Shown here piece after piece: positions 1 to 44,186 of a DNA stretch of 44,186 nucleotides (the stretch's first letter is position 1; each line of letters starts with the position of its first letter). Below the pieces are notes generated by a model that worked only from the letters and a program-made list of their open reading frames with translations, was not told the origin of the DNA and ran no database searches. The stretch is from IMG/VR virus record IMGVR_UViG_3300009285_002809, positions 1-44,186 of that record. One strand, 5' to 3'. A program made the position numbers and the translations under genes. This stretch comes from a virus.

Positions 1-50
1 ACCGATTCACTACACCCCGAACCAACTTACGCAATTATATCATTTAACAA

Positions 51-80
51 TTGGCAATTTGGAATTATTGTTGATAGAAT
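51..80 (+). promoter_or_regulatory. possible weak rightward promoter
   Basis: TTGGCA (51-56), an 18-bp spacer and TAGAAT (75-80) lie 26 bp before the start at 107. The match to the sigma70 consensus is only fair and the region is AT-rich, so it could be chance. Confidence 0.25.
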
Positions 81-106
81 AGCGTAGTAAATTCTATACA
101 AATAAT

Positions 107-457
107 ATGAGCGAATTTCTGAATAATTTTATAGTGGCAGCATCAATGTTAGCGAACAGAGGCGATAAAGCTAAACCCTTATCTAGCGTGGATGTGGATC
201 TTCTCATTAATAACGCAAAGCCTCAATTAACATTTCAAATGAGTGAGCGACCGGATTTTTTGGGGGAAAGAAGAGTACGGTGGCAAGGTCAAGGGCCTGA
301 ACCAACTCCTACTCCAGATTTTGGATCAGAATTTTGCTGGGTGGATGAGGGTACTGGAAGAAAACGTTGCCTTCCAATTAAAAGTGAAGTCTGCGGATCA
401 CTTATCCCAGTTGTCGCGTTGGGTTTGTGGAGTCTTCGACGACATTTCCGTCGATAA
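107..457 (+). CDS. hypothetical protein, left flank
   Basis: 116-codon rightward ORF whose product I do not recognise. The N-terminal 45 residues look like a normal globular or helical protein; a PEPTPTP stretch follows near residue 65, and the C-terminus is Arg-rich. There is no clear Shine-Dalgarno sequence. An overlapping ORF in another frame (243-527) competes for the second half, so a frameshift or a wrong frame choice is possible. It points against the leftward phage operon and may be flanking (host) DNA or a phage accessory gene. Confidence 0.35.
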   Translation: MSEFLNNFIVAASMLANRGDKAKPLSSVDVDLLINNAKPQLTFQMSERPDFLGERRVRWQGQGPEPTPTPDFGSEFCWVDEGTGRKRCLPIKSEVCGSLIPVVALGLWSLRRHFRR

Positions 458-503
458 AACCAATTATTCAAAGGTTAATGCGATTGTAAATCTTTTCGTC
501 ATA

Positions 504-1199
504 TTATTGTGTTCTGACAACTGCTAATAATACTTCCCCTTGCGCTGGAGCAGTTATATCATCAGTTAGTGTTATGGTATTGCCAGATACCGTAAAATGC
601 GGGCCTTGTCTGTAAATAATGGGTGAACCAGAACCAATTAAACAAATAACTGCTGCAATATTTAATGTTAAGGTAAAAGTTTTTGTCGAACCATCCAAAC
701 TTGCGGATAAATCTTCTGACCTAATTTGTTCCATTCCTCCTCTCATTATACCACGTTCTCGTTCTGCTTTCGGAAGATTCTTAATGTGTGAAGCGTCAAT
801 CTGTTTTTCTGAAACGATTTCAAGAATGTTTATTTTCTTTACGATTTCTTCTCCAGTGTCGGGACTTCCATCAATGCCTCGTTCACCTGGAGGCCCTGGA
901 GGGCCGATAACAAAATCTCCTTTATCGCCCCTTTCACCTTTCGTCCCTATTGGGCCTTCTGGCCCTTGGATACTCTGGCCGTCTTTTCCAGGAATACCTG
1001 GTTCGCCTTTTTCGCCTTTCATTTCAATTAGCTTTTTTTGAGCTTTGGCGTCTATAAGTTCTTCAAGATTTTCATATTTTTCTAAAAGAATTTCAGTCAC
1101 CACTTTCACAATTTCTTGTTCCAACTCTTCAAGATGTTCTTCTAAAAAAGTTTCAATGACAGAGTAGATAAGTTCTTTTGAATCTTTGATTTTAGCCAT
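504..1199 (-). CDS. collagen-like phage tail fibre protein
   Basis: About 231 residues from the MAKIKDSK start (an upstream in-frame ATG at 1229 adds only ten hydrophobic residues). An N-terminal acidic helical region, likely coiled coil, is followed by roughly 18 Gly-X-Y triplets (GEKGEPGIPGKDG... GPPGPPGERG), then a beta-rich C-terminal domain of the kind seen at phage fibre tips (LDGSTKTFTLTL..., ITLTDDITAPAQGE). Collagen-like trimers are known spacers in phage fibres. It is the last leftward gene, so it probably ends the late operon. Role as a host-contact fibre is inferred from domain order and position. Confidence 0.75.
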   Translation of the reverse strand: MAKIKDSKELIYSVIETFLEEHLEELEQEIVKVVTEILLEKYENLEELIDAKAQKKLIEMKGEKGEPGIPGKDGQSIQGPEGPIGTKGERGDKGDFVIGPPGPPGERGIDGSPDTGEEIVKKINILEIVSEKQIDASHIKNLPKAERERGIMRGGMEQIRSEDLSASLDGSTKTFTLTLNIAAVICLIGSGSPIIYRQGPHFTVSGNTITLTDDITAPAQGEVLLAVVRTQ

Positions 1200-1220
1200 T
1201 TTGCGTGGTATAAGGAAAAT

Positions 1221-1382
1221 ATGAATCAACGAGCATGGAATGTAATAGCTTTAATCTTATTCTGGGGAATCCTTTTGGGATGGGCATATTGGTCAACTCC
1301 TGAATGGATTCCTGATAAGTCCGCTTCTTCAAGAGAGAATGATGTTTATGAACAAAATTGGGGTGGAAAATATTCATTTTAG
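1221..1382 (+). CDS. small single-span membrane protein, antisense to operon
   Basis: 53 residues: MNQRAWNVIALILFWGILLG is a clear membrane segment, followed by a polar tail. The start is preceded by TAAGGAAAAT, a Shine-Dalgarno-like site. It is transcribed against the tail operon, and its stop overlaps the stop of the 963-aa virion gene by 4 bp (convergent). Its start lies 21 bp from the divergent start of the collagen-like gene. The competing leftward ORF in this gap is low-complexity basic and less convincing. Function unknown; a small phage membrane effector or holin-like peptide is possible. Confidence 0.55.
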   Translation: MNQRAWNVIALILFWGILLGWAYWSTPEWIPDKSASSRENDVYEQNWGGKYSF

Positions 1383-4270
1383 CGTTTTAGTTTTTTCCCT
1401 TTAGGAATATAAAATTTTTGAAATTTTTTTCCTACCCCAAGTTTAATAAGGAAATCTTCCAATTCACGGCTTCGTTCTAAATCGTTAAAGAATTTTTGTT
1501 CTTCTTGGTCTATCGCCCATCCCCTTACTCCAGTAAAAACTCGAAGAAGTTGATTAAAACGGGCTTCTTCTTCGTTGGTTAAAAATCCTATGGTGCTTTG
1601 AATACGGGAAGTAAACAAGTTTCTCATAAAATGAAGAACAAATGGATTTGCTTTATATTTGGTTCTTTCACCAACCACTTCACCATTGATATAAATTTTT
1701 TGGCCTGGAACTTCTACCCATCCGATTAAATCTTTAAATTGTTCAGCGACTTTTTCGGGCATAACATCTATCATCCATTTAATACCATCAGCTTTATCAA
1801 TTTCAGACACAGGACGATTTCTAAAAAAGTCTTTATCTAAAGCTCGTTCAACTGGAAACTTTATGGCAGGATTCGCTTGAGAAAGAGTATCCATAATTAA
1901 GTTGGAAATAATTCCTCCTTCTCCACTAAATTTTCTTAAAAATTCTTCTATGGGAAGGCCGAATCCAGTAAGAAACACCGATTGTCCATATTGATTATTA
2001 AGATAAGCTCCGGCCTTAATGCCAAGATTTTCAAGAACAAAATCGGGAAGTCCTTCAATATCTTCTTCCGTTACGGGTTCACCAACTGCCTGACCCGCTC
2101 CTTTAATAAATTTAAGTTGGGCAACTACGCGGCCTGGAGTGTGAGCTAGGGCCTTAATTTGAAGTTCGGCGTTTTTTCTGGCGAAAGTATAAAAGGGAAT
2201 CAACCGTCTCATAATGCTTCTTTCAAATTCGGTCAGCTTGCGGTAATTAAATATGGCTTCCTCGGCGGTTTTAATTGCCTCCTTTACATTCTTTCCTTGT
2301 CTAATTTCACTTAAAATAGCTACCACCTTGGCTTGTTTTTCAAAAAATTGACCTACTTCACGGCCTTTAGTTAAAGCAATATTCTCACGCGAGAGAGGAT
2401 TAAATCTCTGAATTCCTTGACGAGTTAATCTTTGACGGCCTTCTTCCAGCACTTGTTCAAATCTGGAAAACGCGCCTTCTTCCAAAACATCGCTTTCTTT
2501 CTTTATCATCTTTCTAACCTGTCTTACTGTTAATTTTTGACCTGTTTTAATAGTGATTATCCCATCAAGATTGCGTCCTCGCACAACATTAAAAGCTTCT
2601 TTTTGAAGAGAGGGATTCCCAACATCTACTCCGATTTTAAGCATATTCTGAAATTGGTTTGAGGTAACGTTTCGGATATGAAATCCTGGAAATAAAGAAG
2701 TGACATATCCTTTAAAAAGTCCCGTCACATAATCAAAGCCTGATACTTTAGCAAGCTCGTCTATAGTCTTAAACTCTGGTGAAAGAAAGTTATTAAGGTC
2801 TTTGGCGATATCCTTAGGAAGCCAGCCTTTAATGGTTTCGGCACCTGTTGGGCCTAACCCTTTACGAGAAAAACTAACAAAACCTAATCTTTTAGCTGTC
2901 TCCTCGGATAGTTCATCGAATTGTCTTCCTAAATTTTGAACTACGGCCCTAGCAGTTGAATCTTTAATTCTCGCGGTTACCACTTCAACCTGTCCTCTGG
3001 AATAAGCTTCGAAAGGGTCTTTGATTAGACCTTCTTCTACTCCTCTAAACTTTTTAAGAAATCCCATTTCGGGACTGGCAAGTCCTCTGCCTATAGCAAA
3101 GTTTTTAATAGCCAGTTTATCAGCAAACTTTGACGGAATATAAAATTTGATGGCATCTTCTTCTGAAAGTCCAGCTAATTTTGCAAAACGGGGAACAATA
3201 GCATTTTCACCTTCAAATAATTGGTCGGCAACTTTCTGCAAAGCCTCATCTTCAAAAGTAAGCTTCTCTCCACGCTGTAATGCTTTTGCTTCTTTTCCTC
3301 CAGAAACTATCTGTAACTTTTTGTTAAAAATAGTGTCAAATAAATTTCTCATTTGGTCGTCAGATAACTCTTTAAATAATTCTTCATTTCGAGCCAAAAT
3401 TCCTTCCATAGCTCGGCGTTGTTCACGGCCTGCTTTTGAAAGAATAGAAACTAATCGAGGGTCTTTTGCAAAGTCAGCGACAAAAAGTTTTCCTAAAGTA
3501 TTTTTAAGAGCTTGAACTACTTCGGTTTCTCCTAAAGCGCGAGCAGCACGACCTATCGGCGTCTTAGCCAGAGTTTCAGATTTAATAAGGGTCTTACCAA
3601 AAAATTTAATTCCTCCTTCATTTATGAGTTTAGGGCCTAACTGAGATATTTCTTCAATCGTTCCACGACTAAATCCTTCCTTAATGGCTTCTTCTGCGGC
3701 TTCTTCTGTAATTCCCTTTTTACCAAGTGCCCGTTCCAAAAGAATTCTTAATTTACCTATTCCTTTTTTACCTGCGACTTCCGTAATTTCTGTTCCCGCC
3801 TTTTGAACCAATTTCGTTCCCGCTTTAGTCAAAGTTTTGCCGCTTATTCTAAGTCCGGCTCCGATGCCAAAAGTAAGATAAGTAATAGGGTCAAATAAAA
3901 CGTCAGCTATAAATCCTCCAGTAGCGAGGGCGACTTTGCCAATTCGAGTTTCGGGCTGAACTCCTCTTTGTCGAGCCACGTCAGCAAAACCTTGTATTTC
4001 TTCTCCTCTTAAACTGCGACCCGCGGAACGGAACGCTTCTCCCAAAGCGGAAGTATCTTCATCTAAAGCCCCCTTAACAAGTCCTGAAGTAAAAGCTGTT
4101 CCTACATTTAAAACTCCCCCTACTCTGCGAAGAGCATTAAGAAGTTTTCGCTTTTTGGGAATTTCGTAACCTGATTTTTCAATCAAGCGTTCGAGTTCAC
4201 GAATTTCATCTTCTTCGTCTTTGATAGGAGCTGAAAGCCGTCCGCGTTTAGTTGTGACTAATCTTCCCAT
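1379..4270 (-). CDS. large internal virion / ejection-type protein
   Basis: 963 residues, the largest complete ORF. The N-terminal third is Ala/Gly/Lys-rich amphipathic helix with short hydrophobic stretches (VGTAFTSGLVKGAL, GKVALATGGFIADVLF). The middle is charged helix. A motif SLFPGFHIRNVTSNQFQNML lies near residue 530; similar F-H-x-R-N segments occur, as I recall, in large virion proteins of other phages. Position at the distal end of the tail operon, size and helical content fit an ejection or internal core protein of a short-tailed phage. No catalytic domain is recognised. The start ATG follows TTATTAAA with no Shine-Dalgarno site; a 1-bp gap separates it from the preceding gene. Confidence 0.55.
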   Translation of the reverse strand: MGRLVTTKRGRLSAPIKDEEDEIRELERLIEKSGYEIPKKRKLLNALRRVGGVLNVGTAFTSGLVKGALDEDTSALGEAFRSAGRSLRGEEIQGFADVARQRGVQPETRIGKVALATGGFIADVLFDPITYLTFGIGAGLRISGKTLTKAGTKLVQKAGTEITEVAGKKGIGKLRILLERALGKKGITEEAAEEAIKEGFSRGTIEEISQLGPKLINEGGIKFFGKTLIKSETLAKTPIGRAARALGETEVVQALKNTLGKLFVADFAKDPRLVSILSKAGREQRRAMEGILARNEELFKELSDDQMRNLFDTIFNKKLQIVSGGKEAKALQRGEKLTFEDEALQKVADQLFEGENAIVPRFAKLAGLSEEDAIKFYIPSKFADKLAIKNFAIGRGLASPEMGFLKKFRGVEEGLIKDPFEAYSRGQVEVVTARIKDSTARAVVQNLGRQFDELSEETAKRLGFVSFSRKGLGPTGAETIKGWLPKDIAKDLNNFLSPEFKTIDELAKVSGFDYVTGLFKGYVTSLFPGFHIRNVTSNQFQNMLKIGVDVGNPSLQKEAFNVVRGRNLDGIITIKTGQKLTVRQVRKMIKKESDVLEEGAFSRFEQVLEEGRQRLTRQGIQRFNPLSRENIALTKGREVGQFFEKQAKVVAILSEIRQGKNVKEAIKTAEEAIFNYRKLTEFERSIMRRLIPFYTFARKNAELQIKALAHTPGRVVAQLKFIKGAGQAVGEPVTEEDIEGLPDFVLENLGIKAGAYLNNQYGQSVFLTGFGLPIEEFLRKFSGEGGIISNLIMDTLSQANPAIKFPVERALDKDFFRNRPVSEIDKADGIKWMIDVMPEKVAEQFKDLIGWVEVPGQKIYINGEVVGERTKYKANPFVLHFMRNLFTSRIQSTIGFLTNEEEARFNQLLRVFTGVRGWAIDQEEQKFFNDLERSRELEDFLIKLGVGKKFQKFYIPKGKKLKR

Positions 4271-4271
4271 T

Positions 4272-6434
4272 TTAATAAGTAAGTCCAGTGTAAGGATTAT
4301 ATGGTTTAGGAGGATTTAATAGAAATGTCTCTGATAATGTTCCTTGCGGAATTTCACCAGGAAGAGTAGATTGAGTTTCGGTATCTTCAGTTCCAGCAAG
4401 TTGATAACCTACCAAAGAAGCCAAAGCCGAATTTGAAGCTTCTTGAGAGCCAAAAAGTGTTCGCAATGTTTTATACGCTTGTTCTGGTGTGTTTCCACTT
4501 TGAATCAACTGCACAGCGTCTTCTCTGGCTTCTTTCTCAACGTCATATGTAGTAAATCCTGAAGATGGCTGAATTCCTGTTTCAGATTTTCTCTGAGCAG
4601 AATTAACCGCACTGATAAAATTAAGATATTCTTGTTGAGAAACTGGGTCTCGTCCATAAAGAATTCTAAAATCTTCTAGTGTAGTTGAACCAGTAGTATC
4701 TGTTTTAGGCAACTGACTCACTCCTAAATCAGTATGAGATACGACTTGTCCCGTATCGGCGTTCATAACATCCCGATAAGTGTGCATCTTTCCATCTGAA
4801 CCAACCACATTATAAGTTCTATCGGCTAGATTAGCCGGAGATGAAATACCTTGTATGATTTCCCATCGGTTCATTTGAGAATTCCACTGATAATAAGAAT
4901 TTCCGAACTGCTGAACTTCGGGATTTTTGGGAGCTTGAACATAAGAACCAGCGTAATAGAGGGCTTCAGTATAAGTCTGAGATTGAGCCACTCTTTGAAC
5001 TATATCCGAAGGCGCTCCATTTTGGGCGGCCTGTGTTGCCAAAGTTTGAATTTTTCCTTTCTCATCTTGAAGATTAGGATTTAACCATTGACCCGCGTTA
5101 ACCAATGCTTCGGGGATAGATTTGGCGGAAGCCAGAGTGGATACCACATTGGCAGGCGCTCCATTCTGGGCGGCTTGAGCCGCAATAGATAGAACGCCTT
5201 TCCGTTCATCCAAAGCAATTCCTATGGCGAAGCGCTGGTCTTCTTTCATTTCCCTAAACTTGCCCTGGAAATAATCAAACTGGAACTTAATGGCTTCAAT
5301 TTTGGCGGCTTGGTCGGCGATAGCCGCGTCAGAGAACATTGAAACAAATTGTAAAGACTGATTGATTCGGTCTTGAGCAACACCAGCCAACTGCATAGCT
5401 TCGTTCAAAGCTTGCATCGGTTTGATGCTTTCTTTGGCAATTAAACGAGTTAGCTGATTTTGAGAAACTCCAACATCTTCTAAAGAACGCTGTATGGCTT
5501 CGGGCAATTCTTTTAAAACTTTTTGCTGTTGAAAAATTAACTGATTATAAGAGTTGAGCAAATCCATCTGTTCCTGAACCCCGAATTTTTGAAAAAGACT
5601 TTCAAGTATTTGGGTTTGACTTGTGGAAGCGATACCAGCGGAAATCTGCAAAGCTAATTCATCAAGTTTTGTTCCCAGCTGTTCCAGTTGCACATTTCCC
5701 TGCAAAGTGGCTATATCGGTAGGGGAAACAAGTTGAACTGGAGTTCCAACTGGTTGAGTTGTTACTTGTCCTCCTTGATATGTCCCTGCCGCAGGGGCCG
5801 ACACTTGGCCTCCAGGAGCGGCAATTACTGGAGGCGCACTAGGGGTTCCACCTCCTCCGCCCGTTGCTCCGCCTGTTGTCCCGCCTGTTACACCAGTTGC
5901 TCCTCCTGTAGGAATAATCCCCGAAGGAGTTCCTGTAACTCCAGCGGTGGCAAGTTGAGCTGGAGTATAAGCCGCTCCCTGATTCTGTTTAGCCGCAGCG
6001 CCTAAAGAGGCCGCTTGTTCCGGCGTAGCTCCAGCAGCCATAAGATTTTCTTCTATGGAAGGAGCGGTTTTTACAGTTTCTCCAGTTGTCAGATTAACTA
6101 CATCAGCCGCTTGAGGATTTACTGGAGAAATTCTTTGTTCATAAACTTGTCCCGTAACAGGAGCGGGCGCGGCAAACATAGATGGGTCGCCTATCTGATA
6201 TGAAGGATTACTGCCGTAAAGACCTTGAATGGCTCTTTCCTCGTCTCCAGTTATAGTCAACATCGGCAAAGCATCGTAATTGCCGGTATATTGGCTTTTG
6301 GGAAGAGTGTAATAATTACTGCCTTTTCTAATAATAACGGTATCCCTGGTTTGAGTAGGGTCAGTTCGATATATTACTCCTTCGTCCGAGAAGTTAAGAG
6401 TTACATTCTGATTGGGAATTTTATACTGCGCCAT
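4272..6434 (-). CDS. virion structural protein with Gly/Ala/Pro linker and helical repeats
   Basis: 720 residues. Residues 1-100 are beta-like, about 120-230 are a Gly/Ala/Thr/Pro-rich flexible linker (GVTGGTTGGATGGGGG), and about 235-420 are long helices rich in Gln and Leu, likely coiled coil. Two related repeats of about 33 residues follow: IAAQAAQNGAPANVVSTL and LATQAAQNGAPSDIVQRV, each ending in EALxxAG. The C-terminus is polar and ends in PKPYNPYTGLTY. Start and upstream stop overlap by one base (TAATG), implying translational coupling to the adaptor gene. Probably a second ejection or tail-associated protein; no homologue recognised. Confidence 0.5.
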   Translation of the reverse strand: MAQYKIPNQNVTLNFSDEGVIYRTDPTQTRDTVIIRKGSNYYTLPKSQYTGNYDALPMLTITGDEERAIQGLYGSNPSYQIGDPSMFAAPAPVTGQVYEQRISPVNPQAADVVNLTTGETVKTAPSIEENLMAAGATPEQAASLGAAAKQNQGAAYTPAQLATAGVTGTPSGIIPTGGATGVTGGTTGGATGGGGGTPSAPPVIAAPGGQVSAPAAGTYQGGQVTTQPVGTPVQLVSPTDIATLQGNVQLEQLGTKLDELALQISAGIASTSQTQILESLFQKFGVQEQMDLLNSYNQLIFQQQKVLKELPEAIQRSLEDVGVSQNQLTRLIAKESIKPMQALNEAMQLAGVAQDRINQSLQFVSMFSDAAIADQAAKIEAIKFQFDYFQGKFREMKEDQRFAIGIALDERKGVLSIAAQAAQNGAPANVVSTLASAKSIPEALVNAGQWLNPNLQDEKGKIQTLATQAAQNGAPSDIVQRVAQSQTYTEALYYAGSYVQAPKNPEVQQFGNSYYQWNSQMNRWEIIQGISSPANLADRTYNVVGSDGKMHTYRDVMNADTGQVVSHTDLGVSQLPKTDTTGSTTLEDFRILYGRDPVSQQEYLNFISAVNSAQRKSETGIQPSSGFTTYDVEKEAREDAVQLIQSGNTPEQAYKTLRTLFGSQEASNSALASLVGYQLAGTEDTETQSTLPGEIPQGTLSETFLLNPPKPYNPYTGLTY

Positions 6435-7255
6435 TATCTTACAGAAAATGTGGTTACCGCTCCAGTAGAAGTTTTATCGTGACTTAACCAAGTTTCGGAT
6501 AATCGGCTGTTGAAAATATCCAGTTGTTGTTTGGCTCGGTCATATTGCTGTTCGCGTTCAAAGTAAAAAAAGGCGGCGCCATGAGGAATTATAAAATCCG
6601 CGGCATCAGGAAGAATCATCGTATCCGTGGCTTCAGAAAGCAAGGTAATTGTTTTGTAATGATGAACATCAATAATTTCTTTTACCAAATAAAGAATATC
6701 ACTAGCGGCTTTGGCCCGTTTTAAACGAGCGGTGATGGAAGTTGAACCAGGCACCGAAGATACAAAAGTGAATTCTTCATTTGCGGCAGCTGCGGCATCA
6801 ATCCATATCTCGTCCCCTGCGGCCAAACCACTGGAAGTATTAAGTTCAATAGTCACCGCGTTTCCGGCAGATTCGGAGTTGGATAAGGTATAAGAGGTTG
6901 GAGCGGCGGAAGGAATTTCCCTAAGAACCAAATCGGAATTAACCCTGTCTATCGCGAAACTTCTCGGAGTGTATTTAAACAAGTCAAATTCCGTTTCCTT
7001 GACCAAAAGATTTACATTTCGAATATATCTAGCTTTTCTGAAATTCGTAGACAAGGTGTAGCGTCCCACATTGGCGACTGGAATTAACCCCGTTCTATCC
7101 AAAAGTTCCGGCCAATCATATCTGTAGGCCGCAGCTTTATAGGCTTCATTCACATCATCAAGTTCATCCGCGCTATCAATATAAGCATCCCCAGTCGGGA
7201 CTTTAACTTCGGCTTCTGTCCTATCGCGCAAACCAGCTAAAGTTTCAGTTGCCAC
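6434..7255 (-). CDS. head-tail adaptor / connector-like protein
   Basis: 273 residues starting at GTG that shares its G with the preceding TAG stop. The N-terminal pattern (ETLAGLRDRTEAEVKVP, ADELDDVNEAYKAAAYRYDW) resembles head completion/adaptor proteins of P22-like short-tailed phages (gp4 type), where a helical base docks under the portal. A beta-rich insert (residues 110-180) and a helical C-terminus follow. Position after the hub-like protein and before the ejection-type proteins agrees. The assignment rests on pattern recognition and context, not an alignment. Confidence 0.5.
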   Translation of the reverse strand: MATETLAGLRDRTEAEVKVPTGDAYIDSADELDDVNEAYKAAAYRYDWPELLDRTGLIPVANVGRYTLSTNFRKARYIRNVNLLVKETEFDLFKYTPRSFAIDRVNSDLVLREIPSAAPTSYTLSNSESAGNAVTIELNTSSGLAAGDEIWIDAAAAANEEFTFVSSVPGSTSITARLKRAKAASDILYLVKEIIDVHHYKTITLLSEATDTMILPDAADFIIPHGAAFFYFEREQQYDRAKQQLDIFNSRLSETWLSHDKTSTGAVTTFSVR

Positions 7256-8097
7256 TAAATTATCGCTCTAAAAATATTCTGATAATACGACCTCAATTCT
7301 TCGGGAATATCTTCAAGCCCTTTTCTAGCCCTATCTCCCAAGAAAGAAAATCTTTCACGGGCCAGTCTTCCTTGGTCTTTGAATCCTCCATACAATTTGG
7401 TAAGTCTTTGAAGCATTTCCTCGACTTCACGAGTTTTGGGAGAAAACATTTTTGACGATTCAAAGTCTTTGGAAAATCTTTCACTCAAACGGGAATTTTT
7501 TTGAGCCAGTCTCGAAAAAATGTTATCGAAAATATTGTGTGCTCCTAATCGAGTGCGGAATTGCTGCGTCCTGATTTCAGATTGATTGGCCAGATTAAGC
7601 ATCGCTTCATTAGCCATTTTTCTGGCTTGTTCCAGACTAGCCCCAGCTTCCTGTAAAGTTTGCTGCATTTGAGTTCTGGCTTTATCGAACATTTCTGGAG
7701 CCTCGGCGATAACTTCTTCGGCTCTTATCAAAGCTGGATTGTTTAACACTCCAGGAATATTGGGAAGATTCAGGCTATTGGCAAATCCTTGAGCCGAAGT
7801 CGTAAATGGATATTTCTCAAAGACGTTTTGCTGAATCATCTTATTAAGAGCAGGTTCAATCGTGCCCAATCGTTCTGCCGTATTATCCAGCATTGTATTC
7901 AAGCGGTCTGCAGGGCCGATGGTATTTAATTCAGGATTCATAGCGAACATTCTGTCCAATTCTGGAAGTCTTACTGGATTGGGTTGTGGTTCTATTAACA
8001 TTTCCGGAGGCATCAACTTTGAAATATCTGACAAAGGAGGAATTGGTTGTATGGGAGGGATAAATTTCGTGCTATCTAACAAATTTTTTGGAGGCAT
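7255..8097 (-). CDS. hypothetical helical virion-region protein
   Basis: 280 residues. A Pro-rich N-terminus (FIPPIQPIPPLSD, LMPPEML) precedes a mostly helical body with heptad-like segments (MQQTLQEAGASLEQARKMAN, about residue 145) and a basic C-terminus. No family recognised. It is one-base coupled to the downstream adaptor gene, so it is probably made with the tail proteins, perhaps as a minor virion component or chaperone. Confidence 0.5.
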   Translation of the reverse strand: MPPKNLLDSTKFIPPIQPIPPLSDISKLMPPEMLIEPQPNPVRLPELDRMFAMNPELNTIGPADRLNTMLDNTAERLGTIEPALNKMIQQNVFEKYPFTTSAQGFANSLNLPNIPGVLNNPALIRAEEVIAEAPEMFDKARTQMQQTLQEAGASLEQARKMANEAMLNLANQSEIRTQQFRTRLGAHNIFDNIFSRLAQKNSRLSERFSKDFESSKMFSPKTREVEEMLQRLTKLYGGFKDQGRLARERFSFLGDRARKGLEDIPEELRSYYQNIFRAII

Positions 8098-8117
8098 ATT
8101 TTTTAATTAACTAATAA

Positions 8118-8489
8118 TTATTTTTCTAATTTTGCTAATCTAACTTTTAATTCTTCAATTTCGACCTCATAAAGCAGATTAAAGTCTTTTCGGGCGTTGA
8201 TTAACTCTTTTTCGGTAGGTTCTCTCTGGAGTTTTTCTTCCAGCTTTTGTTTAAGAAATTCATCAGGAGTTTCGGGCTTTTTAATGATAATCGGGTTCTG
8301 TTCCACTTTCATTTTAATCTCCGCCATTTCTCCTTCAGTGAGATTACTATAATTATACTTCTTTCCGCGCCTTAAATTCCACTCGTAAGAAAGTTTATCG
8401 GGACATTTTCCGCAAAGTTCTTTTTCATCAAAATCCTTGCTGGTCGTCCCAAGAATTTTATTGCAGTTGTAACAGATTATATTTGCCAT
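8118..8489 (-). CDS. small zinc-ribbon plus helical protein
   Basis: 123 residues. An N-terminal four-cysteine knuckle (C6-x2-C9 and C26-x2-C29) should bind zinc; the rest is charged helix ending in a likely coiled coil (YEVEIEELKVRLAKLEK). It sits between the fibre-like protein and the Pro-rich protein in the late operon with only a 1-bp gap upstream. Role unknown; such small proteins in tail operons may be assembly factors. Confidence 0.5.
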   Translation of the reverse strand: MANIICYNCNKILGTTSKDFDEKELCGKCPDKLSYEWNLRRGKKYNYSNLTEGEMAEIKMKVEQNPIIIKKPETPDEFLKQKLEEKLQREPTEKELINARKDFNLLYEVEIEELKVRLAKLEK

Positions 8490-8490
8490 A

Positions 8491-10611
8491 TCAGATGCTT
8501 AATTGAAATGAACGACTGCTATTTCCGGCTGTTCCAGCATTGCCATTTGTTCCTCCAGTTCCAGAAGCTCCCATTGTTCCAAAAGTTCCAGCAGTAACCG
8601 TAAGAGAGCCATTATTGGTAAGAGAATTATAAACAAGAATAATCTGTCCTCCGTTGCCGCCAGAACCTCCGCCTCCTCCGGCGCCGTTGTTGTTGCCAAC
8701 TCCGCCGTTGCCTCCGTTTCCTCCGTTAGCTGTGATGGAAGCCGAAGCCCCAATGGTGATGGTTTTAGAGTAGATGGCGATAATCCCTCCGGCTGAACCT
8801 GAACCTCCACCCCCTCCGCCGTTGTTGTCTCCGCCTCCGCCACCTCCTCCGGCTCCAGCCGAGTTATCAAATTTCAAAGTTGCTCCAGTTGCTCCTACAT
8901 CCAGTAGAGTCGCCAGATGCCAGTTGGCGATAAGTTTCACATTGGCCGCGGTCGCAACTCCAGCCGAACCCCCAGCGCCTCCAGCGCCTCCAAGTCCAGC
9001 TCCAGTTTTTCCAGTGCCTCCGGCCACGCCATTAGAACCCAAAGAATTTGATGTCGCGGTTCCATTTGCTCCAGCTGAACCTGCCACGCCGTTAACTGTT
9101 GAACCTGCGCCTCCGGCTCCTCCAGCCACCGAACCTTTTAGATAACCGTCAGCCAAAGCTGCTCCAGCCGAACCTCCGCCCCCGCCCGCGGAACCATCTG
9201 AACCATTGCCGCCGTTGTTTCCATTGGACGCAATTTTTCCTGTGCCGTTAAGAGTGGTGGTTCTGGCAAAAATTCTGTATCTGCCCGGATTAAGAGTAAC
9301 ACCAGTATTTATCACAAGGTCATCATAGTATTTATCGGCAGTCAAAGTGGTGTCTCCGGAAATAGTCGCATCCCCGTCCGAGCCGTCTCCAAAGTTAAAA
9401 ATGCCGTCATCTCCTACGACGTATTGCCGAGTTGTTCCTCCAATCTGAACTGATTTGAAAATACCAGCACCAGCAGTATCTATAGAAGCTACTCCGCCGT
9501 TAATACTAATTGAACCTGCCGTTATCGCTCCCAAGTCCGCCGCGATTGCCGAAAGTTGAGTAACATTCATCTTGGCCGCCGTGATAGTTCCAGTTGCGAT
9601 TTCATTCGCCGTAATCGAACCCGTTACAATATCAGACGCATCAATATTATGCTGTTTATCGTTAACCACAATATAGTTGGCTTCATTCGTGCCATTTTGA
9701 GCGATGGCAATTAAAACTTTTCCGTCACCAACTGCCGTTGCCGCCGTAGTAGTAATCTGAAATGCCGTAGTAGAAACCGCAATATCAAAATAGATATAAG
9801 TCTTCGCAACCATATTACCAGTATTGCTTCCAGTAATGGAATATGAACCTCCGCCCGCAGTCGTCAGCGTGCCTGCCCCCCAAGCAACTGTATCCGCATC
9901 TGTCACCGACCAAGCACCAGAATAAGCCCAGTTATTATTAGCTATATTTACATTGACTGAATTTATCGCTCCAGAAAGTGCGGCAACAGCAACTGAACCT
10001 CCGGTAATCGTGATATTGGTGCAAGTTACCGCCCCAGCTTCGGTTACTCGAAATTCCGCCGTAGCTCGATTTGCAAAAGTATCGCCAGCCCAAAAACGGA
10101 CATCATCTCCGGCAGAAACTGTTGAAGCTATACCCATTGAATTCGCCGTATCCCGAATATGGTCGGAAGCAATCGTAAATCCTCCAATCGTTCCCGTGGT
10201 TGCCGTGATTGAACCTGTAATTGTGACATTTCCATTTCCATCATATTGAATATTATTTGTCGCATCTCCAAAATAGAATTTAACTCTATCGGAATCCGAA
10301 TCATCTATCCCCAGAATGAATCCAGCTCCAGCTCCAGTATTCGTAAAATCTCCATCAGCGATAGTTCCAGCTTTAATAAAAGTGTCGCCATAACCTCCCG
10401 CAACTTTCAAAGTAAGACGGCCTGGATTTACTTTTCCATCTCCTAAAACTAAATCATTTATAAGCCCAACTGAATTTAGTAAGGTATTTCTGATGCGCTG
10501 TGTCCTATCAGAACCTCCGTGATTGTGCATCTGGACAATATCCTCCAGTTCCTGAATGTGTTTCATTATGGCGTCAACGGTTGGAGCAAGTTGGATTGGT
10601 TCAGTTGGCAT
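8491..10611 (-). CDS. tail fibre / appendage protein with Gly-rich C-terminal sheet
   Basis: 706 residues. The N-terminus (residues 1-50) is helical and contains MHNHGGSDRTQRI. A long beta region with short repeats follows (GSITATTGTIGGFTIASD, NEIATGTITAAKMN), then a glycine-rich region from about residue 460 (repeated GGAGGAGG and GGNGGNGG blocks) and a beta C-terminus. Gly-rich sandwiches of this type occur at the tips of some phage fibres. Its start overlaps the upstream stop by one base (TAATG). Likely host-recognition appendage. Confidence 0.65.
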   Translation of the reverse strand: MPTEPIQLAPTVDAIMKHIQELEDIVQMHNHGGSDRTQRIRNTLLNSVGLINDLVLGDGKVNPGRLTLKVAGGYGDTFIKAGTIADGDFTNTGAGAGFILGIDDSDSDRVKFYFGDATNNIQYDGNGNVTITGSITATTGTIGGFTIASDHIRDTANSMGIASTVSAGDDVRFWAGDTFANRATAEFRVTEAGAVTCTNITITGGSVAVAALSGAINSVNVNIANNNWAYSGAWSVTDADTVAWGAGTLTTAGGGSYSITGSNTGNMVAKTYIYFDIAVSTTAFQITTTAATAVGDGKVLIAIAQNGTNEANYIVVNDKQHNIDASDIVTGSITANEIATGTITAAKMNVTQLSAIAADLGAITAGSISINGGVASIDTAGAGIFKSVQIGGTTRQYVVGDDGIFNFGDGSDGDATISGDTTLTADKYYDDLVINTGVTLNPGRYRIFARTTTLNGTGKIASNGNNGGNGSDGSAGGGGGSAGAALADGYLKGSVAGGAGGAGSTVNGVAGSAGANGTATSNSLGSNGVAGGTGKTGAGLGGAGGAGGSAGVATAANVKLIANWHLATLLDVGATGATLKFDNSAGAGGGGGGGDNNGGGGGGSGSAGGIIAIYSKTITIGASASITANGGNGGNGGVGNNNGAGGGGGSGGNGGQIILVYNSLTNNGSLTVTAGTFGTMGASGTGGTNGNAGTAGNSSRSFQLSI

Positions 10612-12293
10612 TAAAGCGGAAGATTATCAGATTCCAATAATAGTCTCTCAAATTGTGGCGAAGTTTCCGTTCCTCGAAGTTCGATAAGAAATTGCACCCA
10701 CTCACTTCTCCGGGAAATCCTAAATAAAGTATTCTGCAAGGCTTGAGATGAAATCGTTCCTAAATCTATAAAATTAAGATAACGAGCGCGGGCCGCTGAA
10801 GTGGAAGCATTGAGAATTAAATCTATTGTGTAAGTATTCGGCGTTCCAGCAGTTATCACTGTTATCTTGGCGATGGCTCCGGCATTCGGCCCCGCGATAA
10901 TTTCCACAAAATCTCCAACGGCGACATTAGCGTTGGTGCCGGTAAAAGTAGTTGAAGTAACCCAAGTTATAGTTTCGTAAGCGGGCAAAGTATTAGAATT
11001 TTGAATTCTATAAGCAATGCGGATTCTGTCAGTTGAGGTATCCAATCGTCTTAATTGAATAAATAATTGTTTGAAAAAAGCCCTGATGCTTTGAGATTGA
11101 AGTTTGGGAGTTATAAAATATCCCCGAACCGAAGTGCTTTCTTCGTCAGATGAAAAAATGGCATATCGAGTTGTTCCCGAATAAACCGTGTAAGCTCTCG
11201 CCCCAACCAAATAACGTCCCTGGGTAGGATTGGTATATTTTATAGCTCCGACTTCCGAAAGTTCTCCTTGAGAATAATCAGTCCCTATCGCAAGTCCATG
11301 GGTATGAATGAGATTTTGATTTTCTGCGTCAAAAGTCCAAATTCCATCTAGGATTCTTTGGGAACTCAAAACTGGAATCCAAGTTGAAGAAGCTCCGAAA
11401 GTCACCAGAATTTTTACAATGTTGTTGTCAACAATTACTCCGTTGGGATGAATGTTAGAAAGCGGAAAACCTAATTCAACATTGGGAAATTGCTGAACTG
11501 TTCTAAAACCTTGCCCCGTGAATCTTTTTATTTCGCCTTTTTTGGTAATGATATACGGAATCCCATACACGATAAATCCAGCCAAAACCTGAATATCGCC
11601 AACGGGAAATTTATCGTTATAGGCAGTTGAAGTCCTATCCCAAGTATAAACGGCAGTTTCCGTGCCATCGGTATTTTGTCCGCAGATATACGCAAAATCA
11701 CCCGATACTAAAATAAAATCAGCTTGAAAATTCGCTGGCAGAGTCAAATCAGGGTCAACAACCAATGTTCCATCCCAAGTATTTATAAATCTTCCATCTG
11801 TTATTAAAAGTGCGCCTGCCAAAATAGCCATACGATGAGGCACGGATTGCATGGCCGAACCTAATGCTGTCACCGTCCACCAATTTGTAGTCCAAGCTCC
11901 CCCAGTAAGCCGGTCAATATTGGTTGCCGTAGGAACTAAAAGCTGTCCGGCAAAATCAATCATGTCGTATAACGGAGCCGAAGGTGAAGAAGCGATGGCA
12001 TCCTGCGTCCATCCCGCTTCGGGATTGGTATTTGTAGTCTTAAAAAGTTTTCCCCCGTTCACCCACCATCTGTCCGTGCTATCGGCGGACGACCTTAAAA
12101 AAGCGACTGGAGTGGTTAAATCAACATCCCCCGTAGCGGAATTAAAAATCGAAGAAAAGGAATCTCCCAGCATAATTTTCCCTTTCTCGCGCTCCAAGTC
12201 TATATGTCTGGTCGCCCAAATATTGCCGACTGATTCTCCTTTGTGAATACCGGAAAATCTTCGTTCTTCAGTTGGTATTTGAATAGTTGGCAT
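10611..12293 (-). CDS. propeller-like tail hub / DNA-stabilisation protein
   Basis: 560 residues, beta-rich with recurring blade-like units (WTTNWWTVTALGSAMQS, FAYICGQNTDGTETAVYTWD, VLAGFIVYGIPYIITKKG). This resembles the beta-propeller head-closure/nozzle proteins of P22-like (gp10) or T7-like phages. It lies just upstream of fibre and adaptor genes, as expected for a hub. The match is by repeat pattern and context only; a structure prediction would be decisive. Confidence 0.45.
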   Translation of the reverse strand: MPTIQIPTEERRFSGIHKGESVGNIWATRHIDLEREKGKIMLGDSFSSIFNSATGDVDLTTPVAFLRSSADSTDRWWVNGGKLFKTTNTNPEAGWTQDAIASSPSAPLYDMIDFAGQLLVPTATNIDRLTGGAWTTNWWTVTALGSAMQSVPHRMAILAGALLITDGRFINTWDGTLVVDPDLTLPANFQADFILVSGDFAYICGQNTDGTETAVYTWDRTSTAYNDKFPVGDIQVLAGFIVYGIPYIITKKGEIKRFTGQGFRTVQQFPNVELGFPLSNIHPNGVIVDNNIVKILVTFGASSTWIPVLSSQRILDGIWTFDAENQNLIHTHGLAIGTDYSQGELSEVGAIKYTNPTQGRYLVGARAYTVYSGTTRYAIFSSDEESTSVRGYFITPKLQSQSIRAFFKQLFIQLRRLDTSTDRIRIAYRIQNSNTLPAYETITWVTSTTFTGTNANVAVGDFVEIIAGPNAGAIAKITVITAGTPNTYTIDLILNASTSAARARYLNFIDLGTISSQALQNTLFRISRRSEWVQFLIELRGTETSPQFERLLLESDNLPL

Positions 12294-12360
12294 AAATTAA
12301 AAACGGGCAAAAAATATATCCATAATCTTGGACTTTGTTTTTCATAAAATTGTCAAATAA

Positions 12361-12819
12361 CTAACGGCTCCACTCTGCCACCGTAACCGTAGCAGTGCCT
12401 CCCACTTCGGTTGAAGAAGCGATAGCGTTTATAGAACCAAGGAAAAGATTTTTTCCAGGGATAAGTTCATAACAAGTCGCGGGATTAAGAAGATAGTTAG
12501 TCAACATCGCGCTTCCCGTAGGGGCATCAACGCCAAAATTCAGATAAATTTCGCCGCTGGGATGAGTATTGCATATTACGGCGTAAGTTCTAGTAGTCGA
12601 AGTAGCTAATATCACATTGCTTTGGGTAGTACTGACGGTGGCCGCTCCCGAAGTCGCCACTCTTCCAAGTTGTGAAACCAGAGGATTGTTATAATCTGAA
12701 CCAAAAGTTGCTGGAGGAGTTGCTGGAGGAGTTGCTGGAGGAACTTCTTTCTGAATATAAATAAAACTGGAAACTATAAGCGATATTCCAAGAATTGAAC
12801 TAGCTATTATGGTTTTCAT
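12361..12819 (-). CDS. small surface protein with N-terminal anchor
   Basis: 152 residues. MKTIIASSILGISLIVSSFIY is a membrane or signal segment, followed by three PPAT repeats and a beta-rich domain (NVILATSTTRTYAVICNTHP, EIYLNFGV). Two cysteines may pair. Similar 'ATST' beta domains occur in the 245-aa protein next to the capsid gene, so both may be related head decoration or anchored proteins. Its start lies 20 bp inside the upstream gene. Confidence 0.5.
   Translation of the reverse strand: MKTIIASSILGISLIVSSFIYIQKEVPPATPPATPPATFGSDYNNPLVSQLGRVATSGAATVSTTQSNVILATSTTRTYAVICNTHPSGEIYLNFGVDAPTGSAMLTNYLLNPATCYELIPGKNLFLGSINAIASSTEVGGTATVTVAEWSR
12707..12742 (+). repeat. three tandem 12-bp repeats
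   Basis: GTTGCTGGAGGA is repeated three times without a break. On the coding (minus) strand it gives the PPAT repeats of the small anchored protein. Copy number could vary by slippage, changing the linker length. Confidence 0.9.
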
Positions 12820-13258
12820 CTTCTAAGTTTTGAGGAAAACGGATTTCATCCGGCACAGGAAGTTCGTTGATGTCATTTGCGATTGTTTCAACGTCTATCG
12901 TGTTATCCAGTTGATATTCCGTAAGGCGCTGGGTGGAGATTCCTCTCTGTTGGGCCACTATGACAAGCTTATTTCTGGGAATCATTTTGGCGACTATCTG
13001 GAATCTTTTTACTTCGGTCAGTTTTTTCCCTTCCTTAACCCATTCTTTTTCAGTAGTGTCTTTCAAAGCGGGAACGCCGTGTCCGTTATCGAATCCGTAA
13101 ATATCTTTTCCACCCTTGGATTCAACCCGATAGATATTAGCAAGTAGATGTTCTCCAGCTTTGTCCCAAATCCAACTTGCTCCTGGCGGGATGGAGAATA
13201 CGTATCCCTCAAATGAGTTTAATTTAATGTCTTTTTTGGTAATGTTTTTTACATACAT
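12800..13258 (-). CDS. hypothetical head/neck-region protein
   Basis: 152 residues, mixed alpha/beta with no recognised domain. The N-terminal half is beta-like (NITKKDIKLNSFEGYVFSIP, WIWDKAGEHLL) and the C-terminal half basic then acidic. It overlaps the next gene by 20 bp. In the 53-bp gap before it, a 5-bp AGCCG/CGGCT inverted repeat could form a weak hairpin in the leader. Position between capsid and hub genes suggests a neck or head protein. Confidence 0.45.
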   Translation of the reverse strand: MYVKNITKKDIKLNSFEGYVFSIPPGASWIWDKAGEHLLANIYRVESKGGKDIYGFDNGHGVPALKDTTEKEWVKEGKKLTEVKRFQIVAKMIPRNKLVIVAQQRGISTQRLTEYQLDNTIDVETIANDINELPVPDEIRFPQNLEDENHNS

Positions 13259-13311
13259 ATTTTACAGCCGTATTTTTACGTTCTCGGCTAAGAACTGTAT
13301 TAGTTTTTAAT

Positions 13312-13539
13312 TTACTTTACTTTTTTCCCCAATTTAATTGGACGACCAAATACTTTTTCTTCTTTGCTCACTTTAACTTTCTCAAACTCCAAATAAGGAG
13401 AAACTTTTTTTAAGAGTTTCATTTCCGCTTCGTTTACTTCTTCGGTTTTTCCCTTATGAAGCTCAAAATCAAATCCGTGCGTAGCCACGGTATAGATTCT
13501 GTCTTGGTCTTCGGGGTCTTTGACAAGATATTTTGTCAT
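13312..13539 (-). CDS. small basic hypothetical protein
   Basis: 75 residues, Lys/Glu-rich, with MTKYLVKDPEDQDRIYTVAT at the N-terminus and a very basic C-terminus (GRPIKLGKKVK). No family recognised. It lies downstream of a perfect 32-bp palindrome and is read in the late operon. Confidence 0.5.
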   Translation of the reverse strand: MTKYLVKDPEDQDRIYTVATHGFDFELHKGKTEEVNEAEMKLLKKVSPYLEFEKVKVSKEEKVFGRPIKLGKKVK

Positions 13540-13605
13540 ATGTTTATTATTTTTTTAATTTTTCGACTTTTGGTTTATTTTTTTGGTTTATTCTCTAATC
13601 TCTAT

Positions 13606-13637
13606 TTTGGCTGGGGAGTCGCGACTCCCCAGCCAAA
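13606..13637. repeat. perfect 32-bp palindrome between late genes
   Basis: Arms TTTGGCTGGGGAGTCG and CGACTCCCCAGCCAAA are exact inverses with no spacer. It begins 8 bp after the stop of the 245-aa gene. The RNA hairpin would be very stable, but no T-tract follows on either strand, so it is not a standard intrinsic terminator. It may be an mRNA-stabilising or processing hairpin separating high capsid-region expression from downstream genes. Confidence 0.85.
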
Positions 13638-13645
13638 GATAAAGA

Positions 13646-14383
13646 CTATTGTCCTGCCTGCTTGAATCTCATATAGCGGAAGAAAGCGTCAACCACAGTC
13701 CGATTGGTTGAAGTAGCTCCATCGCAAGAATTCTGAATGACAACCGATGAACCCGCCGCTCCCACGCAGTTCGTGGAAGGCGACCGGACGTTGAAAGTAA
13801 GATATTCATTGTTTTTCAGCAACATCCAAGTCGTAGTAGCGCGTTGCAACAGGGTATTAGTCGCATTGTTGCCGCTAACAAAAGCTTCACCTGGGGAAGG
13901 AGCTGTCCCAAATGAGAAGAGATAGCCCGCATATTGGGAAGCCGAACCCACTACCATTGGCCGAGTTCCAGTAGCTACCGTAGTCGAAGCAATGGCGAAT
14001 CTCTCAATGTTTCCCGCTAAAGTTCCTTGTATCGGAGAAGCGTTATCTTGAAGTGAATTCGCCGTTGAAGTAGCGGCGAAATAAACCAAAGTGCTAGTAG
14101 CCAAAGTTCTTCCCACCATTCCCGTTCCAGTCAGGTCAAGAAAAATATCTCCGCCAGTTCTATTCTGATAAGCACAGCTTGAGGTCGCGGCCTCAATCGC
14201 GCAGCTTCCGTAACCCATCACAACTGGATTTAAGTCAGACTGAAACGGGTCGGCGTTCAGTTCAAGTTCGTGCAGTCCCGTAACACCACCTAAGACTGGC
14301 TTGCTGCTGAATCCGATATAAGCCAGCACCAAGAGAATACCAGCCAACAAGCCAGCCAAGATGTAGAATTGTGTTTTGTTCAT
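13646..14383 (-). CDS. anchored 'ATST'-rich capsid-region protein
   Basis: 245 residues. An N-terminal membrane segment (FYILAGLLAGILLVLAYIGF) is followed by a beta-rich domain with repeated AATSS, LATSTL, AATSTAN and ATSTN motifs. The gene follows the major capsid gene directly, which in phages is a common place for decoration or minor head proteins, but the hydrophobic N-terminus is unusual for a head protein. The 'ATST' style recurs in the 834-aa fibre and the 152-aa protein at 12.4 kb. Function unknown. Confidence 0.55.
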   Translation of the reverse strand: MNKTQFYILAGLLAGILLVLAYIGFSSKPVLGGVTGLHELELNADPFQSDLNPVVMGYGSCAIEAATSSCAYQNRTGGDIFLDLTGTGMVGRTLATSTLVYFAATSTANSLQDNASPIQGTLAGNIERFAIASTTVATGTRPMVVGSASQYAGYLFSFGTAPSPGEAFVSGNNATNTLLQRATTTWMLLKNNEYLTFNVRSPSTNCVGAAGSSVVIQNSCDGATSTNRTVVDAFFRYMRFKQAGQ

Positions 14384-14406
14384 AGGTGGCTAAATTAAGC
14401 TAGTAA

Positions 14407-15390
14407 TCAGCCGGAATAAGTAGAACTATCTCCCAAACTTCCCCAGACCCCTCTCCAGTCATACGAACATACTCCCAAATCAAGAATAATGTCGAAGAGT
14501 TTGGATTTGGTATCTTTATCCACCAGAACTTCCAAATCTGGCCCTGCTGATACGACTATTGCAAGTTTAGCCCAAGCTGGAGCAACCAAGAACCATTGAG
14601 TGTTTGAACCCACTCCCGAAGCGGAAATTCCCAAATCCAGCCAAGAAGAAGACATAACTTTCATGTATCCGCCAGAGTAGATGTTGATGTCGTTGTTCGC
14701 AGTCGCGGAACGCTGGTCTGATTTGGTAATTATCTGGGCGGTTTTATCGTTGTTGATTCCAACCACTAGATAAATTTCTCCAGGAGCAACCATTGGCACG
14801 CCGTCATCTTGAAGCTGGTTCAAGAGAGCGATGCGTCCTGTTTCCACATTGGTTTCAGTCAAAGGAATCGAAGTTCCCGAAGCGTTGGATTGCGCCGTCC
14901 CGCCGTCAGAACGAGGATGAGAAGTTGAAGCCAAAGCCACTCCATCCCCGTAAGGCACGACTCGCGTCCCGCCCGTAACTCCAGAACCCGATGTGAAAGC
15001 CCGATTGAAGATTTGTCCTCCCGCGCGGGACATATAAACTCTGACTGCGGTAGTAAGGTCATTATTCTCACTGAAAGAATCGGCAAAATCTCTGTAAAGT
15101 AAGGTCTGTCTGGTTATTTCAATACGGCCTCCGACTGGTTCTTGAGTTACCGAAGTGTCATATAACTTATATCTGTTCAGAGAAGGAATAGCGGAACCAT
15201 CAGAGAATCTCTGAAGGAATCCCGCTCCTGTTTTCCCTGAAAAGTTGGAAGTCAAATCGTTAGAGCGCGTGGCTTTAACGACTGGCTCCCATCCATTTAC
15301 TTGTGAGAGAGGCGTTTGCGAGAAGAACTCAACAAATGTAACTCCTACTCCTCGTATCGCATCCCCCCAAGTCGCGATGTTTTCTGGCAT
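14407..15390 (-). CDS. major capsid protein (HK97-fold type)
   Basis: 327 residues. Length, position after the scaffold and decoration genes and an evenly mixed alpha/beta composition fit an HK97-fold capsid protein. Segments such as GGRIEITRQTLLYRDFADSF (about residue 88) and the central spine-helix-like region with AVRVYMSRAGGQIFNRAF support this. No Shine-Dalgarno site is present; the start follows AAATTACTTAA. No protease domain precedes it, so head maturation may be scaffold-based without cleavage. Confidence 0.7.
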   Translation of the reverse strand: MPENIATWGDAIRGVGVTFVEFFSQTPLSQVNGWEPVVKATRSNDLTSNFSGKTGAGFLQRFSDGSAIPSLNRYKLYDTSVTQEPVGGRIEITRQTLLYRDFADSFSENNDLTTAVRVYMSRAGGQIFNRAFTSGSGVTGGTRVVPYGDGVALASTSHPRSDGGTAQSNASGTSIPLTETNVETGRIALLNQLQDDGVPMVAPGEIYLVVGINNDKTAQIITKSDQRSATANNDINIYSGGYMKVMSSSWLDLGISASGVGSNTQWFLVAPAWAKLAIVVSAGPDLEVLVDKDTKSKLFDIILDLGVCSYDWRGVWGSLGDSSTYSG

Positions 15391-15412
15391 TTAAGTAATT
15401 TAATTCCAATAA

Positions 15413-16006
15413 TTAAGAAGCGGCATTTGCGCCTCGCGGGAATCCTTCCACAACCATTACCAGCACTCGTGCCGAAGTTCCGGTCTGCGCTCCTTCAGGG
15501 TCAACTCCCAAAATGGCAAGACCTCTTTCGGTTGATTGAGTAACTGTTACCGAAGTTTCCAATACTCGACCAGCGTTCGCTCCCGTGTCTGGGTCAGCGA
15601 AAGCTCCAATGCGGGCTATGGCAGTGGTATGCACTGCGGCTGATAGCGGAGCCGACCATACTGCGCCAACCGTAACATCAACTTTGGCGTAAATTTGGGC
15701 AACAGTTTCGTTATCTGCGGCAACCGTAACCGTGTCATTTGTACCCGAATCAAAATCCACACTTCGTCCGTTAGCTCGTCCGAAACCTACACAAATGCCC
15801 AAAATTTTATCACCTGCGGCATTATATCTTCTCACAACACTGCCGTTTCCAGCAGCTTGTGCGGCGACAGCCACAACATCACCTATTCTCATCACCCCAG
15901 AGTTTGTGATTATCGTATTTTTCATAACTGGGCCAGCTCTATCCGCGCCTCCGATTACGATTGCGGTATCACCACTCCAAGGCGAATTTTTTCGTATTAA
16001 CGGCAT
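15413..16006 (-). CDS. head decoration / stabilisation-type protein
   Basis: 197 residues, beta-rich, Ala/Val/Gly-rich, with no signal peptide. The composition and its place between scaffold and capsid genes match phage head-decoration or capsid-stabilising proteins. Regions such as MRIGDVVAVAAQAAGNGSVV and ILGICVGFGRANG suggest a beta-barrel. Start follows AACTTAAA without a Shine-Dalgarno site. Confidence 0.55.
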   Translation of the reverse strand: MPLIRKNSPWSGDTAIVIGGADRAGPVMKNTIITNSGVMRIGDVVAVAAQAAGNGSVVRRYNAAGDKILGICVGFGRANGRSVDFDSGTNDTVTVAADNETVAQIYAKVDVTVGAVWSAPLSAAVHTTAIARIGAFADPDTGANAGRVLETSVTVTQSTERGLAILGVDPEGAQTGTSARVLVMVVEGFPRGANAAS

Positions 16007-16023
16007 TTTAAGTTAAATTAAAT

Positions 16024-16761
16024 TTATAATTCTATCTCAAGCGCTGAGTCATAAAACCCTTTCGCTTTCATATGCGCTTCGTGTTTTTTAAGAAGCGCTC
16101 CGTATTCTTTTTCTGTTTTACCAAGAGCTTTAGCTATCTGTTGTTCTCCAGGAGTCAATTCAGTTTCAGAAGATTCAATTTTGATTTTGGGAGAATAAGA
16201 AACTGAAGTCTGAAATTTCCCCAAGACATTTGCGTTTTCTCTCGCTACCCGTTCCGCTTCAGCTTGAGCTTCTTCAGGATGCAAGGCCAGATAACTTCGT
16301 CTTAAAGCGTCCCGATATGAAAGACCTTTCCGAGCTAAACGGGTGACATCTTCCGAAATTTCAGTCCAATCTTTTTCCAATCCAGGCCATTTGGAAAGGG
16401 CTTCGACAACAGCGGAACGCAATTCATTGCGTTTTTCCGTATTCCGTTCTTCTTCCATCTTGGCCACCCTTGAAGCCAAATCGCCTTTCTCTTTGGTTTC
16501 CAGAAGTTGCTCAACGAGTTCAGGGTCTTTAAGAATTTTGTCCAATAAAGGAGCGTGAGTTTCGTAAAGTTTGGCCTTCTCGTTGAGGTCGTTGAATCGG
16601 TCTACATCAACGATTCGCTTGTCTTTTGGAGGATTTTTAAGCAGTTCCTCCGCCAGCTCCTCCGGTGTTTTTACGGGTTCACTCCCAACAGGAGGGGTTT
16701 GTGGATTGGGCAAGTCCCCAGTTCCTTCTGGTTCTTTAACGCCCGCTTCTTCATTTGCCAT
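16024..16761 (-). CDS. scaffolding protein
   Basis: 245 residues, strongly charged and mostly helical. An acidic Pro-rich N-terminus (KEPEGTGDLPNPQTPPVGSE) is followed by a long helical core (ELAEELLKNPPKDKRIVDVD; EKGDLASRVAKMEEERNTEK) and a polar C-terminus. This profile, with its position before the capsid gene, is typical of phage scaffolds. It is the first gene after a terminator and may have its own promoter or depend on read-through. Confidence 0.65.
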   Translation of the reverse strand: MANEEAGVKEPEGTGDLPNPQTPPVGSEPVKTPEELAEELLKNPPKDKRIVDVDRFNDLNEKAKLYETHAPLLDKILKDPELVEQLLETKEKGDLASRVAKMEEERNTEKRNELRSAVVEALSKWPGLEKDWTEISEDVTRLARKGLSYRDALRRSYLALHPEEAQAEAERVARENANVLGKFQTSVSYSPKIKIESSETELTPGEQQIAKALGKTEKEYGALLKKHEAHMKAKGFYDSALEIEL

Positions 16762-16806
16762 GTTTAACAGCTAATTATTACGCCTTTAGCCTAGGCCTTA
16801 ACAAAT

Positions 16807-16833
16807 AAAAAACCTGACCTATTAAGCGTCAGG
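16807..16833 (-). terminator. intrinsic terminator before the scaffold gene
   Basis: On the minus strand CCTGAC, a 9-nt loop and GTCAGG form a hairpin followed directly by TTTTTT (16812-16807). It would stop or attenuate transcription coming from terminase-portal about 46 bp before the scaffold start. Confidence 0.7.
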
Positions 16834-16846
16834 GCTAAATCTAAAA

Positions 16847-16852
16847 ATTATA
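16847..16852 (-). promoter_or_regulatory. possible leftward -10 element for the capsid operon
   Basis: TATAAT on the minus strand, with TTAAGA 18 bp upstream as a weak -35. Transcription would start near 16840, just before the terminator hairpin, which would then act as an attenuator. The AT-rich context makes chance likely. Confidence 0.3.
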
Positions 16853-16944
16853 TGTCAGGCTATAACTAACTCTTAATTCAGAAATAGCATATCCTTACCG
16901 CAAGTCAATAGCTTCACAACGAGGACTGTGCAAAACTAATTTTC

Positions 16945-17008
16945 TTGAGAGAAGCGAAGTCAGGCCCTGACAATATCTGACTCGCTCCCCTAGAGGCGCC
17001 TCTCTCAA
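16945..17008. other. folded element in the portal-scaffold gap
   Basis: The gap between 17,088 and 16,761 has no gene. TTGAGAGA (16945-16952) pairs with TCTCTCAA (17001-17008) and encloses a 10-bp helix with one bulge (16953-16963 with 16977-16986) and a 12-bp palindrome AGAGGCGCCTCT that gives an alternative fold. I tried a tRNA cloverleaf and found no T-loop or anticodon arm. Likely an untranslated mRNA structure in the late transcript. Confidence 0.55.
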
Positions 17009-17087
17009 AAAAACTATCAATAATGCCACATTTTGTGATGTTTTAATTTTTTACCAATCATGTTCTTTAATTTTTTATGTCTATATT

Positions 17088-17219
17088 TCACTTTTTCTTT
17101 TTATGTTTTGGCTTGCCTTCTACGGCTCTCATAATAGTCGCACAATAAGCCGCAGGGTCTCTTTTCGACCTATTGGCATTCATACAAGCTGCAAAATTTT
17201 TATACCCCGCGAATGGCAT
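17088..17219 (-). CDS. 43-residue Cys/His basic protein
   Basis: Starts MPFAGYKNFAACMNANRSKR, contains DPAAYCATIMRAVEGK and ends in a Lys run. The 'F-x-x-C ... D-P-x-A-Y-C-x-x-I' pattern recurs, as I recall, in phage structural and protease-associated proteins, either as a domain or a small gene. It overlaps the upstream gene by 20 bp in another frame. It closes the terminase-portal cluster. Confidence 0.6.
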   Translation of the reverse strand: MPFAGYKNFAACMNANRSKRDPAAYCATIMRAVEGKPKHKKKK

Positions 17220-17445
17220 TTAGATAATTAATAATATGCTGTTTTTGAGCTTTAATTCGACGAATTAAACTCTCGTTTTCTTTTATTTTTTCAAGTGCTT
17301 TTTCAGAACCTATCGCTTCTCTTCCTTGCGCCGTTTTAAGATAAGCGATAGACATTTCCAAATCCACAATTTGTTCGCAAAAAGCTTTATACTTTTCTTT
17401 CGGAAAATTTTCAGAAACTTGTTTTTCTATTTCAGCCCAATTCAT
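17200..17445 (-). CDS. small helical protein downstream of portal
   Basis: 81 residues, nearly all helix with a Lys/Glu-rich coiled-coil-like middle (EKALEKIKENESLIRRIKAQ). It overlaps its upstream neighbour by 14 bp. Function unknown; probably a packaging or head-assembly accessory made with the portal. Confidence 0.55.
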   Translation of the reverse strand: MNWAEIEKQVSENFPKEKYKAFCEQIVDLEMSIAYLKTAQGREAIGSEKALEKIKENESLIRRIKAQKQHIINYLNAIRGV

Positions 17446-17695
17446 TTTGTTCTTTCTTTTCCGCTAATTGAATAATTTTATTCCAATAATAAACGAATCC
17501 GGCAAGCCTATCCAATTCTTCCTGACGTTTGCCTTTTTCCAATTCAGTGCCAGCCACGAGATTGTAAGTAAGGCGCATAATATATTCTTCAATCACGCGG
17601 CAGGCGTTTGTCCACTCTCCTTTTTGAGCCAAGTCCCGCAAAGCTTTTTTATCAGCTTCGGAAACGGATATATTTTTAAAATCTTCCAATCTCAT
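17432..17695 (-). CDS. small helical protein downstream of portal
   Basis: 87 residues, helical, with an ACRVIEEYIMRLTYNLVAGT segment in the middle. Coupled to the preceding gene by a 4-bp overlap. No family recognised. One of three small helical proteins between portal and scaffold. Confidence 0.55.
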   Translation of the reverse strand: MRLEDFKNISVSEADKKALRDLAQKGEWTNACRVIEEYIMRLTYNLVAGTELEKGKRQEELDRLAGFVYYWNKIIQLAEKKEQNELG

Positions 17696-17922
17696 AATCT
17701 AAGTTTTAATGTTTCAGCGAAACCTTCGATAGCCGTAAGCTGTTCCCGTAAATGTTTCATATTTTTTTGGTAAATTGCGATGCCTTCTTCCGCCTGCGAC
17801 TTGCCGATTTTTTTGGGATTAGCGTATTCTCGTTGGTATAAAAATTCTTGAACTCTAGCCAACATAAGTTCTTTCTGTTTGCCGTGATAAATTTCCAATA
17901 ACGCTTCGCGGTCTGAAATCAT
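17692..17922 (-). CDS. small helical protein directly after portal
   Basis: 76 residues, helical and basic, starting MISDREALLEIYHGKQKEL. Its start overlaps the portal stop (4 bp). Likely a head-assembly accessory; not recognised. Confidence 0.55.
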   Translation of the reverse strand: MISDREALLEIYHGKQKELMLARVQEFLYQREYANPKKIGKSQAEEGIAIYQKNMKHLREQLTAIEGFAETLKLRL

Positions 17923-20063
17923 TGCATTTGGGGTTGCGCTTGGGGTTGCATTGGAGCTTGCGGAGTTCCCTGTAATCCGCCCACGCCTCCAATCGCCTGC
18001 GGCGTTAAAACTTGTAAATTCGGCTGGGCTTGCTGGGCTTGAAGCTTTTTAAGATTCTCAATATCCAATTTGATGTGTTCAATCAATCTGGCTTTTTCAG
18101 CGTCTTTCATTTCCATATCCGCGTCCAAAAGTTCTTCGTGCTTCAAAATATGGGCTTGGGTAAGTTCCGGAGGCTGGGTTCCGTCAGGAAGAATTGAAGA
18201 CATATGTTTTGAAGAATTCGGGTCAGCGTAAAGCTTATGTTCGGCTTCGGCCATTTCAATCGAGTGAGCTTCAGCGTCTTCTTTTAGGGCATCAGGATTT
18301 CTTCCAAATGCTTCAATATATTTTTCCCATATTTTTTTAAGAGAAACGTCAATTATTCCAGCCTGCACAAAAGGCACGGTGTCTCTCAAAATCTGCGCCC
18401 AAATAGTAACCTGCTGGGTTTGGGTTAGAGGCATCAAAAGTTCCAAATCCAAATCCACGTCAACTTCTCCTTCAAAGTAATTCGGAGAAATTTCTTTTTT
18501 TACGTAAGTGTTTCCAACTCTGATTTTAAATTCTTTGAATTTATTTTTTAAACTTCGGATGCCTCGGTCACTTTTGGTTTTGGGTTCGGAAGTAAATGGT
18601 GAAGAAAAATATTGTTTGAAAAGAGAAAGTTTCTTTTTAACCTCCTGATGCAAAAGAGCGTTTTTGTAAAGAAAAGAAAATTCTCTTAGACGTTTCAAGG
18701 CCGCTTCCCGAAGAAAAGAAACTTCGGTAGCCGTAAGCCTGATTCCTTCTGCCGCCACGCCAAGTATTCTTTCATCTACTCCCACCGCCCGCTTGTAAGA
18801 CGCTTCGTGCCTATCCTGCATAACGAAATCCGCGTTGGTAGCTCCAGGAATCTGAAACTGATGCGGCACTCCGCCTCTGGTGCGAATAATTAAAAAAGGC
18901 TCCAAGGCAAGATTTCTCTGGTCTATTTCATCATTCACGTCCGAGAAAGCCGGAGAGAATAAAGAAATCTTCTGCCGGTCTGACATCATTTCACGATGTT
19001 TTCTGATAGCGCGGGCTTCGGCGAGTCCAATTTCGATTATGCCCGCGGCATAATGCTCATCTCCGGAGTAAGGAGAATAGGGAACGTGAAAATAAGAAAG
19101 CTGTTTGTGGATGTAGGGAATCGGAGAAGGCTTGGTTTTAAGGTCAACTTGAACCGGATGCCCGTTTATCAGAATCTCTTTTGAGTCCAAAGCTCCGGAA
19201 GGAGTTTTTATCCCGACATTTTCATAATGCAAAATTTCTACCATATCATCCGACCAGTCAAATCCTGGAGCAAAAAATTGATAATGAGCCAAATTTTCAA
19301 ATTCAGTTCCTCTCAATCCGCGGCCATCAGTTTCCGCTATGTTTACTTTTGAGGAACCTTTAAGCTGCTGCAAAAGATAAGTCGTGGCGGGTATGTCTTT
19401 GAAATTGACCAAATGTTCATAGCGAGCTTCGGCTTCGTCCCGTCCCATAACCTCAACTTCAATGCAGTCCCTGACCGAATTCCAGTCAGCTCTGGCTAAA
19501 TCGTCCACAAGAATCAAGTAAGGCGAGATTCTGGTCGTTTTGGGGTCGTCAAATTCGTTTATCTCGCGTTTTTTCCACTTGAATTCATTGGTTTCAGGAT
19601 TGAATTCCTCTATTTCCCAAATAGTTCGGGTGTCTTTCACATAAATCGTTTTTCCGTAGCCATTACCGAGCTTGAAAGCGTCCAAACGGATAAAATAAAG
19701 TTCATGGTCTAAATTTCCCTTCTCAGCAATGTCAATATACAAATCTTTCAAATCCTGAGCCTTGGAAGTCGGGTCGTCTTCGTGGCGGATTATCGTGGGA
19801 ATGACTTTGGAATCAACAAAAGCGGCTTGAGCCGTCTTAATCGTGGCGAAACTCCAAGTATCCGGAAGGTCAGCCCGCCATTTATCTCTGCCGGTTCGCC
19901 CCTCCAAAGCCATTTTGAACAATCTTTCGTATTCAGCCCAATTTCGTGAATAAACTTCTTTGGCTTGAAGCATGACCGAAGCCCTTTTCAGAATAAAATC
20001 GGCTCTTTCTCTGGCGGGGTCTTTTACGCTTTTGGTTTGTTCTTTTATTTTTTTGTCAGCCAT
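17919..20063 (-). CDS. portal protein (P22-type, large)
   Basis: 714 residues. The N-terminal half has portal-like helices and beta segments (SRNWAEYERLFKMALEGRTG; LGNGYGKTIYVKDTRTIWEI), with a stem/crown-like helical region after residue 430 (VGVDERILGVAAEGIRLTAT, EVSFLREAALKRLREFSF). The C-terminus is Gln/Pro-rich. Length and its place immediately after the large terminase fit podovirus portals, which form the dodecameric DNA gate at one vertex. 18 bp separates it from TerL. Confidence 0.8.
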   Translation of the reverse strand: MADKKIKEQTKSVKDPARERADFILKRASVMLQAKEVYSRNWAEYERLFKMALEGRTGRDKWRADLPDTWSFATIKTAQAAFVDSKVIPTIIRHEDDPTSKAQDLKDLYIDIAEKGNLDHELYFIRLDAFKLGNGYGKTIYVKDTRTIWEIEEFNPETNEFKWKKREINEFDDPKTTRISPYLILVDDLARADWNSVRDCIEVEVMGRDEAEARYEHLVNFKDIPATTYLLQQLKGSSKVNIAETDGRGLRGTEFENLAHYQFFAPGFDWSDDMVEILHYENVGIKTPSGALDSKEILINGHPVQVDLKTKPSPIPYIHKQLSYFHVPYSPYSGDEHYAAGIIEIGLAEARAIRKHREMMSDRQKISLFSPAFSDVNDEIDQRNLALEPFLIIRTRGGVPHQFQIPGATNADFVMQDRHEASYKRAVGVDERILGVAAEGIRLTATEVSFLREAALKRLREFSFLYKNALLHQEVKKKLSLFKQYFSSPFTSEPKTKSDRGIRSLKNKFKEFKIRVGNTYVKKEISPNYFEGEVDVDLDLELLMPLTQTQQVTIWAQILRDTVPFVQAGIIDVSLKKIWEKYIEAFGRNPDALKEDAEAHSIEMAEAEHKLYADPNSSKHMSSILPDGTQPPELTQAHILKHEELLDADMEMKDAEKARLIEHIKLDIENLKKLQAQQAQPNLQVLTPQAIGGVGGLQGTPQAPMQPQAQPQMQ

Positions 20064-20081
20064 TTATTTCAGATTAACATA

Positions 20082-21539
20082 CTAGTAAACGGATGTCATT
20101 TGTTCTATTTCTTTTTCGGATAAAGACGGATAACTTCGAGAAGTTTTCGTTTGCCCCGTTCCCAAAAATGAAAGCATTAAAGCGTCGGCGCAATCAGGAG
20201 AAGAAATTCCTCTTTCCTGAAGTTCTAACTTGGAAATAATCTGGTATTTTCCCGAAAGCGTCCGCTTATATTTGATGTCCAAAAGCTGTTTCCAATGGTC
20301 ATGACGAACCAATTCTCCGCCGCTCCTCAGCCAGTCTCTAAGACGCAGGTAGGCTTCAGCCCGAAGATTCAGGTAAGTTTTGGGGTCGGCTGAAATTCCG
20401 CCCACATTCACACCCTGAACTCTGAAACGGGGTTCGGCCAGAGCAATCTCTTGAGCTACATTGGCTCCGACTCCAAAATTGTCTATAAAAACATTCCCTT
20501 CGTTTACCCGATAATGAGACATCAAAGTAATGGTTTTTTCCGCTACGGATTTTGCCGTGGAAAACTGCTCTCTGGCGATAAGTTTAGCCCGAAACTGGTC
20601 TCTTAAAACCCAGATGGTTTCGTTCTTTCCTTCTCCGCCCACGTCAACTCCCAAAACGGCTTTCTCCAAAAGCCGGCCGTCATCCGGAACCTGCCGCAGT
20701 TCAACCGGAAGCAGAAGGGAAATATAACCTTTCTTGTCCATTCCTTCGGCGTGAGGAAACTGCCCCAAAACGAAAACTCTGTATTCGTCCGAATCCAGCC
20801 CATAAGAAGCCTTCACCCCCACGAAGTCAGAAGGAACGATGGGAGAGTCCGTGGAAGAAAAGTTAAATGTTTTCCAGCTTTCTTTTTTGAAAGTTTCATA
20901 AAAATATCCTTCGGTGCGGGTAGGATTGGAAATCAGAAGAACCAAAGCGTTGGGAGCGGCCAGAATTCCTTCGGCGGTTTCAAAAATCAGGTCATCTATG
21001 CCTGACGCTTCTTCGGCCACCAAAAGGACATGCTCGCCGTGAAGTCCGGAAAAAGCCTCCGGAGTCTCTTTGCGAGCCGTGGCGGCCCTGGCAAACCAGG
21101 TATGGGGACGGGGAATCATTCTGATATGAGTCTGCTGCCAGTCGTAAAGAAGCTGAAATTCTTTAGGCATCTCGTTTATCCATTTTCTCAATTCTTTCCA
21201 CAGCACGTCATAAAGCTGGGATTGGGAAGGAGAAGTAACAGAAACTTGAGCTTCTTTGAATGAAAATAAAAACCATAAAACAACCCAAGCCGCCAGACAA
21301 GATTTTCCGATATTGTTTCCCGAAGCCACGGAGAGCTTGTTTTTGCCGCCTCCCATTGCTTCTTCAATCGCCAACAAAACATCTTCCTGATGCCAAGTGA
21401 TGTGTTTCCCTTTCTCAAACTTCAAGTTATCTCTTTCGGGAGTCAATTTCCACATCAGCTTCACAAATTCCAAAGGAGATTTGCGGAGCTTCTGCATTAG
21501 ACTGATAGATTCAGAAGATATATTCAAAGACGGGGTCAA
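20082..21539 (-). CDS. terL: terminase large subunit
   Basis: 485 residues. ATPase: a Walker A-type loop S73-GNNIGKS80, a Walker B strand VLLVAEE (171-177), and ISNPT (203-207) as the coupling motif. RNase H-like nuclease: GVDVGG with D299, FIDNFGVG with D353, and SPDCADA with D449/D452. Together these drive DNA packaging and headful or site cleavage. The start is TTG following an A/T-rich stretch with no Shine-Dalgarno site; no upstream ATG is in frame. Confidence 0.93.
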   Translation of the reverse strand: MTPSLNISSESISLMQKLRKSPLEFVKLMWKLTPERDNLKFEKGKHITWHQEDVLLAIEEAMGGGKNKLSVASGNNIGKSCLAAWVVLWFLFSFKEAQVSVTSPSQSQLYDVLWKELRKWINEMPKEFQLLYDWQQTHIRMIPRPHTWFARAATARKETPEAFSGLHGEHVLLVAEEASGIDDLIFETAEGILAAPNALVLLISNPTRTEGYFYETFKKESWKTFNFSSTDSPIVPSDFVGVKASYGLDSDEYRVFVLGQFPHAEGMDKKGYISLLLPVELRQVPDDGRLLEKAVLGVDVGGEGKNETIWVLRDQFRAKLIAREQFSTAKSVAEKTITLMSHYRVNEGNVFIDNFGVGANVAQEIALAEPRFRVQGVNVGGISADPKTYLNLRAEAYLRLRDWLRSGGELVRHDHWKQLLDIKYKRTLSGKYQIISKLELQERGISSPDCADALMLSFLGTGQTKTSRSYPSLSEKEIEQMTSVY

Positions 21540-21797
21540 AGTTTTAATTTTTTATAAAATTTTTTAAAAGTTTTATGGAAGATAGTTTAGTCGGTTGGAA
21601 GTCATATAACTGACGGGTGGGGTGGCCCCCCTATATACCCCTTTCACTCGTGTCGCACAATACGCATTTCACGTCATCTCTATTTGTTAAAACTCCTTAT
21701 TCTTTGGGCTTTTCTATGTTTTCAATGTTTTCTTTTTCTATTGTGTTATAATATCTTCTTTTTCTTATTCAAAACTTGACACGAGTTTTGCACATCA
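21540..21797. other. gap between terminase genes with operator-like inverted repeat
   Basis: 258 bp without a convincing gene. An inverted repeat CAAAACT-7-AGTTTTG (21770-21790) sits just after the TerS stop. GGGGTGGCCCC (21625-21635 region) can form a small hairpin. TATAAT occurs at about 21747 on the plus strand without a good -35. Tiny ORFs of 13-20 codons occur but none is supported. Confidence 0.4.
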
Positions 21798-22244
21798 TCA
21801 TTTGACATCTTCATTTTCAGTTAAGATAATTGGAGGGGAGTTTCGGCTATTCGAAACTTCTTTTCTTTTCTCTGCTTCTTCGGTTTGAGTAAGCAAAGCG
21901 AATAAATCTATTGTCGCAGTAATATGCTTCTCGGGAGCGTAAGAGCCGAATAACCTGAAAGTCTGATCTGCGGCTCTTAAAATATCATCTGGCATAACTT
22001 TTTCTTTCTTCAACGGAACTTCTAACATTTCGGCTACTCGATGTTTGGCTTGTTCTTCAGATAAACCTTTTCTTTTCAAAGCATCCTTAAACGATTTGGT
22101 TTCTATCGTCTTACTTAACCTACCAGTTCTGGCGTTACTGGGTTTGAACCCTGCTCTTAATCGCGCTTCAATTCCGGTTCTGCTTATACCATTCAGTAAA
22201 TCATCAACTAGTTCATCATAGACTTTTGGAAGTAGTTTTGGCAT
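21798..22244 (-). CDS. terS: terminase small subunit
   Basis: 148 residues. The N-terminal helical region with GISRTGIEARLRAGFKPSNA resembles the DNA-binding HTH of TerS proteins. The central segment ends with RLFGSYAPEKH, a motif that recurs in TerS-like proteins, as I recall. The C-terminus is charged. Position 5' of TerL in transcription order supports the call. It would bind packaging sites and stimulate TerL. Confidence 0.7.
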   Translation of the reverse strand: MPKLLPKVYDELVDDLLNGISRTGIEARLRAGFKPSNARTGRLSKTIETKSFKDALKRKGLSEEQAKHRVAEMLEVPLKKEKVMPDDILRAADQTFRLFGSYAPEKHITATIDLFALLTQTEEAEKRKEVSNSRNSPPIILTENEDVK

Positions 22245-22342
22245 TTGTCTTTACTTTATTCATTGTTTATATTTTAATAATTTCATTTTGAAGTTGTTTA
22301 CGAAGTAGTTTATTATCTTGTCTAGTTATCCCCACTTTACGC

Positions 22343-22370
22343 TTGACACTACTTATTTATCCTTTATACT
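22343..22370 (+). promoter_or_regulatory. strong rightward sigma70-type promoter
   Basis: TTGACA (22343-22348), a 16-bp spacer and TATACT (22365-22370). Start expected near 22377, just before the folded leader. It is divergent from the TerS gene and is one of only two near-consensus rightward promoters seen. Confidence 0.7.
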
Positions 22371-22382
22371 GAAACTAGTTTA

Positions 22383-22497
22383 ATAGCCTTGGGCTATAAT
22401 TAAAAAAAATAAGAGGCGATGGCGAAAGCTAGAAGTTATTTAATCCGAGGCCTTGGCCTGCGGATAACAAGAACTTTCAACCCTCGCCTCTTATTTT
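22383..22497 (+). ncRNA. structured leader RNA of the rightward island
   Basis: A small hairpin ATAGCC/GGCTAT (22383-22397) is followed by a long 14-bp perfect stem AAAATAAGAGGCGA (22406-22419) with TCGCCTCTTATTTT (22484-22497). Inside are GAAAG/CTTTC, GTTA/TAAC and TCCG/CGGA helices, capped by AGGC-CTTG-GCCT, a CUUG tetraloop (22448-22459). No ORF explains the pairing. It begins within a few bases of the predicted start site, so it is the 5' leader of the tiny rightward genes; a freestanding RNA is an alternative. It matches no riboswitch class I recognise. Confidence 0.6.
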
Positions 22498-22535
22498 AAG
22501 AATAAAGGTAACCCGGCAGAAAGTCAAGTACCTTG

Positions 22536-22797
22536 AAAACCGAATACAACAAACGAAAAGACAGATGTAATCTTAAAAATAATAAAACTATATGACTAAT
22601 GAAATGAATATATACACATTGTTTTACTCTTTATACAATCCCCGAAATAGATGGGTCGGAGATATGTATTTGAGGTATAAACAAATCATCGCAAAAAATG
22701 AAAAAGAAGCCGTAGCAATTCTTGAAAGAATTGAAGACCCATACGATGAGCTTGAACTTGTTATAAAAAATTAATCAGTTCTGTTGTATTCCGTTTT
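22536..22797. repeat. 16-bp inverted repeat flanking a tiny gene
   Basis: AAAACCGAATACAACA (22536-22551) and TGTTGTATTCCGTTTT (22782-22797) are inverse with one mismatch in 16. They bracket the 60-codon gene. In RNA they could close a loop around the cistron. Just after the right arm GTGCA-GATA-TGCAC forms another hairpin. Confidence 0.7.
22592..22774 (+). CDS. tiny rightward protein, unknown
   Basis: 60 residues: MTNEMNIYTLFYSLYNPRNR, then a charged helical C-terminus with EAVAILERIEDPYDELELVI. Compact, with one likely alpha/beta unit and no membrane segment. First of three rightward genes after the leader. Not recognised. Its orientation and strong promoter suggest a role in an early or lysogenic state rather than virion building. 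Confidence 0.6.
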   Translation: MTNEMNIYTLFYSLYNPRNRWVGDMYLRYKQIIAKNEKEAVAILERIEDPYDELELVIKN

Positions 22798-22880
22798 TAA
22801 GTGCAGATATGCACCTTGAAAAATAAATATCAATATCACCGAAAGGGCGCGAAGCGATAAAAAGGCACAATAAAAAAATT

Positions 22881-23030
22881 ATGTCAATGGGTTATCGAGA
22901 GTATGCCCGGCTTCTCAAAATAATGAGCCGGTCAAAGAAAGTGAAAAACCTGTTTATGGAAGGAAAGAGAATCGAAATACAATATGAGCCTGTGCAAGAT
23001 AAAATTTATTTTTTGGATTGGCTCTTTTAA
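22881..23030 (+). CDS. tiny basic protein, unknown
   Basis: 49 residues, basic helical N-terminus (MSMGYREYARLLKIMSRSKK) and a hydrophobic aromatic C-terminus (IYFLDWLF). A-rich upstream with no Shine-Dalgarno site. Second gene of the rightward island. Found by hand; could be a DNA-binding or anti-host peptide, but nothing proves it. Confidence 0.5.
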   Translation: MSMGYREYARLLKIMSRSKKVKNLFMEGKRIEIQYEPVQDKIYFLDWLF

Positions 23031-23049
23031 GTATTTTAATTCAATTATT

Positions 23050-23214
23050 ATGAAAACAAAACACGCCACATTTTACAGCTATTGGAAGCCCTTGCAAGAC
23101 AAGGAGCGGCGCTGGAATAGGGCTAGAAGGCTTGGAATTGAGCTAGGACAAGCGATAATAGGGTTAGCTGTGCTTTATGCCGTTTATATCATTCTGTGGG
23201 GCTTAACGCTTTAA
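23050..23214 (+). CDS. small single-span membrane protein, paralogue of 33384-33551
   Basis: 54 residues. A basic aromatic N-terminus (KERRWNRARRLG) leads to ELGQAIIGLAVLYAVYIILW, a clear membrane span. About 20 of 37 aligned positions are identical to the leftward 55-residue protein, including E-x-GQAxIGL and AVYxIL. The topology (positive-inside rule) places the N-terminus in the cytoplasm. Unknown function; immunity, superinfection exclusion or holin control are possible. Confidence 0.65.
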   Translation: MKTKHATFYSYWKPLQDKERRWNRARRLGIELGQAIIGLAVLYAVYIILWGLTL

Positions 23215-23258
23215 TTTCTAAACTTGAAGAACAGGCGAGCCTGTCTGCGGCCAGCAAG

Positions 23259-23402
23259 TTAATCATTAGATTTTTCTTTCCTTCGCTTCAAAAATATCAC
23301 TAATTGAAACACAATTTTTGCCGTTATCACTATCGCTATCGAAACCGCGATATAAGGCAGGGCCGCGCCAACTTGCGGACAAAAACCCCAAAATGTTTCC
23401 AC
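23259..23402 (-). CDS. small membrane protein with GTG start
   Basis: 47 residues from GTG 23402 (57 from GTG 23432). ETFWGFCPQVGAALPY precedes a span IAVSIAIVITAKIVFQLVIF and a basic tail KRRKEKSND. The 23402 start is preferred because the DNA upstream aligns with the leader of the gene at 24751, where the start ATG sits at the equivalent place. Unknown role. Confidence 0.5.
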   Translation of the reverse strand: METFWGFCPQVGAALPYIAVSIAIVITAKIVFQLVIFLKRRKEKSND

Positions 23403-23421
23403 TTTTACGAGTTCCCAGGTC

Positions 23422-23450
23422 GAAGTTTCCACTTTATTATATCACAATAT
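23422..23450 (-). promoter_or_regulatory. leftward extended -10 promoter, repeat copy A
   Basis: TGATATAAT (extended -10, core 23441-23436) followed by AAAGTGGAAACTTC. Nearly the same as copy B at 24775-24809. No good -35. Transcription would start near 23429, ahead of the small membrane gene. Confidence 0.5.
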
Positions 23451-23505
23451 AGGAAATAAATTCCTAAAAAGTTTCCATCAATGGTCTAATTCTTTTTTCA
23501 TTTCT

Positions 23506-23856
23506 TTAAGAATTAAAAAGTTTCTTGAATAATTCAGCCTGTTTTACTTGAATTTCATCATAATCTTTTGGATTGGCGATTACCCCATCTATCCATCTTA
23601 GTTCTTTCTCTATGGCTTTTTTCAACAATTTAAGTAAATCGTCCTCGGCTTCTTCGTAGGTGGCTCTACTTGCGGATTTTAATTCATCGGCAATATAACC
23701 ATAATGGCAAGCGGTAAAAATTGGTTCTTCACCATAAGCAAAGTCCGTATCAATATACCAATGGCAATCATTGTCTTTATGGTGGTCTTTTCCCACAAAC
23801 TCATACCACTTTTGAGATAACTCAACTATTTTTTCTCTTGTAGTTTCTTTCTTCAT
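23506..23856 (-). CDS. hypothetical acidic protein
   Basis: 116 residues. Contains HHKDNDCHWYIDTDFAYGEE, then helical segments rich in Glu/Lys. No family recognised. It overlaps the upstream 45-residue membrane protein by 4 bp (ATGA), so both are probably co-translated. Confidence 0.55.
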   Translation of the reverse strand: MKKETTREKIVELSQKWYEFVGKDHHKDNDCHWYIDTDFAYGEEPIFTACHYGYIADELKSASRATYEEAEDDLLKLLKKAIEKELRWIDGVIANPKDYDEIQVKQAELFKKLFNS

Positions 23857-23990
23857 AATCCTATTTTCTTCAGATAATCTTCAAGTTTTCCGACTTTTTT
23901 GGCAAATATCAATCCGATAAGAAAAGCAATCATTACTAACTCCTGTGGAGATTTAACATCAAATTCAAATCGTTTTATTTCTTTCTTCAT
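23853..23990 (-). CDS. small single-span membrane protein
   Basis: 45 residues: a charged N-terminus (MKKEIKRFEFDVKSPQELV) followed by MIAFLIGLIFAKKVG as a membrane segment. Joined by ATGA overlaps to both neighbours. Function unknown. Confidence 0.55.
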   Translation of the reverse strand: MKKEIKRFEFDVKSPQELVMIAFLIGLIFAKKVGKLEDYLKKIGL

Positions 23991-24127
23991 ATCTCTTTTT
24001 TAACATCACAACTCTTCCCGCACTTCGCGCATTCATAATGACAAGTTCCGTCTTTATGGCCGAAATCGTCTCCGCATTCGACTCTTACAGAAGCGGAACA
24101 ACAATTGCTTAGTTCTTCTTTGTTCAT
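23987..24127 (-). CDS. small Cys-rich zinc-finger protein
   Basis: 46 residues with C9, C10, C18, C29, C33, C36, C40 (SNCCS..., VECGDDFGHKDGTCHYEC, AKCGKSC). Enough ligands for one zinc site with extra cysteines. Overlaps neighbours by ATGA on both sides. Likely a small nucleic-acid or protein-binding early protein. Confidence 0.6.
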   Translation of the reverse strand: MNKEELSNCCSASVRVECGDDFGHKDGTCHYECAKCGKSCDVKKEI

Positions 24128-24387
24128 AATTGATTATCCGATAATTCTCGGCGGAGATAAATATAATTTGCTTTAATAACTTTAGACAAATAATTATATT
24201 GTTCAAAAATTTTACTCGCTTCCTTGTCTTTTCCTAATTTTTTTAATGAGATATATTTTTTGTATTGTTTATCGGGCAAAATGTAACACATCATTGTGGC
24301 ACATACGCCGTGCTTTTTAGTCATTTTTCCGTCCATAGATTGACTGATAATACAGCCACAGGCGCCTTTTTTTATTTTTTTCTTCAT
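24124..24387 (-). CDS. small Cys-containing basic protein
   Basis: 87 residues. The N-terminus KKGACGCIISQSMDGK and HGVCATMMC gives four cysteines; the rest is basic helical (LGKDKEASKIFEQYNYLSKV). Overlaps the zinc-finger gene by ATGA. Unknown. Confidence 0.55.
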   Translation of the reverse strand: MKKKIKKGACGCIISQSMDGKMTKKHGVCATMMCYILPDKQYKKYISLKKLGKDKEASKIFEQYNYLSKVIKANYIYLRRELSDNQL

Positions 24388-24388
24388 A

Positions 24389-24751
24389 TTATTGGGGGGT
24401 TAAAAGTTTTGAAGTAGTTCCACTTGTATCTCCTGATATTGGTGGAGTTGAATGGAAGGATAGCGACACTTCATCCGGCTTTTCTCTCGTATCTTCTATC
24501 AACTTTCCATCTAATCTAAATTCATAACAAGATAAAGGAGCTTTTGCGGCAAAATCTTTAGCTTCTTCTTTAGTAATAAATTCTTTCGTTCTTTCTTCGG
24601 TGATAAGTTTGCAGTGATAAACCGAACAATGAAAAGAAGGATATTCTCCTGTGTATGGATCAGGATTATAAGCAGGACAAGCAGTTGGTACTGTTTTATT
24701 TATTTTCCAAGTTAATATCATCTTGAATGTCAGTTCCTTTTCTTTCTTCAT
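24389..24751 (-). CDS. hypothetical protein with leader repeat
   Basis: 120 residues. A beta-like N-terminal region holds three cysteines (PTACPAYNPDP, FHCSVYHCKL); the C-terminus is Ser/Thr-rich. It is preceded by promoter copy B. An out-of-frame mini-ORF of 12 codons (24786-24748, GTG start, METSWELNSLKV) stops at ATGA exactly over this start codon; it may be a leader peptide or simply the conserved untranslated leader. Confidence 0.55.
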   Translation of the reverse strand: MKKEKELTFKMILTWKINKTVPTACPAYNPDPYTGEYPSFHCSVYHCKLITEERTKEFITKEEAKDFAAKAPLSCYEFRLDGKLIEDTREKPDEVSLSFHSTPPISGDTSGTTSKLLTPQ

Positions 24752-24774
24752 ACTTTTAGGGAGTTAAGTTCCCA

Positions 24775-24809
24775 AGAAGTTTCCACCCTTTTATTATATC
24801 ACAATATAT
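24775..24809 (-). promoter_or_regulatory. leftward extended -10 promoter, repeat copy B
   Basis: TGATATAAT (core 24798-24793) then AAAAGGGTGGAAACTTC. Shares ATATTGTGATATAATAAA and GTGGAAACTTC with copy A at 23.43 kb. Predicted start near 24786, leaving a leader of about 35 nt before the ATG at 24751. Confidence 0.55.
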
Positions 24810-25081
24810 CCTTTTCCAAAACAGCTTCGGCAGGTTTCGGTTGAATTAGTGGTAGAAGTTCCAGGATTATAAAAGTCTGATGACACAAACCCTCGTCCTT
24901 CGCAAATGGGACACTTTTTAGGTTCGGAAGTAGGTTCGGAAGATTGTAATTTATTTTTTTCGTAAAAAGGCCTGCATATTTCTCCGCAAACGATGAAACT
25001 TCCACCACCACACAAATTGTCAACTCCTTCATGTTCTTGGTGACAAATAAAACAATGCCAAATTAGTTCTAATTTCTTCAT
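24794..25081 (-). CDS. zinc-finger protein with DnaJ-like CxxCxGxG motifs
   Basis: 95 residues. CFICHQEH and a Gly/Cys segment near the start, then CPICEGRGF and CRSCFGKGY, two CxxCxGxG repeats as in the DnaJ zinc domain. No J-domain, so not a full co-chaperone. Probably a small zinc protein that binds nucleic acid or another protein. Its 3' end overlaps promoter copy B. Confidence 0.65.
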   Translation of the reverse strand: MKKLELIWHCFICHQEHEGVDNLCGGGSFIVCGEICRPFYEKNKLQSSEPTSEPKKCPICEGRGFVSSDFYNPGTSTTNSTETCRSCFGKGYIVI

Positions 25082-25105
25082 ATGTGGAATTTGGGAGATT
25101 TTAAT

Positions 25106-25531
25106 TTATTCATTTTGTAATAACTTTTGATAAAAGCGCATTTTATCCCTATAATAACGAAATAAATCTTGAAGCATCTTCTTTTCTATATTTTTTAAGT
25201 AATAAGATTTATAGTATTCCTTTTCCCAAGTTCGCCTTTTAGGAAAATTTCTCGCGTTTAATCGATAAGAATCAACATATTTACGTTTAGTTTCTTTATC
25301 TAGTAATTTACTTCTTCTAGCGCTATCTTTGATATGAGCTTGCCTAAATTCTTCATTTGTCCAATAAAGAATAGTTTTGGTGGATACTTTATATTTTAAT
25401 GCTATTCGTTTTAATGACCAACCTCTTTCTTTTAATTTTTTGACTTGTTTAATTTGGGAATTTGATAATTTTCTAACTTGGTTTAACTCAAATGGTAAAG
25501 GAGGAAATTTTGAATGTTTTTCTTTCTTCAC
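25106..25531 (-). CDS. HTH DNA-binding protein
   Basis: 141 residues. Residues about 23-57 form a resolvase/homeodomain-type helix-turn-helix: LSNSQIKQVKKLKERGWSLK then RIALKYKVSTKTILYW. The C-terminus is very basic and aromatic (YYKSYYLKN). Likely a phage regulator or site-specific DNA-binding protein, possibly related to homing-type HTH proteins; target unknown. Confidence 0.6.
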   Translation of the reverse strand: MKKEKHSKFPPLPFELNQVRKLSNSQIKQVKKLKERGWSLKRIALKYKVSTKTILYWTNEEFRQAHIKDSARRSKLLDKETKRKYVDSYRLNARNFPKRRTWEKEYYKSYYLKNIEKKMLQDLFRYYRDKMRFYQKLLQNE

Positions 25532-25540
25532 TTTTCTTTT

Positions 25541-25900
25541 TCAATCTCCGCCGATAAATTCTTTTCCGCAATTTTTGCAAGCAAACCATCCAGTTCCTTC
25601 ATCTCCCTCAACCGCTATCCTCTCCGCTCCGCAACAAATAGATTTTCTTTCGGGGCAGTCTGTGTAAAGTTTCAATACTTCTTTGAACTTTTCTTTTCGA
25701 TAGAAATAAGGCCGCCAAAGTTTCAATGCTTCTTGAAATTTTTCCCTCGCTTTTTCTCGGCTGATGCAGGTTTCGTGATTGACACAATTACATTCCGCAG
25801 GAATACTAGCCGCCCATTCCCCTTTTTGGGACATAGCGATAGGGCAGGAGTTTTTATGGATAAATTCTTTCATTGGCTGGGTTCCTATATTCTCTATCAT
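25541..25900 (-). CDS. Cys-rich zinc-ribbon protein
   Basis: 119 residues. The C-terminal half has CPERKSICCG and CKNCGKEF, a treble-clef-like pair; the N-terminal half has further cysteines (NSCPIAM, AECNCVNHETC). ATGA overlap with the upstream gene. Unknown role. Confidence 0.55.
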   Translation of the reverse strand: MIENIGTQPMKEFIHKNSCPIAMSQKGEWAASIPAECNCVNHETCISREKAREKFQEALKLWRPYFYRKEKFKEVLKLYTDCPERKSICCGAERIAVEGDEGTGWFACKNCGKEFIGGD

Positions 25901-26103
25901 TGTTTCAACTTAAATTTAGCGGATAAATTCATAACCAATCTTCTCCAATTTCCCCCGCCGTGCCCTGTCTTTAGAATTTTTTCTATCTTCTCCTCCAACT
26001 CTTTTTTTGAGATATAATCATCTGGAATTTTAACATTATAAATTCTCAATGTTTCTTCATATTCAACATCTTCTGCGGGGATAGCGATTATTCTTTTTTT
26101 CAT
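25897..26103 (-). CDS. small hypothetical protein
   Basis: 68 residues. An N-terminal beta segment (KKRIIAIPAEDVEYEETL) and a helical basic C-terminus. Not recognised. Overlaps the next gene by ATGA. Confidence 0.5.
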   Translation of the reverse strand: MKKRIIAIPAEDVEYEETLRIYNVKIPDDYISKKELEEKIEKILKTGHGGGNWRRLVMNLSAKFKLKQ

Positions 26104-26122
26104 ATTATTTTTCCCCTTATTC

Positions 26123-26203
26123 GCCTCACGATTTTATTTAGGGGAGGGGTTGTGTAGTGAACATTAAGCCCAGAAAATTTTAGCTATTTAATTGTAGTGA
26201 GGC
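26123..26203. repeat. 7-bp inverted repeat in a 113-bp gap
   Basis: GCCTCAC (26123-26129) and GTGAGGC (26197-26203) lie 67 bp apart in a gap without a gene. It could close a loop in the leftward transcript. Chance is possible. Confidence 0.35.
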
Positions 26204-26216
26204 CAATCCCGTTTTC

Positions 26217-26522
26217 TTAATAGGGAATTCTTTGCCACTTATATCCACCATATTCCAAAATTTCAGCAGGTTCTTTCTCTCTGCTTCCGCAACATTTGGG
26301 ACATTTAACAAAAACCCAATCATCAGTTGGCGTTCTATCTTTATCTATCTGCCCTACAATCATTAACCGACCGCCTTTTGCTTTAACTGCCTCTGTATTT
26401 AATCTTGATTTTTGTAAAGGACTTATTCCCATTCCTTCGCACCAATCACAAGAATTTTCGTCAGGATAAGGCGTTCCTGTGGCTTGGTATCTATCCGTAA
26501 ATTCTATTTTTTCTTCTTTCAT
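26217..26522 (-). CDS. small zinc-binding protein
   Basis: 101 residues with CDWCEGMG at residue 25 and CPKCCGSR near 75; a beta region lies between. The CxxCxGxG/CxxC pairing resembles DnaJ-type zinc clusters. Ends in YGGYKWQRIPY. Part of the early cluster of zinc proteins. Confidence 0.55.
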   Translation of the reverse strand: MKEEKIEFTDRYQATGTPYPDENSCDWCEGMGISPLQKSRLNTEAVKAKGGRLMIVGQIDKDRTPTDDWVFVKCPKCCGSREKEPAEILEYGGYKWQRIPY

Positions 26523-26616
26523 ATTTCTTTCTTTTGATAGGCGGATTTTGTCGGCAGTCAGCTAGCACTTTGCGCACGCTTGCCATTTTGTTCCACCCTA
26601 AGCGTCGAGCTTTCAT
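26491..26616 (-). CDS. 41-residue basic protein between HNH and zinc gene
   Basis: MKARRLGWNKMASVRKVLAD then KRKKYERRKNR: strongly basic. It starts one base after the HNH stop (TAAAATG) and overlaps the next gene by 32 bp in another frame. Coupling supports a real gene; composition alone does not prove it. Confidence 0.45.
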   Translation of the reverse strand: MKARRLGWNKMASVRKVLADCRQNPPIKRKKYERRKNRIYG

Positions 26617-26617
26617 T

Positions 26618-27184
26618 TTAACGCCAATTTAATTTATTACTCTTTTTAAGGTTTGCTATTTTCTCTAATGGTTGTAAGTTTTCTAATGACCAACACTTTT
26701 TAAATTCTTCATCTTGATAAGAATTAAATTTAAATAAACTTTGTGGTTTAATATGGTCAATTACCCAATAATTTCCATAATTATTCCAATTCATTTTATC
26801 ATCAAATTTCTTTTCTAAATAATTCATTAAATCTTTTAATGTATATCCAATTAAATTTTCCCATTTTTGATTATTTTTTTGATTTTTTAATGCTCTTCTA
26901 ATTTGGACACTAAAGGAAATTCCTATATTATATCCCAAATTCTTTTTTCTTCTTTCTTTTCTTTGCTCTGAAATAACATTCTTATTTTTTTGATACCATA
27001 ATCTTCCTTGTTTTCTATTTCTTTTTCTATTTTGTTGTCTTAATTTTTCTTTTTCTACAAATTCTGGTAAAGACATCAATCTTTGCCATCTTTCTTGATG
27101 ATATTTCCGATAATAATCCTTATGTTGAATGGCATATAGCTGATATTTTTTCTTGTATTTTTGATAGTAAAGATGTGTAGGCAT
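26618..27184 (-). CDS. HNH-type (His-Me finger) homing endonuclease
   Basis: 188 residues, very AT-rich (many Lys, Asn, Tyr, Ile). The core is YWVIDHIKPQ (D143, H144), SLENLQPLEK with N169, and ANLKKSN with N178: the DH...N...N pattern of HNH nucleases of the phage 'GYTL' type (LIGYTLKDLM before it). The N-terminal 80 residues are basic and aromatic. Probably a free-standing mobile endonuclease, inserted between a structured RNA region and the small basic gene. Confidence 0.75.
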   Translation of the reverse strand: MPTHLYYQKYKKKYQLYAIQHKDYYRKYHQERWQRLMSLPEFVEKEKLRQQNRKRNRKQGRLWYQKNKNVISEQRKERRKKNLGYNIGISFSVQIRRALKNQKNNQKWENLIGYTLKDLMNYLEKKFDDKMNWNNYGNYWVIDHIKPQSLFKFNSYQDEEFKKCWSLENLQPLEKIANLKKSNKLNWR

Positions 27185-27224
27185 ATATCAATACTATCAT
27201 ATAAAAGTTCCGTTATTCCACCCT

Positions 27225-27389
27225 CAACGCCGTATCGGAAAGATTTTAGCGTTGTTTCTTAAAGGCTAGCGGGACAACTATGGCGGGTAAAACCAGATGT
27301 CCTGGCTCGTTATTCCCGCTTTCGCGGCTTTCGCCGCCGCCAGCCTCTATTCCTAACAGAGGGTTACATTCGCTATAGCGAAGAGGCAT
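27225..27389 (-). ncRNA. multi-stem RNA-like element, candidate ncRNA
   Basis: The 221-bp gap 27,185-27,405 folds strongly on the minus strand. GGCTGGC (27345-27339) pairs with GCTAGCC (27270-27264, one G-U) and encloses GCGGC-GAAA-GCCGC (27337-27324, GNRA tetraloop) and GCGGG/CCCGC (27319-27315 with 27287-27283) that holds CCAG-GACAT-CTGG. Upstream GCCTCT/AGAGGC encloses TTCGC-TATA-GCGAA; downstream CAACGC/GCGTTG adds a stem. A 47-codon ORF with GGAGGAGA before its ATG (27389-27246) overlaps it and is the main alternative. No group I intron core (R or S) was seen. Confidence 0.45.
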
Positions 27390-27405
27390 TCTCCTCCGTT
27401 AAAAA

Positions 27406-28149
27406 CTAATTATAAAGAAGACACCCTGTCCACGGAAACCAGCTTGGGCAATCTCCCTCGCCAGGTTTTAACCATTGCGGAGTTCCTTCCGAATAATCCA
27501 GGACGGAATTCAGGAATTCTCCGAATAAACCGAAACCAGGACATTCGCCGGTTCTCAAACAGATTGGCTGACCGTTTCCGCCGCCGCCCGACACGGCTGG
27601 AGGAGGAGTTCCGTTATTCAGAAATAAACAATCTGAACCGGTAGTAGTCATTCCTTCGGGAATTGAAGATTGTTCGCCCGCTATATTTCCGCAGAAATCA
27701 ATGGGTTCCTCCGGCGGAGGCAATTCGTCTTCGTCATCTGGCGGCTCGGCGCAGGGAAGTTCAGTCTGTAATCCTTCTTCTGGACACAAGTCCACCGGAG
27801 GAGGCGGAGAACATTCGTCTACAACGAACTCTTGAGAATCACTGGCGACTAAATTGGTGTGGCTTGAATTTGACCAGATTTTAGCTTCCGCAATGTTCGT
27901 TCCGAGAATAGTCGAAGTGGAAATAGACCAGTTAACCGGTTCATCGTGCGCGTGTAAATCCAACCCGCCGTTCACTCCCACGAAAAGATGTCTTGAGGAA
28001 TTGTGGTAAGTTCCGGTGCCGGATACGACTACATTGGTTATTCCGCACTCATTGTCTTTCACGATAGAAGTTATATCAACGCTGTCGTTTACGGAGATTG
28101 CGAGGGTCAGAAAAGGCAGAAGAGCTAAAGTTAGTAAGATTTTTTTCAT
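27406..28149 (-). CDS. secreted Cys/Pro-rich surface protein
   Basis: 247 residues. A signal peptide (KKILLTLALLPFLTLAISV) precedes a beta-rich domain (residues 25-110), then a Pro/Glu/Asp-rich linker (CSPPPPVDLC, EDELPPPEEPIDFC) and a Cys-containing C-terminus (CLRTGECPGFG, DCPSWFPWTGC). Exported; the cysteines may pair in disulfides. Not a typical virion gene by place, so it may alter the host surface or block superinfection. That role is inference. Confidence 0.55.
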   Translation of the reverse strand: MKKILLTLALLPFLTLAISVNDSVDITSIVKDNECGITNVVVSGTGTYHNSSRHLFVGVNGGLDLHAHDEPVNWSISTSTILGTNIAEAKIWSNSSHTNLVASDSQEFVVDECSPPPPVDLCPEEGLQTELPCAEPPDDEDELPPPEEPIDFCGNIAGEQSSIPEGMTTTGSDCLFLNNGTPPPAVSGGGGNGQPICLRTGECPGFGLFGEFLNSVLDYSEGTPQWLKPGEGDCPSWFPWTGCLLYN

Positions 28150-28400
28150 TTTATTTTGTTGGTTAATAATTTTGACCTTTCTTTAGAGCGCCGGACTGAA
28201 CAATGTGTTTTCATAATTTTCTCTAAACTTACTATATTTTCATCAAATCTTCTTTTCCAATCATTTAATTTTTGTTGCTCTTTTTCTAATTCAGACATTT
28301 TTAATCCCCAGTTATTACACCTTTTACAACCGCCAGTAAGCCCACAATTACAGTTTTCTATCGGCTCATATATTTCATTGCCTGCCGTGTCATATTTCAT
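28146..28400 (-). CDS. small Cys-cluster protein
   Basis: 84 residues. CNCGLTGGCKRC near residue 17-28 is a zinc-like cluster; the rest is charged helix. ATGA overlaps with the zinc ribbon gene upstream and the secreted protein gene downstream. Unknown. Confidence 0.5.
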   Translation of the reverse strand: MKYDTAGNEIYEPIENCNCGLTGGCKRCNNWGLKMSELEKEQQKLNDWKRRFDENIVSLEKIMKTHCSVRRSKERSKLLTNKIK

Positions 28401-28534
28401 ATCTTTTGGCGGGGACTATTCCAATAACGGCTTCGACATTTGGGACAGACCCGGGGTTCGGAAATTCGCGGTTGCCATTGGTATAAACAGCGTTTGCATT
28501 TTGCCGTCTTAATTTCAAATTCCACAAAACTCAT
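28397..28534 (-). CDS. small zinc-ribbon protein
   Basis: 45 residues: CKRC (13-16) and CPKC (30-33) around QWQPRISEPR, ending SRYWNSPRQK. The C-x2-C ... P-K-C-x-S-x-x-W pattern is a common small zinc ribbon. An in-frame ATG at 28552 would add six residues. ATGA to the next gene. Confidence 0.65.
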   Translation of the reverse strand: MSFVEFEIKTAKCKRCLYQWQPRISEPRVCPKCRSRYWNSPRQKI

Positions 28535-28604
28535 ATCTTTATCATAAACCATTCCAATAAGTTTGCAATGTGCATAAGTATTACACTCATTTCTTCAAGA
28601 ATAG

Positions 28605-28808
28605 TCAAGTTTTTCTGAACATAGCAAGAAAATAATGTGAATTGATATTTTTCCTATAAGATAAATCTTTAAATATCGAAAATTTCTCTCGCACTTTTTG
28701 CGCGCCATTATTTTTAATCAATCCAGCAAATAAACCAAAGTTCTTGGGTTCTTGAAAATAATCAGCAAGTTCTTTAGCTAAATCTTGAAGAGAATTATAA
28801 CAACCCAT
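28605..28808 (-). CDS. small hypothetical helical protein
   Basis: 67 residues: SLQDLAKELADYFQEPKNFG, then a basic helix and NSHYFLAMFRK. A similar 'EPKxFG' layout occurs in small proteins of phages and CPR genomes, as I recall, but function is unknown. Confidence 0.5.
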   Translation of the reverse strand: MGCYNSLQDLAKELADYFQEPKNFGLFAGLIKNNGAQKVREKFSIFKDLSYRKNINSHYFLAMFRKT

Positions 28809-28837
28809 AAATTTAATTTTTTTTAATATATCCCTTT

Positions 28838-29194
28838 TTAATCAATTTTCGTTATCCACGCCCTCTCTTTCTCTTTTTCCAAATATCGCCCGGCTAAATT
28901 CTTTTCTCTTGATATCCACCGCACCAAAGGGCTTCCAGACCACCTTACAGCGACTTGACTATCAGAATAGACAATTATGCCATTTTCCCCAGAAAACTTG
29001 TTTAACGCGCGTTTAATCGCTTCCAGCTCGAATCTATTGATGAATTGCCGTAAAGAAGGATGCTTAATTTCAAATTCCTCGTCAAAAATCTTTTTCCGGC
29101 CGCAAAAACCAACAATTCTGCCTAAAGCTTTTCCTTTAGTCTTTGCCCAATGCTCACAAGTAGCATCTACATAAATTTTTCTCATTTTTGTCAT
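28838..29194 (-). CDS. RNase H-like protein
   Basis: 118 residues. IYVDAT (D10), FELEAIKRAL (E58), and VYSDSQVAVRW (D78) match the RNase HI active-site order, followed by WISREKNLAGRYLE. In typical family members the last acidic residue sits in 'N-x-A-D'; here it is glycine (G102), so activity may be reduced. An alternative start MRKIYVDA is at 29185. Possible role: primer or R-loop removal. Confidence 0.65.
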   Translation of the reverse strand: MTKMRKIYVDATCEHWAKTKGKALGRIVGFCGRKKIFDEEFEIKHPSLRQFINRFELEAIKRALNKFSGENGIIVYSDSQVAVRWSGSPLVRWISREKNLAGRYLEKEKERAWITKID

Positions 29195-29490
29195 AATCTT
29201 TTTCTAAAACAATAGCCCAACTTTTACCTCCTCTCCTCTCGAGCGGCAGGTAATCATAAAGATAACTATGACATTCCAAGTTTCACCTTTCTCTTTACGA
29301 TGCAGAGGAAAAGGCAGGGTAAGAGTTGGCAACTTATTTTCCCTGCTTTCGCATCTGAACCTTAAAGAGCTTCGTTTAGAAGATAGAACCCCCTTTTTCT
29401 AAACTATTTTGCGGGGCAAGTTTTAATCTGGATGACCCGAGGAGCCAGAGGAAACTATGGAAATTTTTTGACAACAAAAAACCCCGCCAG
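29195..29490. other. unresolved gap
   Basis: About 296 bp without a supported gene. One leftward frame stays open for about 65 codons (stop near 29203) but has no ATG or GTG at its upstream end. Short hairpins occur (for example AGTTGCCAACT on the minus strand). No terminator or promoter recognised until 29499. Confidence 0.4.
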
Positions 29491-29498
29491 CTTCGCGC

Positions 29499-29526
29499 TT
29501 GACAGGATTTTCACATATGCTATATT
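29499..29526 (+). promoter_or_regulatory. strong rightward sigma70-type promoter
   Basis: TTGACA (29499-29504), 16-bp spacer, TATATT (29521-29526). Expected start near 29533. No gene follows; an intrinsic terminator does. Confidence 0.65.
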
Positions 29527-29532
29527 GATAGC

Positions 29533-29594
29533 AGATGTTGTCATAAACAGAGTATACGGCAGGCCGCCTCCTTAAGCAAGAGGCGGTTTTGCTT
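29533..29594 (+). ncRNA. candidate short RNA of about 60 nt
   Basis: Bounded by the promoter at 29499-29526 and the terminator at 29564-29594; no ORF longer than three codons is present. It lies in a leftward gene region. The RNA contains CCTCCTTA in the terminator arm and loop, which equals the 16S anti-Shine-Dalgarno core, so it could pair with GGAGG-type ribosome sites. Exact 5' end is inferred. Confidence 0.5.
29564..29594 (+). terminator. rightward intrinsic terminator
   Basis: CCGCCTC (29564-29570), loop CTTAAGCAA, GAGGCGG (29580-29586), then TTTTGCTTTC. Seven G/C-rich base pairs and a short T tract, oriented rightward. Confidence 0.75.
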
Positions 29595-29600
29595 TCTATA

Positions 29601-29658
29601 TGTGGATAAACTCTGATAAAAGTCCTTATTTTCCTTACTCTTTTAAAAGTTATCAACA
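29601..29658. promoter_or_regulatory. DnaA-box-like sites
   Basis: TGTGGATAA (29601-29609, perfect reverse DnaA box) and TTATCAACA (29650-29658, one base off). They lie just after the short RNA and its terminator. A lone perfect 9-mer can occur by chance. Confidence 0.4.
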
Positions 29659-29666
29659 GAGAAGAA

Positions 29667-29825
29667 TCACGGCTTCAAAAAGAATCTTTGAAATAAATCT
29701 TTGGCGCACTCTGAACATAACTTCATTACCGGCTTTTTCTTATAAGTGAGGGCGAAATCTTTGCCTGTCCTGACGAGCAACTTTCCGCAGTCGAAACAAT
29801 AGTTAGATATTGGCCGTTTTTTCAT
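29667..29825 (-). CDS. small zinc-finger protein
   Basis: 52 residues: CFDCGKLL (C10, C13) and CSECAKDL (C37, C40) with a basic middle (TYKKKPVMK). Start overlaps the upstream stop by ATGA. A classic two-CxxC ribbon. Confidence 0.65.
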   Translation of the reverse strand: MKKRPISNYCFDCGKLLVRTGKDFALTYKKKPVMKLCSECAKDLFQRFFLKP

Positions 29826-30010
29826 AATTTTTTGGAATTATTCACACTAAATAGGGCATCATAAAGTTCTTTTTGTGTCCAGTCTTTATGAGGACATCCA
29901 ACCTCATGCCACCAATTTGCAGGATGGAAGCGACAATTAAAAACATAATCGTTTTTTTTACGCTTTTCTAATTCTTTTTTTATTTGTTTATCTATTTCTT
30001 CTGGAGTCAT
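29822..30010 (-). CDS. small basic protein with Cys/His cluster
   Basis: 62 residues. Basic helical N-terminus (EEIDKQIKKELEKRKK), then CRFHPANWWHEVGCPHKDW with C, H, H, C, H as possible zinc ligands. ATGA to the next gene. Confidence 0.55.
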   Translation of the reverse strand: MTPEEIDKQIKKELEKRKKNDYVFNCRFHPANWWHEVGCPHKDWTQKELYDALFSVNNSKKL

Positions 30011-30144
30011 TATTTTTCAGGCGATATACGAGGCAGGTTTTTTCCACCATGCGACTGAATGGGCGAGCGCCCGCTTTCCGTGTGCCGTTTAGGTGTGGTG
30101 TTTCACACCAACTATCCGCTTTTTTGTTTTATTGTTAGCGGAGT
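30011..30144. other. short gap with several small hairpins
   Basis: GGGCG-AG-CGCCC, GGTGTG-GTGTTT-CACACC and CCGCT/AGCGG lie one after another. No T-tract in terminator position and no supported gene, so function is unknown. Confidence 0.4.
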
Positions 30145-30342
30145 TCATCGCCTTTTAATTTCGGCCTTTTTAATTTTTAAACTTATAAAAACTAATTTTC
30201 TCTTAAATTCTGGCCATAAACCCCTTTTCCATTCTTCCTTATCTCCTTCTAAACCATCTGTCCAATAATCCATAAAATCATTAAAAGCTTTATGTATCCC
30301 AGTTTCAGAAGCTACTCTAAATCTTTTAGTTGGTATTTTCAT
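30145..30342 (-). CDS. small basic hypothetical protein
   Basis: 65 residues, Lys/Arg/Trp-rich (KAFNDFMDYWTDGLEGDKEE; FKRKLVFISLKIKKAEIKRR). Unknown. A-rich start. Confidence 0.5.
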   Translation of the reverse strand: MKIPTKRFRVASETGIHKAFNDFMDYWTDGLEGDKEEWKRGLWPEFKRKLVFISLKIKKAEIKRR

Positions 30343-30410
30343 TTTTTTTGTTTATTTGTTTATGGATTTCACCTCTATTTTTTTTCTTCATATCTCTAGG
30401 GGTCTTTTTT

Positions 30411-30866
30411 TTATATGTCAAGGACTTGGCTTTTCCAGTAATCTTCCGGCGTTCCTATGTGAATTCCCATTTCTTCGGCTTCCTGTTTAATAACCATAAT
30501 AAATTCTGCGGCTTCCCCAACGCTCATTTCGCTTAATCCTTTGCGGCTCATTATTTCCCGCCCTTTCCATTTTCGGATAACTATCGGAGCATAAAGAGGT
30601 TTAAAAACTTCATAGTAAAGTTGATTGATTGTGTAGCCGGTATGTTCGGCGATAGGAGGAAGAACTCCTCCGAAAAAATATCCAAGCTGTTGGAGGGTTT
30701 TCCGGCTTTTGATTCTTTCAATGATGATTTTAACTGGACAATCCTGATAGAGCGCAAGCTGGAAAGCGATAAATTTCCGGCTGGCTTCCAGCTTGCCTCC
30801 TCTCAAGTAGCTGTTAAAAACTAAAGAATCGAGTTTCTTTTTCGGTTTTGTTTCGGTTGTCGTCAT
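30411..30866 (-). CDS. ninB: NinB-like recombination protein
   Basis: 151 residues. The pattern KSRKTLQQLGYFFGGVLPPI, then LYYEVFKPLYAPIV and a final MSVGEAAEFIMVIKQEAEEM with GIHIGTPEDY follows the layout of lambda NinB family proteins, where the end interacts with SSB and ssDNA to aid RecF-type recombination. The neighbour NinG supports this. Stop and NinG start overlap by 4 bp. Confidence 0.7.
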   Translation of the reverse strand: MTTTETKPKKKLDSLVFNSYLRGGKLEASRKFIAFQLALYQDCPVKIIIERIKSRKTLQQLGYFFGGVLPPIAEHTGYTINQLYYEVFKPLYAPIVIRKWKGREIMSRKGLSEMSVGEAAEFIMVIKQEAEEMGIHIGTPEDYWKSQVLDI

Positions 30867-31264
30867 CGAATTATTATATATGAATCCTTATACTTTTTGA
30901 TTTTTTCCTCTAAATACTCGCGAGAAAAACGCATAGGTTTGACAGCTTGCTGCCGCAGTTCCTGCATTTTTTTGAGTCCATAGTCCTCAATTAAACGAAG
31001 CGCATATTCTCCCAAGTTTCCAGATTTGAAAACATTACAGAGCAAACAGCAGAGATTCACATTCATCTCGTTGAAACGAACTGCATTTTTGTTGTGAATG
31101 AAATGTGCGGCATGGATTGCTCCTGGATTTCGGCAAATATAACACCTTCCCCCCGATTTTTTTAAATCTCGCCTTCGTATAAAAGCATTGAAAACTTGAA
31201 TAGCTTCCCGTTTTAAGACAGACAAGGGACGCTTGGATTGTTTTTTTAATTTAGATTTTTTCAT
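30863..31264 (-). CDS. ninG: NinG (Rap)-family Holliday-junction protein
   Basis: 133 residues. FNAFIRRRD (25-33), CYIC (41-44), AAHFIH (52-57), AVRFNEMNVN (61-70), CCLLCN and KSGNLGEYALRLIEDYG (80-96) match the NinG consensus: zinc ligands around an HNH-like core. Lambda NinG is a junction-specific nuclease in recombination. Slightly shorter than lambda NinG but complete. Confidence 0.9.
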   Translation of the reverse strand: MKKSKLKKQSKRPLSVLKREAIQVFNAFIRRRDLKKSGGRCYICRNPGAIHAAHFIHNKNAVRFNEMNVNLCCLLCNVFKSGNLGEYALRLIEDYGLKKMQELRQQAVKPMRFSREYLEEKIKKYKDSYIIIR

Positions 31265-31527
31265 TTTGTCGCTTCTATCAGCAATCTAATATCTCTTTCT
31301 TTGGAATTTTCCGGCAATTTGTTTATTTCAATCATTCGATAGTCGCGGACATTTCTGTATCCGTGTTCGCATTTCTGCGATTCAAACCGATAACGTCCGG
31401 TTCTGGTCAATTCCGCGCGCCGTTTATGTGGATTGAAAATCCAAAGAGTCGTTCTAAATTCATTTCCACAATGAAATTCGCCGTCAGAACACATTTGGAT
31501 TATCTTGCTGTATTGAGTCTGATACAT
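31261..31527 (-). CDS. small winged-helix-like protein
   Basis: 88 residues. IIQMCSDGEFHCGNEFRTTL, then RRAELTRTGRYRFESQKCEH, and a beta end (YRNVRDYRMIEIN) read like a compact winged-helix module as found in phage early regions. Overlaps NinG by ATGA. Probable DNA-binding protein. Confidence 0.55.
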   Translation of the reverse strand: MYQTQYSKIIQMCSDGEFHCGNEFRTTLWIFNPHKRRAELTRTGRYRFESQKCEHGYRNVRDYRMIEINKLPENSKERDIRLLIEATK

Positions 31528-31529
31528 TT

Positions 31530-31745
31530 CTAATAATCTTTTAATTTTTCATTCATCTTTTCTTCAAATTCTCGCCAGTCGTCGTGCGGATTGTCGCATC
31601 TTCCGATGAACGGGTGAATAATTTTATATAAGTCATTCAATATCGGATTTCTTTCGTCTTCATTGTTAATCATTATAATTTTCTCGCAAGTTTCTAAAAC
31701 TTGACGCAATTTTATCGGCGATACTTTTCTGAATGATTTGCTCAC
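31530..31745 (-). CDS. small hypothetical protein
   Basis: 71 residues, helical and charged (VLETCEKIIMINNEDERNPI; DDWREFEEKMNEKLKDY). Lies between two putative DNA-binding genes; ATGA overlap with the DnaA-like gene. Confidence 0.5.
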   Translation of the reverse strand: MSKSFRKVSPIKLRQVLETCEKIIMINNEDERNPILNDLYKIIHPFIGRCDNPHDDWREFEEKMNEKLKDY

Positions 31746-31966
31746 TTTAGATAATTTCTTATAGTCGTTCGCTCCCGATTTATAAGTTCAGCGATAATAC
31801 GGGGAACAAGTTTATATCTGCCGTAAAGAATCTGGACGGCCTTGCGGCGCAGTTCAACATCTTCCTGTTTCCGGCTTTTGGAGCGAATTCTTGAAAGCTG
31901 AACTTCTGGCAGGGACTCAAGGAAAAGACGGGCTTTTTCCAAATTGTCGGGAAGTTTAGGATTCAT
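31742..31966 (-). CDS. DnaA domain-IV-like HTH protein
   Basis: 74 residues. The C-terminal half (ELRRKAVQILYGRYKLVPRI then IAELINRERTTIRNYLK) follows DnaA domain IV, where R-D-H-T-T-V recognises DnaA boxes; here R-E-R-T-T-I. No AAA+ part. It may act as an origin or repressor protein. Perfect DnaA boxes lie 1.6 kb away. Confidence 0.6.
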   Translation of the reverse strand: MNPKLPDNLEKARLFLESLPEVQLSRIRSKSRKQEDVELRRKAVQILYGRYKLVPRIIAELINRERTTIRNYLK

Positions 31967-32253
31967 TTATCGTGATTATGACAATTCTGTTTACCTCCGA
32001 AACATTCGCATTCTTGAGGACAATCACAAATGTCTTTATGGCTGGGTTCGTTTAAATCGCTTATAGGGACTATCTCCCCTGTGTCTGGAGCAAAGGTCAT
32101 TTTTTCCTCTAGCTCGTGTCCCAGCTCAATTATGGAGTCTTGGAGGGCCTCTGGGTGAGTTTCCTCCCAAAGTTCCTGTTGGATTTCTTGATAATTTTTA
32201 GGTTCGTTCATTTCCTTTTTTAATTCTTCGTAACTTTTAGACATATTGTTCAA
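31963..32253 (-). CDS. acidic protein with C-terminal Cys/His cluster
   Basis: 96 residues. Acidic helical body (EELKKEMNEPKNYQEIQQEL) and CDCPQECECFGGKQNCHNHD at the end, many possible metal ligands. Starts inside the end of the HNH gene (17-bp overlap). The alternative start MSKS is three codons later. Unknown. Confidence 0.5.
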   Translation of the reverse strand: MNNMSKSYEELKKEMNEPKNYQEIQQELWEETHPEALQDSIIELGHELEEKMTFAPDTGEIVPISDLNEPSHKDICDCPQECECFGGKQNCHNHDK

Positions 32254-32797
32254 TCTTCATTTCTATAGATAATTTTTTATAAATTTGATGATATAATTTC
32301 CAAAATTCTTTTTGCTTTTCTGGTAATTTAATAAGATAAGACCATTTTTCTCTATCAGCTATTGTTTTCTTTTTATGACAATTGGGACATCTCGCATGAA
32401 GATTATTTAAATCATTTTTCAATAATGGGAAAAGAGATTTGGGTAAGTCGTGGTCCGTTTCCATAATGTTTTTATCTATTAATCCACAATCTACACAAGT
32501 ATAATTATCTCTTTTTTGTATAACTTTTTGTTGCCATCTTTTATTACCGCCTCCCCGCCAATGAGCAGAATTTTCGCCCATTCTTCCTTTCCAATAACTT
32601 ATACGATTTAAGTAAGATTTTTTTAGACCAATAGATTGTTTCTTTAAAATTTCTATTGATGGGGAATAAAGACCTTTCTTATCTTTATTCCAAGGAACTT
32701 GTCCTTTAATAAACCATCCTTTTTCACCACCAGATAAAAATTTATGTCCCTTTTGGAATCTAGTTTTTATACTAACTATATTAAGATTTTTATTCAT
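32237..32797 (-). CDS. HNH homing endonuclease with NUMOD-like N-terminus
   Basis: 186 residues, AT-rich. N-terminal GQVPWNKDKKGLYSPS and SYWKGRMGENSAHWRGG look like NUMOD3-type DNA-binding repeats. The nuclease has CVDCG (101-105), METDHDLP (D115, H116), NNLHARCPNCHKK (N131/N132, C137, C140, H141). It is inserted in a tight operon, overlapping the SSB-like gene by 8 bp. Confidence 0.85.
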   Translation of the reverse strand: MNKNLNIVSIKTRFQKGHKFLSGGEKGWFIKGQVPWNKDKKGLYSPSIEILKKQSIGLKKSYLNRISYWKGRMGENSAHWRGGGNKRWQQKVIQKRDNYTCVDCGLIDKNIMETDHDLPKSLFPLLKNDLNNLHARCPNCHKKKTIADREKWSYLIKLPEKQKEFWKLYHQIYKKLSIEMKIEQYV

Positions 32798-33227
32798 CAG
32801 CTTTTTCTAGAATTTTTACCAAATTCCAATATTGACTAAATGCTTTCTCTTTTTCAGATTCATTCATATTAAGCCATCCCATACCAAAAAAAGTATCAGC
32901 CGTCCGGCGTGCCGCGAAATGCCGCATTGAAAGTTCTTTGCGGTCTGTGGCTTTTTTAATCATATTTTCTTTATGGGCCACCGCTTGCTGAATGTCGCTT
33001 TTAGGCTTGAAACTTCTGGCTTCCAATGAAACCAGATTTTTGTATTGTCCTTTAACCCGAATCTGGCCGGACACTTCCGAACCTTCAATCACCTTGTCAT
33101 ATTCGGGGAAGTCCGGCCAAACCGAAACTTCGCTTGTGATTCCTTGTTCATCTGTTATCGTGGCGCGTTTATACGCCTTGCCGGTTTTGGCTTCAACTTC
33201 TTCTACGACTTGAATTTGATATTTCAT
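32790..33227 (-). CDS. OB-fold ssDNA-binding-like protein
   Basis: 145 residues. KAYKRATITDEQGITSEVSV, WPDFPEYDKVIEGSEVSGQI and RVKGQYKNLVSLEARSF give an OB-fold-like strand order; a basic helical C-terminus ends in KILEKADE. In this region, near NinB/NinG, a single-strand binder is expected. Not a canonical SSB by length or C-terminus. Confidence 0.5.
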   Translation of the reverse strand: MKYQIQVVEEVEAKTGKAYKRATITDEQGITSEVSVWPDFPEYDKVIEGSEVSGQIRVKGQYKNLVSLEARSFKPKSDIQQAVAHKENMIKKATDRKELSMRHFAARRTADTFFGMGWLNMNESEKEKAFSQYWNLVKILEKADE

Positions 33228-33228
33228 T

Positions 33229-33387
33229 TTAATTTAATTCATTTAATTCTTCTAACGCTTTTTCGACTTTAGGTCGGCTTTCGTTGTCTTGAGGGTCGGA
33301 GAGTTTTTCCGCTTCGTCCCATTCTTTATCTGTGCCGATAAAAATATCTTCTCCTTCTTCATTTTTTCCAGCGTAAGCAAGTTTCAT
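33229..33387 (-). CDS. small acidic hypothetical protein
   Basis: 52 residues from MKLAYAGKNEEGEDIFIG, acidic, helical end (KVEKALEELNELN). The in-frame upstream ATG at 33492 is rejected because that stretch is better explained by the membrane gene in another frame, whose stop overlaps this start (ATGA). Confidence 0.55.
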   Translation of the reverse strand: MKLAYAGKNEEGEDIFIGTDKEWDEAEKLSDPQDNESRPKVEKALEELNELN

Positions 33388-33551
33388 TTTGTTAAAAATA
33401 TCCCAACTAAAATCCAATAAACTGCGACCAAAGTAATCAATCCGATTAACGCTTGTCCAAATTCTTTTCCCAAAATTCGGGTCTTCGACCAAAAGCGCTC
33501 TCGGTTTTGAATCTTTTTAAGTCCGCCTTTGATATATGTGATGTGAACCAT
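33384..33551 (-). CDS. small single-span membrane protein, paralogue of 23050-23214
   Basis: 55 residues. The basic N-terminus (LKKIQNRERFWSKTRILGKE) leads to FGQALIGLITLVAVYWILVG, a membrane span. More than half of the 37 aligned C-terminal positions are identical to the rightward protein at 23.1 kb. The two copies are about 10 kb apart on opposite strands. Confidence 0.7.
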   Translation of the reverse strand: MVHITYIKGGLKKIQNRERFWSKTRILGKEFGQALIGLITLVAVYWILVGIFLTK

Positions 33552-33967
33552 ATTTTCAGTTTATCAAAACTATCCAAGCAGTCAAGCGTTGCTGTGGATA
33601 AACTTTTTTAATCTCTTTTGAAATCCCAATTTACCAATTTTTGAAAAATACTTTTTTCCATATAAATCAAGGGTTTTTTGACCTCCTTTTTGACCCAATA
33701 TTGACATTAGTTCTTTCTTATTTTTTGTTATTTTTGAGGTTTGCATATCTTAATCATAAAGCAAACAAGCGACAAGTCAAAGGTGTTTATCCACAACCAT
33801 TAAAACCAAAAGCCGCCTTGCTGATTGAGAATGCTTATATTAAGTTCTCCAGCGCGGGCGGCTCTTGGAGTCGTTAGCCGATTATCAGTTATTAGAAAAC
33901 CTGATAATGCGACTTAAGCGGCGAAAAGAAAACTTTTCATTGTGCCAAGCTCGATTACCGGCACCGC
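33552..33967. other. candidate replication origin region
   Basis: 416 bp with no supported leftward gene. Perfect DnaA boxes: TGTGGATAA at 33593-33601 and TTATCCACA at 33787-33795. Between them TTGAC recurs at 33678, 33690 and 33701 (11-12 bp apart, one helical turn) in AT-rich DNA. The right part (33841-33965) carries stems TTATCAG/CTGATAA, GAAAAG/CTTTTC and GTGCC/GGCAC. A rightward 78-codon ORF here is unlikely. Confidence 0.4.
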
Positions 33968-34249
33968 CTATTTTAATTTTCTAATCTTTTTAATGCATCC
34001 CATAGGAAGCGAAAAGGGGCTTTGTAAGTCTTCGGTCTGATTATCTCTCAAGTAAAAAGTAAAACCCCTCACCAGATATAATTTTCCTTTATGCACTTCT
34101 TGAAAATACCCGATTGTTTTTATCATTACATCATCGTCGCGCCATTCTTGATACTCTTTTTTGGAATACCAAGGGTGACGTGTCCCCATACTATCTTCCC
34201 AAATTATTTCTATAAGTTCAAAAGGTTTAAGTTTTGGAATTTTCATCAA
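33968..34249 (-). CDS. hypothetical protein
   Basis: 93 residues: aromatic and charged (EDSMGTRHPWYSKKEYQEWR), then a beta region (YLVRGFTFYLRDN). No family recognised. ATGA overlap with the upstream gene. Confidence 0.5.
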   Translation of the reverse strand: MMKIPKLKPFELIEIIWEDSMGTRHPWYSKKEYQEWRDDDVMIKTIGYFQEVHKGKLYLVRGFTFYLRDNQTEDLQSPFSLPMGCIKKIRKLK

Positions 34250-34713
34250 AATAAACTATCGGGAATAGATTGTAAACGTTTTTTTGAGGTTTTATTTTTA
34301 TTAAAAAATACTTTTTTCAATGTTTGAATTATTGGATTATTTTCTTTTCCGCCCCGATATTTATAAATAAAAAATTTTAAATTATCTAATTTCTTTTGCT
34401 GGTAATCAGATATATTCTCAAGTTTGATATTTTCGGGTAAATCTTTAATTCTATCCCATTTTTTTAATACCCGTCTCGCTAGATATAAATAGATTTCAGT
34501 CCAATCGCTATTTAATACTCTCCTGTTAGTTTCGGGCATTAAATAAGCTAAACATTCCGCATCACCAACCAAATCTTTATAATCCATTAAATCTGGTTTT
34601 ATTAAATCGCACAAAGCAGTTAGCATTCTTTCGACTTTAACCTCATTCAATAATCTTTCGGGCGGCATCCATTCAGTATTTGCCAGAATTATTGGTGTGT
34701 TTTCTTTGTTCAT
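34246..34713 (-). CDS. hypothetical helical protein
   Basis: 155 residues, helical. Central YLYLARRVLKKWDRIKDLPE and a basic C-terminus. One cysteine pair (C35, C53) without a zinc motif. Just downstream of the lysis gene. Not recognised. Confidence 0.5.
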   Translation of the reverse strand: MNKENTPIILANTEWMPPERLLNEVKVERMLTALCDLIKPDLMDYKDLVGDAECLAYLMPETNRRVLNSDWTEIYLYLARRVLKKWDRIKDLPENIKLENISDYQQKKLDNLKFFIYKYRGGKENNPIIQTLKKVFFNKNKTSKKRLQSIPDSLF

Positions 34714-34728
34714 TTTTCGTTATATATT

Positions 34729-35244
34729 TTATTTTAACATTTTCCAACAAGTCCAATGATGCGCTAACCCTCGTTGCCAAGCAATTCCCATTAACTCAAT
34801 TTGATTCCGCCACGAGTAAATGCTCATATCCGAATCGCCAAATTCTGTTTTGAATTTTTCCCAAGTATCAGGCATAAATTGAGCTATGCCGATTTCACCA
34901 GCTTGACCTGTGGCGCTTTGATTCAGGCCAGACTCACAATTCAGCACCTCCTTCATTTTCTCGCCGTCTAGCCCCCATTTTGTCGCAATGGCGTCAATGT
35001 AGTAGTTTATTTGGTCGCCTAGAGAAAGTTCATCGGCCCGGGCTTCGGGAATTTTCGCCAAAACAAGAATGGCCTGTGGTTTGGGAAGATACTTTACGGC
35101 TTCCCGATTCAGCCATTCCAAAGTGGGCGAAACCCAAATATCGGCTCTCGCGCCCGATGGGAGGATAAAAGTTTTTAAGAAAAGTTCTTCGGCCTGAACC
35201 GGAGCGAACGAAAATAAGATAACTAATGAAATCAGCCATCTCAT
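34729..35244 (-). CDS. lytic transglycosylase with signal peptide
   Basis: 171 residues. Signal peptide (WLISLVILFSFAPVQAEE), then an SLT fold: NCESGLNQSATGQAGEIGIA holds catalytic E104 and GIAQFMPDTW (119-128). This cuts peptidoglycan and can be the endolysin, exported by the signal sequence. The next gene upstream encodes a holin candidate. Confidence 0.85.
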   Translation of the reverse strand: MRWLISLVILFSFAPVQAEELFLKTFILPSGARADIWVSPTLEWLNREAVKYLPKPQAILVLAKIPEARADELSLGDQINYYIDAIATKWGLDGEKMKEVLNCESGLNQSATGQAGEIGIAQFMPDTWEKFKTEFGDSDMSIYSWRNQIELMGIAWQRGLAHHWTCWKMLK

Positions 35245-35268
35245 AAGTTTTAATTTAATGAGTAAAAA

Positions 35269-35448
35269 TTATTTTCTCATTCCAAAGACATTCACATCTC
35301 CTTTGCTTATGCGCCCCCACCAAGCAAGCAATCCTCCTATTATTAGAGGTATATTGCTCGTAATTTCGGCGGTGCAACTTTCGCTAAAATATTGAGCGAC
35401 AAAAGTTCCACCTACCATTACGATAATTCCCATTATTGTTTTTGACAT
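35269..35448 (-). CDS. holin candidate
   Basis: 59 residues with two membrane spans: IMGIIVMVGGTFVAQYF and IPLIIGGLLAWWG, joined by a short loop with one cysteine; a short charged end. Next to the transglycosylase gene, as a holin should be. No family match is claimed. Confidence 0.6.
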   Translation of the reverse strand: MSKTIMGIIVMVGGTFVAQYFSESCTAEITSNIPLIIGGLLAWWGRISKGDVNVFGMRK

Positions 35449-35461
35449 AATAATTTCGACT

Positions 35462-35644
35462 TTACGCTTCGGCGGACGAAGCCGAAGTTACCAATAATTT
35501 ATTCTTTTCTCTCAACTCTTTACCCATTTCAATTTTTCTGTCATATCTGCAAGCGGGACAGAGTTTAATCGGCATCTGATACGTTTTGTAATCAATTCCG
35601 CATTTTTCGCATTGAGCGATTTTCAAATTTAAGTTCTGTTCCAT
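35462..35644 (-). CDS. small zinc-ribbon protein
   Basis: 60 residues: CEKCGIDYKTY and LCPACRYDRKI, a two-CxxC ribbon; basic. One-base overlap with the neighbour (35644). Unknown. Confidence 0.6.
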   Translation of the reverse strand: MEQNLNLKIAQCEKCGIDYKTYQMPIKLCPACRYDRKIEMGKELREKNKLLVTSASSAEA

Positions 35645-36738
35645 TATACTAAATTTTTTAACATCGCGTTGGGGGAAACTCCAATCTTTCCTGCTACCCG
35701 TTCCGCGTATAAATGAGGCTTATTTTTGTCCGTTGAGGGAGCGTAAATGCTGAAAAATTCGTAAATTGTGTGCGTTGGTTTGTAAATTTTAGAAACTCCC
35801 GTTGCGGCGTTGGTCAGCATTCTCATTAAGTATTGAAAGCCATCATCCCAAGTATTGAATTTGGCGAAGACTCCATTAGTCGCGGTCTGATACGGAACGG
35901 CATTTTTTTGTCCAGCCCAGCGCACGGCTCCAGGATTATTGAGGCGGGAAGCCAAACTATCTTTTCGGCCCCCATTTGATTCCACGTCAAATATAGCCCA
36001 AGCAAATGCCTCAATCTTATTTTTACGCGGAACATAAAGCGTATCTTCGGAAGCGTCTTCCGCAATCAATTCCAAAGTTTTATTGGTTTTGATTCCCAGA
36101 ACATATAAGATTAAATCTTTTACGAATTGCGGAACACTAGCATTATCCAAAATTCCGGCAATAGAAAAATATCTTTCCTGTTCCACGATTTTGGGTTGAG
36201 GAACTTGAAGCCAATCCACAAAACTTTTCATATCTTCTTTTTTCATATTTTCTTTTTTGAAAAAATCGTGGACTTTATCTTCAATTTCAAGTTCAGCGCA
36301 AAGAAAATGGCCGAGTTCGTGGCAGAACCAGGTTACAAAAGCGTCTTCTGAAGTTCCGTCAGAAAAATAGACATTGTCATTTTCATTGATTCCTCCTACT
36401 TGCAATTTCCAAATGCCTTCTTCTTTATATCCGCGAAAACCAAAAATCCCAGGAGATTTCCAGTCTTTTTCCGGGACTACAAAACACATTGCGTCATAAT
36501 GCTGACCCAATAAAAGCGGAATTAAATTGTCCGTATACCAGTCGCGTTTTACTTCCGGCAAATTTCGTTTGTCATAAGATTTGAAAGGGATGTCGGTAAA
36601 AGAAACAAGATGAGTAGTAATTTCCCGAAATTCGATTTTGGATTCGTAAAGTTCTTGAACTTTTTTAAGTTTCAAGGAAAGCGTAGACCAAGATTGATTT
36701 ATAGCCAAAAAAATTCTAACTTGATATTTTGTATTCAT
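35644..36738 (-). CDS. metallopeptidase plus muramidase-like fusion
   Basis: 364 residues. N-terminal domain has WFCHELGH (H140, E141, H144) with downstream acids, a zincin signature. The C-terminal domain, from about residue 240, includes FAWAIFDVESNGGR (E253), RLNNPGAVRWAGQ, NTWDDGFQYLMRM and HLYAERVAGKIGV, the layout of a lysozyme-like murein hydrolase. It has no signal peptide, so it may act from the virion or need the holin. Confidence 0.6.
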   Translation of the reverse strand: MNTKYQVRIFLAINQSWSTLSLKLKKVQELYESKIEFREITTHLVSFTDIPFKSYDKRNLPEVKRDWYTDNLIPLLLGQHYDAMCFVVPEKDWKSPGIFGFRGYKEEGIWKLQVGGINENDNVYFSDGTSEDAFVTWFCHELGHFLCAELEIEDKVHDFFKKENMKKEDMKSFVDWLQVPQPKIVEQERYFSIAGILDNASVPQFVKDLILYVLGIKTNKTLELIAEDASEDTLYVPRKNKIEAFAWAIFDVESNGGRKDSLASRLNNPGAVRWAGQKNAVPYQTATNGVFAKFNTWDDGFQYLMRMLTNAATGVSKIYKPTHTIYEFFSIYAPSTDKNKPHLYAERVAGKIGVSPNAMLKNLV

Positions 36739-36920
36739 CCTTTATCTTGTCCTGCTGTTGGTAAATTAGGAGGCAATTCAAATTCTTCTTTTACGGGGTC
36801 GGGTTTGGTTCGCCATTCACCAATGGGTTCTCTCGCGGAATAATATATCAAATATATCAGTAGTCCCGACAGAACTGCGATACTGAACAAAACTGCAATG
36901 AGTGAAATTTTATAATTCAT
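36735..36920 (-). CDS. small membrane protein with Pro-rich tail
   Basis: 61 residues. One span (ISLIAVLFSIAVLSGLLIYL) then REPIGEWRTKPDPVKEEFEL and a Pro-rich end. ATGA to the fusion gene. Spanin-like placement is possible but there is no lipobox. Confidence 0.55.
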   Translation of the reverse strand: MNYKISLIAVLFSIAVLSGLLIYLIYYSAREPIGEWRTKPDPVKEEFELPPNLPTAGQDKG

Positions 36921-36924
36921 AAGT

Positions 36925-37140
36925 TTAGACTAACAAATTTTTGCTTGCCTTAAATCGAATAACTTTTTTGGCGGGAATTAGTAATTCTTCGCCGGTTTTC
37001 GGATTTCGTCCTTTTCGAGCTTTCCGTTCCACAACACGAAAAATTCCCAAGCCGGTAATTTTCAGATATCCAGTTTCAAGTCCTTCTCTAATTTGATTAA
37101 GTATTTCTACGGGCAGACGCATAATGTAATTTTTCGACAT
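36925..37140 (-). CDS. HU/IHF-family DNA-binding protein (short)
   Basis: 71 residues. GLGIFRVVERKARKGRNPKT and GEELLIPAKKVIRFKASKNL match the HU arm and core (G-x-G-x-F, R-N-P-x-T-G-E). The N-terminal helices are shorter than the usual 90 aa. Bends DNA; may help packaging, replication or phage regulation. Confidence 0.8.
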   Translation of the reverse strand: MSKNYIMRLPVEILNQIREGLETGYLKITGLGIFRVVERKARKGRNPKTGEELLIPAKKVIRFKASKNLLV

Positions 37141-37167
37141 AAATTTTAGTTAAACCAATAATATGGT

Positions 37168-37214
37168 GGGGAAGCGGTATGTCGCCTAAAGCAACTCCTG
37201 CTTCCCCTTTTTTT
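37168..37214 (+). terminator. rightward terminator-like inverted repeat
   Basis: GGGGAAGC (37168-37175) and GCTTCCCC (37200-37207) with a 24-nt loop, then TTTTTTT on the plus strand. No rightward gene ends here, so it may instead be a leader hairpin ahead of the HU gene or a block to antisense RNA. Confidence 0.45.
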
Positions 37215-37226
37215 GCGAAGTTCGAT

Positions 37227-37571
37227 TCACTTCGCGGCGGGAGGTTGGAGAGATTTTTTCCACAAGGAGATGGTTTTTTCGTCCTTGATTCGCAGAATTT
37301 CCTGGACATCAGCGTCAAAAAATATATATCCTTGCGGGGTGAGATGAACATAAGTCATCAAGAGAGTATCCGGCGGATAGAAAAGAACTGAAAGCCATAA
37401 TGTTTCAGCGCCGTCCCTCTGAAGCTGAATTGCCGCTACTTCAAATGCGGGCTGGCCTCGGATTTTTTCAATGATTTCGGTGGGAATGTCTTGTGCCCAA
37501 GAGAAGATTGCAAGAAAGAAAAGGGCAATCATCCCCAGTATTATCACCATCAAGTCCAGAATCTTCCGCAT
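37227..37571 (-). CDS. anchored or exported hypothetical protein, strong SD
   Basis: 114 residues from MRKILDLMVIILGMIALFFL, a membrane/signal segment, with cleavage possible after SWA. The rest is beta-like (VAAIQLQRDGAETLWLSVLF) with a basic end. The chosen ATG follows AAAGGAGGTGATAAAG, a perfect Shine-Dalgarno sequence at good spacing. It overlaps the upstream zinc gene by 104 bp. Confidence 0.6.
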   Translation of the reverse strand: MRKILDLMVIILGMIALFFLAIFSWAQDIPTEIIEKIRGQPAFEVAAIQLQRDGAETLWLSVLFYPPDTLLMTYVHLTPQGYIFFDADVQEILRIKDEKTISLWKKSLQPPAAK

Positions 37572-37731
37572 CTTTATCACCTCCTTTCAATGAATGCAGA
37601 AACGCAGATATTTCCGCCAAGTCGTCCAGAAGAATATAGGCGAAGTAATGTCGCGTTCCGCATCTCGGACATTGAGCCATTAAAACTTGGGGTAATTCCA
37701 GGGCCTCGGAGCAAGCCGCGCATTTCGGCAT
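37468..37731 (-). CDS. zinc-ribbon protein
   Basis: 87 residues. CAACSEALE and CPRCGTRHYF form a treble-clef ribbon. The last 36 residues lie in the overlap with the membrane gene and look low-complexity. AGGAGAGAATT before the ATG is a strong Shine-Dalgarno site. Confidence 0.55.
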   Translation of the reverse strand: MPKCAACSEALELPQVLMAQCPRCGTRHYFAYILLDDLAEISAFLHSLKGGDKDAEDSGLDGDNTGDDCPFLSCNLLLGTRHSHRNH

Positions 37732-37952
37732 AATTCTCTCCTTTCAAAAAGTTCCAAGATTTTCTGGTCTTGACAGACTTTCTCGGAAAGTTTAGTTTCA
37801 ACCCGTTTCACGTTTCCCAGATACTCTCCCAAATACTGCTTATAGGAAGAAGTGAACTCATAGTGAATTTCCAGTTCTTGTTCTATGACCTGTCCGTCCT
37901 TGAGCAGAAAGTTTTTGAACTTCATATCTTTTCTCCAATCGGTCGTGGCCAT
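37680..37952 (-). CDS. hypothetical protein of the SD-led mini-operon
   Basis: 90 residues from MATTDWRKDMKFKNFLLKDG (81 from the next Met at 37925). Acidic-basic mix, helical end (CQDQKILELFERRELC). 4 bp after the zinc ribbon's stop; its own end carries the SD for the next gene. Unknown. Confidence 0.5.
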   Translation of the reverse strand: MATTDWRKDMKFKNFLLKDGQVIEQELEIHYEFTSSYKQYLGEYLGNVKRVETKLSEKVCQDQKILELFERRELCRNARLAPRPWNYPKF

Positions 37953-37956
37953 TTTT

Positions 37957-38061
37957 TTACTGGAAAAGAGTTTGGCACGAATTGCAAAAATAAATATGCC
38001 AACTTCTTTCCTGACCCAATTTTTCAAGAGCAATTCCACAAACAGGACAATTCTATTGCAT
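37957..38061 (-). pseudogene. small zinc ribbon with in-frame amber at codon 3
   Basis: AGGAGG-4-ATG CAA TAG, then NCPVCGIALEKLGQERSWHI and YFCNSCQTLFQ, a clear two-CxxC ribbon to a TAA stop. No other start lies between the amber and the first cysteine. So it is a broken gene, a suppressed or recoded amber, or a sequence error. It is the first ORF after the 38.2-kb promoter. Confidence 0.5.
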
Positions 38062-38084
38062 ATAACCTCCTGTTATTAAAGATA

Positions 38085-38174
38085 TTAAAGAACTCTCCGC
38101 CTTCCTCCCGATTAAGGGAGAAAGGTAGGTAATTAAACTCCTTCCTTTTCAGGAAGAAGGCGGAAAATTCTTAA
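38085..38174 (-). ncRNA. three-way-junction leader RNA
   Basis: Starts at about +1 of the 38.2-kb promoter. Outer helix: TTCTTAA and GAAGGCGGA (38174-38156) pair with TTAAAGAA and TCCGCCTTC (38085-38104), with one bulge and a 3-nt internal loop. Inside: CTTCCT-TTTC-AGGAAG (38141-38156) and CTCCC-GATTAA-GGGAG (38105-38120). The AGGAGG site follows 13 nt after its end. Looks like a regulatory leader; class not recognised. Confidence 0.6.
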
Positions 38175-38178
38175 TTTC

Positions 38179-38207
38179 ATTATACCATATTTCAAACTAT
38201 CTGTTAA
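38179..38207 (-). promoter_or_regulatory. strong leftward sigma70-type promoter
   Basis: TTAACA (38207-38202), 17-bp spacer, TGG-TATAAT extended -10 (core 38184-38179). Expected start near 38172. Confidence 0.75.
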
Positions 38208-38210
38208 TAA

Positions 38211-38300
38211 CTATTCTTCGTCTTCTTCCTCTTTTTCTTCTTCCTCTCCCAATTCGGAATCTGTTGGCTCTTTTTCCGCGTCAGAGTTATCTTTGTCCAT
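38211..38300 (-). CDS. 29-residue acidic protein
   Basis: MDKDNSDAEKEPTDSELG followed by a Glu/Asp run to the stop. It starts 14 bp before the end of the peptidase gene in another frame. Very acidic; could mimic DNA or be a spurious ORF. Confidence 0.35.
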   Translation of the reverse strand: MDKDNSDAEKEPTDSELGEEEEKEEEDEE

Positions 38301-39072
38301 TATAAAATTTGATTAACGCTTCTAAAATTCGACCCCAAAAACTTTTTTGTTTTTTCGGCTTCTTTTCAAGCCAGATTCTTTTAATTGTTTGCGGCAAAGA
38401 ATCCCAACGAATCTTTTTAAGATGAGGATTTTCGTAAGAGTCAAAAACCAGAAGATAATCTAACGGGACAATCTTAACGGCAGTCGTAGCGTGAATATCA
38501 TTTTGTCCTTGAGGCCGGAAATAATATCCTTCTGCGTCAGAAATCCAAGCGTATACGGAAATTAAAAGCGGAGAATATTTGATGTATTCTTCTATGGTTT
38601 CCCAATTAACAGGGACATATTCGTGCTTAAAATTCCACTCTTCATTGAATTCTCTAGCCAGTTCGTAAAGTTTGGGAGGAATTTTAGAGTAAAATTTATC
38701 GAAAGTGTCTATTGTATTGTCAAACGGCCATTTGTCTTGTTCGACAACTCCTATCTTTCTAAGGAACTCATAAACAACCTGCGGTGAATTTCCGCCTTCT
38801 TTCGTTCCCGAAATTGCCGATAAAAATCTATCGCTGTAATTTCGTTCTTCTCCGTATTTTCTTTTAATATAGATTTCAATTTGATTCAAAATTGTAAACG
38901 AAACACAGGCGTAAGGTTCGATATTATTCAGATTTTGAAATTCTTTTTGAACAAGCCAAGGAGTCCAATCGCCGTTTTCAGCTAGGATTTCTTTCGGTAA
39001 TGGCGAATTAAATCCGCCAAGATAATCGGGTTCTGTTATAGGTGCATATATGTAGCCGTATTTATTCGCCAT
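38287..39072 (-). CDS. papain-like cysteine peptidase
   Basis: 261 residues from MANKYGYIYAPI. EPYACVSFTILNQIEIYI places Cys56 at the head of a helix; DIHATTAVKIVP (His194) and FDSYEN (Asp211/Asn215) complete a C1-like triad; N-terminal DWTPWLVQKEFQN matches the pre-helix. No signal peptide. May process virion proteins or peptidoglycan peptides. An upstream ATG at 39105 is not favoured. Confidence 0.6.
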   Translation of the reverse strand: MANKYGYIYAPITEPDYLGGFNSPLPKEILAENGDWTPWLVQKEFQNLNNIEPYACVSFTILNQIEIYIKRKYGEERNYSDRFLSAISGTKEGGNSPQVVYEFLRKIGVVEQDKWPFDNTIDTFDKFYSKIPPKLYELAREFNEEWNFKHEYVPVNWETIEEYIKYSPLLISVYAWISDAEGYYFRPQGQNDIHATTAVKIVPLDYLLVFDSYENPHLKKIRWDSLPQTIKRIWLEKKPKKQKSFWGRILEALIKFYNGQR

Positions 39073-39331
39073 ATTTGGTTTCTTTTTTAACTGGTAAATT
39101 TTCAATCAATTTATCCAATTTCACGTCCATTTTTTCCAGACGATTTTTGACTTCTTCATATTGATTTTTTTGTCTTTCTTCAATGACCGCTACATCTTTT
39201 TCCACCATACCCACTCTGTTGCCAGCCGAAAAATAACCAGTGATTATGGCCACAATTATCGCTCCGCCAATGGTAATGATGGGTGTTATTTGAAATTGAC
39301 CTTTTTCTCTTTGTTGGAACATTTTATTCAT
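39062..39331 (-). CDS. membrane plus coiled-coil protein, holin/spanin-like
   Basis: 89 residues from MNKMFQQREKGQ. One span (IITIGGAIIVAIITGYFSAG) then a long coiled coil (DVAVIEERQKNQYEEVKNRL). The layout recalls XhlA-type or spanin proteins, but order is reversed from XhlA. Overlaps both neighbours. Confidence 0.55.
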   Translation of the reverse strand: MNKMFQQREKGQFQITPIITIGGAIIVAIITGYFSAGNRVGMVEKDVAVIEERQKNQYEEVKNRLEKMDVKLDKLIENLPVKKETKYGE

Positions 39332-40535
39332 CGGATTCAAAAAAGATAGGAGGAACAAGATTTGAAACAGCGGCAGCTGCTGCAGGTACATATTCAACCA
39401 AATTCCATAGTGTAGATACATTTACATCTGGCGTGGCATCGGAAGTAGTAACGCCAATCTGGGCAGTATCGAGGAGGGCTGGCGTCCAGGCGCCTCCAGC
39501 TTGAGGGTCGGTATAACTGGTAAGTTTGTACTGTCTTGAACCAGCAGTATCATCGTGAGTATTATAAGCCGTTACCTCCCCTGTCGTAGTCGAGCCGCTT
39601 ACTACCGTACCGGCGGACTGCGATTTTACTCTCGTGATATGAGTTGCGGCGGCTGCCGAGGCCATGCCAAAGCGTATGCCGACTTGAACCAAGGTTATGG
39701 TATCCGAAGCACCGATACCGGCATTGGAAGAAGATTCCATATTTACATCCAGAATGTCGTTAATCGCATCGAGGACACAGATGGTTGTTCCGTTATCTGG
39801 CGTAATTTCATCCACACTAGTGTAGTCTCCTGCCGAACAACCATTGTTATCTCCCGCAGCATTCGGTTGCATATAAACGATTGAACCCGCCCCCGAAAGT
39901 CCGGTTTGATTGGTGCCATTGCCATCGTTCACGGCAATATCGTCAAGATACACATCCATCGTGGCCGAGCTCATCACCCCGAAGCGGACGCGGTCAGTGT
40001 TCTCCCCGTTATTGAATCCCGCATCAGTGGCGAACTCCGTCCCATCCAGATAGCCCGCCCCGCCGTTGGGCCAAGCGTTGATTTTCAATTCTATCCGATA
40101 CCAAATACCTGTACTCATCGCCGAACTGTCCACACCCGATTGCGTACCAGCGGCATCATCCCACAGCTCCAAGGTGCCGTTGGAGTTTACCCGTATGGAG
40201 GCGGTCACGACATTGGCACTATCCACCATCTGCATTATCGGAGTGAGCCCGGCGGGGAACGAGGCAAAGCGATAGTAACCCCGCAAGTACCAAGGCGAGC
40301 CATCGGCTGCGGCGACCCTATGTTCAAGATAGCAAGTAGCTGCGGAAACATTGCAGCGTATCGAAGCCGCGCCGCTACGAACGGTGGTCGTATCCACGGC
40401 TGGCGAGCCATTGATGGTCTCAAACTCTACCGCCGCAGTAGCGGATTGCAATTCGGCTCCCGCCGACCAAACGCGATTAGCCTGGGCTGGTGCCGAAATA
40501 GATAATAAAGTCAGAAAAACGACAATGAATTTCAT
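39324..40535 (-). CDS. exported LamG-like surface protein
   Basis: 403 residues. Signal peptide (FIVVFLTLLSISAPAQANRV), then RVWSAGAELQ and a beta-jelly-roll-like domain (YLRGYYRFASF, GIWYRIELKINAW, DVYLDDIAV), as in LamG/polysaccharide-lyase-type folds, followed by a second Ala/Thr/Ser-rich part. The DNA is visibly richer in G+C than its neighbours. Probably fibre or host-glycan contact. Confidence 0.6.
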   Translation of the reverse strand: MKFIVVFLTLLSISAPAQANRVWSAGAELQSATAAVEFETINGSPAVDTTTVRSGAASIRCNVSAATCYLEHRVAAADGSPWYLRGYYRFASFPAGLTPIMQMVDSANVVTASIRVNSNGTLELWDDAAGTQSGVDSSAMSTGIWYRIELKINAWPNGGAGYLDGTEFATDAGFNNGENTDRVRFGVMSSATMDVYLDDIAVNDGNGTNQTGLSGAGSIVYMQPNAAGDNNGCSAGDYTSVDEITPDNGTTICVLDAINDILDVNMESSSNAGIGASDTITLVQVGIRFGMASAAAATHITRVKSQSAGTVVSGSTTTGEVTAYNTHDDTAGSRQYKLTSYTDPQAGGAWTPALLDTAQIGVTTSDATPDVNVSTLWNLVEYVPAAAAAVSNLVPPIFFESDE

Positions 40536-41056
40536 AAGGCGTTAAACACAATGTCTTGAGGTATTGTACCGCTTACTAAAAATGTAAACTCTTTAGTCAT
40601 GCCGTCATCCCGCATCATTTGTTTCAATCGTTCCCGGACTATGGCCTCATTCCAAACAGTATTCTGACCCATCCAGAGATAACGCACTCCTGGAAAAGAC
40701 AATTCCGGAAAAGTAACCAATCCGTAATTAGGAGGAACAGCCACATATATCCGAATCAATCTCTCATTGGCACCTTGCACCAACACCACCTCCGAATAAT
40801 CCGGGTCATTAGGGTTTGAACCAGCACGCATCCGGGCCTGCAATTTAGTGCGAAGCTGGTCTATCTTAATTGCTGCTGTCGTTGAGGGTTTATCCAGTAT
40901 TATGCCGATGCCGTATCGGGCGCGAAAGTCCTCATTTTTGGAACCTGGCGGCGGCGGTTCACGATTGGGTAGAATTATCAATCCAGCAGCCAACGCAGTA
41001 GGAATAAGTATTCCTAAAACCCACTTCCACCGATTTGTAAAAAGGTTAATCAGCAT
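40532..41056 (-). CDS. membrane-anchored hypothetical protein
   Basis: 174 residues. Basic N-terminus, one span (WVLGILIPTALAAGLIILP), Pro-rich spacer, then a soluble alpha/beta domain. Overlaps the next gene by ATGA. Not recognised. Confidence 0.5.
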   Translation of the reverse strand: MLINLFTNRWKWVLGILIPTALAAGLIILPNREPPPPGSKNEDFRARYGIGIILDKPSTTAAIKIDQLRTKLQARMRAGSNPNDPDYSEVVLVQGANERLIRIYVAVPPNYGLVTFPELSFPGVRYLWMGQNTVWNEAIVRERLKQMMRDDGMTKEFTFLVSGTIPQDIVFNAL

Positions 41057-41184
41057 CTTCGCGAATGGTTATCGTTATATTGAAGTTCAAAACCAGTTGA
41101 CCAAAGTCGAGCTGCAAAAGTAAATTGAGGAATAAATAATCCTAAAATAAAGACGATATTGAGAATGAATAAAAACTTTCTCAT
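41050..41184 (-). pseudogene. 44-residue stub of a LamG-like secreted gene
   Basis: Signal peptide (MRKFLFILNIVFILGLFI) then AARLWSTGFELQYNDNHSRR and stop. AARLWSTGFELQ matches NRVWSAGAELQ at the same place in the 403-aa protein, so this is probably the 5' end of a lost paralogue, replaced by the 174-aa gene. It could still be expressed as a short secreted peptide. Confidence 0.55.
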
Positions 41185-43907
41185 TGCGGAGTTATCGTCC
41201 CTTTAACGGTAATGATGGCCTGAACGACATTGCCGGAAACACTGATTATTCTTATGCTCGCTCCTTCATCTTTAGTAAAAGTGTTGTTGGAAGTCAGGGC
41301 GGTCGCGGTGGAAGTCGCCGTAGTGCAGGTAACATCATTGGTATTGTTTCCGACTCCGTCAATCAAATCAATCACTACGTTTGTTCCCTGTAAAATATGG
41401 CAGACAATATGCGTAGCGGTCAGAGGATAGGATTTTGGATTAAGCCCGATAGTTGAAGTCGCGTTGGGAGATGGCGAAGGATTAAAGATATTGAAACCCC
41501 AGAGAACTTTTTCCGCGCCGGAAAGAACGACTGCCGTTGAGGAAGTGGCTATTGTAATTTGTCCTCCTCCATCAGGGTCAAAAGCCAAAGTGGAAGTGGC
41601 CGCGCCATCTCCCAATAAAACATTCCTCAATGTCGCAAATCTGCCGTCAAAGCCCGCAGATGAGAAAAGACCTGATGTCCAAGTAGAGGTGGCCGAGGAA
41701 GTAACGGTAAGAGTTCCCGCCACGGCCAAAGTCGTGCCGGAATTTATGGTGAGTGTTCCCGAAGTGAAAGCGTCCGAAGCGTCAGAACGCAGAAAAGAAA
41801 GTGAATCCACGGAATCAAGCGTGGCCGCGTCCGTGCAGTTGGAGGTTACTGAAACCGTGCCAGTGCCTCCCAGAGCCGTTGAACCCGAACCTGTGGTGCA
41901 AGTGCCATTCCCGAAAGTTATTGTTGAGGCTACGAGGTCTGCGCTCGCGATAGAGCCGTTTGGAAAGTCAACCGAGCCGCCAGAAATCGTAAGTCCGTTC
42001 AATCCCGTTATCGTTGAAGTCGCGGTAAGAGTTCCAATGGTCGAAGTGCCGGTAAGAAATCCGCCTGAAAAGTAAAGAGGCGAAGTCGTGGCTTGGTATA
42101 CGGTACTACCGACAGTAAGCGAACTGAATGGGTTTGAACCTCCAGCTCCTCCCGTATCCGCCGAACAAGTAAATGTTCCATCTGCGGTAACCGCGGAAAA
42201 TTTATCCGTTCCAGAACAGGTTAGGGCGGTGATTAAACTAAAATCTGTTCCATCAGCGGCAACCGTGAGCGCGGACGCTCCGTTGCCTTTAAGAACACCC
42301 GTGAGTGAAGAAAAAATCGGCGCGGCGGTAAAAGTCGAAGCGGTCGTAGAAGTCGCGTCTAAATAGCCGACATTAAGATAGCCGAGAGTTGAAGATGCGG
42401 CTAGAAGTCCCTGCCCGAAATAGAATGGTCGAGTGCTTGAGGCGGCGTGGGAAGTCCCGCCTATTAAAACAAAGTCGAAAGGATTGACGGGGCCTCCGCC
42501 TCCGGCTCCTGTATCATCAACTCCATCGCAAAGACCGGCTCCTCCGGTTATCGCCGCGCAGTTCGGAGTCAGAACGCCCGCCGTATTATCTAATCCCGTT
42601 CCAGTTAAATCAGTAAAGGATTCAGAGTTAAGCCTCAATGCTCCGCCAGAGATGGTGATTCCTGTCGAAGTGGCAAGAAATCCCGGAGCAGTCAGTCCGG
42701 TATAAAGAGTCGAGGTTGGAGCCTGGAAATTTCCAACAGATTGAACAGAAAGAATTGAACCGGGCGAGGTCGTCCCGATGCCGACGTTGCCGTTGTTGGT
42801 TGGCATTATTGCAATGTTCCCTGCCCCAGTGATTCGTCCAACATTCCCAGCGTTGAAATCTATTGCCGGACCCAATGTGGATGTTTCATCGTACAGCCTG
42901 ATTCTGGCGGACGTTTGAGAACCAAATTGAGCAATCAGTGTACCTTGTCCAGCAGTAGAAGTAATTTTTGTATCAAGTGCCGCCCCTGGCCCCGTCGTCC
43001 CGATGCCTACGTTGCCGTTGAGAAGCGTATACCCCGTCCCGCTCGGTGTTAGCGTTATATTCTGATTAGTGCCCCCAGCAGTAAGGTTTACGTTTCCTAA
43101 CGTGAACAGTTCCAGAGCTGGTAACCAGGCACCAAGAAAATCTGTTCCTGTGTTGGCGTATAAGGTTATTCCATCCGCAGCAGTCAGAGCGACATAAGTA
43201 CTGTTGTCTGGGTCTGTGCCGAAATAGTAAGCATCATTACCGCTACTAAAACCAATTTTGGGAATTGTTCCAGCCGAAGCTACAGGCCATACTAAACCAC
43301 TACTTAATGCTGAAAATCCTATATCGCCATTTACTTCAAGAGTTCCCGTAGCTCGCAGATTTTGAAGCAAGAGATTTTGATATAAAGTCGAAGTGCCGGA
43401 TTTGAAATTGCCGACATCTTGGATTGAGAGAAGAGAACCTGGAGTGGCGGTGGCTATCCCAACAAAATTCAGAACATCGTCATAAACCAGATTGGAAGCT
43501 CCTCCAAAAGCTCCGCCGTTGTTGTATTGGACTTGAGTGTCGGAACCTCCAGGAGTTCCGCCTGCGCCTCCGCCGTCAGCACCGCAGATGACATCACCTG
43601 TGGCCGTAGTGGTGAGTTTGCCTCCTCCTCCCAGACTGCCGCAATTCATCGTGGAGATGGTCATTCCTCCAGTGGAAACAATCAATCCAGAAGCGATTGT
43701 AGAAGTGGCGTTGCCTGAAAGAGTGGAGGTCGCAGTTCCGTTTGCGGCAGAAGTGAGAGTAGTAGAAGCTCTGTTGGTAAAAAATTCATTCCAAGTAGAG
43801 GTAGCTGTTCCCGAATCGTAAAGATTGTTTGAGCGCGGAGCGATATTCTCAAATAAATTTGTAAAAGCTTGAGAAAGATAAAACGAATGCTTGGCGATAA
43901 GTTTATA
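41181..43907 (-). CDS. large repeat-rich tail fibre, 5' end missing
   Basis: Open for about 908 codons; 834 from TTG 43685. Contains VGIGTTSPGS and GNVGIGTTGPG repeats, 'ATST' repeats, many Gly/Ala/Ser/Thr beta runs and a C-terminal region with NPKSYPLTATHIVC. Upstream of TTG 43685 the frame stays open with coding-like sequence to a TAA at 43910 and no ATG, GTG or TTG, so the true start is missing. Likely a fibre or host-range protein. Confidence 0.65.
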   Translation of the reverse strand, partial: YKLIAKHSFYLSQAFTNLFENIAPRSNNLYDSGTATSTWNEFFTNRASTTLTSAANGTATSTLSGNATSTIASGLIVSTGGMTISTMNCGSLGGGGKLTTTATGDVICGADGGGAGGTPGGSDTQVQYNNGGAFGGASNLVYDDVLNFVGIATATPGSLLSIQDVGNFKSGTSTLYQNLLLQNLRATGTLEVNGDIGFSALSSGLVWPVASAGTIPKIGFSSGNDAYYFGTDPDNSTYVALTAADGITLYANTGTDFLGAWLPALELFTLGNVNLTAGGTNQNITLTPSGTGYTLLNGNVGIGTTGPGAALDTKITSTAGQGTLIAQFGSQTSARIRLYDETSTLGPAIDFNAGNVGRITGAGNIAIMPTNNGNVGIGTTSPGSILSVQSVGNFQAPTSTLYTGLTAPGFLATSTGITISGGALRLNSESFTDLTGTGLDNTAGVLTPNCAAITGGAGLCDGVDDTGAGGGGPVNPFDFVLIGGTSHAASSTRPFYFGQGLLAASSTLGYLNVGYLDATSTTASTFTAAPIFSSLTGVLKGNGASALTVAADGTDFSLITALTCSGTDKFSAVTADGTFTCSADTGGAGGSNPFSSLTVGSTVYQATTSPLYFSGGFLTGTSTIGTLTATSTITGLNGLTISGGSVDFPNGSIASADLVASTITFGNGTCTTGSGSTALGGTGTVSVTSNCTDAATLDSVDSLSFLRSDASDAFTSGTLTINSGTTLAVAGTLTVTSSATSTWTSGLFSSAGFDGRFATLRNVLLGDGAATSTLAFDPDGGGQITIATSSTAVVLSGAEKVLWGFNIFNPSPSPNATSTIGLNPKSYPLTATHIVCHILQGTNVVIDLIDGVGNNTNDVTCTTATSTATALTSNNTFTKDEGASIRIISVSGNVVQAIITVKGTITPQ

Positions 43908-44132
43908 TTACACCCAGGGCATAATTATCCTGAAAATTTCTCGGAGCCAAATTTGCTTAATGAAGCGATCAAGTTGTTGTCCATGGCCAAGGACAAAAAG
44001 GCCTATGATGACAAATCGCACGAATTCTCTAACGCTGTTGAATATATGCAACCTGGTCAATCGACAAGACATGCAGGAGGAAGGAGAAGGTTAAAGTTAA
44101 TCGTTCACAAAGACTACGTAAAATGGGAGTAA
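43887..44132 (+). CDS. rightward ORF with MBL-like PGHNY motif, possible host fragment
   Basis: 81 residues from MLGDKFILHPGHNYPENFSE. GD-x6-PGHNY resembles the C-terminal region of MBL-fold hydrolases, but this is one motif only. The rest is charged. It overlaps the 5' end of the fibre frame on the other strand by 21 bp. Could be the 3' part of a truncated flanking gene. 44,133-44,186 holds nothing clear. Confidence 0.35.
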   Translation: MLGDKFILHPGHNYPENFSEPNLLNEAIKLLSMAKDKKAYDDKSHEFSNAVEYMQPGQSTRHAGGRRRLKLIVHKDYVKWE

Positions 44133-44186
44133 ATATCAAAAGTTTGACAAGAGATGTACACTTATACAGTTACAGGATAATATATG

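Follow-up and report, generated by a model that had tools for sequence, protein, structure and literature searches.

The junction upstream of the terminase genes in this phage is best explained by a promoter-proximal intrinsic terminator that lies between facing promoters, where the terminase/late operon begins, and would be released by antitermination; to this reading of the sequence we give slightly less than an even chance. The hairpin of the putative terminator is real, is the best-supported element of the site and is more interesting than the three short rightward ORFs (ORF1-ORF3, the island) beside it, emphasis on which is unsupported. Taken as a whole, a switch of gene expression is a better description of the site than an undescribed group of protein genes, which is not proven.

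The hairpin and its facing promoter motifs

The window (the whole stretch analysed here) is the IMG/VR record IMGVR_UViG_3300009285_002809 of an uncultivated phage, and no end repeats were found in its 44,186 bases. Its genes are oriented leftward, including all of those neighbouring the rightward ORFs (22592-23214). The first gene to the left of the junction is the probable terS, the product of which is 35% identical to an ORF upstream of terL in the related locus L111. The coordinates are collected in Table 1.

Table 1. Positions of the elements and genes discussed, in order along the window
Feature	Position	Strand	Remarks
Capsid gene	14407-15390	-	
Second promoter-terminator leader	16805-16876	-	TTAAGA-18-TATAAT, 13 nt, CCTGAC/GTCAGG hairpin and T6
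Large terminase subunit (TerL)	20082-21539	-	485 aa; PHROG terminase large subunit, E = 9e-31
Probable small terminase subunit (TerS)	21798-22244	-	named from its position and from homologues that precede terL in relatives
Rightward sigma70-type promoter motif	22343-22370	+	TTGACA-16-TATACT; 11/12 match; putative start point ~22377
T8 tract, TTATTTTTTTTAA	22402-22409	-	directly after the hairpin leftward; inner four T within the hairpin base
Long hairpin, terminator-type when read leftward	22406-22497	-	92 nt; arms 22406-22419 and 22484-22497; inner branched stem
Candidate leftward promoter	22499-22527	-	TTGACT-17-TATTCT; 9/12; start point predicted at hairpin base
ORF1, probably coding	22592-22774	+	60 aa; codon score 0.147
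ORF2	22881-23030	+	49 aa; codon score inside null
ORF3, from downstream ATG	23050-23214	+	54 aa; codon score inside null; hydrophobic stretch by eye
CxxCxGxG zinc protein	24794-25081	-	95 aa; follows the nin-like region leftward and precedes terS; weak candidate for an antiterminator

Read leftward, the hairpin folds at -44.2 kcal/mol (z -8.6) with 36 pairs, compared with -37.5 kcal/mol (z -6.0; z -4.8 in a separate fold of the + strand) and 33 pairs when it is read rightward. In a fold scan of the whole window it ranks fourth by z on the - strand, but lies outside the top 16 on the + strand. The U-tract is also weaker rightward (TTATTTT) than leftward (T8). The sequence-only reading had taken this structure for the folded leader of the island; the fold itself is real, but it is not simply the island's leader, the better fold and U-tract being those read leftward. 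An Rfam search of the whole window gave no match at the gathering score, and matches within the island were at chance level only.

The putative intrinsic terminator composed of the hairpin and T8 is situated between the leftward promoter motif and terS, about 155 nt before the ATG. While the fold favours the leftward strand, the promoter scores favour the rightward one: the TTGACA-16-TATACT motif pointed out earlier is indeed present with 11 of 12 positions matched, and the + strand of the window contains four matches of at least 11/12 (mean 0.28 and maximum 2 in 40 dinucleotide shuffles), whereas the leftward 9/12 motif is a weak one, with 49 such matches on the - strand of this AT-rich window. 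Because a U-rich tract is found on both sides of the hairpin, its use in both directions is possible.

A parallel to the leftward arrangement was found in L015, the TerL of which is 51% identical to that of the window. On the TerL-sense strand of L015, TTGACT-17-TAAGAT is followed by a 24-bp stem, by TTATTTTTTTTAA and, about 20 nt on, by an ORF of 249 aa; the stem has 24 contiguous pairs (including G-U) in the TerL sense, whereas the opposite strand can form only two separate, shorter helices. The loci, 1.58 Mb in all, contain TTATTTTTTTTAA four times, and only in the window and L015 is CTTGACTTT present upstream of it. Likewise, T8 within 30-230 nt of TTGAC[A/T]-16..18-TANNNT was found for two of 155 promoters (177 loci, 1.58 Mb), namely those of the window and L015. 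Sequence homology of the whole element was not established between the two leaders, as their gapped alignment score was equalled by 3 of 300 shuffles. AAAGTCAA..GTACCTT was rejected as a conserved RNA motif, since its match in L015 is the reverse strand of a -35 box and the matches beyond L015's own contig looked coincidental, and the ACCTTGAAAA repeats were rejected as a boxA-type element, exact 18-mer matches in IMG/VR being in unrelated contexts.

If the terminator acts as proposed, RNA polymerase starting leftward at the hairpin base would make an RNA of about 95 nt and stop before terS unless it had become termination-resistant, and rightward transcription would likewise be attenuated ahead of ORF1-ORF3. 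Expression of the terS/late operon would then depend on read-through, and that of the rightward ORFs might do so too. The antitermination step, phage- or host-encoded, is assumed, and RNA-based antitermination of the HK022 put / Tn916 canT kind could be an alternative route of release. Since the leftward and rightward short RNAs would pair with each other along the hairpin, antisense effects may occur.

An unlikely but not negligible alternative is that a short regulatory RNA is itself the product, either a leftward hairpin RNA antisense to the rightward 5' leader (OOP/sar type) or a rightward sRNA ending at the hairpin. This would suit the facing promoters, the full complementarity over the hairpin and the strong rightward promoters at 21802 and 29499, which meet a terminator within 40 nt and have no gene behind them; however, the element of L015 is leader-like, standing just before a same-strand ORF.

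Plain termination is also possible, because no other candidate end was found for leftward transcripts that traverse the gene-free island. As an insulator, the hairpin would keep transcripts reading through from the operon on the right from reaching the terS promoter. The leftward T8 tract agrees with this, a hairpin also precedes a promoter at 33.8 kb, and insulating terminators are known, e.g. Tn916 T1 (PMC11658703). However, some 760 nt separate the hairpin from the end, at 23259, of the last leftward gene upstream of it, and in the phage group the order promoter-then-terminator is commoner than the reverse (see below), so that we consider mere insulation quite improbable. Still far less probable is a packaging element (pac/cos or a phi29-like packaging RNA) or an RNase III processing site. 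Although the hairpin adjoins terS, and strong hairpins lacking a T-tract occur in other leftward-strand gaps (e.g. near 13.6 and 27.2 kb), T8 and the promoter-like motifs are better suited to transcription, the L015 element lies about 1.9 kb from terL, and the TerL of the window, with full-length relatives, is not a phi29-type ATPase.

Several comparable sites were noticed elsewhere in the window. The second promoter-terminator leader (Table 1) stands before a gene for a 245-aa product, which in turn lies upstream of that for the capsid. At 38091-38207 (-), TTAACA-17-TATAAT (11/12) is followed after 9 nt by a 79-nt hairpin (21-bp stem) and then by a 119-aa ORF. On the + strand, TTGACA-17-GATAAT at 21802-21870 leads directly into a hairpin with a T-tract; the site lies within the 3'-terminal part of the probable terS, on its opposite strand, and an antisense RNA is possible there; in a gene-free gap at 29499-29600, TTGACA-16-TATATT is followed 37 nt on by CCGCCTC/GAGGCGG and TTTTGC, a candidate short rightward RNA. 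More strong leftward-strand intergenic hairpins lie at 13540-13645, 16940-17020, 27240-27350 and 33790-33905 (-), of which that at 33.8 kb has a T-rich tail and those at 13.6 and 16.9 kb have none; these four are possible processing or stability elements.

The rightward ORFs

All three rightward ORFs described in the sequence-only reading are present in their leftward surroundings, but the third more likely starts at 23050 than at 22984: read from the latter (22984-23214), ORF3 overlaps ORF2, whereas the ATG at 23050 comes after the stop of ORF2. When codon use was scored by a model fitted to the leftward genes, with 51 wrong-strand (rightward) ORFs as the null, ORF1 scored above all 51, and its codon use suggests that it is probably a gene; the scores of ORF2 and ORF3 were matched or beaten by 39% and 27% of the null ORFs, respectively.

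The failure to recognise a family for the three was borne out, as no convincing match was found for any of them in PHROGs, Pfam, NCBIfam or PADLOC. Neither did tblastn of ORF1 and ORF3 against 50,697 phage records give a match, nor an exact-peptide pattern scan of IMG/VR reveal a relative of ORF1. Tblastn and blastp of ORF1-ORF3 against 70 relatives selected by TerL gave no match. Nothing links the ORFs to lysogeny, immunity or host takeover, the roles that the sequence-only reading named as frequent in such islands. Direct comparison of the island DNA with phages gave one trivial match, and the single-sequence AlphaFold models of ORF1 and ORF2 (pLDDT 65 and 67, respectively) were too low in confidence for use. 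At 34-35%, the GC content of the island is no different from that of the DNA to its right; the ORFs are missing from all 70 relatives, and no near-identical genome free of the ORFs was found. In our scan, no terminator-like site was seen just downstream of 23214. A 20-nt inverted repeat encloses ORF1 (arms 22532-22551 and 22782-22801, 90% complementary); the arm on the left extends over the sequence that immediately precedes the leftward -35 box.

The 70 viral loci were obtained from an alignment of TerL, and nearly all show 38-62% identity. Many of them have short ORFs directed away from TerS at the corresponding place, and the first of these looks homologous by eye between L111 and L017 (GNVFLVDED..NVAM, with two CxxC pairs); therefore, a divergent small-gene cassette by terS is recurrent and a usual layout in these loci, with varying content. 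The idea of an undescribed module is supported in part, by this recurrent cassette, but no homologues of the ORFs of the window were detected and the hairpin is the better-supported part.

Morons are autonomous accessory gene units in phages, and the island might be a small protein cassette of that type or the remnant of a divergent early operon, with ORF1-ORF3 as the product and the hairpin leader stabilising or attenuating their mRNA. The 11/12 rightward promoter, the 39-nt leader from it to the hairpin (as in relatives), the codon use of ORF1 and the fact that many relatives carry small ORFs pointing away from TerS are all in keeping with such a cassette. We nevertheless regard it as unlikely, in view of the failure to find a homologue for any of the three, the lack of a codon signal in ORF2 and ORF3, and the uninformative models of ORF1 and ORF2.

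Promoter-terminator order and candidate antiterminators

The order of promoters and terminators was counted in 59 non-redundant loci (591 kb), taking a hairpin plus T-tract within 80 nt as a terminator and 200 sets of shifted promoters as the null. Nine promoters of at least 10/12 were followed by a terminator within 80 nt (null mean 2.0, maximum 6), as were five of at least 11/12 (null mean 0.38, maximum 2), and none of the 200 nulls reached either count. The reverse order, terminator before promoter, was found four times at 10/12 or better (null mean 1.8) and once at 11/12 or better (null 0.33). With stems of at least 14 bp there were five forward and no reverse cases, 0.11 being expected. 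These counts are to be read in the light of the fact that the pattern was spotted in the window and L015 beforehand, and that the thresholds were chosen while looking, with several variants run; in a broad variant, hairpin-plus-T elements upstream of terL had no strand preference (57 versus 57).

In L125, L135, L141, L148 and L151 the leader between the -10 box and the stem is 47-58 nt long, compared with a predicted leftward leader of about 0 nt before the island hairpin. The promoter-terminator is followed by the gene for a D5/VapE-type helicase in L135, for a primase-like 673-aa protein in L148, and for proteins of 550 and 660-670 aa at the portal position in L141 and L151. Under the strictest criteria the island element is excluded on both strands, with a leftward promoter of 9/12 and too weak a rightward T-tract, and it is placed in the class because of L015 and the looser scans. 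A conserved leader RNA was not seen among the relatives, the hairpin sequences of which differ, and an anti-terminator pairing in the leader was rejected, since it was absent in most leaders and of borderline strength in L015 and L141, where 3% and 6% of the shuffled leaders, respectively, did equally well.

Other features of the related loci deserve mention. In L129 (1692-1800, -), before a 246-aa gene, GGTACAAGC can pair with GCTTGTACC, or CACCCCC with GTGGGGG plus a T-tract, and this leader can take an attenuator or pseudoknot shape. The TerL ORF of L151 (2723-5239; 838 aa) has by eye an insert resembling an intein in the ATP-binding motif. A clue to the host was sought in GTDB and discarded: the sole contig with this type of TerL, L178 (JAPLUX010000167.1), is in an Aenigmatarchaeota MAG and is probably a binned phage.

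The lambda-like late-leader reading is supported by the gene order, in which the HNH/NinG/NinB genes are followed leftward by two small cysteine-motif proteins, the junction and terS. NinG (E = 1e-25) and NinB (E = 3e-8) are encoded upstream of terS. The NinB, NinG and HNH genes are clustered at 30411-32797 (-) as in the lambda nin region, while the other proteins of the phage are mostly unmatched; a 71-aa HU/IHF-like DNA-binding protein (Pfam E = 2e-18) is encoded at 36925-37140 (-). The proteins of 24794-25081 and 26217-26522 resemble Q-like PHROGs weakly (E = 0.0018 and 4e-4, respectively), and the former also has the Pfam DnaJ zinc motif (E = 1.6e-5, below the cut-off). These Q-like matches are driven by cysteine/zinc motifs, so that CxxCxGxG alone could explain them; a Pfam Q match was absent for both proteins.

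A wider proposal, which we hold to be rather doubtful, is that throughout the lineage the helicase/primase, terminase, capsid-region and portal operons would start with a strong promoter running into a long-stem terminator, and that one undescribed antitermination factor, possibly the small CxxCxGxG zinc protein encoded upstream of terS, next to the nin-like region, would gate expression genome-wide. Little is known of the timing of genes in these uncultivated phages, and the recurrent order of promoter, terminator and gene would predict short RNAs early, readthrough late and a switching factor. It also cautions that a hairpin by an unusual island of ORFs may belong to the opposite strand.

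Comparison with known systems

Like morons, the island ORFs have their own promoter (11/12 at 22343) and an opposite, independent orientation. However, no terminator was found after them, and the neighbouring DNA of the relatives also holds divergent small genes, so that an insertion is only putative.

In the late leader of lambdoid phages, transcription from pR' yields a short leader RNA ending at tR', which is released by Q; the Q binding element lies between the -35 and -10 boxes, and a -10-like pause element just past the start (PMC6606751). The window resembles the pR'-tR' of lambda, 21 and 82 in its order of a candidate sigma70-type promoter, a short predicted leader, a putative intrinsic terminator and the late genes beyond; another likeness is that nin-like genes and one for a small zinc protein precede those of the terminase. 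In contrast to the lambdoid system with its Q, no Q-family antiterminator was identified in the window, where, moreover, the predicted start point already falls at the onset of the hairpin, an opposing promoter faces the terminator, and the candidate late promoter is only 9/12, those of the relatives being better. The related phages also differ from the lambdoids in carrying a promoter-terminator before primase/helicase genes.

Processive antitermination by a leader RNA is known from the put RNA of HK022 and canT of Tn916 (PMC11658703). Common to these and the window are a promoter-proximal RNA and terminators before the genes of the element, whereas in the present phage group no conserved leader RNA was found and the hairpins vary in sequence. 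Lambda OOP and P22 sar are short terminated phage RNAs opposite another transcript (PMC12197685). In the window, unlike in these, the overlap would be with the 5' leader of ORFs without assigned function, but the layout predicted from the sequence would similarly permit a short terminated RNA complementary to the opposing transcript.
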